A stretch of DNA of 64,000 bases from assembly GCA_016214895.1 (NCBI GenBank), contig JACRMR010000003.1, positions 248,001 through 312,000 on the forward strand, given 5' to 3'. Below, piece by piece: positions 1 to 64,000 of the stretch; the stretch's first letter is position 1, and each line of letters begins with the position of its first letter. This DNA is from a candidate division KSB1 bacterium (GTDB taxonomy: Bacteria; Electryoneota; RPQS01). Under the pieces are notes generated by a model. That model worked only from the letters and a program-made list of their open reading frames with translations. It searched no databases and was not told the DNA's origin. A program made the translations under genes and the position numbers.

Positions 1-56
1 TGATCTTGGAGGACCGGAAGATGGCGGGCTTTGCGCGCGCCAACGGCCTAAGCTGA
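1..56 (+). CDS. C-terminal tail of an unidentified gene (partial)
   Basis: Only the last 17 codons and the stop (TGA at 54-56) of one open frame are inside the window; the tail reads ILEDRKMAGFARANGLS. A strong intrinsic terminator starts about 40 nt downstream, which supports a genuine gene end. Nothing can be said about function. Another frame stays open to position 108, so the choice of frame rests on the terminator spacing and the protein-like composition. Confidence 0.45.
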   Translation, partial: ILEDRKMAGFARANGLS

Positions 57-92
57 GGCCTGCGCGCAGCGTTGCGGCATACGGGAATGTAC

Positions 93-130
93 AACCGGGC
101 GAGTCGTGAGACTCGCCCGGTTCTTGTTTG
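93..130 (+). terminator. Intrinsic terminator with a perfect 13-bp stem
   Basis: Positions 93-105 pair perfectly with 110-122 across a 4-nt GTGA loop, and a T-rich stretch (cttgtttg) follows. It closes the gene that enters from the left edge. Confidence 0.85.
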
Positions 131-149
131 TGCAAAATTGTTTGTCTGT

Positions 150-245
150 TGCGGCGGGGTCTGGAGACCCCGCTCGGGGTGATTACGCTCAGGGGACCCC
201 GCTTGGGGTGCGCGGGGGTCGGCCACGCCGGGCCGACTCTACGAT
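150..245. repeat. Cluster of short palindromic intergenic repeats
   Basis: The stretch holds small hairpins: GGGGTC-tgga-GACCCC near 157-173 and GTCGGCC (218-224) pairing with GGCCGAC (231-237), followed by TCTACG. The stem-plus-CTACG layout resembles the hairpin at 15912-15935. No ORF here looks real. It separates the terminator at 93-130 from the end of the leftward LRR gene. Confidence 0.5.
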
Positions 246-266
246 GGATTTTGGACGGGGTGAGGG

Positions 267-1502
267 TTAGAAGATCACCGTTGCGCCGCGGGCCTGGAGT
301 TCGGGGATGTAGAGGTCCTGTGACCGCGAGCTGAGCGGATTGCCCGTGAGATAGATCACGTCGCCGCTGCCGAGGCCGTTGTTCTGAGTGAGCGGGAAGA
401 TATCGGAGATCAGGTTGGACCGGTCTTCAGCGGTGCCGAGATAGAGATAGACGAGTTGGTTCAGGCCCGAAATGGCGCTGACATCGGTGATGTGGTTGCC
501 ATGCAGGGCGAGATAGTAGAGCGCTGGGTGGTCGGTGAGCGGCGTGATGTCGATCACACCGTTCTGGGACGCATCGAGCAACTGGAGCAACGGCATCTGC
601 GAGATCAGCTCGATGGTCTCCTGATGCAAGCCCGAAATCCCCAGATTGCGCATGCCGGTCATGCCGAGCAGCGGAGTCAGATCGGTGATGAAGGAGCGGG
701 AGAGATCGAGCCGGAGCAGTCCGGTCAGGCCTTGCAGCGGTCCGGCCGAGAGCAGCGGATTGTCCTGCAAGTCGAGTTCCGTGAGATTGGTCAGCCCGGC
801 AATCGGAATCAGCTCATTGATGTTATTGTGATCGGCAAACAGTCGCCAGAGCGACGTCGCATTCGAGATCGGGTTCAGGTCGGCGATCAGGTTAGACGAC
901 ACGTAGAGCTGTTCGAGCGCTCCCAGAACATGCAGCGCGGTGAGATCGGAGACGGAGTTGCCGCTGAAGTCGAGTACGCGCAGCCGGGACAGCGATTGCA
1001 GCGGGGCCAGTTCGCTGATCTCGCAACCGGCGAGTTCGAGCCATTCGAGACTGTCGAGTCCAGCCAGCGGCGACAGATCGGCGATGGGGTTCCCACTCAG
1101 AATCAAGGTGACCATTCCGGTCAGATTGCTCAGCGAACCGACGTCCCGAACGGAGTTGTAGGACAGGTCGAGGTATTGCAGCGACGTGAGCCCGGCCAAC
1201 GGCGACAGGGTGGCGAGGAAATTGCCGCTGAGGTCAACGAGTCGCAACGCGGTCAGATGCTGAATGCCTTCGAGGTTCCGGATTTCGCGGCTGCTGGCAT
1301 CCAGCACGGTGATCGTATCGACATCCGCCTGAGTGAGCGGTCCGTCGGGCTTGTTGATGATGATGCGGACGCGCAATTCGAGGGCGGGGTCGGCGAAAAA
1401 CGTACCGTCGTCCGCGTCGCTGCCCGTGGACTTGTCGCGGCAGGAGCACAAAAAGGCGCCGCAGAGGAGCAGCGCCAACAGAGTTTGCATGAGAGATTTC
1501 AT
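267..1502 (-). CDS. Leucine-rich-repeat lipoprotein (internalin-like)
   Basis: A 411-residue surface protein. The start at 1502 is chosen because an AAGGGG ribosome site lies just upstream and a lipoprotein signal follows at once (MKSLMQTLLALLLCGAF, lipobox LCSC, lipidated Cys near residue 21); the open frame extends 77 codons further upstream but without such features. After a short linker the protein is almost entirely 22-residue leucine-rich repeats, about 14 copies, with units such as LTSLQYLDLSYNSVRDVGSL and many 'SPLAG' turns. This is the internalin/SDS22-like class, which forms a curved protein-binding solenoid. It has no T9SS sorting domain, so membrane anchoring through lipid is the likely location. 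The binding partner is unknown. The next gene upstream is co-directional but 260 nt away. Confidence 0.88.
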   Translation of the reverse strand: MKSLMQTLLALLLCGAFLCSCRDKSTGSDADDGTFFADPALELRVRIIINKPDGPLTQADVDTITVLDASSREIRNLEGIQHLTALRLVDLSGNFLATLSPLAGLTSLQYLDLSYNSVRDVGSLSNLTGMVTLILSGNPIADLSPLAGLDSLEWLELAGCEISELAPLQSLSRLRVLDFSGNSVSDLTALHVLGALEQLYVSSNLIADLNPISNATSLWRLFADHNNINELIPIAGLTNLTELDLQDNPLLSAGPLQGLTGLLRLDLSRSFITDLTPLLGMTGMRNLGISGLHQETIELISQMPLLQLLDASQNGVIDITPLTDHPALYYLALHGNHITDVSAISGLNQLVYLYLGTAEDRSNLISDIFPLTQNNGLGSGDVIYLTGNPLSSRSQDLYIPELQARGATVIF

Positions 1503-1763
1503 CGCCGCCCCTTGGATGGAAGCCGACACCGGAAGGGCCATCCGTACCACCGGCTGTCCCCCCGGTATCCCGGCCAAATTACAGTGTTGTGAACGGGAAC
1601 TGCCGCGGTCGGCAACCACGGCAGTTCGCAATATACGGACGAATCCGTGGATAGTCAAGCACGAAATTCGGAACGGCGGACCGCGGCGGCCGACTCGCCC
1701 GTCCGCCCCCGGCTCCGGCAACGACCGGCCCAAGTCCGATCCCGGGTGTGGAGCACGGATCGC

Positions 1764-4700
1764 TCAGTTGTCGATCGCAATGACCTGATAGAAGGTGGTG
1801 AGTCCGCCGGTGCTGATGATGTTGACGTGCGAGTAAGTGGAATCGGTCGTCGTGGTCAGCAGCGTAAAGCCGGAATCGAAGCTGGTGGTGGATAGCACCT
1901 GATATTGTTCGATCGTGGCCGGGCAGCCGCCGGCGGTTTCGGTGACGCGGAACCAATTCAGCACGGCGTCGTTGCCGGAGCGACGCACGGTGACGATGGG
2001 ACTGGCCGGGGTTGATGCACGGGTTCCGGCCAGCGGGATTGAGACGATTCCGCCGACCGCATTGGAGGCGTTGGTCGGAATGCGCAACGTGTCCACGTAG
2101 GCGCCAATCAACGGCTGCGCGAAGGTCACGGCGAGACTGCAACCGCTGACGCCGAGGGGTGTGAGATTGATCGTGCTCAAGCAGGTACTCGTCACGAGGA
2201 AGTGCGGACCGGCCACGGTGAAGGGCGGGTTGACCGCGAGTGGCGCGCCGCCGAAGTTTTTGAAGAAGAACCATTGTCGCATGGAGTCCGGACACTCGAC
2301 GGTGCCGGCATTCCATTCAGTGACAGCGGTTGACAGGTTGGAGGTCCGCACGATGTTGAGCACACTTTCGCCGGACGGGACGACATTGAAGGCGCGCTGT
2401 TCATCGACGCAAGCGTTTCCGGTCAAGTCCTGCACACCATTCACGGTCATGAAGTAGCTGTTGGGCGGGATCGGATTAAACCCCAGATGCACGAGGGCGA
2501 GATTGGCGCCGTCACGCGAAGCGCTGAGCGGAGTACCGATCCCGCCGCTGACGACGTAGTTGGTCAGGACCGCCGCGCTTGCGGCGCCGACCGATTCGTT
2601 GAACAGCAAGTCAAGTGCAATGTTACTCAGGACGGTCACGGACGTCAGCGAGGGCGGAATGGCATCGGGACAGACGGCAGCGGCGCCCGGGGTCCCGCGA
2701 TCGCCGTTCCACGCTCCGCTCCAGACGGTGTAGGCCTGGCACCAGCTGGTGTCGATGGTGGGATTGTAGGTGACATTTTTGAGCTGGCAGGAGCGGCCGG
2801 TGACAAACGGAAAGCCCGTGTAATTGAGCTGGGCCACCGTGGTATTTTGCGAGTTGCGGAGGGCGAGAGTCTCGCCGGTGTTATCGAGCGACAGGCCCCA
2901 GCCGGAGGCGCCGAACTTGTAGTCGTATTGATCGGGAATGCCGCCATTGCCGGCGGAATCGCCGCGCGCGGCGAAGACGAAATACTGACTCGGATTGATG
3001 GAGACCGCGCCTTCAATGGTGTCACTGCCGGCGCCATCGGCGATGATCCAGCCGGTCAGACTCACGGTGGTGCCGCCTGCGTTATAGACCTCGAACCACT
3101 CGCCGGAGCTGTCGGCGGCACCGGCAAAGTTGGGGTCGGGCATGAGTTCGGAGAACTTGATGCTGGGCGGAGTCTCGATGCTGAAGAGCTGCGAGCTGTT
3201 TCCGGTGACGCGATTGGCGGCGATGTCCTCGACGTTGTTGACGGTCAGGGCATAGGTGCTGGGCGACATTTGCACGGCGAAGGTCAGGCGCACGGTGCGG
3301 TTGTTGGCCTGGCGGGTGGCGGTCGCGGGATTCCCGATCGTCTGACTGACGCTGTAATTGGTCAACGTCTGGGAGGTGTAGAGTTCAACCGGCTCGGAGA
3401 AGTGCGCGTCGATTGTCTGGTTATTGATGACGGTGACTGAATCGAAGGTGGGCAGGGTCACGTCTCCGGTGCAGACCGAGTTGGCGACGCCGGGAGTGCC
3501 GCGGCGATAGCGACCGGTACCGAGGGAGTTGCCGGAAATATGCCAGCTCGCGGGGTTCCCGGACCATCCGCTATCCGCCGCGCATTTTTCGATGGAATAT
3601 CCGAGTTCTGTCGGAGCAAGATCGGGGAAGGAGACGCTGAGGCTGCCGTCCATGAGCGTGCCGGCGGTCTGCGCCGAATACAGGGCGAGGTTGTCGCCGG
3701 CGTTATTAAGATCAAACGTACTGTCGTAATGTGTGCAGAGAATCTCGCCGGTGATGCCGGCCAGGTCAACGTTGGCGAGCACGCGGTAGGCTCCGGCCGG
3801 AACGCTGGTAGCGGCCGGGACGAGCCAACCGCCCTCCGTGGCGCCGGGCGGATAGTTGGAAGCATCGATCAGGACCCATCCGGACACGTCCACCGCGGCG
3901 GCGGTGCGGTTGTGGATCTCGACCCATTCGACGTCGGTCGCGCCGGTATCGTCGTACATGATTTCCGTGATGACGATCCCGCTGGGGCCGCCGGAGAAAT
4001 TGACGCTGAAGAAGTCGGTTCGATTGACAGCGGGATTTCCGGCGAGGTCTTGCACGCCATTGACGGTGAGGAAGTAGTTGCCGTTGGGAATCGGGTTGAA
4101 GGTCAGATGGACGAGGGAGAGCACGGTGCCGTCGCGGAGCGCGGCGGTGGGGGCGCCGACACCGCCGTCCACAGCATAGTTGGATTCGGTTTCCGCGGAA
4201 ATTTGTTCGACGGATTCATTGAAATAGACATTCACCTGAGTCGGGCTGATGGCGACGGCGGAATCGATGGCGGGCGCGGTCAGGTCGGGGCACGCGGTGT
4301 TGGCGAATCCGGGAGTGCAGTAGCGGTATCGGCCCGTCGTGGCGAACTGATTGAGGGACTGGTGCCAGTTGGCGGAGATTCCGCTCCAACCGGAGTTCTC
4401 GTTGCACTTCTCGATGGAGTTTCCGGCGTTACTCGCGGCGAGGTCGGGGAAGCTCGTGCTGAGCGAGCCGTCGATGAGCGTTCCTCCACTCAGCGCGGTG
4501 TACAGCGAGATATTGTCGCCGCTGGTACCGAAGACGATGGAACCGAAGATCGAGTCGCAATCGACCTCGCCTTCGATTTCGAGCAGCCCGCCGGCGGCGC
4601 AGACGAGATAGCCGTTGGCCGGGATGGAGGTTCCGGCGGGAATTCGCCACGCGCCTTCAGTGGTGGGCGGATACTGCGCGGCATCGGTGATAATCCAGTT

Positions 4701-4874
4701 CCCGATATTGACGGACGCAGCGGTGGTGTTGTGGAGTTCGAGCCACTGCATGTTTGGACTGGCCACGGTGTCGTCATACATGATTTCGTTGATGACGACA
4801 CTCGGGATTTGCGCATAGAGCGCGTTTGCCGCGAGCAGGGCCAGCGCGACATAGCGGATGCTGAAGGGTCTCAT
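1764..4874 (-). CDS. Secreted multi-domain protein with three lamin-tail domains
   Basis: A 1,036-residue exported protein. The start at 4874 gives a clean signal peptide (MRPFSIRYVALALLAANALYAQ), has GGAG 9 nt upstream, and lies about 35 nt from a plausible promoter. Three lamin-tail-domain (LTD) units are visible, opening with VVINEIMYDD, IVITEIMYDD and IKFSELMPDP and each continuing to a W-[IV]-[IL]-x-D segment. Each is followed by an Ig-like 'Big_5' type domain (NESVEQISAE..NY, SEPVELYTS..NY, NESVGAASA..NY). The C-terminus is a fibronectin-III-like module (SGNDAVLNWF ... FYQVIAIDN) that resembles the ends of the two subtilases in this window. There is no YPNPF sorting domain. Bacterial LTD proteins are often exported and sometimes occur with nucleases, but no nuclease motif is seen here. 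Function unknown; probably surface or matrix. Confidence 0.85.
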   Translation of the reverse strand: MRPFSIRYVALALLAANALYAQIPSVVINEIMYDDTVASPNMQWLELHNTTAASVNIGNWIITDAAQYPPTTEGAWRIPAGTSIPANGYLVCAAGGLLEIEGEVDCDSIFGSIVFGTSGDNISLYTALSGGTLIDGSLSTSFPDLAASNAGNSIEKCNENSGWSGISANWHQSLNQFATTGRYRYCTPGFANTACPDLTAPAIDSAVAISPTQVNVYFNESVEQISAETESNYAVDGGVGAPTAALRDGTVLSLVHLTFNPIPNGNYFLTVNGVQDLAGNPAVNRTDFFSVNFSGGPSGIVITEIMYDDTGATDVEWVEIHNRTAAAVDVSGWVLIDASNYPPGATEGGWLVPAATSVPAGAYRVLANVDLAGITGEILCTHYDSTFDLNNAGDNLALYSAQTAGTLMDGSLSVSFPDLAPTELGYSIEKCAADSGWSGNPASWHISGNSLGTGRYRRGTPGVANSVCTGDVTLPTFDSVTVINNQTIDAHFSEPVELYTSQTLTNYSVSQTIGNPATATRQANNRTVRLTFAVQMSPSTYALTVNNVEDIAANRVTGNSSQLFSIETPPSIKFSELMPDPNFAGAADSSGEWFEVYNAGGTTVSLTGWIIADGAGSDTIEGAVSINPSQYFVFAARGDSAGNGGIPDQYDYKFGASGWGLSLDNTGETLALRNSQNTTVAQLNYTGFPFVTGRSCQLKNVTYNPTIDTSWCQAYTVWSGAWNGDRGTPGAAAVCPDAIPPSLTSVTVLSNIALDLLFNESVGAASAAVLTNYVVSGGIGTPLSASRDGANLALVHLGFNPIPPNSYFMTVNGVQDLTGNACVDEQRAFNVVPSGESVLNIVRTSNLSTAVTEWNAGTVECPDSMRQWFFFKNFGGAPLAVNPPFTVAGPHFLVTSTCLSTINLTPLGVSGCSLAVTFAQPLIGAYVDTLRIPTNASNAVGGIVSIPLAGTRASTPASPIVTVRRSGNDAVLNWFRVTETAGGCPATIEQYQVLSTTSFDSGFTLLTTTTDSTYSHVNIISTGGLTTFYQVIAIDN

Positions 4875-4914
4875 AGGGATACTCCGGTTCCAATCATACT
4901 TTACCACATCATAC

Positions 4915-4943
4915 AAGATATTATCAAATCTTGCGATTGTCAA
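4915..4943 (-). promoter_or_regulatory. Sigma-70-type promoter for the lamin-tail gene
   Basis: Read leftward: TTGACA at 4943-4938, a 17-nt spacer, then TATCTT at 4920-4915. The predicted transcript start near 4908 leaves a 5' leader of about 35 nt before the ATG at 4874. The -35 is perfect and the -10 is moderate. Confidence 0.65.
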
Positions 4944-5068
4944 CGGGGTCACGTTCGGACTCAGCGTGACCCGTGGCGAGGAGCCGTGGCGGTCAAACTT
5001 CCCCGGGGCAGCCGGGTTCTAATCATGTGGCAGTGTTTCACTTGCGAGGCGAAATCGCGGCTGGTCAC

Positions 5069-5097
5069 TTGAATTTTGATGCAAAAGTCACTAAATT
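5069..5097 (+). promoter_or_regulatory. Sigma-70-type promoter for the lipoprotein-activator pair
   Basis: TTGAAT at 5069-5074, a 17-nt spacer and TAAATT at 5092-5097 precede the ATG at 5124 by about 27 nt. The same -10 (TAAATT, 17-nt spacing) recurs at 8250-8278 and 54207-54235. Confidence 0.6.
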
Positions 5098-5123
5098 CGA
5101 CGATCAGGTCATATAGGGTCCTT

Positions 5124-5885
5124 ATGTTCGGTAAGATTGTACGGTTAAATCTCTTGACTGGGTTGCTGTTGCTGGTAGCCGGGGGTTGTACGGCTCCGCG
5201 GGATAATCCGCTGGATCCGCGCTCAGACCTCTTCGTGCCTCCAGTTGAAGAGCCGACGCCTCCCGAGTTCTGGTATCGGGTGCGGACGGTGCATGTTTCC
5301 CGGAATTTCCCAACGACGGACGTTTACTACGTCCAGACCGAGCTCAGCGTGCTGGGGCCGGACGCGGCGGATTCGGTCATGGTGCGATATAAGCAGGGGG
5401 CAGGGACACTGTTGAATGAAGATGAGATTACCGGGGTGTGGGGTGGGACGTTCAATCCGGGCTACTTTGGCGACCAGCACCTGGAATCGACGCCGGGGTT
5501 TCCGTTCGTGTTTACGGCCTATGTGCGGGACAAGGGCGCGTATTCGCCTCCTGAGGCCTCGGTCGTGCGGGTGATCACGGAGACGCCGGTGATTCTTTCG
5601 CCGGCACATGGCGATACGGTGGGGTCGATGCCGGAGTTGGTCTGGGAGGCCTTCAACGCGGATTTTGCGTATGGGTTCAAAGTGACAGTCATCAGCCACA
5701 CGGCGGTGGACACGGCCTGGACGACTCCGCTGTTCGCATCGGCGCTGCTGAGTGTGACGGTGCCGGACTCGGTAGCGTTGGAGCCGGGTGAATACAACTG
5801 GACGCTTGCGGTGATCGACAGTTTTGAAAATTACTCGCGTTCGAAAGAGGGTGAGTTTGTGGTGGCGGAAGCGGGGCAACAATGA
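5124..5885 (+). CDS. Putative lipoprotein with Ig-like/FN3-like folds
   Basis: 253 residues. The start at 5124 is preferred to the upstream in-frame TTG/ATG near 5076 because an AGGG motif sits just upstream and the product then begins with a textbook lipoprotein signal (MFGKIVRLNLLTGLLLLVAGGC, Cys at residue 22). The mature part opens with TAPRDNPLDPRSDL, a start often seen in FCB lipoproteins ('C..P.DNPLDP'). Two beta-sandwich-like halves follow, the second resembling FN3 (ILSPAHGDTVGSMPELVWEA ... PGEYNWTLAVIDSF). No catalytic motif is seen. The stop overlaps the start of the downstream activator (ATGA at 5882-5885), so the two are translationally coupled and the lipoprotein may belong to the same signalling output. 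Specific function unknown. Confidence 0.8.
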   Translation: MFGKIVRLNLLTGLLLLVAGGCTAPRDNPLDPRSDLFVPPVEEPTPPEFWYRVRTVHVSRNFPTTDVYYVQTELSVLGPDAADSVMVRYKQGAGTLLNEDEITGVWGGTFNPGYFGDQHLESTPGFPFVFTAYVRDKGAYSPPEASVVRVITETPVILSPAHGDTVGSMPELVWEAFNADFAYGFKVTVISHTAVDTAWTTPLFASALLSVTVPDSVALEPGEYNWTLAVIDSFENYSRSKEGEFVVAEAGQQ

Positions 5886-7354
5886 CGGAGCAGAAGGCCG
5901 GGGCGAGCGGATCCGGGTTATTGACGAGCGAGCAGATTCTGGCGGTGGGGCAGAAGTTGATGGAGTTGCGGCCGCTGGCGGAGGTCTTGGATGCGGTGCT
6001 GGACATGGCGGCGGAGACGATGCATGCCGAGACGGCGCTGATCCTGCTCAAGGACAGCGGCAAGCTTTCGGTGGCGGCGCAGCGGCATACGGGGGCGGGC
6101 GTCGCGCGCGGGTTGGCGGATATTTCGACGTCGCTGCTGGACGAAGCGCTAACGAAGCACGAACCGGTGTTCACGGAGAGCGCGATTCAGGATCCGCGTT
6201 TTTCGGGGAAGTCGTCGATTATTTTGCAGGGGATTCAGGCGGCGGTGATTGTGCCGCTCAGCGAAACGCTGTATGTGCGCGGGGCGATCTACCTTGATAG
6301 CCGCAGCGACCGCACGTTGTTCAGCCCGCAGAATATCGGTCCGCTTTCGACCCTCGCGGCGCTGTCAACGATCGCGATGGAGAATGCGCGGCGCTATGAC
6401 ATCGCGCGGCGCGAGCTGCAACTTTTGAAGGGCGAAAAGGCGAAGGCGCGCGGCGGACTGGTCGGTTCGTCGCCATCGATGATGGAGCTGTATTCGCTGA
6501 TCGAGCGCGTGGCGGCGAGCGATTTGCCGGTGTTGATTACGGGCGAGTCGGGGACCGGCAAGGAATTGGTGGCGCGGGAGATTCACCAGTCCAGCGAGCG
6601 GCGGGGCAAGCCGTTCCTGGCGCTTTACTGTGGGAACGTTGCGCCGCAGTTGTTTGAAAGTGAACTGTTCGGGCACAAGCGCGGCTCGTTCACGGGGGCG
6701 ACGCAGGACAAGCAGGGCCTCGTCGAGGCGGCACGAGGCGGGACGCTGTTTCTCGATGAGGTGGCGGATATTCCGGGCGACTTGCAGACGAAGCTACTCC
6801 GGTTTTTGCAGGAGGGCGAATATCGCGCGGTGGGGGACACGAAGACGTATCGCGCGGACGTGCGGATCGTGACGGCGACGAACAAGGATTTGAAGCGCGA
6901 GGCGATCGACGGGCGCTTCCGCAGCGATTTATTTTACCGCCTGTATATTCTGCCGGTGCACGCGCCGCCGCTGCGCGAGCGATTGAGTGACATGCAGTAT
7001 CTGACGCGGCACTTCATCGAGAAGTACGACAAGGCGGAGCGGTCGCGGAGTATTTCGCCGGAGGCGTTGCGCAAGCTGATGACGTACAGTTGGCCGGGGA
7101 ACGTGCGCGAACTGGAGAACACGGTGGCGCGGGCTTTGGTGGTATCGCGCGGTGACCGGTTGGAGGCCGAGGACATTCTGCTCGAAGACGCGGAGCGCGC
7201 GGCGGACGATTTGAGCTGGAAGTCGGCGGAGCAGAAGCACATTATGCACGTGTTGTCGGTGTGCGCGGGGAACAAGAGCCGCGCGGCGGAGCTGCTGGGG
7301 ATTTCGCGGCGGTATCTGCATTACAAGCTGAAGGAGTGGGGGGAGGGCGAATAG
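5882..7354 (+). CDS. GAF-domain sigma-54-dependent transcriptional activator
   Basis: 490 residues with the classic bacterial enhancer-binding architecture. An N-terminal GAF sensory domain (about 15-170, including FSGKSSIILQGIQAAVIVPL) is followed by an AAA+ core from about 190 to 420. The core has Walker A GESGTGKE near 220, the sigma-54 contact loop GSFTGA near 268, Walker B GTLFLDEV near 288, and the sensor/arginine-finger region FRSDLFYRL. A Fis-type helix-turn-helix ends the protein (SRAAELLGISRRYLHYKLKEW). The contact loop reads GSFTGA rather than the commoner GAFTGA; Thr and Gly are kept, so activity is plausible. It would remodel sigma-54 RNA polymerase at enhancer-controlled promoters in response to a GAF ligand. 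It is coupled to the upstream lipoprotein by a 4-nt overlap. No convincing -24/-12 promoter was found nearby, so its targets are probably elsewhere. Confidence 0.93.
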   Translation: MTEQKAGASGSGLLTSEQILAVGQKLMELRPLAEVLDAVLDMAAETMHAETALILLKDSGKLSVAAQRHTGAGVARGLADISTSLLDEALTKHEPVFTESAIQDPRFSGKSSIILQGIQAAVIVPLSETLYVRGAIYLDSRSDRTLFSPQNIGPLSTLAALSTIAMENARRYDIARRELQLLKGEKAKARGGLVGSSPSMMELYSLIERVAASDLPVLITGESGTGKELVAREIHQSSERRGKPFLALYCGNVAPQLFESELFGHKRGSFTGATQDKQGLVEAARGGTLFLDEVADIPGDLQTKLLRFLQEGEYRAVGDTKTYRADVRIVTATNKDLKREAIDGRFRSDLFYRLYILPVHAPPLRERLSDMQYLTRHFIEKYDKAERSRSISPEALRKLMTYSWPGNVRELENTVARALVVSRGDRLEAEDILLEDAERAADDLSWKSAEQKHIMHVLSVCAGNKSRAAELLGISRRYLHYKLKEWGEGE

Positions 7355-7567
7355 ATGATGGATGATAGATGAGACCTCAACGATGAACGATGAGGGCCGA
7401 ATCGTAGGGGCGGATTGCATCGCCCGGGCCCACCGATATATGATAGATGATAGGTGATAGATGACCGTAGCGCCGCACGGATGTGCGCTCGGGGAACATC
7501 CGATATCCAAGAACGAACAAAGCAGCCGGATGGGCTGCCTTGCTCGATACATCGCGCGCGGTGCGGA
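7355..7567. repeat. Dispersed intergenic repeat, copy 1 (modules C-B-A)
   Basis: The gap between the activator and the next leftward gene holds a composite repeat. Module C is ATGA-rich (about 7380-7403), module B starts GTAGGGGCGG at 7404 and ends in ATGATAG/GTGATAG iterations (to 7464), and module A (7465-7497) contains the palindrome GCGCCGCAC-gga-TGTGCGC. Copies lie at 8585-8677 and 9420-9522. No gene is seen here. Confidence 0.75.
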
Positions 7568-8203
7568 TTACCGCTGCTGGCATTTAGCGGGATCTTTGGC
7601 GAGTTCAGGCAGCGTCTGAACACCCAGTCGCCGGGACGTGGCCGCGCGGCGCATCAGAGTGAGCAGTTGGGTTGATCCGGCCGCGGAATCGAAATGGTAG
7701 TCGCCCGTTACGAGTCGCGATCGGGGATCAACAAACAGCGAATCTTGTTGAATGCGCTCGTCCACGGGTCTCACCTTTGACAGGGCGCTGTCTGCCGCGC
7801 TGGGCCGCAACTGTCGCGGGCATTTTTCGGCGCGATTACCGATCGTGATCCGCGTTTGCCCCGTGGGCAGCGGCTCCAACAGGTAGCGGTCGCGCGAGTC
7901 TTGCGGCCAGACTTCAAACCGGTTGCCGGTGCGGGAGAACGGCAATGATTCCGACACCAGCGCCTTCGTCAACAGCATTTCATAGCGATCGGCAACCATC
8001 GCTGGATCCTTCGCCGCTTTGCGCGAGAGCGGTGCGAGTCGTTCGCCAACCGCATTGGGAAAGTCCGCGAACCGCACCTGCGCCGACGCGCTGAGCGTCA
8101 GGGCGATACACACGATCAGGATCGTCGGCCGCCGAAGCATCCGCAAGGTGGGTGAGTTGCGGACGGCGTGGCCGACACACGAACAATTGAACCAAGGATG
8201 CAT
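7568..8203 (-). CDS. Hypothetical exported protein
   Basis: 211 residues. The open frame runs much further upstream, but that part crosses a repeat element. The start at 8203 is chosen because it is preceded by a good ribosome site (GAGGGAG, 6-7 nt upstream) and lies about 40 nt from a near-perfect promoter. The N-terminus carries a long basic segment, then a hydrophobic stretch (TILIVCIALTLSASAQ), so export with cleavage after Ala-Gln or nearby is likely. The rest (VRFADFPNAVGERLAPL ... YLLEPLPTGQTRITIG) matches no family I recognise. It stands alone: the downstream gap and both flanks contain repeats. Function unknown. Confidence 0.7.
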   Translation of the reverse strand: MHPWFNCSCVGHAVRNSPTLRMLRRPTILIVCIALTLSASAQVRFADFPNAVGERLAPLSRKAAKDPAMVADRYEMLLTKALVSESLPFSRTGNRFEVWPQDSRDRYLLEPLPTGQTRITIGNRAEKCPRQLRPSAADSALSKVRPVDERIQQDSLFVDPRSRLVTGDYHFDSAAGSTQLLTLMRRAATSRRLGVQTLPELAKDPAKCQQR

Positions 8204-8249
8204 GGTCACTCCCTCTATAGGAAACAACAGCCAGTCAGCCTTGGCCACA

Positions 8250-8278
8250 AATTTAGTGTGCGCCACCGCGAATGTCAA
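8250..8278 (-). promoter_or_regulatory. Near-consensus promoter for the exported hypothetical gene
   Basis: Read leftward: TTGACA (8278-8273), 17-nt spacer, TAAATT (8255-8250). The predicted transcript start near 8243 is about 40 nt upstream of the chosen ATG at 8203, so it also supports that start. Confidence 0.8.
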
Positions 8279-8957
8279 GCGCGGAGTGCAGGAATATTGC
8301 GTTGCCTGCTCATGCAATGCAAGCTTACCACGGATCAGTAAAATTCGATGTTGATGTCGCATTCGTATTGATGCAAGCGAAAGATTATGCTGAGTTAGGG
8401 GGTGAGCAGGGCCGGGACATTTCGTATATACAATCGCATTACAACTGCGCGAGTAAGTTCCCATGACCCAGAGAGGCAATGCAAACGGTGCGTAGGATTT
8501 GCACATGAGCGGCGCTGCGAATCCGGTTGCGATTTCGCAACATGTTGAGCGCGGCGGACGATGGAACCCACGGGTGAGGTGGGCGTAGGGGAAGATTGCA
8601 TCGCCCGAGCCCACCGATATATGATAGATGATAGGTGATAGATGACCGTGGCGCCACACGGACGTGCGCTCGGGGAGTGGGTTGCGCATTTGCTTGGTCA
8701 TTCTGAAGACCGTCTTCGGGCTGAAGAATCTCTCGGGGTGTATCTCCGATTTGCCGAGAGATCCTTCACCTCGCTGAAGACAGCGGGTTCAGGATGACGG
8801 AGCGCACTGGACTTGGCCGGGGTGGTTTGTTAGTGGTAATTCAGTATTTCCCGAGCGGGGCATGTGAAGTCGAAAGACACATGCCGCCGCGTAGAGGCGT
8901 AGCTTCGAAGTAATCCACGACATGAGACATGGCAACAAAATAGACTGTGAGAGAGTC
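8279..8957. repeat. Gene-poor stretch with two intergenic repeats
   Basis: 8279-8584 is less GC-rich and shows no convincing gene. Positions 8585-8677 hold copy 2 of the ATGATAG-containing repeat (modules B-A, closely matching 7404-7497). Positions 8697-8798 form a roughly 100-nt foldback: GTCATTCTGAA at the left end mirrors TTCAGGATGAC at the right, and AGAATCTCTCGG mirrors CCGAGAGATCCT inside. Similar TCATTCTGA/TCAGGATGA palindromes are known as intergenic repeats in various bacteria. Confidence 0.7.
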
Positions 8958-9383
8958 ATGGCGGGCGCGTATGTCTATTTTCCGACCCCATTCTGGGACG
9001 GTTGTAAGTACGCCCTGCGCCACTATTGGGGAACGGGCGGCGTTGTTTGGGGTACGCTCATGACATCGGCGGTGTCATTTGCGCACGCTGGCTTTGTCAC
9101 TACGCTCTTGATGGCCTCCATCTCTGCGTCAGTACTGATGCTCATTGTTCGTCCGAGCTTCCCCCTGAACGAGCAAAGTGACTGGAATGAGATGGAGAAA
9201 GAGTACTTCTACGGCTTTTGCAGTGGTTACACACTTGGGGCGAAAGCAAAGTGGATTGCGATGTGCCTCATAGCGATCCTTCTTGTGTCCTTGGCTGCGA
9301 TGAGGTTTGAGAACACGGGAGTTATTGTTATTGGACTCATCCAAGCACTGTTCCTTCTGGTAATCTGGGTTGCCAATCGATAG
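8958..9383 (+). CDS. Small hypothetical integral membrane protein
   Basis: 141 residues from the ATG at 8958, which has a weak GAGAG site 5 nt upstream; an earlier in-frame ATG at 8922 (153 residues) has none. Two to four hydrophobic segments are visible: around VWGTLMTSAVSFAHAGF, TTLLMASISASVLMLIV, WIAMCLIAILLVSLAAM and VIVIGLIQALFLLVIWV. A polar loop (NEQSDWNEMEKEYFYGF) lies between the second and third. No family is recognised. Base composition is less GC-rich than in the neighbouring genes, and it sits alone between repeat-rich gaps, so recent acquisition is possible but unproven. Confidence 0.55.
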   Translation: MAGAYVYFPTPFWDGCKYALRHYWGTGGVVWGTLMTSAVSFAHAGFVTTLLMASISASVLMLIVRPSFPLNEQSDWNEMEKEYFYGFCSGYTLGAKAKWIAMCLIAILLVSLAAMRFENTGVIVIGLIQALFLLVIWVANR

Positions 9384-9730
9384 CACCGCACGGCGCTGGA
9401 GACTAGGGATGAACCCCGCCCGTAGCGCCGCACGGATGTGCGCGCGGGAAACGATGAAGGATGAAGCCGGATCTGTAGGGGACGATTGCATCTCCCGGCT
9501 TCGTGCATAGATGATAGATGAGGGCAGAATTCCGATTCCGACCGGGTTGCGGAAGACCTTAACCCAGCTCGGCGAGCAGGCGCTGTGGCGGCGCGCTCGG
9601 AGGACAACGTCTTCGCCAACCTCCCGATGGGGCACTTGAAGACAAGTGCCGCCAAGCCTGAGGGCCGATCACCCCCCCCTTGGTCCCCTCACAGAGTGGG
9701 GGGAGAACAGAAACAGACTGAACAGAACTT
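9384..9730. repeat. Repeat-rich intergenic stretch before the kinase gene
   Basis: The stretch holds copy 3 of the composite repeat in a different module order (A at 9420-9451, then C-like, then B at 9475-9522). It also holds a hairpin GGCACTTG-aaga-CAAGTGCC at 9631-9650 flanked by GCCAAG, and a C-run/G-run hairpin at 9671-9706 (CCCCTCAC-aga-GTGGGG). No ORF is convincing. The last element nearly abuts the kinase start, and a close copy of it lies inside the kinase gene at 10193-10230. Confidence 0.7.
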
Positions 9731-11407
9731 GTGCCGCAGATAAAGCTTAGATTTCCGGAGCGTGAATTGCTCCAGCGTGGTGACCTTGCTCTGTCATACA
9801 GGGCGAGGGATGTGGCGTTGGAGCGCGACGTGTTCATCAAGGTGCTGAATCCGGCGCTGGCGAAGGACGCGGAGATTCGCGCGCGGTTTGAACGCGAGGC
9901 GAAGGCGGTGGCGCGGCTCGATCATCCGAATCTGGTGCGCATCTACGAATACGGCGAGGACGCGGATGAAGGGCTGTACATGCTCTTGGAGTGGATCGCC
10001 GGCTCGAATCTCGGTCAACGCCTCGCGCAGGGTCCGCTGCCCGCGGAAGACGTGGAGCGGCTGGCGCGGGACATGCTCGCGGGACTCGCGGCGCTGCATT
10101 CGGTGGGGATTCTGCATCGTGATTTGAAGCCGGACAATGTGCTGGTGGCGGAAAATTCAAGATCGAGTACTGACAATCAAGATTCCGAGCAGACCCCCCT
10201 TAATCCCCCCACAAAGTGGGGGGAGATCAGATACAAGATTACGGATTTCTCGCTGGCGACGCTCAGGGATGCGCCGTCGCTGACGCATCATGAGGCGATT
10301 GTGGGGACGCCGGCTTATATGGCACCGGAGCAGGCGGCGGGCGGCAAGCTGACGGAGCAGTCGGATCTGTTCTCGTTGGGAGTGGTGCTCTATGAAGCGG
10401 CGACGGGGACAAATCCGCTGGTGGGCGAGACGATGCTGGAGACGCTGCGCAAGATTCGCGAGAGCGATGTCTCGTTTGAGCATGCGCGGATCAACGCGCT
10501 GACTCCGGAATTGCGCAAGGTGCTCGGCCTGCTCTTGAAGAAGAACGCAGCGGAGCGTCCGGACTCGGCAAAGTCCGCGCTGGCCATGCTGGACGGAGTC
10601 GCGGAAGTGGCGACCTCCGCGCAAGCCCGCTCCCGCAAGCGCGATTCGATGTACCTCGGGGCGGCGGTGATCCTGCTCTTGATTTGGGTTGTGTACATGA
10701 CGCGATCAGACACGGACGAACCGAAGCAAGCGCAGCGTGCGGATAGCAGCATCGCGCAGCCTGTTGGGGCTTCAAACGACACCGGGGCGGCGGCTCCGGA
10801 CACCTCGTTGACGCCGGTGACGAAGATCACGACGGCGGCGCAGCTCTTCACGGGCGACGGGGACCGGTCCGGGGAGTTGCGCGCGCCGGTGCCGGGACCG
10901 CCGCCTGTCTTGACGAAGCCGGAACCGGACGTCGCGGCGCATCTCGCGGTGGCCGACAGCATCGACGTGTGGCTGACGACCGATCCGTGGGCGTATGTCT
11001 CCTGGCACGGAGAGCAGATCGCGACGACGCCGCTGCCGACGCCGTTGCGCCTGCCGCGCGGGACGCATAGCCTGCAGTTAAGGAATCCGGCCTTCCCGGC
11101 GGTGAATGTGGAATTCGCGCTCGCGCAATCACGCAAGGTGAGCGTGCGGCTTGCGGATTACGTGGCGCTGGTGCGAATTAACGCATCGCCGTGGGCCGAG
11201 TGCTATCTTGACGGCGAGCATCTCGGCACGACGCCGCTGGCGAAGCCGCCGCTGATTCTTCCCGGCCGGCACACGGTGAAGTTGTCTCATCCCTCATTTC
11301 CGCCGCAGCAGCGCGAGTTCACGGCCGCGGGCGGCGATACGATTACGATTGACGGTGACATGAGTCGCGCGCAACTGGCGGTAAAATCTCGCTCGCTTCC
11401 GCAATGA
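9731..11407 (+). CDS. Ser/Thr protein kinase with membrane anchor and two PEGA domains
   Basis: 558 residues from a GTG start that lacks a clear ribosome site; the first codons may be mis-set. Residues 10-280 are a Hanks-type kinase: invariant Lys in VFIKVL (37), Glu 54 in RFEREAK, catalytic loop HRDLKPDN (129-136), APE motif near 198. Two features are odd. The Mg-binding DFG is DFS (172-174), and about 26 residues rich in Ser, Asp and Pro are inserted between catalytic loop and DFS, encoded partly by a repeat also found just upstream of the gene. A single membrane segment lies near 307-323. Two PEGA-like beta domains (about 410-550) follow outside the membrane. Such kinases transduce envelope signals. 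It overlaps the next gene by 4 nt (ATGA). Confidence 0.9.
   Translation: MPQIKLRFPERELLQRGDLALSYRARDVALERDVFIKVLNPALAKDAEIRARFEREAKAVARLDHPNLVRIYEYGEDADEGLYMLLEWIAGSNLGQRLAQGPLPAEDVERLARDMLAGLAALHSVGILHRDLKPDNVLVAENSRSSTDNQDSEQTPLNPPTKWGEIRYKITDFSLATLRDAPSLTHHEAIVGTPAYMAPEQAAGGKLTEQSDLFSLGVVLYEAATGTNPLVGETMLETLRKIRESDVSFEHARINALTPELRKVLGLLLKKNAAERPDSAKSALAMLDGVAEVATSAQARSRKRDSMYLGAAVILLLIWVVYMTRSDTDEPKQAQRADSSIAQPVGASNDTGAAAPDTSLTPVTKITTAAQLFTGDGDRSGELRAPVPGPPPVLTKPEPDVAAHLAVADSIDVWLTTDPWAYVSWHGEQIATTPLPTPLRLPRGTHSLQLRNPAFPAVNVEFALAQSRKVSVRLADYVALVRINASPWAECYLDGEHLGTTPLAKPPLILPGRHTVKLSHPSFPPQQREFTAAGGDTITIDGDMSRAQLAVKSRSLPQ
10193..10230 (+). repeat. In-frame repeat insertion inside the kinase gene
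   Basis: This segment (ACCCCCCTTAATCCCCCC followed by ACAAAGTGGGGGGAGATCAG) closely matches the intergenic element at 9671-9712. Both carry a C-run pairing with a G-run across a short A-rich loop. Within the kinase it encodes approximately TPLNPPTKWGEIR and keeps the frame open, so the element appears to have inserted without breaking the gene. Confidence 0.75.
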
Positions 11408-12207
11408 AACTTGTGCTGATTCTGGTTTCGCTGTTAGGGCTGTGGTCCTGCGCGCTGGCGGACGAGCGTGACTTGCTGGCCGTGGACTCCGCGTTTGTGA
11501 ACGGAGATTACGCGCAGGTGGAGTTGCTGGCGCTGCGGCTGCTGCAAGCGGATACGGGCTGGACCGTGGATGCGCGCGCGCGCGTCTGCCTGGCGGCCGG
11601 CTATTCGCTGATCATGCTGGACCGCGCGGCTGAAGCGCGGCACTATTTTGAGCAGGCGCTGGACGCGGTTCCCGACTTGACGCTCGATCCGGTGCTGGTG
11701 AGCCCGAAATTCCGCACGGTATTTGACGATGTGAAAGCCGCGCATGTGGCGCGCCGGCCGCGGGAGGATCCGCCGCCGACTTCGGCGATGGATCGCGGGT
11801 CGTCAACGGCGGTGCCGGCGAGCGACGCGCTATCGCCGCGACGTCGCGGCGCCGTGGCGCTGAATCTATTGCTGCCGGGGGCCGGCCATTTGCGGATGCA
11901 GTCGCCGCTGCGGGGCGCGTGGTGGTTCGTCGCCGAGGCCGGGGCGGTCGCGTTTTGTGCGAGTGAATTAGCGCGGGCGCGGGAGGCGCGACAGGATTAC
12001 TTGCGGGCGACGGATGCCGCGGACATTGAACGCAAATACGAGGATTACAATTCCGCTTACCGGATGAGTTGGATCAGCGGCGGCATCGCCGCTGCAGTGT
12101 ACGTCGCGTCGCAACTTGATCTGGCGCTGGTGCAGCGGCGACCGATCGCGCTGGCTTGCGCACAACAGCAGGGGACACCGACACTGGGACTTCGCATCGC
12201 ATGGTAA
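11404..12207 (+). CDS. Exported protein with a helical-repeat half and a membrane half
   Basis: 267 residues, starting inside the kinase stop codon (ATGA overlap). A signal peptide (MKLVLILVSLLGLWSCALAD) leads into a TPR-like helical part (about 20-115: DYAQVELLALRLLQADTGW, AAGYSLIMLDRAAEARHYFEQAL). After a low-complexity linker comes a hydrophobic half with LNLLLPGAGHLRMQSPLRGAWW, a pattern typical of DUF5683-like membrane proteins ('LPGxGq...kGxxy'), then a second membrane segment (ISGGIAAAVYVASQLDL). It probably works at the envelope together with the kinase upstream. The exact role is unknown. The downstream T9SS cargo starts 7 nt before this gene's stop. Confidence 0.8.
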   Translation: MKLVLILVSLLGLWSCALADERDLLAVDSAFVNGDYAQVELLALRLLQADTGWTVDARARVCLAAGYSLIMLDRAAEARHYFEQALDAVPDLTLDPVLVSPKFRTVFDDVKAAHVARRPREDPPPTSAMDRGSSTAVPASDALSPRRRGAVALNLLLPGAGHLRMQSPLRGAWWFVAEAGAVAFCASELARAREARQDYLRATDAADIERKYEDYNSAYRMSWISGGIAAAVYVASQLDLALVQRRPIALACAQQQGTPTLGLRIAW

Positions 12208-13574
12208 GGGTCTGTTGGGTATTATGCCTGTTTGCGGAAACGGCTTACGGGTCGGATTGGACCGGAGCGAGTTGGGAGCGGATTCTCGAGACGGACAACG
12301 GCTACTACGCGAGTATTCGCGGCTTAGCGTGCCGCGCGGACACGAACTACCTGGTGTTGGGCATCGACAGCGAGCCCAACGGGATTGTGGATCGCTATGA
12401 GTGCTGGAAGTGGTATCCGTACGGCCTGTCCCCGGTGTCATTGCCGAATCCGGTGACGATGCAGTTTCGCGACCTGAACTACGACTCGGTGGATCGGGCA
12501 CGGGCGGCATTCTTGACGGATCGCACACTCTTCCGGCAACGCGGCGCGGACTGGGATTCACTGGATTTGTCCGAGAACGATTTCACCGTGCGTCCGCAGT
12601 GTTTCTGTTTTGATTCGCTGGGGACGCTGCATTTTGGAGCCTTAACCAGCACATTCACGTTGCGGTACAGCCGTCGCGGCGGCGGGCGGGCGGCGCGCGA
12701 TCAGTTATTCGATGATCCATTTGTCTGGGGCTGGGCGGATCGGAATGCGGCGCGGATTATTGCTCCGGCAGGTGATCAGGTGACTCTGTTCGCGGCCAAT
12801 CAGGCGGGGGGGCCGAGCATCGCGTTTCGAAGCGTCTATGCCTATTCATCCCGCGGGGAGCAGTTGTTCACGTCGGTGGAGACCGCGGTGGATTCGCGGT
12901 GGAAGCCTCAGCTCCTTGCGTCGCCCGGGGTGGAGTGGATTTACGGCTTAGAGCGCGGGCACTCCGCGAACCGCCGGATGCTGGTGATTCACGGGCGGGG
13001 ACTGAATGTGGATGCGGTGGAGCTTCCGGTTGACACGCTGATTCGTGAGTTCAGTTTTGCGTGGAATCCGGCCGGGCAGACATTTGAGGCCGCGATGTAC
13101 ATCGAATCCACCAATCCGCGCGAAATCCGCGTGCTGGAACGCGTTGCGGGCGCATGGACACCGCGCCACGACGCGGAGACGCCATCGCGCGTGGACGGCG
13201 TGCATTGCTGGATTGATGCAGCCGGGCGCGGGCATTTGATCGTGTGTGACTCGACGACACTCTGGTACTACGGTCCGCCGGCGGGAGTAGGTGGGAGAAA
13301 CGGCGTCCCCATGCCCCAGAGCCCCCAACTTGAAGCGTATCCGAATCCCTTCAATGGGACCGTAAGGATTCGATTGGAATCTTTACCGCCGGGCGACGTG
13401 CAAGTGGACGTGTTTGACATAGCGGGCCGCAGCGTGTATTCTCGACGGGTGAAGGCGTCACCGGGAGGAACCGAATTGAAGTGGAGTGCGGGCGAGCAAG
13501 CGAGCGGAATCTATTTCGTCAGGGCGACCGCTGGATCGTTCCGATCTGTAAGGAAGCTGGTGCTCCTGAAGTAG
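12201..13574 (+). CDS. T9SS-sorted secreted protein of unknown function
   Basis: 457 residues from the ATG at 12201, which overlaps the preceding gene's stop and gives a short signal peptide (MVRVCWVLCLFAETAYGSDW); the upstream in-frame start at 12156 would lie wholly inside the preceding gene. The body (about 20-375) is beta-rich, perhaps a propeller, and matches no named family that I recognise. The last 85 residues are a type A T9SS sorting domain: AYPNPFNGTVRIRLESLP, VDVFDIAGRSVYSRRV, SGIYFVRATAG, ending RKLVLLK. It should be exported and attached to or released from the cell surface. The position as third gene of the kinase operon suggests a link to envelope signalling. Confidence 0.85.
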   Translation: MVRVCWVLCLFAETAYGSDWTGASWERILETDNGYYASIRGLACRADTNYLVLGIDSEPNGIVDRYECWKWYPYGLSPVSLPNPVTMQFRDLNYDSVDRARAAFLTDRTLFRQRGADWDSLDLSENDFTVRPQCFCFDSLGTLHFGALTSTFTLRYSRRGGGRAARDQLFDDPFVWGWADRNAARIIAPAGDQVTLFAANQAGGPSIAFRSVYAYSSRGEQLFTSVETAVDSRWKPQLLASPGVEWIYGLERGHSANRRMLVIHGRGLNVDAVELPVDTLIREFSFAWNPAGQTFEAAMYIESTNPREIRVLERVAGAWTPRHDAETPSRVDGVHCWIDAAGRGHLIVCDSTTLWYYGPPAGVGGRNGVPMPQSPQLEAYPNPFNGTVRIRLESLPPGDVQVDVFDIAGRSVYSRRVKASPGGTELKWSAGEQASGIYFVRATAGSFRSVRKLVLLK

Positions 13575-13771
13575 ATGGGAGGGCACCTTGCGCATGGGGT
13601 GCGCAGACGGGGGAATCAGGATAACGACTCGTATCGCAGTCCGTACTCCAAGTCTAAGAATTATTAGCGACTTAAGGGCTGGACTGAGAGTTGCTAACTT
13701 CGGGTTCAGCGGGTGGGTTCAACCCACGGGCCTTGCTCACGATGAATGAAGGAGCCGGAGGTATTCCGATC

Positions 13772-15631
13772 ATGAGACACAATCTGACCTATATCATAGC
13801 GCTGGTGCTGCTCTCCGGAGTCGTGGCGTTCGGGCAGCCGACGGGATCGCTGCGCGGCCACGTCTGGCTGAACGAGTTTAACGGTGATCCGGCGGTGGGC
13901 GCCACGGTCGCGGCGTTTTTCGATCATGTCGAGAATCCGGACACGGCTTTCACGGCGACGGATGCCGAGGGCGAGTATGAGTTCGACGGGTTGCCGGTGG
14001 GATTGTACGAGGTCGTGGCCTGGCTGGCCGGATCCGGGGACGGCGCGGTCCATGTGGTGGTGATGGTGAACCGGCCGGTGGAGGCGGACATCATTCTCGA
14101 TCTGGATGATCCCCAGGATCAAGGCTCGGTGTCGGGCGCGGTGCATGCGGAAGACGGAGGGTCAGTGGGCGGTGCGATCGTGTTTCTGGACGGTCACCGC
14201 GACAATCACCACGGACACGGCGAGCACTATCAGACGTTCACGGGACCGAGCGGAGGTTTCAATTTTCCGCACGTCGAGGTCGGTGTTTACACGATTACGG
14301 CGATGGCGATGGAGCGGGGGATGGCGAGCGCGGTGATCGAAGTGATCCGGAATCAGGTGACGAATGTTTCACTGATCTTGCATGCGCCGGGCGATAACGG
14401 GGACGATTCGAGCGTGGTCGAGCTCTCCGGCGTGGCGATTGTTGATACGATTGAGGACGGTGATCGCACGTTTGTGCGTTATCTGCTGGACACGGATGCG
14501 AACGGCGCTCCGGATTATGTCTTGGATTTTGGACCGCCGGACTATGAACCGGGCAATGGGTCGCACCGTCCCGACGACGGGGATGAAATCACGATCGCGG
14601 GCATCGCACGGGATTTGGGCGAAGGGCTGCCGAATGTGTTGGTCACCTCGCTGAACGGGCAGTTCTGGCGCGATCCGCGCAATCATGGCGGCGGCGGTGG
14701 GCATGAGGGGGATGATCTGGTGATCGTGCAGTTGTCGGGAATTGCACAGGTGGTGGTCGAGGATCCGTCGCGTCCGCCGCGCTATTTTCTGGATACGAAT
14801 GAAGACGGCCACGGCGATTTTCGTTTGAGTTTTGGCCCGCCGTGGTATGATCCGCCGAGCGGCGCACAGCGACCGCAGGACGGTGAGTCGATTTTTATCG
14901 TGGGCGGTCTGATGGGTTATGCCGCTCCGCCGATGGTGGTGGTTTACGAGATCAATGGCGAGTTGTGGCGTGTCCCCGGTCGCGGTCACGGAGGTCATGG
15001 CGGTGGCGGCGGGGGACCGGGCTGTCAGCCGGACAGTTTGGTCCGTACGGAGCAGTCGGGTGTGGCGATTGTGAATTCCGGGGGGGGCGAGCCGGTGCAC
15101 TACTTTCTTGACATCGATGCGGACGAGCAGCCGAATTTCATTCTTGATTTCGGCGCGCCCGATTATGATCCCGGCAACGGAGCGATGCGTCCGGCGGACG
15201 GCGAGGACATCATGATAGTGGGCGGGCTGTATGAATGCGCGCGCGCGCCGTGGCCAATCATCGTGGTCTATGAGATCAACGGGATGTTCTGGCGCGAGCC
15301 GGGCGATACGCTGGGCTTGACGGGCTGGACGGACGCCGTGGACGAGCCGGTAGCGCTGCCTGTGCCCGCGACACACCTGATGGCGAGCAACTATCCGAAC
15401 CCGTTCAATCCGACGACGGCGATCGTGTATGCATTGCCGACGGCGGGGTCGGTGAGCTTGCGGGTATTCGACATCACCGGTCGTGAAGTCGAGACCTTGT
15501 ACGACGGATTCCAGCAGGCCGGGACGTACCGCTTGAATTGGAGCGGCGTGAATCAGCCATCGGGAATATATTTTTATCGCGTGACTCTTGGTTCGCAGCA
15601 GTTTACCAACCGCATGGTGCTGTTGAAGTAG
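13772..15631 (+). CDS. T9SS-sorted protein with carboxypeptidase-regulatory domains and three novel repeats
   Basis: 619 residues. The ATG at 13772 has GGAGG about 10 nt upstream and opens a signal peptide (MRHNLTYIIALVLLSGVVAFGQ). Two carboxypeptidase-regulatory-like (Ig-type) domains follow (about 25-115 and 118-205); the second contains a His-rich loop (DNHHGHGEHY). Then come three repeats of about 85 residues. Each has SG-[VI]-A near its start, a YxLDTxxDGxxD-like strand, FGPPWYxPxxGAxRP, a G-[DE]-x-I-x-I-x-G segment, and V..INGxFWRxP at its end. Gly/His-rich linkers such as GRGHGGHGGGGGG separate them. I know no name for this repeat. The C-terminus is a T9SS sorting domain (NYPNPFNPTT ... 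SGIYFYRVTLG ... RMVLLK). The domains suggest a surface adhesin or matrix protein; the His-rich parts could bind metal (inference). Confidence 0.85.
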   Translation: MRHNLTYIIALVLLSGVVAFGQPTGSLRGHVWLNEFNGDPAVGATVAAFFDHVENPDTAFTATDAEGEYEFDGLPVGLYEVVAWLAGSGDGAVHVVVMVNRPVEADIILDLDDPQDQGSVSGAVHAEDGGSVGGAIVFLDGHRDNHHGHGEHYQTFTGPSGGFNFPHVEVGVYTITAMAMERGMASAVIEVIRNQVTNVSLILHAPGDNGDDSSVVELSGVAIVDTIEDGDRTFVRYLLDTDANGAPDYVLDFGPPDYEPGNGSHRPDDGDEITIAGIARDLGEGLPNVLVTSLNGQFWRDPRNHGGGGGHEGDDLVIVQLSGIAQVVVEDPSRPPRYFLDTNEDGHGDFRLSFGPPWYDPPSGAQRPQDGESIFIVGGLMGYAAPPMVVVYEINGELWRVPGRGHGGHGGGGGGPGCQPDSLVRTEQSGVAIVNSGGGEPVHYFLDIDADEQPNFILDFGAPDYDPGNGAMRPADGEDIMIVGGLYECARAPWPIIVVYEINGMFWREPGDTLGLTGWTDAVDEPVALPVPATHLMASNYPNPFNPTTAIVYALPTAGSVSLRVFDITGREVETLYDGFQQAGTYRLNWSGVNQPSGIYFYRVTLGSQQFTNRMVLLK

Positions 15632-15663
15632 CCAGGTTCTCCTTCAATCACGCGCGAAGCAGA

Positions 15664-15693
15664 AGCCCCCACCGTCCGGGGGCTCTTGTTATT
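15664..15693 (+). terminator. Intrinsic terminator after the T9SS-sorted gene
   Basis: AGCCCCC (15664-15670) pairs with GGGGGCT (15678-15684) and is followed by cttgttatt. It ends the transcript of the gene that stops at 15631. Confidence 0.75.
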
Positions 15694-16400
15694 CTGGGCG
15701 GGCGGGACGGGGATGCGGGGTGAAGACGGAGGGCTGAGGGATGAAGTAATTCGCCGAGCGGGGAGCCTTCACCCCGCCGGAATCGGCGCGAGTCGCGCCC
15801 TGCTCTTCATCAGATTTGTAAGTTCCTTCGCTGACTCCGGGCACCCGCGAACGGGGAGCCTCGGCAACATCATTTCGGCAACAAGCCCGCGCGGTACTAA
15901 AAAGCTGGACTCGCCCACCAAGGTGGGCGCTACGGGCGTCTTGCAATTCCAATTCTTGGCGGCAGATGTCTCCATCTGCCCCTTCTGGAAAGAGCTCGGG
16001 ATCGCCGCGATTCTCGGCAACGACCTGCGTGCTCCCGCTGGGGCACTTGAAGACAAGTGCCGCCAAGCGGAATAGAATGTGGGTAGGGGCGACGTTATTG
16101 AATCGAGCATGACGAGTGAGAGGTGAATCGCAAGTCGCCATAACAGATCGCGATACGATTGCGCATCGTCAGGGGCCTTGCCTCGGTCGTCGCGCGGACT
16201 GAGTTTGAAGCCGGGAATTGCCGGGAGTCACTGGGATTGCCGGAGCAAAAGTGCCGTGTGGGTTAAGCAGACGGGGAGAGTGCTATGACAATCGATAGAT
16301 AAGTTTAGCATTTGTCGGCGGACAATAGTGCGGACCCTGTAGGTGGCCTGTAGCTTGCCAATATCCTTGTTGTCGAGAAGGAACAAGGAACCGAACAAGC
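15694..16400. repeat. Non-coding stretch with a cluster of palindromic repeats
   Basis: About 700 nt without a convincing gene. Hairpins include CGCCCACC-aa-GGTGGGCG (15912-15929, followed by CTACG), GGCAGATG-tctc-CATCTGCC (15961-15980, preceded by CTTGGC) and GGCACTTG-aaga-CAAGTGCC (16042-16061, followed by GCCAAG). The last two are inverted copies of one family with compensating stem changes. The rest, up to the giant gene at 16401, shows no clear promoter; AAGGA motifs near 16379 and 16385 lie 12-18 nt before its ATG. Confidence 0.65.
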
Positions 16401-19400
16401 ATGACAATCATCCGCAATCGTCCGCGCGCATATCGACTTAACCGACGAATCGACAGGTACACGTCGCTGTGCGTGCTCGCAATCACGTTGTTCTCACTCC
16501 GCAATCCGTTGCTTGCCGCGGACATCGACCAGTGGTACCCGACCACGGTCGCCCAGATAGACTCACTATACCGGACCCACTATGACCCTGTGGTGAGTCC
16601 CGGTAAAGGAACCGGTTGGAAGCCCTTCAACCGGTTTTCGAATTTCTATGGTCAGCGTGCCTACCCCTTCGGCGAGATCCCGGCGGGCGCCCGGTACATG
16701 GCGTGGGAAGAGAAGATCAGCCGGGAACGGCACCAGAACTTGGACGAGAACTGGGTTCAAATCGGACCGACGAATCTGGCAGGTCGCTGCCTTTCAATTG
16801 CGTGGCACCCGACGAATACGAACATTATCTACGTGGGCTCGGCCTCGGGCGGGGTCTGGAAGACCACGGACGGTGGGGCCAATTGGACGCCGCTGACGGA
16901 CGGGCTGCCGTCGCTGGCGGTGTCGTCAGTCGTGCTGGATCCGACGAATCCGAATATCATTTACATCGGGACAGGTGAAGGCTCGTGGAACATCGACGCC
17001 GTGCTCGGCGCGGGCGTCTTCAAGTCCACCGACGCGGGAGCGAGCTGGAGTGTGACGGGACTCTCCTGGTCGGTTTCTCAGGGTGGCGCGATCAACAAGC
17101 TGGTGATTGATCCGGACAATCCGCAGAATCTGTGGGCGGCGTCGAGCCGCATGGTCAGCGGCGGCGGTGTCTATCGCACGGTCAATGGCGGAACCTCGTG
17201 GACGCGCTATCATGCGGGCGATGTGAAAGACGTAGTGATTCACCCGGACTCTTCGAATGTGTTGTACTGCGCGGTCGGCTATCCGTGGGGGCACAGTGAG
17301 AACGGGATCTTCCGTTCGGTGGACAGCGGCGTCACCTGGACGCGGCTCTCGAGCGGCCTGCCGTCGGCGTCGTCCACGGGTCGCTTGCAGCTCTCGATCT
17401 CTCCGACCAGCCCGCAGACGATCTACGCGGGCATCTCGACCACGATTTCCGCAAACTCTCAGCTGCTGGGGATTTACAAGACGTCGAACGCGGGTGCGAG
17501 CTGGACGCTGCAGGCGACGACCCCCAACATGTACAACAATCAGGGTTGGTATAACAACGTCTGCGCGGTGAACCCGACGAACGCCGCGATTCTGTATTCC
17601 TCGGGACTGGACTGCTACCGATCCTCGGACAGCGGCGTCAGCTGGACGCGCAAGTCGGTCTGGTCGTACTCGCCGGGGCACACGCAGTACGCGCACGCGG
17701 ATCATCACGACCTCGCGTTCATGCCCGGCAATCCGACTACGATCATCGTGGCGACCGACGGCGGGCTCTACAAATCCACGAATAGCGGGGATACCTGGAC
17801 GGGTCTGAACAACGGACTGGCGACGTATCAGTTCTATGCGATGGACAACGACGCGTTGCAGCCGAACGTGGCGTTCGGCGGCACGCAGGATAACGGTACG
17901 AACAAGTACAATAACTCCAGCACATGGACGGCGGTGTTGGGCGGCGACGGCGGCTACTGCAATGTGGACTTTACGAACTCGAATATCGTTTATGCCGAAA
18001 CACAACGCGGGTCGCATTACAAGTCCACCAACGGCGGTTCATCGTATTCGTATATCGGCAGTACGATCAGCGGCGCGGGAGCGTGGGTGACTCCGGTGGA
18101 GATGGACCCGACGAATTCGAGTGTGCTGTTGACGGCGACCACGCGGCTCTGGCGGACGGCGAACGCGGGGGGCTCGTGGGCGATTTTCTCGCCGGACACC
18201 TCGTCGCAGTATATCTCGAGCATTGCCATCGCGCCCTCCAATCCGAACTACATTTACTACTCGTACGAGTACAACGGTCAGGTCTGGCGCACCGCTAACA
18301 ATGGCGGCAGCTGGACGAATGTATCGAGCGGGCTGCCCAATCGTTACGTGACGCGGGTGAAGGTTCATCCGAGCGACCACACGAATGTCTGGGTGACGGT
18401 GTCCGGCTATGGGACCGGGCACGTGTGGAAATCGACGACGGGCGGCGGCGGCTGGGTGAATATGTCCACGGGACTCCCGGACATTCCGTGCAACGACGTG
18501 GTGTTTGACTTGAACAATCCGGCGACGATGTACGTCGCGACGGACCTCGGAGTGTATGTCAGCACGAACAGCGGCGCTTCCTGGAGCGCCTACTCGACGG
18601 GGCTGCCGAACGTGGTGGTGGACGATATCGCGTTGCATCCGACGAGCGGCATCCTGCGCGCATCGACGCACGGTCGGGGGATGTGGGAGACGCCGACCAG
18701 TGCGCCGACGGTGACGGTGTTGACGCCGAACGGCGCGGAGAATTGGCCGGTCGGCGGTGCTCAAACGATTACGTGGGGAACCGGCGGCCTCGGCGGCAAT
18801 GTACTGATCGAACTGAATCGCAGCTATCCGGGCGGAAGTTGGGAGACGATCGCCGCAACGACGGCGAACGATGGCTCCTACTCATGGACCGTCGCCGGGG
18901 CGACTTCGTCCACGGCGCGGGTGCGTATTACGTCGATCGAGCAGCCGGCGGTCAGCGATGTATCGAACGCGAATTTTTCGATCACCCAGCCCTCGATTAC
19001 GCTGGTGGCTCCGAATGGCGGCGAAGTGTGGCTATTAGGTACAGTGAACACGGTCAGTTGGTCCGCGGTCGGGGCGACGGGTCCGTACGTGCTGGAGATC
19101 AATCGCACGTATCCGTTCGGCAGTTGGGAAGGTCTCACGATCGTCGCTTCGGGGAGCAGCTATGCGTGGACGGTCTCCGGCGCGCTGACTCCGTGGGCGC
19201 GGATTCGGGTATCGCTGCAGAGCAATCCGTCGGTGGCCGACACCAGCAACGCGAATTTCCAGATTGTGCAGCCGACCATCACGCTCGCCTATCCGAACGG
19301 CGGAGAGACGTGGACGCCGGGTGAGACGGTGGTGATGCGTTGGAGTGCGGCCTACCTGACCAGCCCCGTTCGTGTGGAGTTGAATCGCAGTTATCCGGCG

Positions 19401-22400
19401 GGTTCATGGTCCGTTCTGGCCGCCTCGACAACTGCGGACAGTTTGGTGTGGATCGTGGATCAACAGGGCACGACGACGGCCCGCGTGCGCGTGGTTACGA
19501 CGGGCAGCAGCGCCGTGGCGGACACGTCCGCGGCCAATTTCACGATTTTGACGCCGACTCTGAGCATGATCTCACCGAATGGCGGCGAGGTCTGGGACGT
19601 GGGAACGAATCACACAATTCGCTGGAGCAAGGCGAACGTTTCGGGTCCGGTGAACATTCAGGTGAACCGGAACTATCCGGCGGGCTCGTGGGAGCCGTTG
19701 GCCATCAACCTCACGGCGGATACGGTGGTGTGGGCGGTGAATGCGCCCTACTCAAATAGTGCGCGGATGCGGGTTCAGCCGGTGAATATTCCCGGTTACA
19801 ATGATGACTCCAACGCGAACTTTGTCATCGGCACCGAACTCGAGTTGACCGCACCGCTGGGCGGCGAGGCTTGGAATGCGGGAACGTCTTACGCCATCAG
19901 TTGGAATCGCTACAACGCAGCGGGCAATGTCACGGTTGAAGTGAACCGCAGTTACCCGGGCGGCGGTTGGGAGTCATTAACGACAACCGCGGCGGGCAGC
20001 AGTTATGCCTGGACGGTTACCGGACCGCCATCGACGACGGCCCGGGTGCGCGTCTATCTCACGGCGAACAGCGCGATCGGCGACACGTCCAGCGCGAATT
20101 TCGCGATCAACGCGACGGGCATCGCGCTCGATTATCCGGTGGGCGGCGAGAACTGGCTGGTCGGCGGTTCGCAGACGATTCTGTGGACGCGTACCAACGC
20201 TGCGGGAAACGCCACGGTGCAGATTAACCGGAGCTATCCGAGCGCGAGCTGGACGAATCTGACCACGACCGCGGCGGGAAACTCCTATGCGTGGACGGTG
20301 AGTTCTCCGACCTCGAGCACGACGCGGATTCGGGTATTTCTGACCTCCAATTCCAGCATCGGCGACACCTGCAACAGTGATCTGTCCATCACGTCACCGA
20401 CGTTGACGCTGACCACGCCGAACGGCGGCGAGAACTGGAACGTCGGCTCGATGCAAGTGGTACGCTGGACGCGTTCGCAGGCCGCCGGCGCCGTGACGGT
20501 CCGTTTGAATCGGACCTACCCGGGCGGCAGTTGGACGACGCTCACGTCGACGGCGACGGCGGATACGTTTGCCTGGACCGTGACGAGTCCGACGTCCACC
20601 ACGGCGCGGATTCGCATCTATCTCAATTCCAATACCGCTGCCGCGGACACGAGTGCGGCGAACTTTACGATCGGGAGTTCGAGTATTGCCGTGACCGCAC
20701 CGAACGGCGGGGAATCCTGGGTGCTGGGCTTGCCGTACAGCATCGCCTTCACGCGCACGAACGCCACCGGCGCGGCGACCGTGGAATTGAATCGCAACTA
20801 TCCGGCGGGCGCGTGGGAAATGATTGACAACGCGTACACCGGGAGCAGTTTGAGTTGGACCGCGAGCGGTGCCGCCTCGACCACGGCTCGCATGCGGGTG
20901 TCCCTGAATTCCGATCCCTCCGTGCGGGATTCGAGCAACGCGAACTTTTCGCTGGTGACGCCGGCGCTGACGGTCAGTTCACCGAACGGCGGCGACACGT
21001 TGCGCATCGGCGCCGTCGCCACGCTGTCCTGGACGCGCGCGAACGTCACCGGCGCGGTGACCGTGGCGCTCAATCGAAGCTATCCGGGCGGCAGTTGGGA
21101 GACGCTCTCGACCACGCAATCCGGCAGCAGCATGTCCTGGACCGTGACGGGTCCGGTAACCGACCAGGCCCGACTGCGCGTGAGTTGGAACAGCTTGCCA
21201 TCCGTGAGTGACGAGTCAAATGCAGATTTCCACATCGTCGCGGGCTCGTTGGCCCTGGCGGCACCTGACGGCGGCGAGAGTTACACGCTCGGCGGACCGG
21301 TGACCGTGCGCTGGACACGGGTGGGCGCCACGGGAAACTGCACGGTGCAGTTGAACCGCAACTATCCGGCCGGCTCGTGGGAAACGCTGAGCACAACCGT
21401 GAGTGCGGACAGTTTGGTCTGGACATCAAGCGGTGCCGCCTCCGCGCTGTGCCGGGTCCGGGTGCGACTGACCGCGGATAGCACGATCTCGGACATGTCC
21501 GCGGGGAACTTCTCGCTCGTGCAGCGGTCGCTCGTGATTAACAGTCCGGTGGGCGGCGAGAACTGGTACGTCGGGAGTTTACAGACGATCAGTTTCACGC
21601 GCACGAACGCCACGGGCAACGTGACGGTGCAGTTGAATCGCGCGTACCCGGGGGCGAGTTGGGAGACACTGGCGACAAACGTGGCGGGCAACAGCGCCAC
21701 TTGGACGGTCGCGGGAGCAGCCAGCGCGAGCGCGCGGATCCGCATCTATCTTGCGGCGGAGACGTACGTCGGTGATACGATCAACAGCAATCTTTCGATC
21801 AGCAGCCCGGGTCTGATCGTGACGGCGCCCAACGGTGGCGAGATCTGGCAGACCGGAACATCGTACAGTATCACCTGGCAGACCAACGGCTTTACCGACA
21901 ACGCGCGGGTCGAGTTGAATCGCAGCTATCCGGGCGGAGCGTGGGAGACGCTGGCCTCGTCCGTGGCGGGAACTACGTTCCCGTGGACGGCGACGGCGCC
22001 TATATCGAGCACGGCGCGGGTGCGGGTCGTGGCGGTGAACAACTCTTCGTTGCGCGACTCCTCGAATGCCAACTTCCAGATCGTGACGCCGCAGCTCACG
22101 TTAAGCGCTCCGAACGGCGGCGAGTCGCTGAATCTCGGTTTCGCCACCACGATTCGCTGGACGCGAAGCTACGCGGCGGGAACGGTACAGGTTCAGTTGA
22201 AGCGCAACTATCCGTCGGGAAGCTGGGAGGATCTTGCCACTTCGACGGCTGACACGCTATTGTGGACGCCGACGGGCGGCGCCAGTTCGGCAGCGCGCGT
22301 GCGGGTCTATCTGGTCTCCAACGCGAGCATCGGGGACACGAGCGCGACGAACTTCACGCTGTTCCAACCGGTATTGGCACTGACGTCGCCGAATGGCGGC

Positions 22401-25400
22401 GAGTCCTGGCTGCGTAACAGCGTACACAACATCACCTGGACACGCAGCGGCTTGTCGGGCGGTGTGCGGGTTGATTTCAACGCCAGCTATCCGGCGGGAT
22501 TCTGGACGACGCTGGCCTCAGGTCAGAGCGGCGACAGCTACGCGTGGACCCTTACACAGAATGCGACGGCAACGGCCCGCGTGCGGGTGGTATTCGAGGC
22601 CAACACGGCCTTTGCCGACACGTCGGCGTCGAACTTCTCGATCGTCGCGCCGTCGTTAACCGTAACCGCGCCGAACGGGAACGAACAGTACAATATCGGC
22701 ACGAGTTACAGCGTGACGCTGAGCCGGAACGATCATCCCGGCGGGGTAACCGTCCAGTTGAATCGCCAGTATCCGTCGGCGGCGTGGGAGACGATTGCTA
22801 CGGGAGTGACCGCAAATACTCTGATCTGGCCGGCCACGGGACCGGCTACGCTGGCCGCGCGCGTGCGGGTGATGAGTGAAGTCTATACGAGTCCGCTCGT
22901 CGGCGATACGAGCGACGCGAATTTCCGGATTCTGGCGCCGGGCGTGACGCTACTTTCACCGGATGGCGGCGAGGTGCTGTCCGTGGGCAATCCGTCGTGG
23001 CTGCGCTGGGTGCGCGTCGGCGTGGGCAATGTGGACGTATTACTGAATCGCAATTATCCGGGCGGCACTTGGGAAACGCTGCTGAATAACAGCAATTCCG
23101 ACTCGCTACTGTGGACGGTGACGGGTCCGGGGACAGGCAACGCGCGTGTGAAGGTGTGGGCGACGACGGATCACAATGTCAGCGATCAGTCCGCGAGTGC
23201 ATTCTCGATCATTGATCCGCAGATCTCGCTGATCGAGCCGTCGGTGGGGGATACGCTCGCCATCGGCGTGGCGAATTTGATTGCCTGGACGCGCAGCGCA
23301 GTGAGCGGCGACGTGCGCGTCGATCTCAACCGGACCTACCCATCCGCGTCGTGGACGCAGCTTGGCGTCAGTTCCGGTGACGAGATCTACTGGACGGGCA
23401 CCGGACCGACGACCGGAAACGCGCGAATCCGCGTGGTCTCGCAGACGATGAGCTGGGTGGGCGACACGATCAACGCGAACATCGCGATTCTCACGCGGAC
23501 TCTGAACATCACCGAGCCGGTGGGTTCCGTGGACGTGGCCGTGGGCGAACCGTTAGCTATTCATTGGTCGCGGAGCAATCTCGGGCCGGGTGCAAACGTT
23601 TACTTGAGCCGACAGAATCCGGCGAGTAGCTGGGAGTTGTTGGCGTCGAACGTGAGCGCCGATCAATACACCTGGACGGCGACCGGCCCGCGAGCCACCG
23701 CGGCCAGCGTTCGCGTACTCTCGACGCAATCCGCGGCCATCGGCGACACATCCACCGCGTTCGTGATCCTGGAACCGGAATTGGCGTTGAACAGCCTGAA
23801 CGGTGGAACGGTGGGCGCCGGAAACATCGAGGTGATCAGTTGGACGCGCTCGGACGCGAGCGGCCCCGTGGACATTCACGTCAACTATCACTACCCGCTT
23901 GGCGCCTGGACTGTGATTGCGAGCGGGCAAGGCGGATCTAGTGTTGATTGGACAGTCCCCGACAGCTTGACGAGCACTGCACGAATTCGGATTGAGCTGA
24001 CGGGAACGGAAGTCCTGGACGAGAGCAGCGCCGACTTTGCGATCGTCACGCCACAGCTTACGTTGCTCAACCCGAACGGTGGCGAACTCTACGATCCGGA
24101 CGACATCGTGCAGATCAATTGGTCGCGCACGGCGACGACCGGCGCCGCGATGCTCGAATTGAATACGAATTATCCGGCCGGAGGCTGGGAAACGCTCGCG
24201 ACCGGACTGAGCGGCAACAACTGGTCGTGGCAGGTTCCGAACGCGGACTTTTCGCACGGACGCATTCGCGTTTCGCTCGTGTCGCGTCCGGAAGTCTATG
24301 ATATCTCCAATGCAGATTTCGGCACGCAACTACCGTCGCTCTATTTGATTTGGCCGAACGGCGGAGATTCACTCATTACCGGGACCTCGCGTGTGATTCA
24401 CTGGGGTCGAACCAACGCGCCGGGCACCGCGCGGTTGGAGTTGAACCGGAATCATCCGGCGGGAGCGTGGGAGCAGATTGGTTCGCCGACGTCCGCCGAT
24501 TCACTGGCCTGGACGGTGAATACGCCCGTGTCGAGCGCAGCACGGTTCAGAGTCTCGCTGGTCTTTGATCCATCGGTACAAGACGAAAGCGACGAGAACT
24601 TCTCGATTCTTCAGCCGCGCGTGACCTTGCAGGCGCCGCTGGCCGGCGACTCTATCGGATTGGGCGACACCTTGCGCTTCGCGTGGCAGCGAATCGGAGT
24701 CGCGGCGAACATCAATGTCTCGGTGAAACGCAACTGGCCGTCGGGGTCGTGGGAAACGATTGGGACGAATATCTCGCCGGACAGTTGGTCATGGGTGGCG
24801 GCGGGAACGGCGGCGGAGAACGCGCGGTTCCGCATCGCGCTGGCGACGAATTCAACGATCAGCGACACGACGGACGGCGCGGTGAGAATTGGCGCGCAGC
24901 AATTTGTGTTTGTGGAGCCGGTCGCGGCGGACACACTGCGACAAGGTGATACGCTGACGATTCGCTGGGAACGGCGCTTTGCGCGCGGGAATGTGCGAGT
25001 GGCGATCTCACGAAACGGCACCGGCGGGCCGTGGGAAGATCTGGGCGTCACGTCGGGCAATCAACTGGCGTGGCCGGTGGCAGGACCGACGTCGAACATC
25101 ACGCGGTTCCGCTTGACGCGTGACGACATGACGTGGGTATCGGCGATGACGCCGTTCAGTCTGACCATCGTTGAGCCGTCGCTCGTTCTGACGCTGCCGA
25201 ATCCGTGGCAACGGCTGGCGATTGGCCGGCCGGTGGTCATCGCCTGGACACGGCACTACGTTGACGAGCCGGTCGATGTGATGATTAACCGCGGCGATGC
25301 GGGCGCGACGGTGGAAGTGTTGCGCGAGAACGTCGCGGGCGACTCGATTCACTGGACGGTGACCGGACCGCTGACGAGATATGCATCTTTCATGCTTTCG

Positions 25401-28400
25401 ACGAGTTCCGGCGTTTCGGTCTCGGAGATCTCGGAGGGTGGATTCGATATCGGCGAGGCGGAGCTTAGCTTCGTGACACCGATTGGCGGCGAGACCTACA
25501 TCGCGGGCCAGCCGATGAACGTCTGCTGGAACCGCGAATATCAGGATGATCCGGTGCGCGTGGAGTTGAATCGTGATTATCCGCTCGGCGAGTGGGTCAC
25601 GTTGTCCGACGGCGAGACGGATACGCTCTTCACGTGGAACGTGCAAGGGCCGCATACCGAGCACGCGCGCTTCCGCGTCGTTTCCACGGTGGACCCGGTG
25701 CTTGGCGATACGACGGGCGATGCGATTACGCTGGCGGTGCAGTCGTTGACGATCAGTGAGCCGGAGGCGGGCGAACGAGTCCCGGTTGGCTTCGCGCGCA
25801 CGGTGCACTGGACGCGCACCGCGGTGAGCGATCCGGTATTCCTTTACCTGTCACGAAATGGCGGCGACAGTTTCGAGCTGCTGGCGACGAACGTGAGCGG
25901 CGACAGTTATGACTGGACACCGACGGAGCCGGCATCGCCGAATTGCCTGCTGCGCGTGGTCAGCTCGGCAAACCCGGCGATCAGTGGCAACTCGCCGCCG
26001 TTTGTCACCGCGACTCCGACCCTCTCCGTGTTATCGCCGAATGGCGGCGAAGAACTTGCGCTGGGAAGCAGTATTTGGATACGATTCAACGAGAGCGATC
26101 ACCTGGCGGCGGTGGACGTGCAGCTCAATCGCAATTATCCGGGTGGCGGTTGGGAAACGCTGGCGGAGGACCTGACCGTTGATTCGCTGTTGTGGACGAT
26201 TTCCGGCGCGGCATCGACGACGGCGCGGATTCGCGTGACGTCGGCGGTCAGTTCGACGTGGACGGATGTATCGGATGCGAACTTCACGATTGTCCAGCCG
26301 TCGCTGCAGATTACAAATCCGGTCAGCGGAACAGACCTGATTGCGGGCGATCCGCTGTCCGTCGCGTGGAGCCGCGCGGGAACGCCGGCGCCCGTGAGGG
26401 TATGGTTGCGCTATGCGGAGGGCGGTGCGGACACGCTCGGCGAGCACGTTACCGAATCCCAACTGAACGCGATCGTGCCGGACGTGGAGCACGCGAGTTG
26501 CTATCTGGTCATCCGGACGGAATCAGGGACGATCCTGTCGGACAGCGTGGCGTTGTTCGGGCCCTACGTTCCGGCTTGCGAGATCACGCAACCCATGGCT
26601 GGCGCGCGCTGGGTGAGCGACGTCGATCAGGTCGTGCGCTGGAACCGGTACCATGCCGACGGCGACATGTCGGTTCAGCTTCAGCGCAACTGGCCAAGCG
26701 GTGAATGGGAAACGCTGGCGACGACGGCGGCGGATTCAATCGTGGTCACGCCGGGCGCATGGGGATTGAGTCGGATTCGCGTCACGCTTACCAGCCGGCC
26801 GTTGGTCACGGACGAAGTCACTATCAACGTGGTCTCGCCGACGCTGGAACTACTGCCGTTGGCGTCAACGCACCTGCGGCTCGGAAGTGAGGTTCTGTTG
26901 GCTTGGCAGTCCACAGACCTCATCGTTCCCGTGAACCTCGAACTCAATCGTGACTATCCGGACGGGACTTGGGAATCGCTGTATAGTGGTCCGGGTTCGG
27001 AATATCATTGGACTGTCAACGGCGAGCCCGTTCAGCATGCGCGCTTGCGCGTCACGGCCTTTGATCAGCGCGAAGTTGCGGACACACTGGAGCAGGAGCT
27101 TGAGTTCTATCGACCGTCGGTGTCGCTGGAACTGGAACTGACCGGCGATAGCGTTCGGGTCGGGGACACACTTGATCTGGTACTGGCGTTCAGCGGTGAA
27201 GAACACCTGGCCGATATTTCCCTGCAACGCGAGCCTGACGGCCCGTGGGAAGGCGTGCTGAGTGGAGTCGCCGGTGGTGTGTATCGCTGGATTGTCACCG
27301 GTCCGGCTGCTCCGGCCGCGCGCTTCCTGGCCGTGGCGACGGACGAGCCGTCCCTGGCGGATACCACTCGCGGCTTCACGATTCTGCCGCCGCGTCCGAT
27401 CGTGAGTTTCACGTGGCCTGTGGAATTCGGGGTGGACACGGTGGGAACCCAGCGAACGCTTACTTGGAGCTGGACGAATGGAGCCAGTGCCCTGCGAATC
27501 GAGCGGCAGTCAGGCGCAGCGGAATGGACGACGCTGGCGGACTCCATTTCTGATTCGGCGTGGACTTGGGACGTTTCGGCTTCCGCGGCGGACTCTGTGC
27601 GTTTCCGCCTGACGGCTGTTGACGATCCGGCGGTCAGCGTCGTCAGCATTGCGCGCTGGGTTGTGGTTCCGGAGGTTGACCTGCTGGTGGAAAGCGGATC
27701 GCCGTGGTATGTCGGTGAGCAGCACTGGATTCGCTGGACGCGTTCTGACTATGCAGGTCCGCTGACGCTGGAGCTTTCGCGGGTGGACCGCGCGGAGCCG
27801 TGGCTGGAATTGGCGACGCTTGATGTGGATTCGTTCCTCTGGACCGTCACGGGACCGGCATCGGAGTTGGCGGCACTACGACTTCGCGATCCGGAATTCC
27901 CGAGTCTCGAAGATACGACGGATGTGCCGATTCAGATTCGCGAGCCGCGTGTGCTCGTGGTGGCACCGAATGGCGGCGAGCCGCTCGATCAGAATCAGGA
28001 GATTCGATTGCGCTGGATCGGCGAGGGCTTCGGCGGCGGAGTTGCGATCGCATTGTGGCGCGGCGATCCGGTCTTCAGGCTGGACACGCTGTTTCTGGAT
28101 ACGGAGAATGATTCCAGCGAGATCTGGACCGTCTCCGGTCCGGCGGCCACCGGCTGCCGGCTGGTAGTGCTGGCCGCGAGCGATCTTGCCCTGCATGACA
28201 CGAGCGACGCGGACTTTACGATCCTCGCCCTCGCGGCGGGATCGGGCGGAGTAGCGGTGCCGCAGGCTTACGCGCTGCACGCGGCTTATCCGAATCCGTT
28301 CAATCTTCAGACGACGCTGCGTTATGACTTGCCGCGGGCGGCGGAAGTAAGCATCGTGGTCTATGACATGTTGGGTCGGGAAGTGCAGCGGCTGGTGGAG

Positions 28401-28526
28401 GGCACGGAAGAGGCGGGCTCGCGGCGCGTGACATGGGACGCGTCGGGTCTGTCATCGGGCATTTACTTCGTGCGCATGAGTACGGAGGAGTTCGTGGAGG
28501 CGCGGAAGATTCATTTGATCAAGTAG
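16401..28526 (+). CDS. Giant T9SS-sorted protein: sortilin-like propeller plus 34 Ig-like repeats
   Basis: 4,041 residues in one open frame. An N-terminal hydrophobic signal (about 20-40) is followed by a beta-propeller to about residue 756 made of BNR/sortilin-type blades: repeated YVGSASGGVWKTTDGGANW-like motifs (Gly-x-[FVL]-x-[KR]-[ST]-x-[DN]-x-G-x-[ST]-W). From about 762 to 3950 come 34 tandem repeats of some 94 residues of the Kre9/KNH-like Ig type. Each starts with a PNGGExW-like motif, then [IV]-x-W-[TS]-R, LNRxYPxGxWExL, W-x-V-x-[GP], AR-[IV]-R-[VI] and a closing NF-x-I. Early repeats are close to consensus and late ones diverge. The last 85 residues are a T9SS sorting domain (AAYPNPFNLQTT ... 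SGIYFVRMST ... KIHLIK). A long filamentous surface adhesin or glycan-binding protein is the best guess. Confidence 0.92.
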   Translation: MTIIRNRPRAYRLNRRIDRYTSLCVLAITLFSLRNPLLAADIDQWYPTTVAQIDSLYRTHYDPVVSPGKGTGWKPFNRFSNFYGQRAYPFGEIPAGARYMAWEEKISRERHQNLDENWVQIGPTNLAGRCLSIAWHPTNTNIIYVGSASGGVWKTTDGGANWTPLTDGLPSLAVSSVVLDPTNPNIIYIGTGEGSWNIDAVLGAGVFKSTDAGASWSVTGLSWSVSQGGAINKLVIDPDNPQNLWAASSRMVSGGGVYRTVNGGTSWTRYHAGDVKDVVIHPDSSNVLYCAVGYPWGHSENGIFRSVDSGVTWTRLSSGLPSASSTGRLQLSISPTSPQTIYAGISTTISANSQLLGIYKTSNAGASWTLQATTPNMYNNQGWYNNVCAVNPTNAAILYSSGLDCYRSSDSGVSWTRKSVWSYSPGHTQYAHADHHDLAFMPGNPTTIIVATDGGLYKSTNSGDTWTGLNNGLATYQFYAMDNDALQPNVAFGGTQDNGTNKYNNSSTWTAVLGGDGGYCNVDFTNSNIVYAETQRGSHYKSTNGGSSYSYIGSTISGAGAWVTPVEMDPTNSSVLLTATTRLWRTANAGGSWAIFSPDTSSQYISSIAIAPSNPNYIYYSYEYNGQVWRTANNGGSWTNVSSGLPNRYVTRVKVHPSDHTNVWVTVSGYGTGHVWKSTTGGGGWVNMSTGLPDIPCNDVVFDLNNPATMYVATDLGVYVSTNSGASWSAYSTGLPNVVVDDIALHPTSGILRASTHGRGMWETPTSAPTVTVLTPNGAENWPVGGAQTITWGTGGLGGNVLIELNRSYPGGSWETIAATTANDGSYSWTVAGATSSTARVRITSIEQPAVSDVSNANFSITQPSITLVAPNGGEVWLLGTVNTVSWSAVGATGPYVLEINRTYPFGSWEGLTIVASGSSYAWTVSGALTPWARIRVSLQSNPSVADTSNANFQIVQPTITLAYPNGGETWTPGETVVMRWSAAYLTSPVRVELNRSYPAGSWSVLAASTTADSLVWIVDQQGTTTARVRVVTTGSSAVADTSAANFTILTPTLSMISPNGGEVWDVGTNHTIRWSKANVSGPVNIQVNRNYPAGSWEPLAINLTADTVVWAVNAPYSNSARMRVQPVNIPGYNDDSNANFVIGTELELTAPLGGEAWNAGTSYAISWNRYNAAGNVTVEVNRSYPGGGWESLTTTAAGSSYAWTVTGPPSTTARVRVYLTANSAIGDTSSANFAINATGIALDYPVGGENWLVGGSQTILWTRTNAAGNATVQINRSYPSASWTNLTTTAAGNSYAWTVSSPTSSTTRIRVFLTSNSSIGDTCNSDLSITSPTLTLTTPNGGENWNVGSMQVVRWTRSQAAGAVTVRLNRTYPGGSWTTLTSTATADTFAWTVTSPTSTTARIRIYLNSNTAAADTSAANFTIGSSSIAVTAPNGGESWVLGLPYSIAFTRTNATGAATVELNRNYPAGAWEMIDNAYTGSSLSWTASGAASTTARMRVSLNSDPSVRDSSNANFSLVTPALTVSSPNGGDTLRIGAVATLSWTRANVTGAVTVALNRSYPGGSWETLSTTQSGSSMSWTVTGPVTDQARLRVSWNSLPSVSDESNADFHIVAGSLALAAPDGGESYTLGGPVTVRWTRVGATGNCTVQLNRNYPAGSWETLSTTVSADSLVWTSSGAASALCRVRVRLTADSTISDMSAGNFSLVQRSLVINSPVGGENWYVGSLQTISFTRTNATGNVTVQLNRAYPGASWETLATNVAGNSATWTVAGAASASARIRIYLAAETYVGDTINSNLSISSPGLIVTAPNGGEIWQTGTSYSITWQTNGFTDNARVELNRSYPGGAWETLASSVAGTTFPWTATAPISSTARVRVVAVNNSSLRDSSNANFQIVTPQLTLSAPNGGESLNLGFATTIRWTRSYAAGTVQVQLKRNYPSGSWEDLATSTADTLLWTPTGGASSAARVRVYLVSNASIGDTSATNFTLFQPVLALTSPNGGESWLRNSVHNITWTRSGLSGGVRVDFNASYPAGFWTTLASGQSGDSYAWTLTQNATATARVRVVFEANTAFADTSASNFSIVAPSLTVTAPNGNEQYNIGTSYSVTLSRNDHPGGVTVQLNRQYPSAAWETIATGVTANTLIWPATGPATLAARVRVMSEVYTSPLVGDTSDANFRILAPGVTLLSPDGGEVLSVGNPSWLRWVRVGVGNVDVLLNRNYPGGTWETLLNNSNSDSLLWTVTGPGTGNARVKVWATTDHNVSDQSASAFSIIDPQISLIEPSVGDTLAIGVANLIAWTRSAVSGDVRVDLNRTYPSASWTQLGVSSGDEIYWTGTGPTTGNARIRVVSQTMSWVGDTINANIAILTRTLNITEPVGSVDVAVGEPLAIHWSRSNLGPGANVYLSRQNPASSWELLASNVSADQYTWTATGPRATAASVRVLSTQSAAIGDTSTAFVILEPELALNSLNGGTVGAGNIEVISWTRSDASGPVDIHVNYHYPLGAWTVIASGQGGSSVDWTVPDSLTSTARIRIELTGTEVLDESSADFAIVTPQLTLLNPNGGELYDPDDIVQINWSRTATTGAAMLELNTNYPAGGWETLATGLSGNNWSWQVPNADFSHGRIRVSLVSRPEVYDISNADFGTQLPSLYLIWPNGGDSLITGTSRVIHWGRTNAPGTARLELNRNHPAGAWEQIGSPTSADSLAWTVNTPVSSAARFRVSLVFDPSVQDESDENFSILQPRVTLQAPLAGDSIGLGDTLRFAWQRIGVAANINVSVKRNWPSGSWETIGTNISPDSWSWVAAGTAAENARFRIALATNSTISDTTDGAVRIGAQQFVFVEPVAADTLRQGDTLTIRWERRFARGNVRVAISRNGTGGPWEDLGVTSGNQLAWPVAGPTSNITRFRLTRDDMTWVSAMTPFSLTIVEPSLVLTLPNPWQRLAIGRPVVIAWTRHYVDEPVDVMINRGDAGATVEVLRENVAGDSIHWTVTGPLTRYASFMLSTSSGVSVSEISEGGFDIGEAELSFVTPIGGETYIAGQPMNVCWNREYQDDPVRVELNRDYPLGEWVTLSDGETDTLFTWNVQGPHTEHARFRVVSTVDPVLGDTTGDAITLAVQSLTISEPEAGERVPVGFARTVHWTRTAVSDPVFLYLSRNGGDSFELLATNVSGDSYDWTPTEPASPNCLLRVVSSANPAISGNSPPFVTATPTLSVLSPNGGEELALGSSIWIRFNESDHLAAVDVQLNRNYPGGGWETLAEDLTVDSLLWTISGAASTTARIRVTSAVSSTWTDVSDANFTIVQPSLQITNPVSGTDLIAGDPLSVAWSRAGTPAPVRVWLRYAEGGADTLGEHVTESQLNAIVPDVEHASCYLVIRTESGTILSDSVALFGPYVPACEITQPMAGARWVSDVDQVVRWNRYHADGDMSVQLQRNWPSGEWETLATTAADSIVVTPGAWGLSRIRVTLTSRPLVTDEVTINVVSPTLELLPLASTHLRLGSEVLLAWQSTDLIVPVNLELNRDYPDGTWESLYSGPGSEYHWTVNGEPVQHARLRVTAFDQREVADTLEQELEFYRPSVSLELELTGDSVRVGDTLDLVLAFSGEEHLADISLQREPDGPWEGVLSGVAGGVYRWIVTGPAAPAARFLAVATDEPSLADTTRGFTILPPRPIVSFTWPVEFGVDTVGTQRTLTWSWTNGASALRIERQSGAAEWTTLADSISDSAWTWDVSASAADSVRFRLTAVDDPAVSVVSIARWVVVPEVDLLVESGSPWYVGEQHWIRWTRSDYAGPLTLELSRVDRAEPWLELATLDVDSFLWTVTGPASELAALRLRDPEFPSLEDTTDVPIQIREPRVLVVAPNGGEPLDQNQEIRLRWIGEGFGGGVAIALWRGDPVFRLDTLFLDTENDSSEIWTVSGPAATGCRLVVLAASDLALHDTSDADFTILALAAGSGGVAVPQAYALHAAYPNPFNLQTTLRYDLPRAAEVSIVVYDMLGREVQRLVEGTEEAGSRRVTWDASGLSSGIYFVRMSTEEFVEARKIHLIK

Positions 28527-28534
28527 CAGAGAGG

Positions 28535-28562
28535 AGCCGCCCTCGCCCGGGGCGGTCTCTTG
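28535..28562 (+). terminator. Intrinsic terminator after the giant gene
   Basis: CCGCCC (28537-28542) pairs with GGGCGG (28550-28555), followed by tctcttg, 10 nt after the stop codon at 28526. The T-tract is weak. Confidence 0.55.
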
Positions 28563-28603
28563 CCCAGGTGCGCCGTATGCCCTCGCGGCGCACCACCTTT
28601 ACG

Positions 28604-28636
28604 GCAAAGCCGCGACTTGATCGGTCGCGGCTTTGC
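28604..28636. terminator. Perfect 13-bp hairpin between convergent genes
   Basis: Positions 28604-28616 pair exactly with 28624-28636 around a 7-nt loop. It lies between the giant gene and the leftward tatC, so it probably acts as a bidirectional terminator. Neither side has a strong T-tract. Confidence 0.6.
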
Positions 28637-28668
28637 ATTTCGGATTTTGCGGAGCGGATTCGCGCGGG

Positions 28669-29421
28669 CTACGCGGGGCGGGCGGCGAGGGCTTTTTGCC
28701 GTGCGCGGCGATGTTCGATAGCGACGCCGACCCAGATCGAGACTTCGTAGAGGACAATCAAGGGGGCGGCCATCAGCGTCATGGTGAGCCAGTCCGTTGT
28801 TGGCGTGGCGAACGCGCTGATGATGAAGATTCCGACAATCGCGTAGCGGCGGTACTTCCTGAATACGCCGGACGGCACAAGTCCGGTGGCGATCAGGATG
28901 CCGATCACGAGCGGGAGTTGGAAGATGACGCCGAAGGCGAGCAGGAGGAATAGGACGAGGCTGATGTAGCTCTTCAGCGACCAGATGTTTTGCACACCGC
29001 CCATTTCGGCGAACGAGCCGAGGAACTCGAGGGCGGTCGGCAGAATCGCCCAGGCGAAGATGATGCCGCCGCTGAAGAGGATCGTAGCGATCAACACGAC
29101 GGGGAACAGCCACAGCTTCTCGCGTTTGCGTAGGGCCGGACCGATGAAGCCGTACAGCTGCCAGGCCACGAGCGGCATGGCGAGCAGCACTCCGAGCAGG
29201 ATCGCGACTTTGACCTGAATGACGAAACCGTCGGACGGCGCGAGCAGGGCCAGCGAGCCTCTGACCTGATCCCGAAACGGTGCGATCAGGAAATCCGTGG
29301 CGCGCGGCGCGAGGTAGAATCCGGCGACGGCGCCGAGCAGTACGATCCCGAACGAGCGTAAGAGGCGCCGCCGCAGCTCATCGAGATGATCCCAGAACGA
29401 CATGACACGTTCAGTGGCCAC
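28669..29421 (-). CDS. tatC: Sec-independent (twin-arginine) translocase subunit TatC
   Basis: 250 residues, the usual TatC length. The N-terminal helix motif is typical (MSFWDHLDELRRRLLRSFG), followed by six membrane segments, the conserved FxxP-type loop (DGFVIQVKVAILLGVLLAMP), and the C-terminal FATPTTDWLTMTLMAAPLIVLYE. TatC recognises twin-arginine signals on folded proteins and nucleates the translocon. The start used is GTG at 29421; an internal ATG at 29403 is an alternative, and neither has a clear ribosome site. It lies 42 nt downstream of the queuosine-precursor transporter, so the two are probably co-transcribed. No tatA/tatB gene is in the window. Confidence 0.95.
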   Translation of the reverse strand: MATERVMSFWDHLDELRRRLLRSFGIVLLGAVAGFYLAPRATDFLIAPFRDQVRGSLALLAPSDGFVIQVKVAILLGVLLAMPLVAWQLYGFIGPALRKREKLWLFPVVLIATILFSGGIIFAWAILPTALEFLGSFAEMGGVQNIWSLKSYISLVLFLLLAFGVIFQLPLVIGILIATGLVPSGVFRKYRRYAIVGIFIISAFATPTTDWLTMTLMAAPLIVLYEVSIWVGVAIEHRRARQKALAARPA

Positions 29422-29463
29422 GGCAGGTACTTGTAAAATCGCGCGCGGAAGGATATATTGTGA

Positions 29464-30192
29464 TCAGGCGGTACGTGGCGCGGCGCGGAAGAACAGGAAG
29501 GGATTGAAGGAGGTGCCGATGTCAAAGACGTCCACCCGTTCGTATCGCTTGAGGAATCCGACGACCACATAGGTCACCGGCGTGAACAGGATTTCGGTTC
29601 CGCACTTGAACATGTAGTTGAAAGCGATCATCAGCCAGAGGTCGGCGGCGGGAATGGTGCCACCGAAGGCGATCACGACGAACAGCAGCGTATCGACGGC
29701 TTCACCCGCGAGGGTCGAAGAGATCGTCCGCGTCCAGAGCCATCGTCCGCGGGTGGCGATCTTAAGCCGCGCCAGGACGTACGAATTGATGAACTCGCCA
29801 CAGAGGTAGGCGATGAAACTTGCGGCGACGATGCGCGGCACGACGCCCAGGATCGCTTCGAACGCGGCTTGGCCGTCCCAGATTCCCGCCGGCGGGAGCT
29901 TGGCCACGATCCCGAACGTGATCGCGGCGAGCGCATTGGCGAGGAATCCCAGCCAGATCACGCGGCGGGCGCGGCCATAGCCGTAAACTTCGGTCAGGAT
30001 GTCGCCGAAGATGTAGCTGAGCGGGAACAGAATGGTGCCGGCATCGAACGGAAACCCCCACAGTTCGACGAGTTTGGTGGCGGAGATATTGGAAACAAGG
30101 AGGACGGCGACGAACAGTCCGGCGACGATATCGTAGTACCGGAGTCCTTGCGGAACTTGTGATGGAATGTGATAGGGTGGAAGCGGTGACAT
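29464..30192 (-). CDS. yhhQ: Queuosine-precursor transporter (YhhQ/QPTR family)
   Basis: 242 residues with about six membrane segments. Family hallmarks: LLVSNISATKLVELWG, FPLSYIFGDILTEVYGYGRARRVIWLG, and AYLCGEFINSYVLARLKI near the centre, then RTISSTLAGEAVDTLLF. This family (VUT/PF02592) imports queuosine precursors such as preQ0/preQ1. The gene is divergent from queG, which makes the last step of queuosine synthesis, separated by 112 nt. That context strongly supports the substrate assignment. No ribosome site stands out at the ATG at 30192. tatC follows in the same direction. Confidence 0.9.
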   Translation of the reverse strand: MSPLPPYHIPSQVPQGLRYYDIVAGLFVAVLLVSNISATKLVELWGFPFDAGTILFPLSYIFGDILTEVYGYGRARRVIWLGFLANALAAITFGIVAKLPPAGIWDGQAAFEAILGVVPRIVAASFIAYLCGEFINSYVLARLKIATRGRWLWTRTISSTLAGEAVDTLLFVVIAFGGTIPAADLWLMIAFNYMFKCGTEILFTPVTYVVVGFLKRYERVDVFDIGTSFNPFLFFRAAPRTA

Positions 30193-30304
30193 TTCGTGGG
30201 GTTAAATGATACAGCGTGGCTGGCAGAGATAGCACCGCGCCGTTCCGGGACGGTCGAGAAGTGCAGTGCGGCAATGATAGTACAAATTTCGGACATTTAC
30301 AACT

Positions 30305-31441
30305 ATGCCGATGATTCCCGCGCCTGAAGCGAAAGCCCGGATTGTCGAGGAGGCGACCCGGCTCGGGATCGGCCGGGTGGGGTTTGCGCCTGCCGCTCCG
30401 CCGTCCCGGCACGAGCAGTTCCGTCGCTGGCTGGCCGCGGGCATGGCAGGCACGATGACCTACTTGAATCGGCAGGAACGGCGGCGGAGCGACCCGCGGC
30501 GCCTTCTGCCGGGTGCGCGGACGATCATCAGCCTCGGTGAGAGCTACTACACGGGCCGTCTGCCGGCGGAAATCCGGAACGATCCGTCGCGCGGGCTGAT
30601 TGCCGCTTACGCCTGGGGCGCCGACTATCACGAGGTCTTCTGGCAAAAGGTGCGATCGCTGGCCGGCTGGATCGAAGACCGCATGGACGGGGCGCGTTGT
30701 CTGAGCTACGTGGATCGCGGACCGCTGGCGGAGCGCGATCACGCCGAACGCGCGGGATTCGGCTTTGTCGGGAAGAACACCATGCTGATTTCGCCGCGGG
30801 CCGGCTCGCTGGGATTCATCGGCGAGATTCTGACGACGCTCGAGCTTCCTGCGGCCTCCGCCAACCGCATGCCGGGCTGCGGGAGCTGCACGCGCTGTAT
30901 CGAAACCTGTCCGACGCACGCTTTTCCGGCGGAGTACGTACTGGATTCGCGGCTCTGCATATCGTACTTGACCATTGAGTATCGCGGTGTAATCCCGCGC
31001 GAGCTGCGTTCGCTGATGGGCAATCACGTGTTTGGTTGTGATGATTGTCAGGACTGCTGTCCGTGGAACGAGCGGTTCTCGCAGTTCACATCGGAGCCGG
31101 CGTACTACTCCGGGTTGGAGCGAAAAGCCCCGCAGCTGTCTGACTTGGCGGGGCTTGGCGAAGCGGATTATTTGGAGCGATTTCAGCACACGGCCGTGCT
31201 CCGTGCATCGCACCGGATGCTGTTGCGGAATGTCGCGATCGCACTGGGAAACTGGCGTACGGAATCCGCGTTGGAGGCGTTGGAACCACTGCTGCACCAT
31301 CCGGACGGGTTGGTGCGCGCACCTGCCGTGTGGGCGGCGGGCCGGGTCAACACGAGCGGATCGTCGAGGTTGCTGAGCCGGTTGCGGGCGACTGAAACCG
31401 ACCCGCGGGTCATCGCGGAGCTTACCGTTCCGCCATCGTGA
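30305..31441 (+). CDS. queG: Epoxyqueuosine reductase QueG
   Basis: 378 residues, full length for the family. It reduces epoxyqueuosine to queuosine in tRNA using cobalamin and two [4Fe-4S] clusters. The catalytic-region motif YVDRGPLAERDHAERAG lies near 135-151, GKNTMLISPRAGS near 157, the first cluster motif CGSCTRCIETCP at about 192-203 and the second CDDCQDCCPW at about 245-254. A short HEAT-like tail follows (ALGNWRTESALEALEPLL ... AAGRV), as usual for QueG. It is transcribed away from the precursor transporter. Its 3' end overlaps the convergent small gene at 31422 by 20 nt. Confidence 0.96.
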   Translation: MPMIPAPEAKARIVEEATRLGIGRVGFAPAAPPSRHEQFRRWLAAGMAGTMTYLNRQERRRSDPRRLLPGARTIISLGESYYTGRLPAEIRNDPSRGLIAAYAWGADYHEVFWQKVRSLAGWIEDRMDGARCLSYVDRGPLAERDHAERAGFGFVGKNTMLISPRAGSLGFIGEILTTLELPAASANRMPGCGSCTRCIETCPTHAFPAEYVLDSRLCISYLTIEYRGVIPRELRSLMGNHVFGCDDCQDCCPWNERFSQFTSEPAYYSGLERKAPQLSDLAGLGEADYLERFQHTAVLRASHRMLLRNVAIALGNWRTESALEALEPLLHHPDGLVRAPAVWAAGRVNTSGSSRLLSRLRATETDPRVIAELTVPPS

Positions 31442-31760
31442 TCGGCGGCGCGTCCACGTTCATATCTTCCGGCATTCCGAACTCGCGTTTACATTCGCGA
31501 CTCAGGCTGTCGAGCAGCTGACGATTCCGCAGGGCGTGACGGTTAGCGAGGTCGATGTTTTGCCGCATGCGCTCGAAGACAGGTGTGTTTCGCGCCGCCG
31601 CCGAATCGTAGGTCCCCATATCGCGATCCATTTCATCCATGACGTTGTGCAGCACTCGCAGTTGGCTTTCGTGAGCACGATCCTGCAGGCCGCTCGACGC
31701 CCAGAGGCCCATCATCATCAGCGTCGCGAGGGCGAGCAATACCCAGACGCGGTTGTCCAT
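31422..31760 (-). CDS. Small membrane-anchored hypothetical protein
   Basis: 112 residues. The start at 31760 has a strong ribosome site (GGAGG, 8 nt upstream), which argues that it is real. One N-terminal membrane segment (VWVLLALATLMMMGLWA) is followed by a charged, helical, probably coiled-coil region (HESQLRVLHNVMDEMDRD, RQLLDSLSRECKREFG). No family is recognised. Its last 20 nt overlap the end of queG on the other strand, so the two transcripts are convergent. Confidence 0.7.
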   Translation of the reverse strand: MDNRVWVLLALATLMMMGLWASSGLQDRAHESQLRVLHNVMDEMDRDMGTYDSAAARNTPVFERMRQNIDLANRHALRNRQLLDSLSRECKREFGMPEDMNVDAPPITMAER

Positions 31761-32022
31761 CTCAACTTCCTCCGATTGGGTCGCGGTCGGCGGTCAACAG
31801 TTCCGTCAACATCTTGACACTATCTTTGCAAGAAGGAGACCGGACGCGAGTCAGCCGCTTGACGGGTGATCGCCGTGCCGAGCGTGCCGGTTGCGAGATC
31901 GGTTCGGTCGAAATGAGCGGAACCTGGTTGAACTCGACCACGCGTAAACCTTGCCTTCATCGAAAAAGATCATTACCTTAGCCCCGATGCAACGACCCTC
32001 GCGCCGTGCGCGCTCCGAACGT

Positions 32023-33282
32023 ATGTTCAGTAAGATTCGGCTGTCCAGCAGCCTGGCTTTTTTTGTTCTGGTATTGGTCGCCGCGGTTTGGGCTGACTAT
32101 TCGAATTTGCCGGAAGCCGCCAAGACTCCGCTGACCCGTGTTTCGGCGTATCCACAGTCCTCGTCGGTGCTGCTTTACGAAGACCAGCGACATTGGATGG
32201 GCTCGACGGGCATTCAGGCGGAGCAGTTCTACCAATTGCGTTACATCGCCGACAGCAGCGTGGCCCGCAAATATGCGACGTTTCGCGTGCCCTATGTGGC
32301 GGGCCGGGACTCCCTCGAGTTTCGTACCGCGACGGTCTTCCGACCGACAGGTGAGACGGACGATGCGGACGTGTTTGAGGGAATTCGGGATCTTCCCGTT
32401 GACGCGCTCCAGGATGCCCCGGATTTCGCGGAGTTTCGCGAGTTGCGCGTGCAGTTGCCGGAACTCAGACCGGGATCGATCGTGGAGCTGGGCTATCGCA
32501 TCATCACGAAGGAGCCCTTGATCCCGTGGGAGTCCGGCGAACTCGTATTGCGCGGGACGGAGCCGGTAATCTTGCGCTCGTATCTCGCGAAAGTTCCGAT
32601 CGGAGACACGACGAACTATGTGTTATTGAGTGACGCTTCCGAGCCGCGGATCGACACGAACTATGCGACGTGGATCGTGGGCGAGATGCCGCCGATTCCC
32701 GTGGACAGTTTGACCCGCTTCCCGCACCGGACACCGCGGATGGAGTGGAGTTCGCTGGACGATTGGACAATTTTGCGTGACACGCTGATTTCGTGGATCG
32801 ACGCGGTCAGCGCCGATTCACTGGAGCTTCCGCCGAGTTTGATCCGCGACAAGCGCGCGGCCCGTGCCGGGGTCGGGATGGTTGACCTTGTGCGGGGCTG
32901 GGTCTCGCATCATGTGCGGCCGGTGGTGTACACCGGGCACCGGGATTTCAATCTGACGTTACGGCGTCCGTCGCGGGTGATTGAGACGGGCTACGGCAAC
33001 GCCCTGGAAGCCGCGGTGCTCGTGCGCGCACTGGCGGCGAAGCTGGGGTCGCCGTGCGACGTCGTGCTGCATTTTGAGCGGGAACCTCTGGTGCCGCGGT
33101 TGGAAACGCTGTCAACGCAGCTGGTGCACTCGTATTCGCTGATCGCGGATTCGCTGGATGGCCTGCCGCGCTATCAGAATCCGTGGCCGGTCGAAACCGT
33201 GCTGCCCGTGAAACTGAGCGACGCCTGGTTGTTTCCGCTGCGCGCGAATGTCAGCGCGCCCTTCGCCTATTCCGATCGTTAG
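32023..33282 (+). CDS. Exported DUF3857/transglutaminase-like protein lacking the catalytic Cys
   Basis: 419 residues from the ATG at 32023, which begins a good signal peptide (MFSKIRLSSSLAFFVLVLVAAVWA); in-frame alternatives at 31951 (TTG) and 31987 exist and none has a clear ribosome site. The N-terminal half resembles DUF3857: AYPQSSSVLLYEDQRHW, then a beta-rich part with LRPGSIVELGYRI. The C-terminal half resembles the linked transglutaminase fold (LVRGWVSHHVRPVVYTG). Where that family normally reads RxGYGDCKDKA, this protein has ETGYGNALEAA, so the nucleophilic Cys is missing and catalysis is unlikely. It may act as a binding or structural domain. The OPT transporter lies about 96 nt downstream in the same direction. 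Confidence 0.65.
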   Translation: MFSKIRLSSSLAFFVLVLVAAVWADYSNLPEAAKTPLTRVSAYPQSSSVLLYEDQRHWMGSTGIQAEQFYQLRYIADSSVARKYATFRVPYVAGRDSLEFRTATVFRPTGETDDADVFEGIRDLPVDALQDAPDFAEFRELRVQLPELRPGSIVELGYRIITKEPLIPWESGELVLRGTEPVILRSYLAKVPIGDTTNYVLLSDASEPRIDTNYATWIVGEMPPIPVDSLTRFPHRTPRMEWSSLDDWTILRDTLISWIDAVSADSLELPPSLIRDKRAARAGVGMVDLVRGWVSHHVRPVVYTGHRDFNLTLRRPSRVIETGYGNALEAAVLVRALAAKLGSPCDVVLHFEREPLVPRLETLSTQLVHSYSLIADSLDGLPRYQNPWPVETVLPVKLSDAWLFPLRANVSAPFAYSDR

Positions 33283-33378
33283 GGCTGACCCTCTCCCGGC
33301 CCGGGGTTCAGTGTCGGCCCCGTTGCGTAATCTCTCCGCTCACATCCTCCCTCCTTTCATCCTTCCGGAGTTCTGCGT

Positions 33379-35619
33379 ATGACAGAGTCCAAAAATCTGG
33401 ATACCCCCAAGACAGCCGAACAAGAAGATCGCGAATGGGTCGAACAGGTCTATCGCGGCGACAAGGAACCGCAGAATACGGTTCGCGCGGTGATCTCCGG
33501 CATGCTGCTGGGCGGGGTCATGTCCGTCTCGAATGTGTATGTCGGGTTGAAGTCCGGTTGGGGACTGGGCGTTGACATCGCGGCGATCATCATCATTTTT
33601 GCGTTGTTCAAGTCGCTGGAGCTGATGAAGGCCGTTAAGCGACCGTTTGGGATGATGGAAAGTACGCAGATGATGACGGTGGCGGTGGCGGCGAGCTGGA
33701 TCTCGTCCGCGGGATTGGTGAACGCGGTTCCCGCGCTCACGATCACGACAGGCAAGACCTTCATCGCCTGGCAGCTCTCGCTCTGGTTGCTGTCGATGTT
33801 GCTGTTGGGCTTGTTCATGGCGATCCCGTTCAAGCGGCAGTATATTCAGGAAGAGAAGTTGAAGTTCCCCGGCAATATCCCGACGGGCGAGACGATCAAA
33901 GCGATGTACTCGACGGGGGACGAAGCGGTGAAGAAGGCGAAGGCGCTGGGTTTGGCGGGCGGCACGGGCATCGTGCTGGCCTTCATGCGCGACGGCTTCG
34001 GCGTGATTCCGGGGCTGCTGAATCTGCCGGTCTCGGTAGCGCGCGTGAGTTTGAGCAAGCTGACCTTGAGCTTTGAGCCGAGCTTGATCTTTCTGGGGAT
34101 TGGCGCGATCTTCGGGATGAAAGTCGGGCTCAGCATGTTGGGGGGGCTGCTGCTGAACTACGCCGTGCTGGGACCGACGCTGATCAATGACAAGATCATT
34201 CTCCACGCGCCGCCGGCCGTGCAAGCGGCGCAGGCGATGGAGTTTCCTTACATCGCTGTCGCGGGACAGTCGCTAACGGTGGTGGTGGAAGAGGCGAATG
34301 TCGCTCCCGAGTTGAAGTACGGGAGCAAGCTGGACACCCTGCGTTACGTCTGGCCGGCGAACGTTGCCTACAGCAAATTATCGGAGCTGGAGAGCGATCT
34401 GAATTCGCCGAAGTTGGTTGACGGCAGTCCCAATCCATTTCACGGGGTAATCAGTGCGCGGGACACGATCAACAAGAATCTCGGCAAGCAGGTGTTGTTC
34501 CTCGAAGCGTCGAAGGCGCGGACGTGGGAATCGCGGCTGGCGCTGGCGGAGCATCAGGACAGCACGACCGTGAAAGCGCTGGGGTTCGCGCCCGGGCAGT
34601 CGCGGACGCAAAATGTCGGCAGTTTCCGCAATATCGTGGCCTGGACGCTTTGGCCGGGCGCGACGATTCTCGTGGTGGGCGGCTTGTTGGCGCTGGCGTT
34701 TCAATGGCGCACGATGGCGCGTACCTTCGCCGGCCTGGGCGCGGCGTTGCGGAAAAAGGACGGCCATCACAAAGCCGGACCGATGGATCATCTTGAACTG
34801 CCGATGACGTGGTTTCTGCCGGGGTTCCTGGTAACGGGGACCTTTTGCGTGATCATGCAGATGGCGCTGTTCTCGATCCACTGGTACATGGCCATTATCG
34901 CGGTGGTGTTGACGTTCTTCCTGGCGGCGGTCGCGGCGCGCGCGGCGGCGGAGACCTCGATCAATCCGATCGGCGCGATGGGCAAGGTCACCCAGCTGCT
35001 CTATGGGGTGTTGTCGCCGGGGAACATGACGACGAACCTGATGACGGCCAATATCACGGCGGGCGCGGCGGCCAGTTGTGCGGACACGATCGGCAGTCTC
35101 AAAGTGGGTCACATGGTCGGGGCGAATCCGCGCAAGCAGTTTATCGCGCAGCTATTCGGCGTGTTTGCCGGTGCGGCGTTCTCGGTGCCGGCCTATTACC
35201 TGATGGTTCCGGACGCGACGAAACTGGGCGACGCGCAGTTCCCGGCTCCGGCGGCGCTCATCTGGGCCGGTGTGGCGCGGGTGCTTGCGCAGGGTCTGAG
35301 TACGTTGCCGCGCAGCGCGATCATCGCGATCTTCGTGGCGCTGACGGCGGGCATCGTGATCGTCGTGGCGGAGAAGTTGTTTCCGAAGATCAAGCCCTAC
35401 ACTCCGAGTCCGTCGGCCTTGGGCATCGCGATGACGATTCCGGCCTACACGAGCTTTTCGATGTTTCTCGGGGCGTTGATCGCGTGGGTTTTGGAGAAGG
35501 CGACCCCGGAGTGGCATGAGCGCTTCACGATCGCCATCGCATCGGGCTTCATTGCGGGCGAGAGCTTATCGGGGGTCGCGATCCTCGGTCTGCAACGGCT
35601 CGGGCTGCTGGCCGGATAG
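33379..35619 (+). CDS. OPT-family oligopeptide/metal-chelate transporter
   Basis: 746 residues and some 14-16 membrane segments, in line with the OPT superfamily. Diagnostic stretches: TVRAVISGMLLGGVMSVSNVY near the start, KSGWGLGVDIAAIIIIF, EEKLKFPGNIPTGETIKAMY, and near the end INPIGAMGKVTQLLYGVLSPG and ITAGAAASCADTIGSLKVGH. Bacterial members import peptides or metal-siderophore-like chelates by proton symport; the substrate cannot be predicted here. GGAG lies 9-10 nt before the ATG. A strong terminator follows. Confidence 0.93.
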   Translation: MTESKNLDTPKTAEQEDREWVEQVYRGDKEPQNTVRAVISGMLLGGVMSVSNVYVGLKSGWGLGVDIAAIIIIFALFKSLELMKAVKRPFGMMESTQMMTVAVAASWISSAGLVNAVPALTITTGKTFIAWQLSLWLLSMLLLGLFMAIPFKRQYIQEEKLKFPGNIPTGETIKAMYSTGDEAVKKAKALGLAGGTGIVLAFMRDGFGVIPGLLNLPVSVARVSLSKLTLSFEPSLIFLGIGAIFGMKVGLSMLGGLLLNYAVLGPTLINDKIILHAPPAVQAAQAMEFPYIAVAGQSLTVVVEEANVAPELKYGSKLDTLRYVWPANVAYSKLSELESDLNSPKLVDGSPNPFHGVISARDTINKNLGKQVLFLEASKARTWESRLALAEHQDSTTVKALGFAPGQSRTQNVGSFRNIVAWTLWPGATILVVGGLLALAFQWRTMARTFAGLGAALRKKDGHHKAGPMDHLELPMTWFLPGFLVTGTFCVIMQMALFSIHWYMAIIAVVLTFFLAAVAARAAAETSINPIGAMGKVTQLLYGVLSPGNMTTNLMTANITAGAAASCADTIGSLKVGHMVGANPRKQFIAQLFGVFAGAAFSVPAYYLMVPDATKLGDAQFPAPAALIWAGVARVLAQGLSTLPRSAIIAIFVALTAGIVIVVAEKLFPKIKPYTPSPSALGIAMTIPAYTSFSMFLGALIAWVLEKATPEWHERFTIAIASGFIAGESLSGVAILGLQRLGLLAG

Positions 35620-35645
35620 CCAGGCTCGCCAATAGTCTGAAAACA

Positions 35646-35679
35646 GAAGCGGCGCCCGCATGGGTGCCGCTTCGTTTTT
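35646..35679 (+). terminator. Strong intrinsic terminator after the OPT gene
   Basis: GAAGCGGCGCCC (35646-35657) pairs with GGGTGCCGCTTC (35662-35673) with one G-T pair, then g and TTTTT. It separates the OPT gene from the convergent subtilase gene. Confidence 0.9.
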
Positions 35680-35696
35680 GCGCGAAATCGGGGTGA

Positions 35697-38600
35697 TCAG
35701 TTGGCGACCGCTCGTACCTGATAGAACAGCATGGTCCCGCTGCTGACGGCGTTGAGGTCGAGGAACGTTGTCGTCGCGCTCGAACCTTCGAACGTCGTGA
35801 AGGCGCCGTTCTCGGTGGTTGCGCTGTAGATATTGTAGCTATCGGCGCCGACATTGCTCCAATCGAGGCGAATGTCGTTTCCGCTGCGCGAGATCACGAC
35901 GTTTGGCGCGATCAGACTGAAACCCTGCGCGCGGATCAGCCGATTTCCGGGACGCGCATTGTCATTGATCTCGTCCTCGCTGTACCAGGCCGTGTCGCAG
36001 TTGGAATAGAAGAAGCTGCGATGGTTGTTCGGCACCGACTGGTCGTGCGCGAAAGATTCGAATTTGTTCGCCGCGGTATTCCCGACCGCGACATAGAATT
36101 CGCTGGCGTTAATCTGCACGGGACTGAACAGGTCATCGCGAATCACGATTTGCGCCCATTGGATTCCGGCGCCGAAGCCGCCGACGTCATTGCCGATGGA
36201 GCCGGTGATTCCGTCCTGCACGAGCGTTCCGGGCAGTCCGCCCACGCCGTCAGCGAGATAGACCGCGAAATAGACCGGCGTGTGCGCGGTATCGGGCTTG
36301 GTCTTGGCCGCGGCGAAGCGCGCTCCGCAGAGTACGTAGGGCGGAGCGACCGGTCCGAATTTCACCGCCCAGAGCATGCCGGTGCCGGGGCTGGGAGCGT
36401 AATTGTACACCTCCGGTGATCCGTCGTCGTAACCAAGTTCCGCCGGACACAGATCGTACACGTCAAACGTGTACCACTCGGCCGGGGCGGCAGACGGGAC
36501 CGTCGAGCCGAGACCGAGGTTGTCGAGGGCGCGCACGTAATACTCATAAGGTCCGAATCCGAACGCGGCGAGACTCGCGGAGTATTCTTGCGGGTTGCCG
36601 GTCGCGATCAGGGCCAGCGAATCAAACAGACCGGCGCCTGCCGCGCGATAGAACATTTTGACCGACGCCACGCTGCCGTCGTCGCTGGCGAGCGCGGTGA
36701 CCGTGCCGGAACCCGGCGCGAAATCATCGAGCGCATGGTGCCAGAGCGCGGGCGGCGTATTCGGCGGCGCCACGGGCATGGCCGAGTCCGCGTTCGAATA
36801 GACGCTTTCAAAGTTGCCGGTGTAAACGGCCTTGGCCTTATACCAGTAGATGCTGCCGTTAGTGACCGCGGGATCCACCCAATTCAGCGCCGGCGCCGTG
36901 ACTCCGGCCTGCAGCGAATAAGCTCCGGCCTGACCGGTGGTGGAACGGTAGATGTCGTAGCGGATCGGAGATCCGCTGACCGGTGTTTGCCAGCTTACCG
37001 GAACCTGCGCGTCGAATCCACCCTCCGCGAGCAGGTTCTGCGGCGGATTGTACGTGATCAGCGGAGTCGCGGTCACCGCGTTGGAGTAATCACTTTGTCC
37101 GTTCGTGTACACGGCTTTCAGTTTGTACCAGTACGGCGTGCCGCTGACGACCGCGGCATCGTTGTAGTTGGTCACGACCGCATTGCCGATCGAATCGTAG
37201 GCGCCGAACTGTCCGGTCGCTGAGCGATAAACGTTGTAACGAATCACGGCGCGCCACGGCGCATTCCACGTGAGCGGCACCGTCGGTTGTCCGGTGGTAG
37301 CGGCCAGATTCAGGGGTGCCTGATAGACGTAACGAACCGCATCATTGGCATTGACACGGCCCCAGCCCATGTACTGGTCCCACCCGGCCACGTCTTCGCC
37401 TGCCGCGCCGACGAGGTCATCGGCCGTAGTCTGCAGAATGGTCTGAACCTGCGCGGAAGTCAGGGAGGGATCGACGGAACGGATTAATGCGCAAACACCC
37501 GCCGCCACGGGGCAAGCGCCGGACGTGCCACCGAACGCGCTGTAGTAGTCTCCGGAAGCATAGCCGTTTGCGCCGGTCATATCGGTCGTGTACTGATCAT
37601 TTCCCGGCGCGACTACGTCCAGCTGTGCGCCGAAGCAGGAACCCTGGCCAAAGCCCCAGTCTGTCGGCGTGCAGCGGTCATCGATCACGTTCGTAGCCCC
37701 GACGGCAATCACCGTCGATTGCGTCGCGGGATACTGGACCACGCCGTTGCTGTTTCCCGACGACACGAGAATGACGAGTCCGGCGGTCTGCGCGTTCGCG
37801 AGCGCGGTATTGATCGCGCTGGAGGACGAACCACCGCCCCATGAATTGGACATGACCTTGGACGAGTCGCGCGAGAAGTTAATGCAATTGACGATCTGTG
37901 CGTCGGTGGTGATGATGAAGCCGCCCGAAATGTGGCCCATCTTCGCGCCGCGAATCTTGCAGTTGTAGCCGACACCGGCCACGCCGAGGCTGTTATTGGT
38001 TTCGGCGGAAGCCAGACCGGCACAACAGGTCCCGTGGCCGTCGCTGCCGGTGGGGCTGGGATCGCTGTCGCCGGTCTCGGAGTCATATCCCGGCAAGATG
38101 TGATCGTTCAGATCGGGATGGGCAATCTGCACGCCGACGTCGCAGATGCTCACCGATACGGTGGTGGTTCCCGTGGTGTACGTCCAGGCCTCGGGCGCAT
38201 CGATGTCCGCATCGCTGGCCTGATTCAAGAACCACTGATTGGCATAGAAGGTGTCATTGGTCGTCAACCGCGCTTGGCGGATGAAATCCGGCTCGGCCCA
38301 CTCGACTTCGGATTCGGCGGCCAATTGCTCGCAGATGTCCAGGGCGGTCCAAGCCGTACCTTTAGCCCGCGCAACATAGTAGGCATTGTCGGCCCATTCA
38401 TCGCAGGTCTTGACCACGGACAGCCCGAAGCGATCGAGCGTCGAGCGCGCCGCATCGTCGCTGACATGCAGTCCGAACTTCACAAACAGGCGTGGCCCGG
38501 GAATGTGTTCGAGACCGTCGTAAATGAGGATGGGCGCGGCCCACTCCACGGCATCGATGGCCTCGACCGCGGCGAGCAGGGCCAGCACGTCGGCCTCCGT

Positions 38601-38879
38601 GGCCCCGCTGGCAAGCCTGACGACGGTCATTTGTTGAACTTCTTCGACGCGATCAACGGCCGGAAAGCCGATTCCCGGCAACGCCGCGAGCAGTTGGTCG
38701 CGAACACTTGTAGAGGCGTTATTGGCAAACCCGACGGCGATTCGGTCGAGGCGTAGGTCAAAGTAGTTTGTTTCACCGTCCACAGTCATTTTGAAGTCCA
38801 TCGCCGAGGCACCGGAGCCAATTAGCATGGACAAGAGGATCACCGACCGAGCCAAAACCTTCATTCCAAAGCGTTTCAC
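35697..38879 (-). CDS. Secreted subtilisin-like serine protease with FN3 domains
   Basis: 1,060 residues from a GTG start with GGAGG just upstream (only 3 nt spacing; an ATG five codons in is the alternative). A signal peptide is followed by a propeptide-like region to about 210 and a peptidase S8 domain (about 215-535). Catalytic residues: Asp 247 in SICDVGVQIAHPDL, His 282 in DGHGTCCAGL, oxyanion Asn 376 in SSGN, Ser 453 in GGTSGACPVAAG. The usual GTSMA is GTSGA here, a mild variant. Two FN3 domains follow (YWYKLKAVYTNGQSDYSNA and YWYKAKAVYTGNFESVYSNA), then further beta domains. The end is the FN3-like module shared with the lamin-tail protein. There is no T9SS sorting domain, so release by another route is likely. 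Confidence 0.93.
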   Translation of the reverse strand: MKRFGMKVLARSVILLSMLIGSGASAMDFKMTVDGETNYFDLRLDRIAVGFANNASTSVRDQLLAALPGIGFPAVDRVEEVQQMTVVRLASGATEADVLALLAAVEAIDAVEWAAPILIYDGLEHIPGPRLFVKFGLHVSDDAARSTLDRFGLSVVKTCDEWADNAYYVARAKGTAWTALDICEQLAAESEVEWAEPDFIRQARLTTNDTFYANQWFLNQASDADIDAPEAWTYTTGTTTVSVSICDVGVQIAHPDLNDHILPGYDSETGDSDPSPTGSDGHGTCCAGLASAETNNSLGVAGVGYNCKIRGAKMGHISGGFIITTDAQIVNCINFSRDSSKVMSNSWGGGSSSSAINTALANAQTAGLVILVSSGNSNGVVQYPATQSTVIAVGATNVIDDRCTPTDWGFGQGSCFGAQLDVVAPGNDQYTTDMTGANGYASGDYYSAFGGTSGACPVAAGVCALIRSVDPSLTSAQVQTILQTTADDLVGAAGEDVAGWDQYMGWGRVNANDAVRYVYQAPLNLAATTGQPTVPLTWNAPWRAVIRYNVYRSATGQFGAYDSIGNAVVTNYNDAAVVSGTPYWYKLKAVYTNGQSDYSNAVTATPLITYNPPQNLLAEGGFDAQVPVSWQTPVSGSPIRYDIYRSTTGQAGAYSLQAGVTAPALNWVDPAVTNGSIYWYKAKAVYTGNFESVYSNADSAMPVAPPNTPPALWHHALDDFAPGSGTVTALASDDGSVASVKMFYRAAGAGLFDSLALIATGNPQEYSASLAAFGFGPYEYYVRALDNLGLGSTVPSAAPAEWYTFDVYDLCPAELGYDDGSPEVYNYAPSPGTGMLWAVKFGPVAPPYVLCGARFAAAKTKPDTAHTPVYFAVYLADGVGGLPGTLVQDGITGSIGNDVGGFGAGIQWAQIVIRDDLFSPVQINASEFYVAVGNTAANKFESFAHDQSVPNNHRSFFYSNCDTAWYSEDEINDNARPGNRLIRAQGFSLIAPNVVISRSGNDIRLDWSNVGADSYNIYSATTENGAFTTFEGSSATTTFLDLNAVSSGTMLFYQVRAVAN

Positions 38880-39354
38880 TTTTCCTCCGCGGGAAGTAAA
38901 TCAAACAAAGTCATGATATTAGAGATCTCAATCGACGCCGTCCTCGCCGCACCGGATTCATAAGAGACAATATAAGTGGGGAGTCAGGCCGAGGCAACAG
39001 TTGGAGGGCACGCGGGACGAAAATGGTGATATTTTGGACTGCCGGGTCAGGATTGACATTCGAGGCACAACGACGAACCATGGGAGTAGCTGAACATTTG
39101 GTCAGTACGATGGAGTCATCGTCGGCAGGACCTGTCATCTATGCTTGTTATTTGGTTAGAGTTACCTTGCATGAGCTCGCCAACGCGGCTCGCGTCGGCA
39201 GGTTCGGCGGGCATTTGATGTGGTGGGAGGATGGCTTCCGCAGGAACGCCCAATCGAATCCATTGCGGGAGGGCACGGAGCTTGCTATAGGATTAGGCGA
39301 TGAACCGATTAGCTTAGTCACCTTCGGGAGAATGACCCCTTGGAACAACAGAGA
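38880..39354. other. Intergenic stretch with no supported gene
   Basis: It separates the leftward subtilase from the rightward signalling cluster. A TTGACA near 39053 lacks a matching -10 at standard spacing. Several overlapping open frames on both strands cross into the XRE gene and look like shadows. Nothing further is supported. Confidence 0.5.
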
Positions 39355-39534
39355 ATGGACGCGGAGCGCATCCGCACGCTTCGCCAGCGACTCCAGCTTA
39401 CGCAGGAAGATTTTGCCCATCTGATTGGAGTAACGTTCTCCACGGTGAACCGATGGGAGAACGGCAAATCGACTCCGAATCGGATCGCGTTACGCCTTCT
39501 CGCAGGGCTTGAGAAGAAACTTAAGACGCAGTAA
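39355..39534 (+). CDS. Small XRE-family helix-turn-helix regulator
   Basis: 59 residues from the ATG at 39355; a TTG at 39340 with GGGAG 9 nt upstream is an equally good start and adds five residues. Nearly the whole protein is one Cro/C1-type HTH: RIRTLRQRLQLTQEDFAHLI, then GVTFSTVNRWENGKSTPNRIA, in which helix 3 (STVNRWENG) contacts DNA. It lacks an obvious effector domain. It lies 12 nt upstream of the CheW-like gene and may regulate the cluster that follows. Such small stand-alone regulators are usually autoregulatory; no operator was recognised. Confidence 0.8.
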   Translation: MDAERIRTLRQRLQLTQEDFAHLIGVTFSTVNRWENGKSTPNRIALRLLAGLEKKLKTQ

Positions 39535-39546
39535 CGACTTACGGCA

Positions 39547-40026
39547 ATGAACACAACTTTTGCGGCAGCGGGATTTGGCGTGGGAACGGGCCGAGGTGAT
39601 CTTCAGCTTGTGACGTTTTACTTTTGTGGCCATCAGTACGCACTGGACGTTGACGATGTCTATGGGATCTATCATGGGTTACCTCTGATCCCCTTGCCTG
39701 ATCTTTCAGTGAACATCGACGGCGAGATCCAGGTGTCCGATCAGCGAATTCCGGTGGTGAACTTGCGGCGATTTGCCGACTTGCCCGAAGCGGCCACCAC
39801 GAATTTCTCGAGCTGGGTGGTCGCCGTCAATCAGCCGGGTGGTCCGGTGGGGATCGCGGTCGATCGCGTTGCCGAGGTCGTGCGGCTCGAGCCGCGATCA
39901 CTGGCGGGCGTGGATGGGAGCTTGAAGGCGCCGATTGGATCGTACATTCAGGCCACGGCGGGTTATCACGGTCGGACGCTGTTGCTTCCGGACGTGAGTC
40001 GATTGATACAAGATGCTATGAACTGA
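39547..40026 (+). CDS. CheW-like adaptor protein
   Basis: 159 residues covering one CheW domain: the N-terminal strand LQLVTFYFCGHQYALDVDDV, the core IQVSDQRIPVVNLRRFADLP, WVVAVNQPGGPVGIAVDRVAEVVRL, and GYHGRTLLLPDVSRLI at the end. CheW domains bridge chemoreceptors and CheA kinases. No receptor or CheA is in the window, so its partners must be elsewhere. The gene is 12 nt after the XRE gene and 33 nt before the HDOD gene. No strong ribosome site is seen. Confidence 0.9.
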   Translation: MNTTFAAAGFGVGTGRGDLQLVTFYFCGHQYALDVDDVYGIYHGLPLIPLPDLSVNIDGEIQVSDQRIPVVNLRRFADLPEAATTNFSSWVVAVNQPGGPVGIAVDRVAEVVRLEPRSLAGVDGSLKAPIGSYIQATAGYHGRTLLLPDVSRLIQDAMN

Positions 40027-40059
40027 GCGACGGAATCGCTCGTACAGAATGGGAATTAC

Positions 40060-41007
40060 GTGACAACGAATTCTACCAATTTGAGCGCGGCGCCCGAACT
40101 CGTGGACCTGCTAGCGTCCAGCGATCCGGCGCGACGAAGTGAGATTCAGCATCGAATCTTGTCCTCGGGCGATCTGCCGACCCTTCCGACGATCGCGATT
40201 GAGGTAAGCCGGCTGGCGACGAGTCCGTTGACGGGGATGTCGGACATTGTGCGGATCATTCGGAATGATCCGCCGCTGACCGCGAAGATTCTGCGCGTGG
40301 CGAACAGCGCGTTCTATGGCATGCCGCGCCGGATTGAGTCCCTGAATATGGCGTTGGTGGTGCTGGGCATGCGCGAGATCAACAATCTGGTGACCTGTAT
40401 CTCGGTGTTGCGCGCCTTTCCGGGTCGCGGTGAAGCCGGTTTTGACCGCAACGCGTTCTGGGAGCATTCGGCGGGGACCGGTGAGATCGCGCGGGTCATC
40501 GCGTCGCGGTTGCACTTGCGCCTGCACGGGGTGGAGTTTACCGCGGGTTTGTTGCACGACGTGGGGAAGATCGTGTTGGACCAGCATTTTCACTCGGAGT
40601 TCATGGAATCGCTGCGGGTCGCTTCGGCGGAAGGCCTCAGTACGGCGGAGGCGGAGCGACGGGTGCTGGGGGTGGATCACGCGGAGATCGGAGCCTGGCT
40701 TGCGGAGGCCTGGGCGCTTCCGCCGGCGATTACCGAATGTATTCGTTATCATCACCAGCCCACGCTGTCGCCGGACTCGCGGACGTTGACGGCGGTGGTT
40801 CACATGGCGAACCTGTTCACGACCGCGATGCTCGGCAGTGAGAGTCAGCGGGCGCGGTTGACGGAGCGGATCGCGCTCAGTCCGGCCTGGAATATTCTTG
40901 CGGAACAGCATCCGGAGCTCATCGCGATCGACGTTTCCGGTTTCGCCGCCGACCTGCAGGAAAACATCGAGCGCGCACGGGACTTCATTCGCATGGCGAC
41001 AGAGTAG
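40060..41007 (+). CDS. HDOD-domain signalling protein
   Basis: 315 residues from a GTG start with GGGA 5 nt upstream. The HDOD domain spans about 25-250: LPTLPTIAIEVSRLATSPLT, IIRNDPPLTAKILRVANSAFYG, IESLNMALVVLGMREINNLV. A partly preserved HD-like LLHDVGKIVLDQHF and a second helix-rich half ending in IRYHHQPTLSPDSR and AVVHMANLF follow. HDOD proteins are mostly non-catalytic scaffolds that control chemotaxis, motility or c-di-GMP signalling; the HD of this one could still bind metal. It stands between a CheW and a CheB-type receiver, supporting a sensory role. Confidence 0.92.
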   Translation: MTTNSTNLSAAPELVDLLASSDPARRSEIQHRILSSGDLPTLPTIAIEVSRLATSPLTGMSDIVRIIRNDPPLTAKILRVANSAFYGMPRRIESLNMALVVLGMREINNLVTCISVLRAFPGRGEAGFDRNAFWEHSAGTGEIARVIASRLHLRLHGVEFTAGLLHDVGKIVLDQHFHSEFMESLRVASAEGLSTAEAERRVLGVDHAEIGAWLAEAWALPPAITECIRYHHQPTLSPDSRTLTAVVHMANLFTTAMLGSESQRARLTERIALSPAWNILAEQHPELIAIDVSGFAADLQENIERARDFIRMATE

Positions 41008-41069
41008 CGGGCGAGCGCACGACGGATTCGACAGTATTTCCCGGACCGACCATCAACCCGATCAGACCC

Positions 41070-41498
41070 TTGCCGATTCGCGTACTTGTCGTTGACGACT
41101 CCCCGTTCATTTGCAAAATGATCTCGCTGATTCTCGAGGAACAAGGCGAGTACGAAGTGGTGGGCACGGCCCACGATGGTGCCGAAGGCCTGGGGCTGGC
41201 GGACCAGCTCCGCCCGGACCTGATTACGCTCGACCTGGATATGCCGGGCATGAGCGGTTCGGAGATGATTACCCGGTTGCGTCTTCGCAGCACGGTTCCG
41301 GTGGTGATTGTGTCGGGGCTGCCCGAGGCGATGGGTCCGGGTCCGGGTCATCCGGATTGGGAGCCGGTCGGATATGTCGCGAAGGTGCTTTCGGACCGGC
41401 CGTTGGATTTGAGCTTGTTTGCCGCGGAATTGGCCGAGGCGATTCGGGCCACGTGCGAGCAGGTCCGTCAGATTCCCGGTCGTATGACTATGAAATAG
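41070..41498 (+). CDS. Stand-alone CheB-type response-regulator receiver
   Basis: 142 residues, starting at a TTG for want of any other start in frame. It is a single receiver domain: VVDDSPFICKMISLILEEQG, acid pair Asp 9-10, phospho-acceptor Asp 55 in DLITLDLDMPGMSG, Ser 82 (VVIVSGLPE) and Lys 105 (YVAKVLSD). The sequence is close to CheB receivers, but the methylesterase domain is absent and only a short helical tail (LSLFAAELAEAIRATCEQV) follows. It may act as a phosphate sink or a CheY-like output. A strong terminator ends the cluster 26 nt downstream. Confidence 0.88.
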   Translation: MPIRVLVVDDSPFICKMISLILEEQGEYEVVGTAHDGAEGLGLADQLRPDLITLDLDMPGMSGSEMITRLRLRSTVPVVIVSGLPEAMGPGPGHPDWEPVGYVAKVLSDRPLDLSLFAAELAEAIRATCEQVRQIPGRMTMK

Positions 41499-41523
41499 AA
41501 AGAGTTTACTGGCTGGAGGGAGC

Positions 41524-41563
41524 GTGAGCCGTTGACTGCGGGGTCAACGGCTCACATGTTTTC
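41524..41563 (+). terminator. Intrinsic terminator of the CheW-HDOD-receiver cluster
   Basis: A perfect 13-bp stem: GTGAGCCGTTGAC (41524-41536) with GTCAACGGCTCAC (41543-41555), followed by atgttttc. Confidence 0.88.
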
Positions 41564-42012
41564 ATAATTCATCATAGTTTAGTCGGGTTCCCCAGTAAAG
41601 CGTCAAGGGTATTCACAGGGTCCTGCAAACCGGCGGAGCTTCGCTTTGGCGCATGGATGGCCTCTCTTTTCCGGTGGGTCACTGGGGGTGGGCAGAAAAT
41701 CCTGCCTTGCAAATCATGGAATTAGCTTCGCATGCGTCTATTCGGGCGGTGGATATTTTGGTTCGCAGGTGCATTAATAACAGAGGTTAAAATTGTGTTC
41801 GGACATTTTTGGTAAAAGTGAGCAAAGGGTTGCGTAAGTCGTTGACAAACTGTCAGTGTGGCGTTATATTTAGCCCGACTTGAACCATCCGGCGGATGCA
41901 TGAAATGCGCACTGGATGTCGTCACGGGTCAGCTGTGCGATTTTCGTGGTTTTGCTTGCAAGATAAGGCAGTTTGGGCAATCTGCTAACTCACTTTAAGG
42001 AGAGGTGAAGAG
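41564..42012 (+). other. Long leader/intergenic region before the Cys-rich gene
   Basis: 41564-41840 shows no supported gene; it contains G- and C-rich patches but no riboswitch class that I could recognise. From the promoter at 41842-41870 to the ATG at 42013 the transcript would carry an unusually long 5' leader of about 135 nt, ending in the AAGGAG ribosome site near 41997. The leader could hold a regulatory structure; none was identified by eye. Confidence 0.5.
41842..41870 (+). promoter_or_regulatory. Near-perfect sigma-70 promoter for the Cys-rich secreted gene
   Basis: TTGACA (41842-41847), a 17-nt spacer and TATATT (41865-41870). Predicted transcript start is near 41877. This is among the strongest promoters in the window and fits high expression. 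Confidence 0.85.
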
Positions 42013-45000
42013 ATGACCAAGAAAATGCTATGGTATGTGTTCCTGGGTCTGCTTTGTTGTGGCTTAGGAGCGGCGGTGCTGAGTGCGAAGGTGAACAAGA
42101 CCTCGCATACGGTGGTGGCTGGCAGTGTCGCTGAGAAGTATCAGCGGTTGACCGGCGACGCGGCCTTGGATGCCACGACCCCGGTTTCTGTTGGCAACAA
42201 GGTGGAGAATTTGGATGAGATGCGTGCGCGTCAGGCGCAGCGTGCTCAGGTGAATCCGGTCTCGGTCGAGACGCCCAAGTTGGACGTGTCGGCCCTTGAG
42301 CTTCAGATCGCCGAATTGGAAGCACAGCTGTATTCTCCGTCCGCCTCTGATCAGGATGCGGTCGTGCCGATGGATGTGAAGCTTCGCTTAGGCGAACTTT
42401 ACGCGCTCCGTCCGGAGAATCAGCGGAACCGTCGCAGTCTCGACCAGGGTGTCGATGCCTGCCCGGGAACGGTAATTCCGTCGGTGCCCTACAGCGATTC
42501 CGGCACAACGGTTGGTTACGTGAACAACTACACGACCTGCGGCGCCAACACGTCGCCGGACGTCATCTACGAATTCACGCCGACGACGACGACGCAGTAC
42601 ATTCTTTCGATGTGCGGCAGCTCCTACGATTCGCGGCTTGAAGTTCGCAGCAGCGGCGCCTGCCCGGGTACGGTTCAGAATGGCTGCAACGACGACTTCT
42701 GCGGCCTCCAGTCGCAGTTGACGCTGGCGCTGACCGCCGGCACGACGTATTTCGTCATCGTCGATGGTTACGCCACCAGTTCGGGTGCTTACGTCCTGAA
42801 CATCACGGAATTGACTCCGTGCGTGATCACGTGCCAGGGTGGCGATGTGATCGAGTGTGCGGCTCAGGGTCCGGATAGCACGACCCAGGCCACGGATTGC
42901 AACGGTGGTTGCAACAACTCGAGCGGCACGCCGTTGTTCCAGAACATCAACTGTGGCGAGACAGTGTGTGGCACGGGCTTCACCTATCTCACTCCGGGCG
43001 GCCTGCAGTATCGCGACACCGACTGGTACATGTTCACGATCGCGGCTCCCTGTACCGTTCGCGTCAGCGCCCGTGCGGAGTTCCCGGTTCTGGTGGGCAT
43101 CGTGAACAACGTCAGCCCGTGCGCCGGTCCGGCCTTTGTGGCAAGCGCATCGAATGCGAACCTTTGCTCGACGACGGTGGCGACGTCGATCTGCCTCGCG
43201 GCGGGGACGTACGCGGCCTTTGTGTCGCCGAACGTCTTTACGGGTTATGCGACGCCGGCTGAATACCGTGTGACGTTGACCTGTTCGGCTCCGTGCGCAC
43301 CGTGCGTTCCGGACCTTACGCTGGCTGCTCCGGGTTCGATCAGCGGATCGACCTGCGGCGCGGGTGACAATTGCAATCTGCGTGCTGGCGAAGATGTCAC
43401 GGTTGCTGTGACGATCCCGACGGCCGGAAACTGGACGTTCAGTCTGTGTGACCCGGTGACGAACTGGGATTCGTACATGTATGTGACCACCGCTTGCTGC
43501 GGTGGAACGGTGCTGGCTCAGGATGACGACGCCTGCCCCGAGTTCGGCGTGGGTCTCTCCCTGATTCCGAGCCTGGCGCTCGCGGCCGGGACGTACTACG
43601 TTGACATCGAGCCGTTCTCGGCCGGTGTGTGCTCGACCTGGACCCTCGTGGTCTCGCAGCCTGCTCCGTGCGCGCCGCTCTACTTGGCGACGGCACCGTT
43701 CACGCAGGCGTCGCCGGGCACCTCGACGACGAACACGTGTAACCTGACCGCGGGTCCGGATGAGACGTGGGAAATCACGATTCCGAACGACGGCGAGTGG
43801 ACCTTTACGCTCTGCCCGACGCTGCCGGCCACGTGGGATTCCTACATTCGTCTCAGCACGACCTGCTGCGGCACGTCGCTGATGGATGCGGACGGCAGTC
43901 CGTGCGACGGCGTGAACCTCTCGGAGATTACCTGCATCGCGTTGACGCAGGGCGTCTATTACTTGTCGGTTGAGGATTGGAATGCGGCGGCGTTGTCGGC
44001 GTACACGCTGCAGGTCTTTGAGTGCCTGCCGTGCTCGGTGGCTTGCGCCGGTGGAGCTCTGATCGAAGGCGAAGCTTGCGATCCGACGATTGACGTGGTG
44101 GACGGTGGCTGTAACTACACCCCGTTCCTCGCGTTGAACCTCGCTTGCGGCACGACCTACTGTGGCAATATCGTGGCGAACGACACGATCCGCGACACCG
44201 ACTGGTACGCGGTGAACTTGGCCACGGCGGGCACGATTACCGTGACGGCTCAGGCGGAGCGTGCGTTCTCGATCACGATCATCGACACGACGTGCGGCGG
44301 CTGTCCGGCTTCGGCGTCGATTGGCAGCGGTTCGCAGGTGGCGTGCTCGACCTTGACGGTCGTCAGCCAGTGTGTCCCGGCGGGAACTTACTTCGTGGTG
44401 ATTCTGCCGACGAACTTCCCGACGCTGTGTTCCGACTACAACATCACGGCGGTCTGCGATCCTTGCGTGCCGTGTGATGTGGTGAGTGCGGGCACTCCGG
44501 AAGCGTTTGAAGACTTCACGTCACCGACCTTCCCGGATGATGATCCGGACGGTGGCTGCAACAATCTGGTGCCGACCTACGGCGCGATCGCCTGTGGCGA
44601 GCACGTGGCGGGCCGCATCGCGGTTTACAATGCCGGCGCCAACCGTGATACCGACTGGTATCAGATCACGCTGGCCGACTCCGACAGTCTGAACATCACG
44701 GTGAATCCGGAATGGGGCCTGATGTTTACGTACCTGTTGGCGGGCGACTACTGTACGTCGTTTGGCATCGTGGCGGGTCCGGCCTTCTCGACCGCCCCGT
44801 GCGTGCCGTACACGCTGACCACCGGCTGTATCGCCGCCGGCACGTACATCGTGTTCGTCTCAACGCAGGATTGGACGGGACCGTTCTGTGCGAAGGAATA
44901 CGACTTGTTCGTGGAATGCTCGCCGTGCGGTACGCCGTGCCCCGACATCTACGACCTGACGGCGTTGCCGTACAACCACCGCTTCAACGCGAACCCGAGC

Positions 45001-45732
45001 AATCCGCCGGACTCGCTGTTGTTGACGTGGTCGGTGCCGGATTCGTTGATGATCGACTCGGTCATCATCTATTCGGCCGACGGCGCGTATCCGACGGTAG
45101 ATCCGCCGTCCGCTCCGTGGGTTGCGGTTGAGACCGTGCTGGGTGCTTCGGTAACGGGCAACTCGTTCCTCCGTAAGTACGTGGACGTGCGTCCGCTGTC
45201 GGTGCTTCCGAGCACGCCTGGTGTTCCGAAGACCCGTTTCTACAACGTGGTCCGCAAGTACTGTTTCGTTCCGCCGCCGCCTCCGCCTCCGCAGGCTGAA
45301 GAACGGTGCCCGGGAACGGCGCTCTCCGGCGCGTTACCGATCACGGTGACGAACAATACGCTGCTGATGGCGAACGACTACACGGCGGTGGGTCTGGGTG
45401 CTGCGGCTCCGGCATGCTGGCTGGGCTTCTATTCAGAAACCACGTCATGTGCGGGTCCGGATGGGGCGTATGACTGGACGGCTCCGGCGACGGCGACGTA
45501 CACGATTTCGCTGGCAGGTTCGACGTTTGATACCTGCTTGCTGATCTACACGTACACCTGCCCGACCGAGCCGGTCAATCCGACCGACTACCTCTGTGGT
45601 AACGACGATTCCGTGGGTCTGCAGTCGCAGATCAACAACCTGTCGTTGACCGCGGGTCAGCGGGTGTTGATTGTCGTGGACGGTTACGGTACCAGTTCGG
45701 GTACGTACACGTTGACGATCTCGACTCCGTAG
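42013..45732 (+). CDS. Large cysteine-rich secreted protein built of repeated beta domains
   Basis: 1,239 residues with a good ribosome site (AAGGAG) and a signal peptide (MTKKMLWYVFLGLLCCGLGAA). Residues about 30-140 are polar and helical (LELQIAELEAQLY). The rest is a chain of beta domains of three kinds. A pre-peptidase-C-like domain occurs at both ends (GLQSQLTLALTAGTTYFVIV and GLQSQINNLSLTAGQRVLIV, each followed by DGYxTSSGxYxL). A three-copy domain carries an RDTDWY motif. A two-copy domain carries NWDSYM/TWDSYI and a CCG turn. Cysteines are very frequent and regularly placed, so many disulfides are expected. No YPNPF sorting domain or enzyme motif is seen. Strong promoter and ribosome site suggest an abundant extracellular protein, perhaps a coat or matrix component (inference). 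Confidence 0.85.
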   Translation: MTKKMLWYVFLGLLCCGLGAAVLSAKVNKTSHTVVAGSVAEKYQRLTGDAALDATTPVSVGNKVENLDEMRARQAQRAQVNPVSVETPKLDVSALELQIAELEAQLYSPSASDQDAVVPMDVKLRLGELYALRPENQRNRRSLDQGVDACPGTVIPSVPYSDSGTTVGYVNNYTTCGANTSPDVIYEFTPTTTTQYILSMCGSSYDSRLEVRSSGACPGTVQNGCNDDFCGLQSQLTLALTAGTTYFVIVDGYATSSGAYVLNITELTPCVITCQGGDVIECAAQGPDSTTQATDCNGGCNNSSGTPLFQNINCGETVCGTGFTYLTPGGLQYRDTDWYMFTIAAPCTVRVSARAEFPVLVGIVNNVSPCAGPAFVASASNANLCSTTVATSICLAAGTYAAFVSPNVFTGYATPAEYRVTLTCSAPCAPCVPDLTLAAPGSISGSTCGAGDNCNLRAGEDVTVAVTIPTAGNWTFSLCDPVTNWDSYMYVTTACCGGTVLAQDDDACPEFGVGLSLIPSLALAAGTYYVDIEPFSAGVCSTWTLVVSQPAPCAPLYLATAPFTQASPGTSTTNTCNLTAGPDETWEITIPNDGEWTFTLCPTLPATWDSYIRLSTTCCGTSLMDADGSPCDGVNLSEITCIALTQGVYYLSVEDWNAAALSAYTLQVFECLPCSVACAGGALIEGEACDPTIDVVDGGCNYTPFLALNLACGTTYCGNIVANDTIRDTDWYAVNLATAGTITVTAQAERAFSITIIDTTCGGCPASASIGSGSQVACSTLTVVSQCVPAGTYFVVILPTNFPTLCSDYNITAVCDPCVPCDVVSAGTPEAFEDFTSPTFPDDDPDGGCNNLVPTYGAIACGEHVAGRIAVYNAGANRDTDWYQITLADSDSLNITVNPEWGLMFTYLLAGDYCTSFGIVAGPAFSTAPCVPYTLTTGCIAAGTYIVFVSTQDWTGPFCAKEYDLFVECSPCGTPCPDIYDLTALPYNHRFNANPSNPPDSLLLTWSVPDSLMIDSVIIYSADGAYPTVDPPSAPWVAVETVLGASVTGNSFLRKYVDVRPLSVLPSTPGVPKTRFYNVVRKYCFVPPPPPPPQAEERCPGTALSGALPITVTNNTLLMANDYTAVGLGAAAPACWLGFYSETTSCAGPDGAYDWTAPATATYTISLAGSTFDTCLLIYTYTCPTEPVNPTDYLCGNDDSVGLQSQINNLSLTAGQRVLIVVDGYGTSSGTYTLTISTP

Positions 45733-45785
45733 TTCGATCGAGACAATCCAGTTGGCCCGCGTGGGCCGGCTGGCGGCTGAAACTG

Positions 45786-45819
45786 AAAGGCCGGAGCGCA
45801 ATGCTCCGGCCTTTCTCTC
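45786..45819 (+). terminator. Intrinsic terminator of the Cys-rich gene
   Basis: AAAGGCCGGAGC (45786-45797) pairs perfectly with GCTCCGGCCTTT (45803-45814) across a 5-nt loop, followed by ctctct. Confidence 0.88.
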
Positions 45820-45840
45820 TCTATGGTCAGTCGCCAGTGA

Positions 45841-45871
45841 TAAACAACAGCCCCCGCCGGGGCGGGGGCTG
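45841..45871 (-). terminator. Intrinsic terminator of the pst-phoU operon
   Basis: Read leftward: an almost unbroken palindrome (45848-45858 with 45861-45871, G/C-rich), then gttgttta. It lies 27 nt beyond the phoU stop. Confidence 0.75.
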
Positions 45872-45897
45872 CAGGTCTAAGCTCGAGTGCGAAGTTT

Positions 45898-46560
45898 TCA
45901 GCGCGCGAGATGCCGGTGTCGTACCACGGATCCCTCGACCATGTATATCACATCCTGCGCGATGTTCGTGGCGAGGTCGGCGATTCGCTCCAGATAGCGA
46001 ATGACGGAGAGCAGTTGGATCCACGGCTCAAGCTGGGAAACATCCTGCTTGATATACTGCTGAATCGACACGAACAGGCCCCGGTGCAGCGCATCGACCT
46101 CGTCATCAGACGCGCAAACGGCGCTGGCCAGACTCGAGTCGCCCTCGACGACGCAATCGAGCGACTTCCGGACCATGTTCACAACCTTCTCGGCCATCGT
46201 GGCGACTTCGTCGGGCAGCCGGATGTCCGGGTACATCGAGAGTGCGACGGAGCGCTCGGCGACGTTCGCCGCATAGTCGCCCATCCGTTCGAGGTCGTTG
46301 TTCATCTTGAGCACAGCCACGACGAACCGCAGGTCCTTGGCCACCGGTTGATGGAGGGCGAGGATTTTCAGGCACTCCTCTTCGAGCTGCACTTCGCGGC
46401 GATCGATCTCCAAGTCACCGGCAATGACCTGTTCGGCCAGCGCGCGGTTTCGGCTGGTCAGCGCGGTGACGGAGCGCGAAATCGACTCCTCGACGATGGT
46501 ACCGACCTCGAGGGTGATCTTTTTTAGTTTCTCGAGGTCCTTTTGGAGATGGACAGCCAT
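45898..46560 (-). CDS. phoU: Phosphate-transport accessory regulator PhoU
   Basis: 220 residues from the ATG at 46560; the frame runs further upstream but without PhoU-like sequence. Two PhoU helical bundles are clear: LEKLKKITLEVGTIVEESIS and RRLEVQLEEECLKILAL-type core with KDLRFVVAVLKMNNDLERMGDYAANVAE in the first half, DALHRGLFVSIQQYI and SVIRYLERIADLATNIAQDV in the second. Both (E/D)xxxD metal-binding patterns (DLERMGD, YLERIAD) are intact. PhoU connects the Pst transporter to PhoR and prevents kinase activation when phosphate is plentiful. It is the last gene of the porin-pst operon, 144 nt after pstB. Confidence 0.95.
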   Translation of the reverse strand: MAVHLQKDLEKLKKITLEVGTIVEESISRSVTALTSRNRALAEQVIAGDLEIDRREVQLEEECLKILALHQPVAKDLRFVVAVLKMNNDLERMGDYAANVAERSVALSMYPDIRLPDEVATMAEKVVNMVRKSLDCVVEGDSSLASAVCASDDEVDALHRGLFVSIQQYIKQDVSQLEPWIQLLSVIRYLERIADLATNIAQDVIYMVEGSVVRHRHLAR

Positions 46561-46704
46561 GGCAAGACGGGTTTGGACAGTGGAGAGAGAAATGAGGCGG
46601 CCGCTCCCGGGCAACGCCTCGCGCGTGAGGTGCAAATTTAATGACAGCCCCGCGGAACATCCTGACATTTTAACGCGCGAGCGCCCGCCGGGGTCCCGCC
46701 GGAA

Positions 46705-47481
46705 TCAGCCGAATCGGCCCGTAATATAGTCCTCGGTCTGCTGCACGGCGGGCTTGGTGAAGATCATCTTGGTCAGGCCCAGCTCGATCAGTTTGCCTTC
46801 GTAGAAGAAGGCCGTATAGTCAGAGACGCGCGCAGCCTGCTGCATATTGTGGGTCACGATGACAATCGTATAGTCTCCGCGCAGTTCGGCGATCAGGTCC
46901 TCGATACGGGCCGTTGAGCGCGGATCGAGGGCTGACGCGGGCTCGTCCATTAACAGGACCTCCGGATCGACAGCCAGTGCCCGGGCGATGCAGAGTCGTT
47001 GCTGTTGTCCGCCGGAGAGAGAGACGGCATTGGTTTCGAGCCGATCCTTAACCTCGTCCCAGAGCGCGGCGCGGGTCAGGCTTCGCCGGACGATGTCCGA
47101 AAGCTGGGAACGGTCCTTGATCCCTTCCAGCCGGGGTCCATAGGCGACGTTCTCGAAGATGGACTTCGGGAAGGGGTTGGATTTCTGAAAGACCATTCCG
47201 ACCTTGCGACGCAGCGCGAACACATCGGCATCCGGTCGGTAGATATCATCGCCGTCGATCAGAATCCGGCCTTCGAGACGGGTTCCGGGGATGATATCGT
47301 TCATGCGGTTGAGCGTGCGCAGAAAGGTGGACTTGCCACAGCCTGAGGGACCGATGAGCGCCGTGACGCGGGCGGCTTCGATGTCCATCGACACGCCGTA
47401 CAGCGCCTGCACCGCGCCGTAGAAGAAGTTGAGGTCGTGCACGTGGACCATCACGGGATTCGCTGCGGAAGTGCTGCTCAC
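46705..47481 (-). CDS. pstB: Phosphate ABC transporter ATP-binding protein PstB
   Basis: 258 residues from a GTG at 47481 whose bases overlap the pstA stop (GTGA); a TTG one codon upstream is possible. Walker [10 protein letters not shown], PstB-typical [16 protein letters not shown]-loop [24 protein letters not shown] signature [15 protein letters not shown], Walker [14 protein letters not shown] and switch His in VTHNMQQA are all present. It powers high-affinity phosphate uptake through PstCA. The overlap implies translational coupling to pstA. Confidence 0.97.
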
Positions 47482-48332
47482 CAACGGTATTTCTTTCGGA
47501 AGTGCATGCGGAGGAAGATGGCGACCAGATTAAGACCCAGCACCAGAATCAGCAGCACCAGCGCCGTCCCGTATTGCATCGGCCTGACCTTGTCCACGTC
47601 GGGGAGCTGCGTGGCGAGGATGTAGAGGTGGTACGGCAGGGCCATGACCTGATCGAAGATGGAATTCGGCAGTCTGGGCAGGAAGAAGGCGGCGACGGTG
47701 AGCAGAATCGGGGCGGTTTCCCCGGCGGCCCGGCCGACCCCGAGGATCGATCCGGTCAGCATTCCGGGCATGGCGTAGGGCAGCACATTGCGCCAAATGG
47801 TCTGCCACTGGGTGGCGCCCAGGGCGAGGCTGGCCTCTCGCAGGGAGCGCGGGACGGCTTTCAGCGATTCTTCGCTGGCGACAATAATGGTGGGCAAGAT
47901 CATGCAGGCGAGCGTCAACGCGCCGGATAGAATGGAAGCGCCAAAGCCGAGGAAGATCACGAACAGACCCAGCCCGAACAGCCCGAAGACGATGGACGGA
48001 ATCCCGGCCAGCGTCGAGATCGCCACTCGGATCAGGGTATTCAGCCGACCCTGTGTGGCATATTCGGTCAGGTAAACCGCTCCGGCCATCCCCAGCGGAA
48101 GCGCGATGGCCACGGTGCCAATGACGAGATAGAGCGTGCCGATAATGACCGGGAAGATCCCGCCTTCGGCACCGCTGCGCCGCGGGTATCCGAACAGGAA
48201 CTCAGCGGACAGCACTCCCGCGCCGCGGATAACGATGTCGAGGATGATGTATGCGATGACGGCTACGACCGCGTAGGTGAAGAGGCGGAGCAGCCAGAAG
48301 CCGCGGAGTTCTTTGAAGTGCAGGTTTGGCAT
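47478..48332 (-). CDS. pstA: Phosphate ABC transporter permease PstA
   Basis: 284 residues from the ATG at 48332, whose A is also the last base of the pstC stop (TAATG); an upstream extension to 48416 in the same frame lies inside pstC and is not used. Six membrane segments and the permease coupling loop are present ([24 protein letters not shown], then [13 protein letters not shown]). [20 protein letters not shown] and [13 protein letters not shown] are characteristic of PstA. It forms the channel with PstC. Confidence 0.96.
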
Positions 48333-49204
48333 TAGCCGATCCGATATCGCTTCAGGACCCGTTGCGCGATGACGTTCAACACAAACGTCATGAGCAGTAA
48401 TACCACACCGATACAAAACAGCGCGCGGTAGTGATGGCTGCCGAACGGCACTTCGCCCATTTCCGCGGCGACCGTTGCGGTCAGCGTCCGCACGGACGCG
48501 AGCGGATTGGCGGTGAGGATCGCGGCGTTACCGGTCACCATCATGACGGTCATCGTTTCGCCGATGACCCGGCCGATGCCGAGCATGATCGCGGCGATGA
48601 TGCCGGACAAGGCGGCGGGGACCGTAACTTTGAAGATGGTCTGGATCCGGCTGGCTCCGAGCGCGAGCGACGCTTCTTTATAGGAATGCGGAACCGAGCG
48701 GATCGCGTCCTCGGAAATCGTAATGATCGTCGGTATCGCCATGAGCGCGAGCAAGAGCGCTCCGGTCAGCGCGGTGAGACCGGTTTGGAGTCCGAAGGCC
48801 GATTTGACGAGCGGGGCGACGACAATCAGGCCGAAGAATCCCAGCACGACGGAGGGGATTCCCGCCAGCATTTCCACGAACGGCTTGAAGAATTCGCGCT
48901 CGGTGGGCGTGGCAACTTCGGCGATGTAGATGGCGGCACAGACCCCGAAGGGCACAGCCATGATCGTCGCGAGCAGCGTGACCAGCAGCGATCCGGTGAA
49001 CAACGGGATGATGCCGAACAGCTCTTTTTCGAAGGACACCGGATTCCAGCGCGATCCCAGCAGCTCCTGTGCGCCGGGCTCCGTGACAAATGGCGCGGAT
49101 TCCCTTCCGAGAAACACAAAAATCAGCAGCACGATGAGCACGGACATCGCTGCTGCCGATTGTAAGATGATCTTGACTGCTTTATCCTGCCAGAGTGGAC
49201 TCAC
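48332..49204 (-). CDS. pstC: Phosphate ABC transporter permease PstC
   Basis: 290 residues, GTG start at 49204. Membrane segments and family motifs: PLFTGSLLVTLLATIMAVPFG, EMLAGIPSVVLGFFGL, and the coupling loop [20 protein letters not shown] followed by GIGRVIGETMTVMM. It lies 72 nt after pstS and overlaps pstA by 1 nt. It forms the heterodimeric phosphate channel with PstA. Confidence 0.96.
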   Translation of the reverse strand: MSPLWQDKAVKIILQSAAAMSVLIVLLIFVFLGRESAPFVTEPGAQELLGSRWNPVSFEKELFGIIPLFTGSLLVTLLATIMAVPFGVCAAIYIAEVATPTEREFFKPFVEMLAGIPSVVLGFFGLIVVAPLVKSAFGLQTGLTALTGALLLALMAIPTIITISEDAIRSVPHSYKEASLALGASRIQTIFKVTVPAALSGIIAAIMLGIGRVIGETMTVMMVTGNAAILTANPLASVRTLTATVAAEMGEVPFGSHHYRALFCIGVVLLLMTFVLNVIAQRVLKRYRIG

Positions 49205-49276
49205 GATTCACCCGCAGCGAATTTGCCGGAGGCGCCTGCCGGTCGATGATGGGCAGCGCTCGTTTCCAATTCAGAA

Positions 49277-50137
49277 TCAGCTCTTCTTCACGGTCATATA
49301 GCCGGACTCGACGACGATCTTCTGGCCGGCCGGCGAGAGACACCAATCGACGAATTTCTTCAGTTCGCCGGTGGGCTGGCCATTGGTATAGTAGAACAGC
49401 GGCCGGGCGATCGGATAGCTGCCATCGTGCACGGCGGCTTCGCTGGGAAAGACGGCCGCGGCGTCCGGCGTGGACTTGACGTTTAAAATCTTGATCTGTG
49501 AGTTTTCGCCGTAAGCGACGCCGCCGTAGCCGATCGCCCACTTGTCGTCTCTGAGGGCCTGCACGATCGCGCCGGTGGACGGCATCAAACGCACGGTGGC
49601 GGCGAAATCGGCTTTGTTGAGGACATGTTCCTGAAAATAGACATAGGTGCCTGAGTTGCTTTCGCGCGACAGCACGACAATCGGCTGGTCGGGTCCGCCC
49701 ACATCACTCCATCGCGTGTACCCGCCCGTGTAGATCTGCTTGATTTGTTCGAGCGCGAGTTCAGAAATCGGATTCGCCGGGTTGACCATGACCGCCAGAC
49801 CATCCATGCCCACGCTGAGTTCGACGGGATTCACGCCGCGCTGCTTCGCCTGCTCGCGCTCATTATCCTTGAAGGAACGTGACGCAGCGCAGATATCGGT
49901 CGTGCCGTTGATCAGGGCGCTGATGCCGGTGCCGGAACCGCCGCCGGTCACGGAAATGTCGATTTGCTTGTTCGCCTTCATGTAGTCTTCGGCAAAGGCG
50001 GCCACCAAGTTGACCATGGTGTCGCTGCCTTTGATCTGAATGCTGGTGCTGGCTTGACCTGCCTCTTTGCGTGAACAGGATACGCAGAGGAGGAGCGTGG
50101 TGAGGAGCGCTACGGCGAGGAATGCCGTCCGTTTCAT
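49277..50137 (-). CDS. pstS: Phosphate-binding lipoprotein PstS
   Basis: 286 residues. The start at 50137 has AAAGGA upstream and gives a lipoprotein-like signal (MKRTAFLAVALLTTLLLCVSC). Phosphate-binding motifs of the PstS family are clear: IKGSDTMVNL, the signature VTGGGSGTGISALINGTTDI, SRESNSGTYVYF and a typical end (LKKFVDWCLSPAGQKIV). It captures phosphate in the periplasm and hands it to PstCA. It lies 74 nt downstream of the porin gene in the same operon. Confidence 0.96.
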   Translation of the reverse strand: MKRTAFLAVALLTTLLLCVSCSRKEAGQASTSIQIKGSDTMVNLVAAFAEDYMKANKQIDISVTGGGSGTGISALINGTTDICAASRSFKDNEREQAKQRGVNPVELSVGMDGLAVMVNPANPISELALEQIKQIYTGGYTRWSDVGGPDQPIVVLSRESNSGTYVYFQEHVLNKADFAATVRLMPSTGAIVQALRDDKWAIGYGGVAYGENSQIKILNVKSTPDAAAVFPSEAAVHDGSYPIARPLFYYTNGQPTGELKKFVDWCLSPAGQKIVVESGYMTVKKS

Positions 50138-50211
50138 GAGCGGGGAGTCCTTTCTTACGGTAGAGTGAGAATTTACGAGTTCCATGTTAAGATCAGGTTA
50201 GGAACAGACGT

Positions 50212-51309
50212 TCAGAACTTGACTTCGATGTCAGCCATCAGACGCCCATAGGCACGATCAGCGCCGTTATCAAACGGATCGATGCGATTCAACAGGTAAC
50301 GTACACGGCATAGGGTATTGGCCATCGGCCAGATGGTCCCCGTAACGGAATGCCCCGAGCCGTTTGTACCTCCTCCGATGAAATCGGAGTCGGCGAACTC
50401 ACCAACCGCCGCGTCTTTCGCCAGTCGGCGGTAGTGGTAACCCACGTCCCAATCCCATCCCGACAGCTTTCGCTTATAGGTGACCCCCGCCAGGGCACCG
50501 ACCCGCGCGGAGTTGCTTTCGGACGCGGCCATGTTCACGACGTACTCGCCGAGGAGCGACAGGGTCGATTTTGACCACGTCCGCGTTCCCGCGAAAGAGA
50601 GTTCGGCGAGATTGAAGTCCGACACGTAAACCGCACTGGATCCGCTGCCAGCCACACGGTTTCCGCGCGCACCGCCGATGATGGCATGGTGCTTCAGATT
50701 TTGGTAATCGGCGTAAGCGAGGGCAAGGACCGCCGTGCGCGGACCGCGCACGATTCGGTAGCCCGTCTGGGCCAGCAGCAGCCCCTGATCCGGCTGGGTA
50801 GCGGATTCCGTTAGCCAGAATCCGCCGGCGGTAGCCAGCAGGCCGGACTGCTTGGGATCGCCCTTCCAGCGCCCGGCGGCTCCTTCGAGATTCAAGTCAG
50901 TATCCCAGATCAGGTCTGTGGATTCCAAGGGCACCCCGAACTTTCCCGCGAACAGCGAGATTTTCGGCGCCGGATGCATTTCAAGGAAGGCGCGGTCAAT
51001 CCAAATTCCCTTCTGTCCAGACCCTCCGCCCAAGTCCTGATTGGTTGAAACCGGCTCGCCTTTCCCGCTGGCGAGGCGCAGGCTTGCTTCAAGGCGCTCG
51101 TTGATCGTGGCCATGGTCGCGAACCGGACCCGCAACCGATGGCGATGGCGGTCAGGTTTCGCGTGTTCCGTGATGCTCTCATGACGATAGCGAAAGTCGC
51201 CTGAGAGGGTGATCCGGTCCGACCACGGTTTCGGCGCCTCGGCTCGGACAAGCGTTACGAGCCACAGTGAAGCGACCAAAGCGATACAACGGCGCAATCT
51301 GAGATGCAT
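50212..51309 (-). CDS. Putative outer-membrane porin, probably phosphate-regulated
   Basis: 365 residues from the ATG at 51309, with AGGAG 6 nt upstream and a signal peptide (MHLRLRRCIALVASLWLVTLVRAEA). The mature protein looks like a beta-barrel of alternating strands: ITLSGDFRYRHESI, RLRVRFATMATINERLEASL, a helix-rich insert, then GYHYRRLAKD. It ends with a C-terminal Phe (MADIEVKF), the classical barrel-assembly signal. I cannot assign a named porin family with certainty; 'putative porin' domains of this type occur in FCB bacteria. Being first in the operon with pstSCAB, it probably lets phosphate cross the outer membrane, like OprP in Pseudomonas (analogy, not homology). Confidence 0.8.
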   Translation of the reverse strand: MHLRLRRCIALVASLWLVTLVRAEAPKPWSDRITLSGDFRYRHESITEHAKPDRHRHRLRVRFATMATINERLEASLRLASGKGEPVSTNQDLGGGSGQKGIWIDRAFLEMHPAPKISLFAGKFGVPLESTDLIWDTDLNLEGAAGRWKGDPKQSGLLATAGGFWLTESATQPDQGLLLAQTGYRIVRGPRTAVLALAYADYQNLKHHAIIGGARGNRVAGSGSSAVYVSDFNLAELSFAGTRTWSKSTLSLLGEYVVNMAASESNSARVGALAGVTYKRKLSGWDWDVGYHYRRLAKDAAVGEFADSDFIGGGTNGSGHSVTGTIWPMANTLCRVRYLLNRIDPFDNGADRAYGRLMADIEVKF

Positions 51310-51374
51310 GACGACTCCTGAAGCGATCCGCGTTACTGAATGGTGACGATCAGGTTTCAAATAAACGACCGTAT

Positions 51375-51402
51375 TGTGAACATCGTGTTAGAAGAGAGTA
51401 AG
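51375..51402 (-). promoter_or_regulatory. Possible Pho box (PhoB-binding repeats)
   Basis: Read leftward, three hexamers are spaced by exactly 5 nt: CTTACT (51402-51397), CTAACA (51391-51386) and TTCACA (51380-51375), giving an 11-bp period. That is the layout of known PhoB/PhoP sites. The repeats lie about 66 nt upstream of the porin start and behind the phoR terminator, where a Pho-regulon operator would be expected. The match is by eye only. Confidence 0.5.
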
Positions 51403-51411
51403 GAATTGCCC

Positions 51412-51446
51412 TCAAATGAGAAAAGAGGCCGCTATGCCTCTTTGGT
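51412..51446 (-). terminator. Intrinsic terminator of phoBR
   Basis: Read leftward: AAAGAGGC (51443-51436) pairs with GCCTCTTT (51429-51422), followed by tctcattt. It lies about 30 nt beyond the phoR stop and isolates phoBR from the pst operon. Confidence 0.75.
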
Positions 51447-51474
51447 GACGAACAAGTCGTGGGACGCCGCGGGC

Positions 51475-53292
51475 TCAGCTTGCCGGCAATTCGATTGAGA
51501 ACTCGCTGCCGGCGCCGGCCTCGGACCGCACGCTGATCTTTCCGGCATGGACCTGGACGATATGCTTCACGATGGCCAGTCCGAGTCCGGTACCGCCGAG
51601 TTGCCGGCTGCGCGCTTTGTCCACGCGGTAGAAGCGTTCGAAGATTCGCGAAAGATGATCGGCCGGAATCCCGACACCGCGGTCGCGCACGCGAATCACC
51701 GCGCGGTCTTTAAGACTCGAAATCGCGACGGTCACCAATTGGTCGCGTCCACTGTATTTGATGGCGTTGTCGAGCAGGTTGGCGATGGCCTGCTCAATCA
51801 GCAGCGCATTTACGGGCGCCAGGACATCGGCCGGGCAGACCAGCTCAATCGTAACCCCATGTTCGGCGGCCTTGCGGGAGAGATGCGAGATGGCCGCCGC
51901 CGCGATCGCTCCGAGGCTGCCGGGTGCGCGCTGCAGGTCACCGCGATTCCCCTCTTGTTCGATGCGCGACAGGCTGAGCAGATCGTCGATGATCGCGTTC
52001 AAGCGAATGGCATTCTGCTCGATTCTCGTCAGGAAATCGCGGGCTTTGTCCCGGTCATCAAGTGCTCCGTCGAGCAGCGTTTCCACGAAACCCTGAATCG
52101 TGGTGATCGGCGTCTTCAGCTCGTGCGACACATTGGCGACAAACTCGCGGCGCACGTTTTCGAGTTTTCGCAATCGGGTAATATCGTTGAAGACGACCAG
52201 CACGCCTTTGGTCGCGCCGCTCAGATCGCGGAGCGGAGCGCCGGCCACCTGCAGCACGCGGTCTTCGCTGAATTCAAGCGTGACCTCACCTTCCCCGATC
52301 TGTGACCCGGCCAGGATTTGCCCGATATACTGTTGGAGTCGGCTGCTGCGGGCGACTTCGGGCAGCAACCGGCCGACCACCTTGTGCGACTCAACTCCGA
52401 GCAGCTCGGCGGCGGCGCGGTTGGCATACAGCACGCGCTCGTGCGCGTCGAGGGCGATCACACTCTCGCGCAGGCTGGCCAGAATCGCTTCCTGTTCGTT
52501 GCGCTGGAGCGTAATCGCATGGATCTTGTCGCCGAGCTGATCCGCCATTCGATTCAGGGAGTCGGCCAGCCCGGCCAATTCCGTGATTCGCGGGAGCTTG
52601 ACCTTTTCGGAGAAGTCGCCCGCGGCGAAGCGTTCAGCGCCGCGCTGCATGTCGGCGATCGGGCGATTCACGAAGCGCGAGAGCACGACCGTAATCAAAG
52701 CGGCCACGGACAAGGAGACCAGTACCGCGAGCAGGATGACGACGCGATTCCGTTCGAGATCCGGGCCCTGTGCTACCAGCGGGACGGCGGAGCGCATGGC
52801 TCCTACGACCTGGCCGCGGTGCAAGAGTGGGACGGCCACGTACAGCACTTCGCTGCGCAGGACTTCGCTGCGTCGTGTCGCCGAGCCGGTCTGGCCCGCG
52901 AGCGCCGCGCGAACTTCCGGTCGAAAGCTGAGCGATTCCAGGTCGCGCGGATCGATCGGGCGGATCAGCGCGGTATCTGCGGCGGAGAATCGATCTTCGC
53001 GATCACTGTCACCGAGCACGCGTCCCGCAGTCGAGACGAGCGTGAGCCGGACGCGCGAGACGGCGGACGCGTATCGACAGAAAGACTGGAGTGAATCAGG
53101 GGGGGTGAACGGGAACGAGGAGGGAACTTGCTCCGCCAGCAGCCGCAGTCGGACTTGCAGATCGGCCGCGGTGCGTCGCAGGTGGTATTCCTGGAGGACG
53201 GAATTGGTGTAGGTCCCTGTGACCACGACGGCCACGAGGATAATCAGGAAGTAGATCGGCGCGAGCGTCCAGAGCAGCCGGTTCCTAAGCAT
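51475..53292 (-). CDS. phoR: Phosphate-sensing histidine kinase PhoR
   Basis: 605 residues from the ATG at 53292, which lies 8 nt inside the end of phoB. Order: membrane segment (LLWTLAPIYFLIILVAVVV), periplasmic sensor of about 150 residues, second membrane segment (VVILLAVLVSLSVAALITVVL), HAMP (RPIADMQRGAERFAAGDFSE), PAS (LRESVIALDAHERVLYANRA), then the kinase. The phospho-His is about residue 390 in FVANVSHELKTPITT; N box LLDNAIKYSG, G1 DRGVGIPADH, F FERFYRVD and G2 GGTGLGLAIVKH are all present. The large periplasmic domain matches the Bacillus-type PhoR plan more than that of E. coli. It phosphorylates PhoB when phosphate is short. Confidence 0.94.
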   Translation of the reverse strand: MLRNRLLWTLAPIYFLIILVAVVVTGTYTNSVLQEYHLRRTAADLQVRLRLLAEQVPSSFPFTPPDSLQSFCRYASAVSRVRLTLVSTAGRVLGDSDREDRFSAADTALIRPIDPRDLESLSFRPEVRAALAGQTGSATRRSEVLRSEVLYVAVPLLHRGQVVGAMRSAVPLVAQGPDLERNRVVILLAVLVSLSVAALITVVLSRFVNRPIADMQRGAERFAAGDFSEKVKLPRITELAGLADSLNRMADQLGDKIHAITLQRNEQEAILASLRESVIALDAHERVLYANRAAAELLGVESHKVVGRLLPEVARSSRLQQYIGQILAGSQIGEGEVTLEFSEDRVLQVAGAPLRDLSGATKGVLVVFNDITRLRKLENVRREFVANVSHELKTPITTIQGFVETLLDGALDDRDKARDFLTRIEQNAIRLNAIIDDLLSLSRIEQEGNRGDLQRAPGSLGAIAAAAISHLSRKAAEHGVTIELVCPADVLAPVNALLIEQAIANLLDNAIKYSGRDQLVTVAISSLKDRAVIRVRDRGVGIPADHLSRIFERFYRVDKARSRQLGGTGLGLAIVKHIVQVHAGKISVRSEAGAGSEFSIELPAS

Positions 53293-53980
53293 GCCGCAGA
53301 TCCCGGAAGCGATAACCGACACCGCGGACGGTTTCCACCATGTCGCCGGCTTGTCCGAGTTTGCGGCGCAGGGAAACCATATGAACATCGACCGCGCGAC
53401 CGGTAACTTCGGAGTTGCTGCCTTGAGCGAATTCGAGGATCTGTTCGCGGCTGTACACCCAGCCGGGGCGGCGGCAGATCATTTGCAGGATGCGGAACTC
53501 CGTCGCCGTCAGATCGACGGACTGGCCGCTGACGCGAACTTCATGCTTGTCGGGGAGAATCACGAGGGGGCCGAATTGCAAGGTGCTGCCGGTAATTTCC
53601 GGTGAACTCGCGCGTCTCAAAACGGCCTTCAGGCGCGCAAGCACAACGCGCGGGCTGAACGGTTTCGTGATGTAATCATCGGCGCCGAGTTCGAGACCGG
53701 TGACAATATCGGCCTCTCCGTCCTTCGCCGTGAGCATGATGATCGGGATGTTGACGGTCTCGACGTTGGACTTCAGGGTTCGACACAGGTCGAGTCCGTC
53801 CACGCCGGGCAGCATCAGGTCCAAAATCACCGCGTCGGGCGAGCTGTCATTGACGATTTTGAGCGCCTGTTCGCCACTGGTGGCCGTGACCACCTGATGA
53901 CCTTCGCGGCTCAGGTTGTAACGCAGGAGTTCGAGAATGTCTTCTTCGTCGTCAACAACGAGGATTTTGGCCTTGCTCAT
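53285..53980 (-). CDS. phoB: Phosphate regulon response regulator PhoB
   Basis: 231 residues from the ATG at 53980, the first start that fits a receiver domain (MSKAKILVVDDEEDILELLR); the frame runs 56 codons further upstream without similarity. Phospho-acceptor Asp 54 (ILDLMLPGVDGLDLC), Thr in IMLTAKDGEAD and Lys in DDYITKPFSPR are present. The OmpR/PhoB winged helix follows (LTATEFRILQMICRRPGWVYSREQIL ... VDVHMVSLRRKLG ... VRGVGYRF). It overlaps phoR by 8 nt. Location beside porin-pst-phoU makes the assignment secure. Confidence 0.95.
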   Translation of the reverse strand: MSKAKILVVDDEEDILELLRYNLSREGHQVVTATSGEQALKIVNDSSPDAVILDLMLPGVDGLDLCRTLKSNVETVNIPIIMLTAKDGEADIVTGLELGADDYITKPFSPRVVLARLKAVLRRASSPEITGSTLQFGPLVILPDKHEVRVSGQSVDLTATEFRILQMICRRPGWVYSREQILEFAQGSNSEVTGRAVDVHMVSLRRKLGQAGDMVETVRGVGYRFRDLRHA

Positions 53981-54206
53981 GGTAGTGTTCCGACGTGCTG
54001 CCGAGTGGCAGAGACTCCGCTTGCAGCCAAGCGGGGTCCGGCTGTTAGGATCTCGTTCCGGAAATTTACGAGGAATCGCCCGGAAACGCAACCGACCAGC
54101 TCGTCCTCTCGCAGCACCCCTGCGGTCCGTGCTGTGGACCCGGCGCACGGACGGTAAGTGAAATAATTCAATAGTTTAACAAATGTGACTCTTTTTGGAA
54201 AATTAC
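53981..54206. other. Divergent intergenic region between phoB and the cysteine operon
   Basis: About 226 nt without a gene. The half next to the operon is AT-rich (around 54161-54206) and should hold the phoB promoter on the left strand; no clear -35/-10 pair was found there. Some 11-bp-spaced, Pho-box-like hexamers can be picked out on the left strand (GTCACA and TAAACT), but the match is weak. Confidence 0.4.
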
Positions 54207-54235
54207 TTGACATGCGGGTGTCAGAGCATTAAATT
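54207..54235 (+). promoter_or_regulatory. Consensus promoter of the cysteine operon
   Basis: TTGACA (54207-54212), a 17-nt spacer and TAAATT (54230-54235). The expected transcript start is the A at 54242 or 54245, only 0-3 nt before the leader peptide's ATG, so the leader ORF is leaderless or nearly so. Confidence 0.85.
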
Positions 54236-54244
54236 GGTAGCATC

Positions 54245-54337
54245 ATGATCCACCAGCCGTCCCATAACACCTGCTGCTGTTGTCCTTGTTGGAAATACCC
54301 TCCGGCGAAGTTCGGCCTCGTGTTGCCTCCGAATTGA
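54245..54337 (+). CDS. Polycysteine leader peptide (30 codons)
   Basis: A short ORF from ATG 54245 to TGA 54335-54337. The peptide has Cys at positions 10, 11, 12, 13 and 15 (codons TGC TGC TGT TGT, then CCT, then TGT at 54272-54289), followed by WKYPPAKFG. It lies directly behind a strong promoter, lacks a ribosome site and would be translated from the transcript's 5' end. An intrinsic terminator follows 27 nt after its stop. GGCGAAG (54304-54310), within the ORF, is the exact complement of CTTCGCC (54367-54373) in the terminator's 5' arm. Cys starvation should stall the ribosome on the Cys codons and leave this segment free. This is the expected design of a cysteine-responsive attenuator, upstream of cysteine-synthesis genes. 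Polycysteine leaders that are leaderless are known from mycobacteria. Confidence 0.8.
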   Translation: MIHQPSHNTCCCCPCWKYPPAKFGLVLPPN

Positions 54338-54363
54338 CGGACGCTGCAATACAAACAGCCTGA

Positions 54364-54395
54364 CCCCTTCGCCACCGCGAGGGGGTTTTTCTTTT
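54364..54395 (+). terminator. Attenuator terminator in the cysteine-operon leader
   Basis: CCCCTTCGC (54364-54372) pairs with GCGAGGGGG (54377-54385), 9 bp with one G-T, loop CACC, followed by TTTTTCTTTT (54386-54395). It lies between the leader peptide and the first structural gene on the same strand, so it must act conditionally. Besides the 54304-54310 match, CCTCGTG (54316-54322) can pair with CGCGAGG (54376-54382) in the 3' arm (one G-T). Confidence 0.88.
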
Positions 54396-54456
54396 GGCGA
54401 TAAGTGCTTTTGTCGGCGGAATGCCGAGCCACCACAACGGAAGGAATGATTGCGCC

Positions 54457-55113
54457 ATGAGTGACACGACTGCGACCGCATATTTACCCCGCCTGAATGA
54501 GCCGGCGCCGGACTTCACCGCGAAAACCACGCAAGGCGAGCTGAAGCTGGCCGATTTCAAAGGCAGGAAGTGGGTGGTGCTGTTCAGCCATCCGGCGGAC
54601 TTTACTCCCGTCTGCACGACGGAATTCATCGCCTTCGCGCGAAACCACGAAAAATTCGAGCGCCTGAACACACAGATCATCGGTCTGTCAATTGACAGCA
54701 TCTATTCGCACATTGCGTGGGTGCGGAACATCGAAGACAAGTTCGACGTGAAGGTCCCGTTTCCGGTGATCGCGGACCTGAAGATGGATGTGGCACGCGC
54801 CTACGGCATGGTGCATCCGACGGCGTCCGACACGTCGGCGGTGCGGGCGGTCTTTGTGATCGACGACAAAGGCATCATCCGGGCGATGATCTACTACCCA
54901 TTGACGAACGGTCGCTCGATTGACGAGGTCTTGCGGATTGTTGAGGCCTTGCAGACCACGGATAAGAATCAGGTCGCCACACCGGAGAACTGGCGTGCCG
55001 GTGATAAGTGCATCGTGCTGGCGCCGCAGACCGTACAGGTGGCGGCGCAGCGGTCGGCAGAAGGCTTCGACTACACCGACTGGTACTTTACGAAGAAAGC
55101 GGTGAATTCGTGA
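54457..55113 (+). CDS. Prx6-type peroxiredoxin
   Basis: 218 residues from the ATG at 54457, with AAGGA about 12 nt upstream; the longer frame to 54394 would run into the attenuator terminator. It belongs to the Prx6/1-Cys-like AhpC/TSA class: FSHPADFTPVCTTEF holds the peroxidatic Cys 53 with its Pro and Thr partners, the active-site Arg is in SAVRAVFVIDDKG, and the C-terminal dimer region has PENWRAGDKCIVLAP with Cys 185 as a possible resolving Cys. It reduces peroxides. It is the first gene of the operon, and its stop overlaps the cysM start (GTGA), so peroxide defence and cysteine supply are co-expressed. Confidence 0.94.
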   Translation: MSDTTATAYLPRLNEPAPDFTAKTTQGELKLADFKGRKWVVLFSHPADFTPVCTTEFIAFARNHEKFERLNTQIIGLSIDSIYSHIAWVRNIEDKFDVKVPFPVIADLKMDVARAYGMVHPTASDTSAVRAVFVIDDKGIIRAMIYYPLTNGRSIDEVLRIVEALQTTDKNQVATPENWRAGDKCIVLAPQTVQVAAQRSAEGFDYTDWYFTKKAVNS

Positions 55114-56081
55114 CGGCCTATCCGCTGCTGACGACGGAAGCCGCGCCCCGGGAATCGGTGACCGCTGATGACTTGTTTACGCCACCGCCGGTGGTCACGC
55201 AAATCGGGAATACGCCGCTGCTCGAACTCAAGCAGGTGCGTAGCGGGCTCCACCCCGCCGTGCGCGTCTTTGCCAAGGCCGAGTGGTCCAATCCGGGAGG
55301 CTCGGTGAAGGACCGCGCGGGCTGGTATATGATTCGGCAGGCGATCATTGATGGCCGGCTGAGCGGGGACCGGCGCATTCTCGATGCCACGAGCGGCAAC
55401 ACGGGAATTGCGCTGGCGATGATCGGCGCCGCGTTGGGGATTGGCGTCACGCTCTGCATTCCCGCGAATGCGAGTGCGGAACGGAAGCGCATACTTGCGG
55501 CTTACCATGCGGAGGTGATCCTGACGGATGCCTTGGGATCCACGGACTCGGCGCAGGCCACGGCGCGACAGCTTTCTCTGAAGTACCCTGACCGCTACTG
55601 TTACCTCAATCAATACGCGAATCCGGCCAATGTTCGCGCGCACATGTTGACGACCGGACCCGAAATCTGGCGACAAACCGACGGGAAGGTCACGCATTTC
55701 GTCGCGGGTCTGGGCACGACCGGAACCTTTACGGGTGTCGGACGCTATTTGAAGGCGCGGGCGCCGCAGGTCAGGGTCTTTTCGTTTCAGCCTGACGGTC
55801 CGCTGCACGGACTCGAAGGATTGAAACACCTTCCGACGGTTCACGTTCCGGAGATTTACGACGCCGCGCTATTGGACGGGAATCTTGAGGTCAGCACGGA
55901 AGACGCTTACCTGATGATGAAGCGACTGGTGCGCGAGGAAGGCCTGTTCGTCGGCGTGTCCGCGGCGGCGGCAACCGTCGCCGCGCTGCGCCTGGCGGCC
56001 ACGCTCGAATCGGGGCTGGTGGTGACAATTCACTGTGATACCGGCGCGCGCTACCTGTCGCTGCCGGTGTGGGATTCCTGA
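55110..56081 (+). CDS. cysM: CysM-like cysteine synthase (PLP enzyme)
   Basis: 323 residues from the GTG at 55110, overlapping the peroxiredoxin stop; the ORF start at 55008 lies inside that gene and is not used. A fold-type II PLP enzyme: cofactor Lys 67 in NPGGSVKDRAG, SGNTG (95-99), and GLGTTGTFTGVGRYLK for phosphate binding. The C-terminal part (VHVPEIYDAALLD ... REEGLFVGVSAAA) is closer in style to mycobacterial CysM, which takes O-phosphoserine and the thiocarboxylate of carrier CysO, than to CysK. The neighbouring JAMM protease and CysO-like carrier support that donor. Whether O-acetylserine or O-phosphoserine is used cannot be read from the sequence. Confidence 0.9.
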   Translation: MTAYPLLTTEAAPRESVTADDLFTPPPVVTQIGNTPLLELKQVRSGLHPAVRVFAKAEWSNPGGSVKDRAGWYMIRQAIIDGRLSGDRRILDATSGNTGIALAMIGAALGIGVTLCIPANASAERKRILAAYHAEVILTDALGSTDSAQATARQLSLKYPDRYCYLNQYANPANVRAHMLTTGPEIWRQTDGKVTHFVAGLGTTGTFTGVGRYLKARAPQVRVFSFQPDGPLHGLEGLKHLPTVHVPEIYDAALLDGNLEVSTEDAYLMMKRLVREEGLFVGVSAAAATVAALRLAATLESGLVVTIHCDTGARYLSLPVWDS

Positions 56082-56117
56082 TGGGGCACAGCCAACTGTG
56101 CAGAGAGGACTTCTGAT

Positions 56118-56555
56118 TTGGCGATTCAATTGACGGCCGGACACATCTCGCTCATCGGTCGGGAAGCCGAGCACGGCTATCCCGATGAAGTCTGCGGGTT
56201 TCTCTATGGCCGGGATGGCGGCGATACGCGCGAGATTCAGCGCGTGGTTCCCGTGGTCAACGAGCAGCATTTCAACCGCGCGCGCCGGTTTCTCATCACG
56301 CCCGACCAGTTTCGTCACGCGGAGTCGCGGGCGCACGAATTCGGTCTGGACTTGCTCGGCTTCTACCACTCGCATCCCGACCACCCGGCGATTCCCTCGG
56401 AATTCGATCGCGAGCACGCGTTGCCATTCTACTCCTATGTCATTATCTCCGTACGTTCCGGGCGGAGTGCCGAGTTGCGCAGTTGGCTGCTGCTCGAAGA
56501 TCGCAGCGGCTATGCCGAGGAAACAATCCGGGAACTCACCACCACGACGATATGA
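56118..56555 (+). CDS. mec: JAMM/MPN+ metalloprotease of the cysteine pathway (Mec-like)
   Basis: 145 residues, TTG start with AGAGG about 10 nt upstream. The zinc JAMM motif is intact: Glu 24 in YPDEVCGFLYG and HSHPDHPAIPSEFD (84-97: His 84, His 86, Ser 94, Asp 97). In mycobacteria the equivalent Mec releases cysteine from the C-terminal glycine of CysO after CysM has added it. Here it may do the same and may also have to free the carrier from its fusion partner. It lies 36 nt after cysM and overlaps the next gene by 4 nt (ATGA). Confidence 0.9.
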   Translation: MAIQLTAGHISLIGREAEHGYPDEVCGFLYGRDGGDTREIQRVVPVVNEQHFNRARRFLITPDQFRHAESRAHEFGLDLLGFYHSHPDHPAIPSEFDREHALPFYSYVIISVRSGRSAELRSWLLLEDRSGYAEETIRELTTTTI

Positions 56556-58000
56556 GCATCTCCATTCAAATTCCCACAGTACTCCGCAGGTTCACGGAGA
56601 ATCTGGACCAGGTTGAGGTTGACGGCGCCAACGTGCGCGAGGCTCTGCAGTCGCTGGTCTGGCGTCACCCGCATCTACGGAAGCACCTGTATGACGACGC
56701 CGGTTCTGTACGCAGCTTTGTGAACGTCTATCTTGGTGATCAGGACGTGCGTCACTTGCCCGCGAAGCACGACACCCGGCTGAACGGCGGCGAGGTCCTG
56801 ACCATCGTGCCTTCCATTGCCGGGGGCAGCGGCCGCAATGGGCTGCCGCCATTGACACAGCATGAGATTCGGGCGTACAGCCGGCATTTGTTGTTGCCCG
56901 AGGTCGGCGCGGAAGGCCAGCGCAAGCTGAAAGCCGCCTCCGTACTCGTCATTGGCGCGGGCGGGCTCGGCTCACCGTTATTGGCCTACCTGAGCGCGGC
57001 CGGAGTTGGCCGCATCGGTATTGTCGATCTCGATGTGGTGGACGAAACGAATTTGCAGCGGCAGATTATTCATGGTGTGGACCGCCTCGGCGCGTCCAAG
57101 CTTGAATCGGCCCGGCAGTTCATTCGCAACCTCAATCCACGTGTTCAGGTCGATCTGCATGAGACATATCTCTCGAGCGAGAACGCGCGGTCGCTGGCCG
57201 CGGGTTACGACATTCTGGTGGATGGGACGGATAACTTCCCGACGCGTTATCTCGTCAACGATGTTGCCTACTTGCTGGGAAAGCCGAACGTCTATGGCAG
57301 CATCTTTCGATTTGAGGGGCAGGCCAGTGTTTTCTGTACGGAGGGCGGACCGTGTTATCGTTGTCTCTATCCGGAGCCACCGCCGCCCGGGTTGGTTCCT
57401 TCGTGTGCCGAAGGCGGGGTTTTGGGCGTCTTGCCGGGGATCGTCGGGTCGATTCAGGCGACGGAGGTCATCAAGCTGATTCTCGGAGTTGGGCAGTCGC
57501 TGGCGGGTCGCTTGCTGCGCTTTGACGCGTTGGGCATGAAGTTTCGCGAGTTCGTGTTGCAACGCGATCCAGCTTGTCCGCTGTGCGGTGACAGGCCCTC
57601 CATTCACGACTTGATCGACTACCACGAGTTCTGCGGACTTCCGGCATCGCAGGGCTCGGTCTCCGTGCCGGTCGAGAACCAGATCGACGTGAAGCAACTG
57701 CACGCGCTGCTGGAACACGGCAACGGCCATCGTCCGGTGCTTCTGGATGTGCGGCTGCCCGAGGAGCTTGAAATCTCCGCCCTGCCGGGCGCGCAACTGA
57801 TCCCGATTCAGGAACTGGAGTATCGGCTGCACGAGGTGGAACGGGAGCGGGACGTGGTGATCTTTTGTCGCAGCGGCCGCCGCAGCGCCCAGGCGTGGTA
57901 TCTGTTGCGCGATGCGGGGTTTCGCAATCCCATGTACAATCTGGAGGGCGGCATTCTGGCGTGGGCGGAGCAGATTGATCCCACGATGGCCTTATACTGA
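56552..58000 (+). CDS. Fusion of CysO-like sulfur carrier, E1-type activating enzyme and rhodanese
   Basis: 482 residues from the ATG at 56552, which overlaps the JAMM stop; the longer frame to 56483 is within the JAMM gene. Residues 1-92 are a ubiquitin-like carrier of the CysO/MoaD type (IQIPTVLRRFTENLDQVEVD ... GGEVLTIVPSIAGG) whose terminal Gly-Gly (91-92) is internal. Residues about 100-350 are a MoeB/ThiF-type E1: GAGGLGSPLLAYL, NLQRQ (167-171), catalytic Cys 285 in PSCAEGGVLG, and zinc Cys 268, 271, 342, 345. Residues about 375-482 are a rhodanese with Cys 439 in FCRSGRRS. In mycobacteria CysO, MoeZ and Mec are separate proteins. Making the carrier work would need cleavage after Gly 92 or an unusual intramolecular reaction. 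Confidence 0.93.
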   Translation: MSISIQIPTVLRRFTENLDQVEVDGANVREALQSLVWRHPHLRKHLYDDAGSVRSFVNVYLGDQDVRHLPAKHDTRLNGGEVLTIVPSIAGGSGRNGLPPLTQHEIRAYSRHLLLPEVGAEGQRKLKAASVLVIGAGGLGSPLLAYLSAAGVGRIGIVDLDVVDETNLQRQIIHGVDRLGASKLESARQFIRNLNPRVQVDLHETYLSSENARSLAAGYDILVDGTDNFPTRYLVNDVAYLLGKPNVYGSIFRFEGQASVFCTEGGPCYRCLYPEPPPPGLVPSCAEGGVLGVLPGIVGSIQATEVIKLILGVGQSLAGRLLRFDALGMKFREFVLQRDPACPLCGDRPSIHDLIDYHEFCGLPASQGSVSVPVENQIDVKQLHALLEHGNGHRPVLLDVRLPEELEISALPGAQLIPIQELEYRLHEVERERDVVIFCRSGRRSAQAWYLLRDAGFRNPMYNLEGGILAWAEQIDPTMALY

Positions 58001-58027
58001 GATGTCAACATCAGAGATTCGGCCCGT

Positions 58028-58087
58028 GGCAACGCAGGAGGAGGCGTTGCCCGAAACAGCAAGCCCGGCATGAAGCCGGGCCTTTTG
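58028..58087 (+). terminator. Tandem hairpin terminator of the cysteine operon
   Basis: Two hairpins in series: GGCAACGC (58028-58035) with GCGTTGCC (58044-58051), then GCCCGGC (58063-58069) with GCCGGGC (58075-58081) followed by cTTTT. They lie between the fusion gene and the convergent subtilase gene. Confidence 0.8.
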
Positions 58088-58105
58088 CGAGCCGGATTGT
58101 TCGGC

Positions 58106-60646
58106 TTACTTGATAGACTTGATGAAGTAGAAATTGAGGGAGTCCGATGCGGCAATGCCGACGTCGGTATACTGCAGCCCGAACGTGAAGCCGATAGAGT
58201 CGGCGGACGAGGGAACGAACTCGCTATCCGCACTGCGATAGATGACGTATCCGGTAATCGTCGGATCCGGCTCGGTCCAGGCCAGCAATGCATCGTTGCC
58301 GATAATCTGGATCACCAGATCATCCACGGCCAACGGCGCGACCGGCACGGGTTCTTCGCCGGAGATCGCGAAATTATCGAGATACCAGCCTTCACGCTGC
58401 GTACTCGAATCCGAACAGAAGCGGAACCGGAACCGCACGCTGTCGCCGGCAAATCCGCTCAAGTCAATTGTCTTGCTCAGCCACGACGTCGATCCGGAGT
58501 AGCAGGGGACTCCCGGCAGGGGGCCGGTGTAGGGGTTTCCGGAGCCGCGTTCATAGCGGAAAGTCCGCCCATATCCGCCGCTGGGAGTTACGATGGCGAA
58601 CGGACCGCCGTTGGTCGAGATCTCGACGAAGCCGCCGTCGTAGGCGGAATCCTGATAGAGTGTCGAACTCTCGGCATCGATCCAGGAGTCAAACGTGAAG
58701 ATCGACTGCGGAGTAATGACGATCGGCGGGCTGATCAGCCCGGCATCAAGCGAATCCGAATACGTTCCGGTCGAACTGTTGCCGCATTTCCAGGCCGAAT
58801 CCGGAGAGGCCGACAGCTCAGTCGAGATATGCCATTGATCGACGAACCCATTCGTGTAGTTGTCATGCGTCCATCCGTTGGTCCCGTCGCGCACGCTATC
58901 GGCCCAATAGATCGTGCGGCGACCGATGATGAGCGCAAAGGAACGGTTCACGGTATATCCGCTGTCCGCGGTGAGCGCCAGCGTCAGAGTCGCCACATGA
59001 TCCAGCGGAGTCGCGCTGTCGGCTTGCAGCACGAAATAGTCGGCCGTATTCGACCGCGTGGAGTCTTTGTCGATCTCCGGCCACGCACCGCTGTTATCGA
59101 TCAGGCTCAGGTACGGATCACTCTCCGACAAGGTGCCCGCCACATTAGTCGCATTCGCGGCGGTGTTGAGTATCGCAACTTCGAGCGTGACGGTTTCGCC
59201 GCGCTCGAACAGGCCGTCGGCGTCCGCGAAAACCGTATCGGCCACCACGGAGCTGACATATCTCAGATTGGGCAGCGCACCGTTGGAGCCGGAATACTGG
59301 CTGATTTCATTCACGGCCTTATGGAGATTCAACCGTCCCCAGGTCACCGTGATGCTGGTCAGCGCGGATATCGTATCGACGGACGCCAGCAGGAGCTCGC
59401 GGAGTGCCAGCGCGGCGGAGTCGGGATACAAATGATAGTAGTCGTTGAACACCGTGCTGGCGGCGGCGTGCATGAGCGCAATCGCGCCGGCGACGTGGGG
59501 GGTGGCCATCGAAGTGCCCGTACTGTATCCGGTGGCGCCGTCCGATGTCGTGCTGAGAATGCTCGTGCCCGGCGCGCCGAGATCGATTGACGTTTGCCCC
59601 CAGGCCGATCCCGAGTTCTTGAGATCAGCGTTGGTCGTGTTCGTAACCGTCACCAAATAGGGGCTGGTGCATTGGGTCGGCACGTCGCCTACGGCATCCA
59701 CGTCGACCGCATTGTTGGCGGTGGCCGCGGCGGACAGAATTCCCTGTTCGCCCATCGCATTGTACAGGTCGTTCCAGATCGGGTAGGAACCGCTGGTGCA
59801 CGACGCATTATCCACACCGAAGCTCGAATTAGTGGCCACGACGTTTGCGCCGCGCAGGCCGTTGGTCTGCCACCAGAGCGTCTTTTGTGTCAGGACATAA
59901 TTGTACGCGATCGACACGACCGACGTCTGGCTGCTCGACCCGGCCACGATCATGAGCTTGACGTTCCAGTTGACGCCGGACACCATCGACGCATTATTGC
60001 CTCGCGCTCCGACCGTGCCGGCCACATGCGTACCATGATTGTGGACAGGCAAGGTCCCGTTCTCATCGTACGCATCCCAGCCGTTGATATCATCAACGTA
60101 CCCGTTCGTATCGTCGTCGATCGCGTTTCCCGGAATCTCGTTGGGGTTAGTCCATAGATTGCCCTGCAAGTCCGGATGCGTGAGCAGGCAGCCACCATCG
60201 ATGACCGCGACGACGATGTCGTTACCCGCTTGATCCGTGCCTCCGGTGGAAACATCCCACGCCTCCGGCGCATCAATATCTGAATCGCTGGCCTGGTTCA
60301 TGTCCCACTGGCTCCCGAACAGCGCGTCATTGGGGAACGTGGACCGTTGGCTCAGATAATGGTCAGCCTGCGACCACACGACGATAGAATAGCCCTTAAG
60401 CTCCTCGATCGCGTCCAATACGCTGAGTTGCGGGGTCAATTTGACCAGCTGGATGTTCAGCGCCGGAACCAACTCGCGCTCGAGGCTGAATCGCAGCGGA
60501 TCGAGCAACTGTTGCGCCTCGGTGCGCGAGACGTGTTTCCCAAATCGAACGATGACCTGGCCCTCGACATAGGCGGACGCTCCCTGGGCAAACGAAGCAC
60601 CCGTCAAAGCTGTCAAGAGGGTCAAGATCGCTAAGCGAAACCGCAT
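58106..60646 (-). CDS. Secreted subtilisin-like serine protease
   Basis: 846 residues from the ATG at 60646, with GGAG 8 nt upstream and a signal peptide (MRFRLAILTLLTALTGASFAQ); the frame runs 46 codons further without such features. A propeptide (about 25-100) is followed by a peptidase S8 domain (about 105-470). The triad is Asp 150 (VAVIDGG), His 204 (HNHGTHVAG) and Ser 379 (GTSMATPHVAG), with oxyanion Asn near 311 (AAATANN). A calcium-type insert (NAIDDDTNGYVDDINGWD) is typical. Downstream are a beta-sandwich with jelly-roll character (about 620-780) and an FN3-like end (IGNDALLAWTEPDPTITGYV ... NFYFIKSIK) similar to those of the other two non-T9SS secreted proteins. Probably released outside the cell. 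Confidence 0.95.
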   Translation of the reverse strand: MRFRLAILTLLTALTGASFAQGASAYVEGQVIVRFGKHVSRTEAQQLLDPLRFSLERELVPALNIQLVKLTPQLSVLDAIEELKGYSIVVWSQADHYLSQRSTFPNDALFGSQWDMNQASDSDIDAPEAWDVSTGGTDQAGNDIVVAVIDGGCLLTHPDLQGNLWTNPNEIPGNAIDDDTNGYVDDINGWDAYDENGTLPVHNHGTHVAGTVGARGNNASMVSGVNWNVKLMIVAGSSSQTSVVSIAYNYVLTQKTLWWQTNGLRGANVVATNSSFGVDNASCTSGSYPIWNDLYNAMGEQGILSAAATANNAVDVDAVGDVPTQCTSPYLVTVTNTTNADLKNSGSAWGQTSIDLGAPGTSILSTTSDGATGYSTGTSMATPHVAGAIALMHAAASTVFNDYYHLYPDSAALALRELLLASVDTISALTSITVTWGRLNLHKAVNEISQYSGSNGALPNLRYVSSVVADTVFADADGLFERGETVTLEVAILNTAANATNVAGTLSESDPYLSLIDNSGAWPEIDKDSTRSNTADYFVLQADSATPLDHVATLTLALTADSGYTVNRSFALIIGRRTIYWADSVRDGTNGWTHDNYTNGFVDQWHISTELSASPDSAWKCGNSSTGTYSDSLDAGLISPPIVITPQSIFTFDSWIDAESSTLYQDSAYDGGFVEISTNGGPFAIVTPSGGYGRTFRYERGSGNPYTGPLPGVPCYSGSTSWLSKTIDLSGFAGDSVRFRFRFCSDSSTQREGWYLDNFAISGEEPVPVAPLAVDDLVIQIIGNDALLAWTEPDPTITGYVIYRSADSEFVPSSADSIGFTFGLQYTDVGIAASDSLNFYFIKSIK

Positions 60647-60891
60647 GCTTACTTCTCCGCGCATTTCATCCAAGTTGTGACTGTCGGCCAGCATTTTCCA
60701 ATCAACACAAAATAACATCGGAACCGCGCGAACGCAAGGGCGGTTCGCTATGCAGTTCAATTCAGTGCCGGCACAGGGGCTCACGGAAGCTCAGATTTTA
60801 CAATGGTTCCGTGTCCCTTATCAAGTGGATTGAACCCGCTGTCCTCAGTAACCCTCGTCGCCGCTCACCAAACGAGGTCAAGTCAGACGGC

Positions 60892-62967
60892 TTATTGGGC
60901 TGGCTTCGGGGGATCGTCTGTCTTCGCGCCCAGCACGTACTTGTCGAACCAGTGCAAATCCCATTCGAGTTTGCAGCGGCGCTGGGTCAGCTTCGACAAC
61001 CCGTGTCCCTGTCCGGGGTAGATCACAAGCTCCGTGGGCACACCGAGGTACTGATGCAGCGCCCGGTGCAGGGTCTTGGCATGGGCGGCGGGAACTCGTT
61101 CGTCCTTCTCGCCGACATGAATCAAGGTCGGTGTCGTGACTCTGTCGAGCTGGTAGAGCGGCGAGGCCTTTCGCATTTCGTCCGCGGCACTCCAGGGCAA
61201 GCCGCGCATGTAGTTGATGACGTGCCCCGGCGTGTCTTCGATCCCCCATTGAATTGACATATCAACGACGCCGGCGCCGCTGCTGGCGGCCTTGAATCGC
61301 TGGGTATGGGTGATGAGGCAGTTCGTCAGATACCCGCCGTTACTCCAGCCGCCGACGGCCAACTTCGCGGAATCCGCGATTCCACGCTCGACCATCGCAT
61401 CCACGCCGCGCAAAATATCTTCGACCTCGATTTCGTTTTCATGGCCGATGAGATCGGCGCAGAAGCGGTCACCGTATCCGGTGGAGCCGCGATAGTTCGG
61501 GCAGAGCACCGCCCAGCCCCGCGCCGCCAGCAAGACTCGACCGTAGATCCAGAACTCGAATCGCAGTTTGTCGCTGTCGGTGGGTCCCCCGTGCACACTG
61601 ACAAACATCGGGAGCGGCTTGCCCGGCACATAGTCCGGCGGCAATTCGAGGATGCCTTCTACATCTTCTCCGTGCGCGCCGGTCCAGGTCACCGTCTCGA
61701 TCCGCGGCAGCTTCCAGTTGTCGATTTGCGGATTAACGTGGGTGAGTTTCCGTTTCGCCGTTGCGTTCGTTGTGGACCACAAGTAGATGTCACCGGGATT
61801 GGTCACGTCGCTGATATTGGCGGCGATTTGAGCGCCGTCGGTCGATAGCGAAAACTGTTCGACCACCAAATCGCCGGGCGTAAGCAGATCGGTGCGACCC
61901 TGTTTACCATTGGCGATATCCCGAATCGCGGCCACGCGAACTCGCGCGCGCTCCTCAGCGCCGACCAGCAAATCCCGGGAATTGGGCATCCACGCGATGG
62001 AGCCGCCGTCCGCGGGCGAGAACTCGCGAACCCGTTGCAGCTTTTGCGTCCGCGGCTCTCCGGTTGACCAGTCCGCGACGAAGAACTCCGCGGCGTAGCC
62101 GTCAAACCCGACGCCCAGCGCGAGTTTTTTCGCGTCGGGCGACCAGGCGAGACCTTCGATCCATCCGTAGGGCGACGGCGCCTGTTCGCGCCAGAGCGAG
62201 TCCTCCAGTGCGGAGATGGCCTTGGTTGCTCCGTCGTAAATATCGACCCGGGACCAGCCCTCGTTGGTCACGAGTTTGGAATTCGGTGTCGTGATCATCG
62301 CGATCCGCGACCCGTCGCGCGTCACGGCGAACTCGCGAATGCTCCGCTTGTCGTTCACGAGTTCTTCGGTTCGCCATGTTATCAGGTCCAATCGGTACAA
62401 GACGGAGATTTCGTCAACGCCATCACCGTAAGTGACGTCCTTGAATTTCTCGCGCAGACTTTTCCACTCATCGCCGATGTTGTCGTCGCTGGTCGTGTAG
62501 TACAACGCCTTCCCGTCCAACGATAGCTTGAAGGCATCGATCCCGTCCTTCAGCCGTGTGACGGCCTGCGCCTCGCCGCCCTCGATGGAGACTCGCCAAA
62601 CCTGCGGCTTATGATTCAGGGGCGGGTCCGCCTTCTCCTCCCCGCGGCTGGCGGAGAAGAAGATGCTGCGGCTATCGGACGCCCACTGCGGCCCGGCGTC
62701 AGCTCCCGGATCAAAGGTCAGGCGGCGCGTTTCGCCGGTCGCGGTCCTCACGATCCAGAGTTCGGTATTGCGGGACTCCGCCGGCGGCTCCCAGCGCATC
62801 TCGGTGTAGGCCACCCAGTTCCCATCCGGGGAAATCACGGCACTGGTGATGTAGGCTTGCGTGAAGTAATCGTCCAGCGTGATGTCATGGTCCCTCACCG
62901 CTGCGCTGAGGGCACTGGCGAGCAGGCAGAACAAGACGGCGACGAGGCGTGGAACCGGGTAAAGCAT
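60892..62967 (-). CDS. Secreted S9-family (prolyl oligopeptidase type) peptidase
   Basis: 691 residues from the ATG at 62967, which begins a signal peptide (MLYPVPRLVAVLFCLLASALS); the frame runs 61 codons further upstream without support. An N-terminal beta-propeller built of TolB/WD-like blades (SPDGNWVAYTEMRW, ASDSRSIFFSAS, SPDAKKLALGVGF) precedes an alpha/beta-hydrolase domain. The nucleophile Ser is about residue 542 in GGWSNGGYL, the acid is in HVGEKDERVP and the His in GQGHGL. This matches acylaminoacyl/dipeptidyl peptidases, which take short peptides, so it may finish the breakdown begun by the two subtilases. It lies 245 nt upstream of the second subtilase gene and in the same direction. 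Confidence 0.94.
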   Translation of the reverse strand: MLYPVPRLVAVLFCLLASALSAAVRDHDITLDDYFTQAYITSAVISPDGNWVAYTEMRWEPPAESRNTELWIVRTATGETRRLTFDPGADAGPQWASDSRSIFFSASRGEEKADPPLNHKPQVWRVSIEGGEAQAVTRLKDGIDAFKLSLDGKALYYTTSDDNIGDEWKSLREKFKDVTYGDGVDEISVLYRLDLITWRTEELVNDKRSIREFAVTRDGSRIAMITTPNSKLVTNEGWSRVDIYDGATKAISALEDSLWREQAPSPYGWIEGLAWSPDAKKLALGVGFDGYAAEFFVADWSTGEPRTQKLQRVREFSPADGGSIAWMPNSRDLLVGAEERARVRVAAIRDIANGKQGRTDLLTPGDLVVEQFSLSTDGAQIAANISDVTNPGDIYLWSTTNATAKRKLTHVNPQIDNWKLPRIETVTWTGAHGEDVEGILELPPDYVPGKPLPMFVSVHGGPTDSDKLRFEFWIYGRVLLAARGWAVLCPNYRGSTGYGDRFCADLIGHENEIEVEDILRGVDAMVERGIADSAKLAVGGWSNGGYLTNCLITHTQRFKAASSGAGVVDMSIQWGIEDTPGHVINYMRGLPWSAADEMRKASPLYQLDRVTTPTLIHVGEKDERVPAAHAKTLHRALHQYLGVPTELVIYPGQGHGLSKLTQRRCKLEWDLHWFDKYVLGAKTDDPPKPAQ

Positions 62968-63256
62968 GGTTGGAATCTGATGATTTTGAAGCAGTGAACA
63001 CACAATCAAGTCCTCAGGGAAAGGTACGAACCTCTCCGTAGAAACGCAATCATTGACGCCGCGCCGGGTCGAATCCATAGTAAGATTGAAAAAAATTCGT
63101 ATATTGCGCTTCAGTGTATCCTGGCGACGTGCGCCGGCGCGATCAAGCATAGCATATTGTAATTAATCACGTTACTGACGATCATCTGTTCAATGACGTC
63201 AGTGAGGAGTCTTGGCGAACAGGGTACTGGTCACGATGCCAAAGCAGAGGTAAACG
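62968..63256. other. Divergent intergenic region, no gene
   Basis: 289 nt between the leftward S9 peptidase and the rightward FG-GAP gene. It is AT-rich around 63080-63165, where both promoters should lie. No clear -35/-10 pair was identified. Confidence 0.45.
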
Positions 63257-64000
63257 ATGAAGCAGCACACTTCGAGACTACTGCTGGCCGCCGCCGGGCT
63301 TGTGGCTCTGGTGACGATTGCCCGTTCGACCCCGGTTCTTTTCTGGGAACTGGCGGATCGCACGCAGGACGGCCAGATGACAATGTTTAATCCGTCAGCA
63401 GGGGACGGCGATACCGGGATTCCGGTTTACGGCGGCGGCGACCTTGACGGTGACGGCAAGATGGACGCGATTCTGTCGGCGATAACCGGCGACGGCCGCC
63501 TCGGCGACCGAACCTCGTGCGGTGAGTTGCATGTTCTATTCGGGGTGGACTCGATTCGCGGGCTGGTGGATTTCGCGAATTATGATGGGGTCTATTCCAA
63601 CCTGCTGACGATTTGGGGTCGCAGTCGGAAGGATTATTTTTCTTCGAATGCGAAGACCGGCGATCTTGACGGCGACGGGACGCAGGATCTGATCGTGGGT
63701 GCGATGTGGGCGGACACGCTGGGCCGGCAGGATTGCGGGTCCGTGTATATCATCTGGGGCGGCGCTCACCTTCGGGATCGATTCATAGATCTGGCGAGTT
63801 CCGCCGACATGACCGAGTTCGAAATCACGACGATCACGGGCGCGCAGGCCGACGACAAGTTGGGGGTCTGGATTTCCACGGGCGATGCGGATAATGACGG
63901 CGCGATCGACGTGCTGATCGGCGCCCCGCGCGCGGACGGTTATCAGAACGCGCGTCAGCAGAGCGGCGAGGTCTATCTGTTGTTCGGGCCGTTTGCCCGG
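63257..64000 (+). CDS. FG-GAP beta-propeller secreted protein (5' part, runs off the window)
   Basis: 248 codons open from the ATG at 63257 to the window edge, with AGAGG 7 nt before the start. A signal peptide (MKQHTSRLLLAAAGLVALVTIARS) is followed by integrin-alpha-type FG-GAP blades. Each carries a calcium loop D-x-D-x-D-G-x-x-D or close to it (DLDGDGKMD, DLDGDGTQD, DADNDGAID), then a hydrophobic strand and a VLFG/IIWG/LLFG segment. Proteins of this class bind ligands or surfaces with a propeller. Whether a T9SS sorting domain follows cannot be seen. Confidence 0.85.
   Translation, partial: MKQHTSRLLLAAAGLVALVTIARSTPVLFWELADRTQDGQMTMFNPSAGDGDTGIPVYGGGDLDGDGKMDAILSAITGDGRLGDRTSCGELHVLFGVDSIRGLVDFANYDGVYSNLLTIWGRSRKDYFSSNAKTGDLDGDGTQDLIVGAMWADTLGRQDCGSVYIIWGGAHLRDRFIDLASSADMTEFEITTITGAQADDKLGVWISTGDADNDGAIDVLIGAPRADGYQNARQQSGEVYLLFGPFAR

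Follow-up and report, generated by a model that had tools for sequence, protein, structure and literature searches.

A predicted cysteine-responsive transcription attenuator with a putative leaderless leader peptide ahead of a cysteine-synthesis operon

Introduction

A 64,000-nucleotide stretch of DNA from a candidate division KSB1 bacterium, hereafter the window, contains a short open reading frame (ORF) with a run of cysteine codons ahead of genes for cysteine synthesis. Does this reading frame control the operon behind it, and if so, at which step of gene expression? Our comparison with related genomes, together with folding calculations, indicates that the element is in all likelihood a cysteine-responsive, ribosome-mediated transcription attenuator.

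Results

Promoter, leader ORF and terminator in the window

All features of the element lie on the + strand. A sigma-70-type promoter, TTGACA-17-TAAATT (54207-54235), was read directly from the sequence, with the -35 box TTGACA at 54207-54212 and the -10 box TAAATT at 54230-54235, separated by a 17-nt spacer. It is the top promoter-like site of the region (score 10/12; 2 sites where 0.2 would be expected). The -10 box is followed by GGTAGCATC and then by an ATG at 54245. Judged from the position of the promoter, transcription is predicted to start at about 54242, 0-3 nt ahead of this ATG. Since an in-frame TAG lies at 54239, the ATG is the sole start available ahead of the cysteine codons. The leader ORF of 30 codons (54245-54337; MIHQPSHNTCCCCPCWKYPPAKFGLVLPPN) would therefore be leaderless or carry a 3-nt leader. 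Its codons 10-15, the putative sensor (54272-54289), read Cys-Cys-Cys-Cys-Pro-Cys (CCCCPC), with four Cys codons at 54272-54283 (codons 10-13) and a fifth at 54287-54289 (codon 15).

The leader is followed by an intrinsic terminator at 54362-54387, whose 5' arm (54362-54372) and 3' arm (54377-54387) form 11 pairs, 7 of them GC, around the loop CACC; a T-rich tail, corresponding to a U-rich tract at 54386-54395, completes it. The first gene of the operon begins about 60 bases further on. As in attenuators, a short leader ORF with repeated codons for the product of the pathway is thus combined with an intrinsic terminator that precedes the first structural gene. Promoter, ORF with its five Cys codons, and terminator with U-rich tract all agree with the original prediction. 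The gene upstream of the leader is PhoB-like, lies on the minus strand and belongs to a divergent PhoB/PhoR-like pair, so the terminator ends no upstream transcript. An Rfam scan of the window at the gathering score matched no riboswitch, T-box or other family.

A leaderless start of the kind known from mycobacteria is indicated here by the promoter position. In the genome of the organism (G000), for which genome-wide statements derive from pattern and model searches, the pattern TTGAC-18/19-TANNNT-5..9-ATG occurs 29 times, compared to 6 times for the reversed pattern, and is thus about five times commoner. Several of these sites lead long ORFs, among them, by eye, a PurM-like protein and two regulator-like proteins. 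The excess makes leaderless or near-leaderless transcripts plausible in this organism and suggests that they may be frequent.

The controlled operon

The genes behind the leader, all on the + strand, encode a peroxiredoxin of the 1-Cys Prx type (PRK13189; 54457-55113), a CysM-like cysteine synthase (PALP; 55113-56081), a Mec-like JAB protease (56118-56555) and a fusion of a CysO-like ThiS domain with a MoeZ-like E1 and a rhodanese (56555-58000). The operon is thus peroxiredoxin-cysM-mec-cysO/moeZ, in line with the cysteine-making function expected of it. In mycobacteria, CysO, CysM and Mec form a pathway of cysteine synthesis. The window operon contains CysM-like, Mec-like JAB and CysO-like parts as well, but differs in the fusion of the CysO-like domain to the MoeZ-like E1 and rhodanese and in the peroxiredoxin that leads the operon.

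Within the fusion protein, the GG end of the carrier is internal, and the JAB protease gene lies just upstream; cleavage would be needed to free the CysO-like carrier. The CysM-like protein carries GVSAAAA in place of the GTSSGA(A/S) of both close relatives, and HCDTGARYLS in place of their FPDGAEKYLS, possibly reflecting a change at the cofactor phosphate site.

Recurrence of the element in the bacterial family

Two genomes from a different genus of the same family, G006 and G010, encode CysM orthologs with 69% identity. In the same place as in the window, both carry leaders, MRTQKLATCLCCCHSPSMCEGGVVSYARD and MRTQKMTTCLCCCQTRSHGEGGCVRMSVTE, with the promoter TTGACT-17-TATCTT, an ATG exactly six bases past the -10 box and a terminator. 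The genes behind the leader of G010 open with the peroxiredoxin, like those of the window, while in G006 the leader is directly ahead of cysM. When the family's remaining cysteine-synthase loci were searched for the identical promoter-ATG spacing, four further elements emerged. Those of G009 (MQNLSRNLCCVCCTVTPEGEG), G001 (MRKTICNCCCACCPLPVWVKGHVRSSVC) and G007 ((M)MNTATDCTCLCCLILREVKGRLRASMS) are ahead of a CBS-type cysteine or cystathionine synthase, and that of G004 (MIRFTTTTCACCCPRLLGKGNGVVALV) is ahead of cysK, followed by a hexapeptide-repeat, cysE-like gene. The seven elements therefore stand ahead of three types of cysteine locus (the CysM/CysO operon in the window, G010 and G006; CBS-type in G001, G007 and G009; cysK with a cysE-like gene in G004), so that one cassette fronts different loci.

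Altogether, 7 of 11 family genomes, from six genera, hold exactly one element each. The -35 box, 17-nt spacer and -10 box are kept in all seven, as are at least four Cys codons (4-7 per leader) and the terminator. The ATG coincides with the predicted +1, 6 nt past the -10 box, in six of the seven and lies 9 nt past it, at about +4, in the window. In the six other members, the leader ORFs have 21-30 codons and the Cys run ends at codon 12-13. Beyond the run, the sequence and length (21-30 aa) of the peptides vary among the seven genomes.

A covariance model of the element matched strongly, once per genome, in the same 7 of 11 family genomes (E 9e-34 to 2e-42), and no other match among 39 genomes of the phylum came close; as the model was trained on these seven, the search informs on absence elsewhere rather than on the reality of the seven. 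The model found no such element in the remaining four family genomes, which are 56-91% complete. In other families of the phylum, the loci encoding cysteine synthases (most of L147-L160) gave no leader that combined a Cys run with this promoter spacing. Two apparent candidates were discarded: the end GSNPG of the Cys ORF at L072 resembles, by eye, a tRNA gene read as protein, and L298, flagged by the script, has no T run. L041 was left out of the leader count.

Complementarity and covariation of the antiterminator

In all seven elements, a 7-10-nt segment that begins at leader nt 51-60, 13-15 nt past the final Cys codon of the run, complements the 5' arm of the terminator. In the window, this is GGCGAAG (54304-54310), a perfect partner of CTTCGCC (54367-54373), with about five extra pairs possible between 54298-54303 and the 3' arm of the terminator. 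The segment reads TGCGAAGG in G006, GGCGAGGG in G010, GGGTGAAGG in G009, GGGTGAAGGG in G001, GGTGAAGGG in G007 and GCAAAGGG in G004; where the segment differs, the arm differs in step. The five best helices of each leader include the terminator, and the helix between the segment (leader nt 51-66) and the 5' arm ranks first or second in 7/7. The complementarity is significant in every genome, with p 0.0005-0.008 for dinucleotide shuffles of the linker and p 0.0005-0.026 for shuffled codon order. Fisher combination of the dinucleotide-shuffle values gives 5.5e-12, which is too optimistic and overstates independence, since the genomes are related.

Pairing was then counted in a hand-registered alignment, in which the segments were excised and linked through constant spacers, with structures derived from the same sequences. 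Counted this way, 90.5% of the cells of the antiterminator helix are paired, with two-sided compensatory changes in 4 of 9 pairs; the corresponding values for the terminator helix are 95.2% and 4 of 9. Sliding the antiterminator partner by 1-3 positions left zero two-sided changes. Because both helices show such changes, the 5' arm appears to be held by two partners at once.

The original prediction had named two heptamer pairs as antiterminator. Across the relatives, the first of them was conserved and covarying together with the Cys run and the terminator. The second, CCTCGTG (54316-54322) with CGCGAGG (54376-54382), fell away: it needs one G-U pair, is unconserved, crosses the first pair so that the two would form a pseudoknot, and is absent from the five best helices in the other six genomes.

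Folding with a moving ribosome

The leaders were folded while a ribosome footprint was moved along them codon by codon. While a Cys codon of the run occupied the A site, the computed probability of the antiterminator before the 3' arm is made was 0.92-1.00 in all seven genomes; with the ribosome two to three codons past the run, it dropped below 0.1, again in 7/7. As had been anticipated for a ribosome on the Cys codons, the antiterminator segment is thus predicted to be free during a stall and masked two to three codons on, and the antiterminator to exclude the terminator.

The two structures match in stability in most genomes (antiterminator/terminator -17.6/-19.3 kcal/mol in the window, -24.6/-22.9 in G010 and -14.9/-14.9 in G007), and G009 and G001 have the more stable antiterminator. 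For the full-length window leader at equilibrium, the terminator wins at most stall positions, and the antiterminator reaches about 0.6 only with the A site at Cys 11. Since the completed terminator wins at equilibrium, read-through in the window would have to be kinetic, with the antiterminator forming first. For some Cys positions, the antiterminator wins at equilibrium too in G009, G001, G006, G010 and G004. When no ribosome is present, the antiterminator can form ahead of the 3' arm in six of the seven, and only G009, with its protecting hairpin, yields a clear prediction.

Discussion

Proposed mechanism

From the parts, their spacing, conservation and compensatory changes, we predict the following order of transcript start, translation, stalling and termination in response to cysteine. 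The transcript would begin at or just ahead of the leader AUG, and we propose that ribosomes accordingly load on a leaderless end. As long as Cys-tRNA is sufficient, the ribosome would pass the Cys codons and cover the antiterminator segment (leader nt 51-66), whereupon the terminator would form and RNA polymerase halt in the U tract. When Cys-tRNA runs short, the ribosome would stall on the Cys codons with its leading edge just short of the segment; the free segment could then pair with the emerging 5' arm, and polymerase would continue into the cysteine operon. Conservation, covariation and occlusion folding all support this reading, which the original prediction had already put forward. Against it stand the four family genomes in which no element was found and, in the window, the advantage of the terminator at equilibrium.

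Alternative explanations

Could the Cys ORF instead act as in Actinobacteria, governing access to the start of the first gene or the entry of Rho, with the hairpin being incidental? The leaderless poly-Cys small ORFs of mycobacteria are described as acting on the translation of the next genes (PMC9031893, PMC13236596), and Rho has been proposed for actinobacterial Cys leaders (PMC1262725). A GC-rich stem with a U tract, however, stands between leader and gene in all seven genomes and its 5' arm changes together with the leader segment, which makes translational or Rho-type attenuation very improbable. Still less credible is a functional Cys-rich peptide, for example in metal binding, redox chemistry or as a modified peptide, with a terminator that merely lowers downstream transcription. 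Such peptides can bind metals, and a peroxiredoxin is found behind the leader in two genomes; yet it is the RNA pairing that is kept while peptide sequence and length diverge outside the Cys run, and the constant partner is cysteine synthesis.

The least probable explanation is a chance ORF that happens to precede a terminator which is constitutive and unregulated. Stretches of four TGY codons are no rarity in the genome, about as frequent as the reversed pattern (41 matches against 31), so the Cys run alone proves nothing. The case lies in the combination of parts and its recurrence: against chance stand seven occurrences with fixed spacing, ahead of three kinds of cysteine locus and with compensatory changes. 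Ribosome-mediated transcription attenuation thus remains by far the preferred reading.

Cysteine leaders beyond the family

Two genomes from another phylum also have a Cys-rich leader and a terminator ahead of cysM (L006:1175-1322 and L237:1331-1490). At L006, TGATAGTGGGT at the stop codon complements the terminator arm GCCCACTATCA, and this candidate antiterminator segment overlaps the stop codon of the leader. Poly-Cys leaders followed by T runs are likewise present ahead of cysM in all seven loci with at least 67% CysM identity to L057, from an uncultured member of the Anaerolineae (L264, identical to L057; L265, identical to L046, Chloroflexota; and L272-L276). Those of L273 and L275 look leaderless, and others carry purine-rich stretches ahead of the ATG. 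Among the other L057-CysM relatives that were read, at 65% identity and below, no leader was accepted.

Tentatively, poly-Cys leaders with intrinsic terminators might regulate cysteine synthesis widely outside Actinobacteria. They turn up in three or more lineages (the phylum of the family, the Anaerolineae clade and the phylum of G092 and G157) and could be either ancient or repeatedly invented. In the family, the leaderless start might then be part of the sensor because the ribosome could load once the transcript appears. We consider this broader reading doubtful.

The seven elements extend cysteine attenuation to uncultured lineages and place a peroxiredoxin under apparent cysteine control. 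As one regulatory unit ahead of different cysteine loci, the cassette offers a clear and portable test object.

Comparison with known systems

Attenuation by leader peptides has been suggested earlier for FCB bacteria. For Flavobacterium psychrophilum, 'strong clues' were reported upstream of amino-acid operons (PMC9723704), and in Bacteroides, small ORFs in long 5' UTRs led to a similar suggestion (PMC7366714); the passages of these two sources that treat the matter contain no cysteine case. Our literature search, with most subscription journals outside its scope, returned no Cys transcription attenuator with terminator and antiterminator, and none joining a leaderless start to a terminator.

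Closest by description are the leaderless polycysteine small ORFs of mycobacteria, in which contiguous Cys codons ahead of cysteine genes are proposed to let the ribosome respond to Cys supply (Canestrari et al. 2020, doi 10.1111/mmi.14498, as presented in passages of PMC9031893, PMC13236596 and PMC9094748). The original prediction had invoked them as precedent. This holds for the kind of ORF, since both are short, leaderless (here by prediction), rich in contiguous Cys codons and followed by cysteine genes, but not for the device: passages of two of these sources (PMC9031893, PMC13236596) describe translational attenuators, and control of downstream translation with no intrinsic terminator does not fit the present elements, which have a terminator and a co-changing antiterminator in 7/7. 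In Actinobacteria, too, Cys-run leader peptides precede a cbs gene as well as cys operons (Seliverstov et al. 2005, PMC1262725). No conserved terminator hairpin was seen in those leaders, which left their mechanism open, whereas terminator and antiterminator are found in 7/7 here and the seven elements hold all parts of a transcription attenuator together with compensatory changes. With the mycobacterial systems described as translational and the actinobacterial leaders as lacking terminators, the window element would be a transcription-termination version and thus a different device.

The elements share with the classical ribosome-mediated attenuators, the trp, his and ilv leaders (among them ilvB1 of M. 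tuberculosis, as covered in part of PMC13236596), a leader peptide with regulatory codons and mutually exclusive terminator and antiterminator. They differ in that they would sense cysteine, in the predicted leaderless start and in an antiterminator segment that lies inside or ends the leader ORF, 13-15 nt past the sensor codons. While the outline of attenuation is already known from other bacteria, our search gave no earlier account of a cysteine attenuator that joins a leaderless start to an intrinsic terminator, as predicted here.
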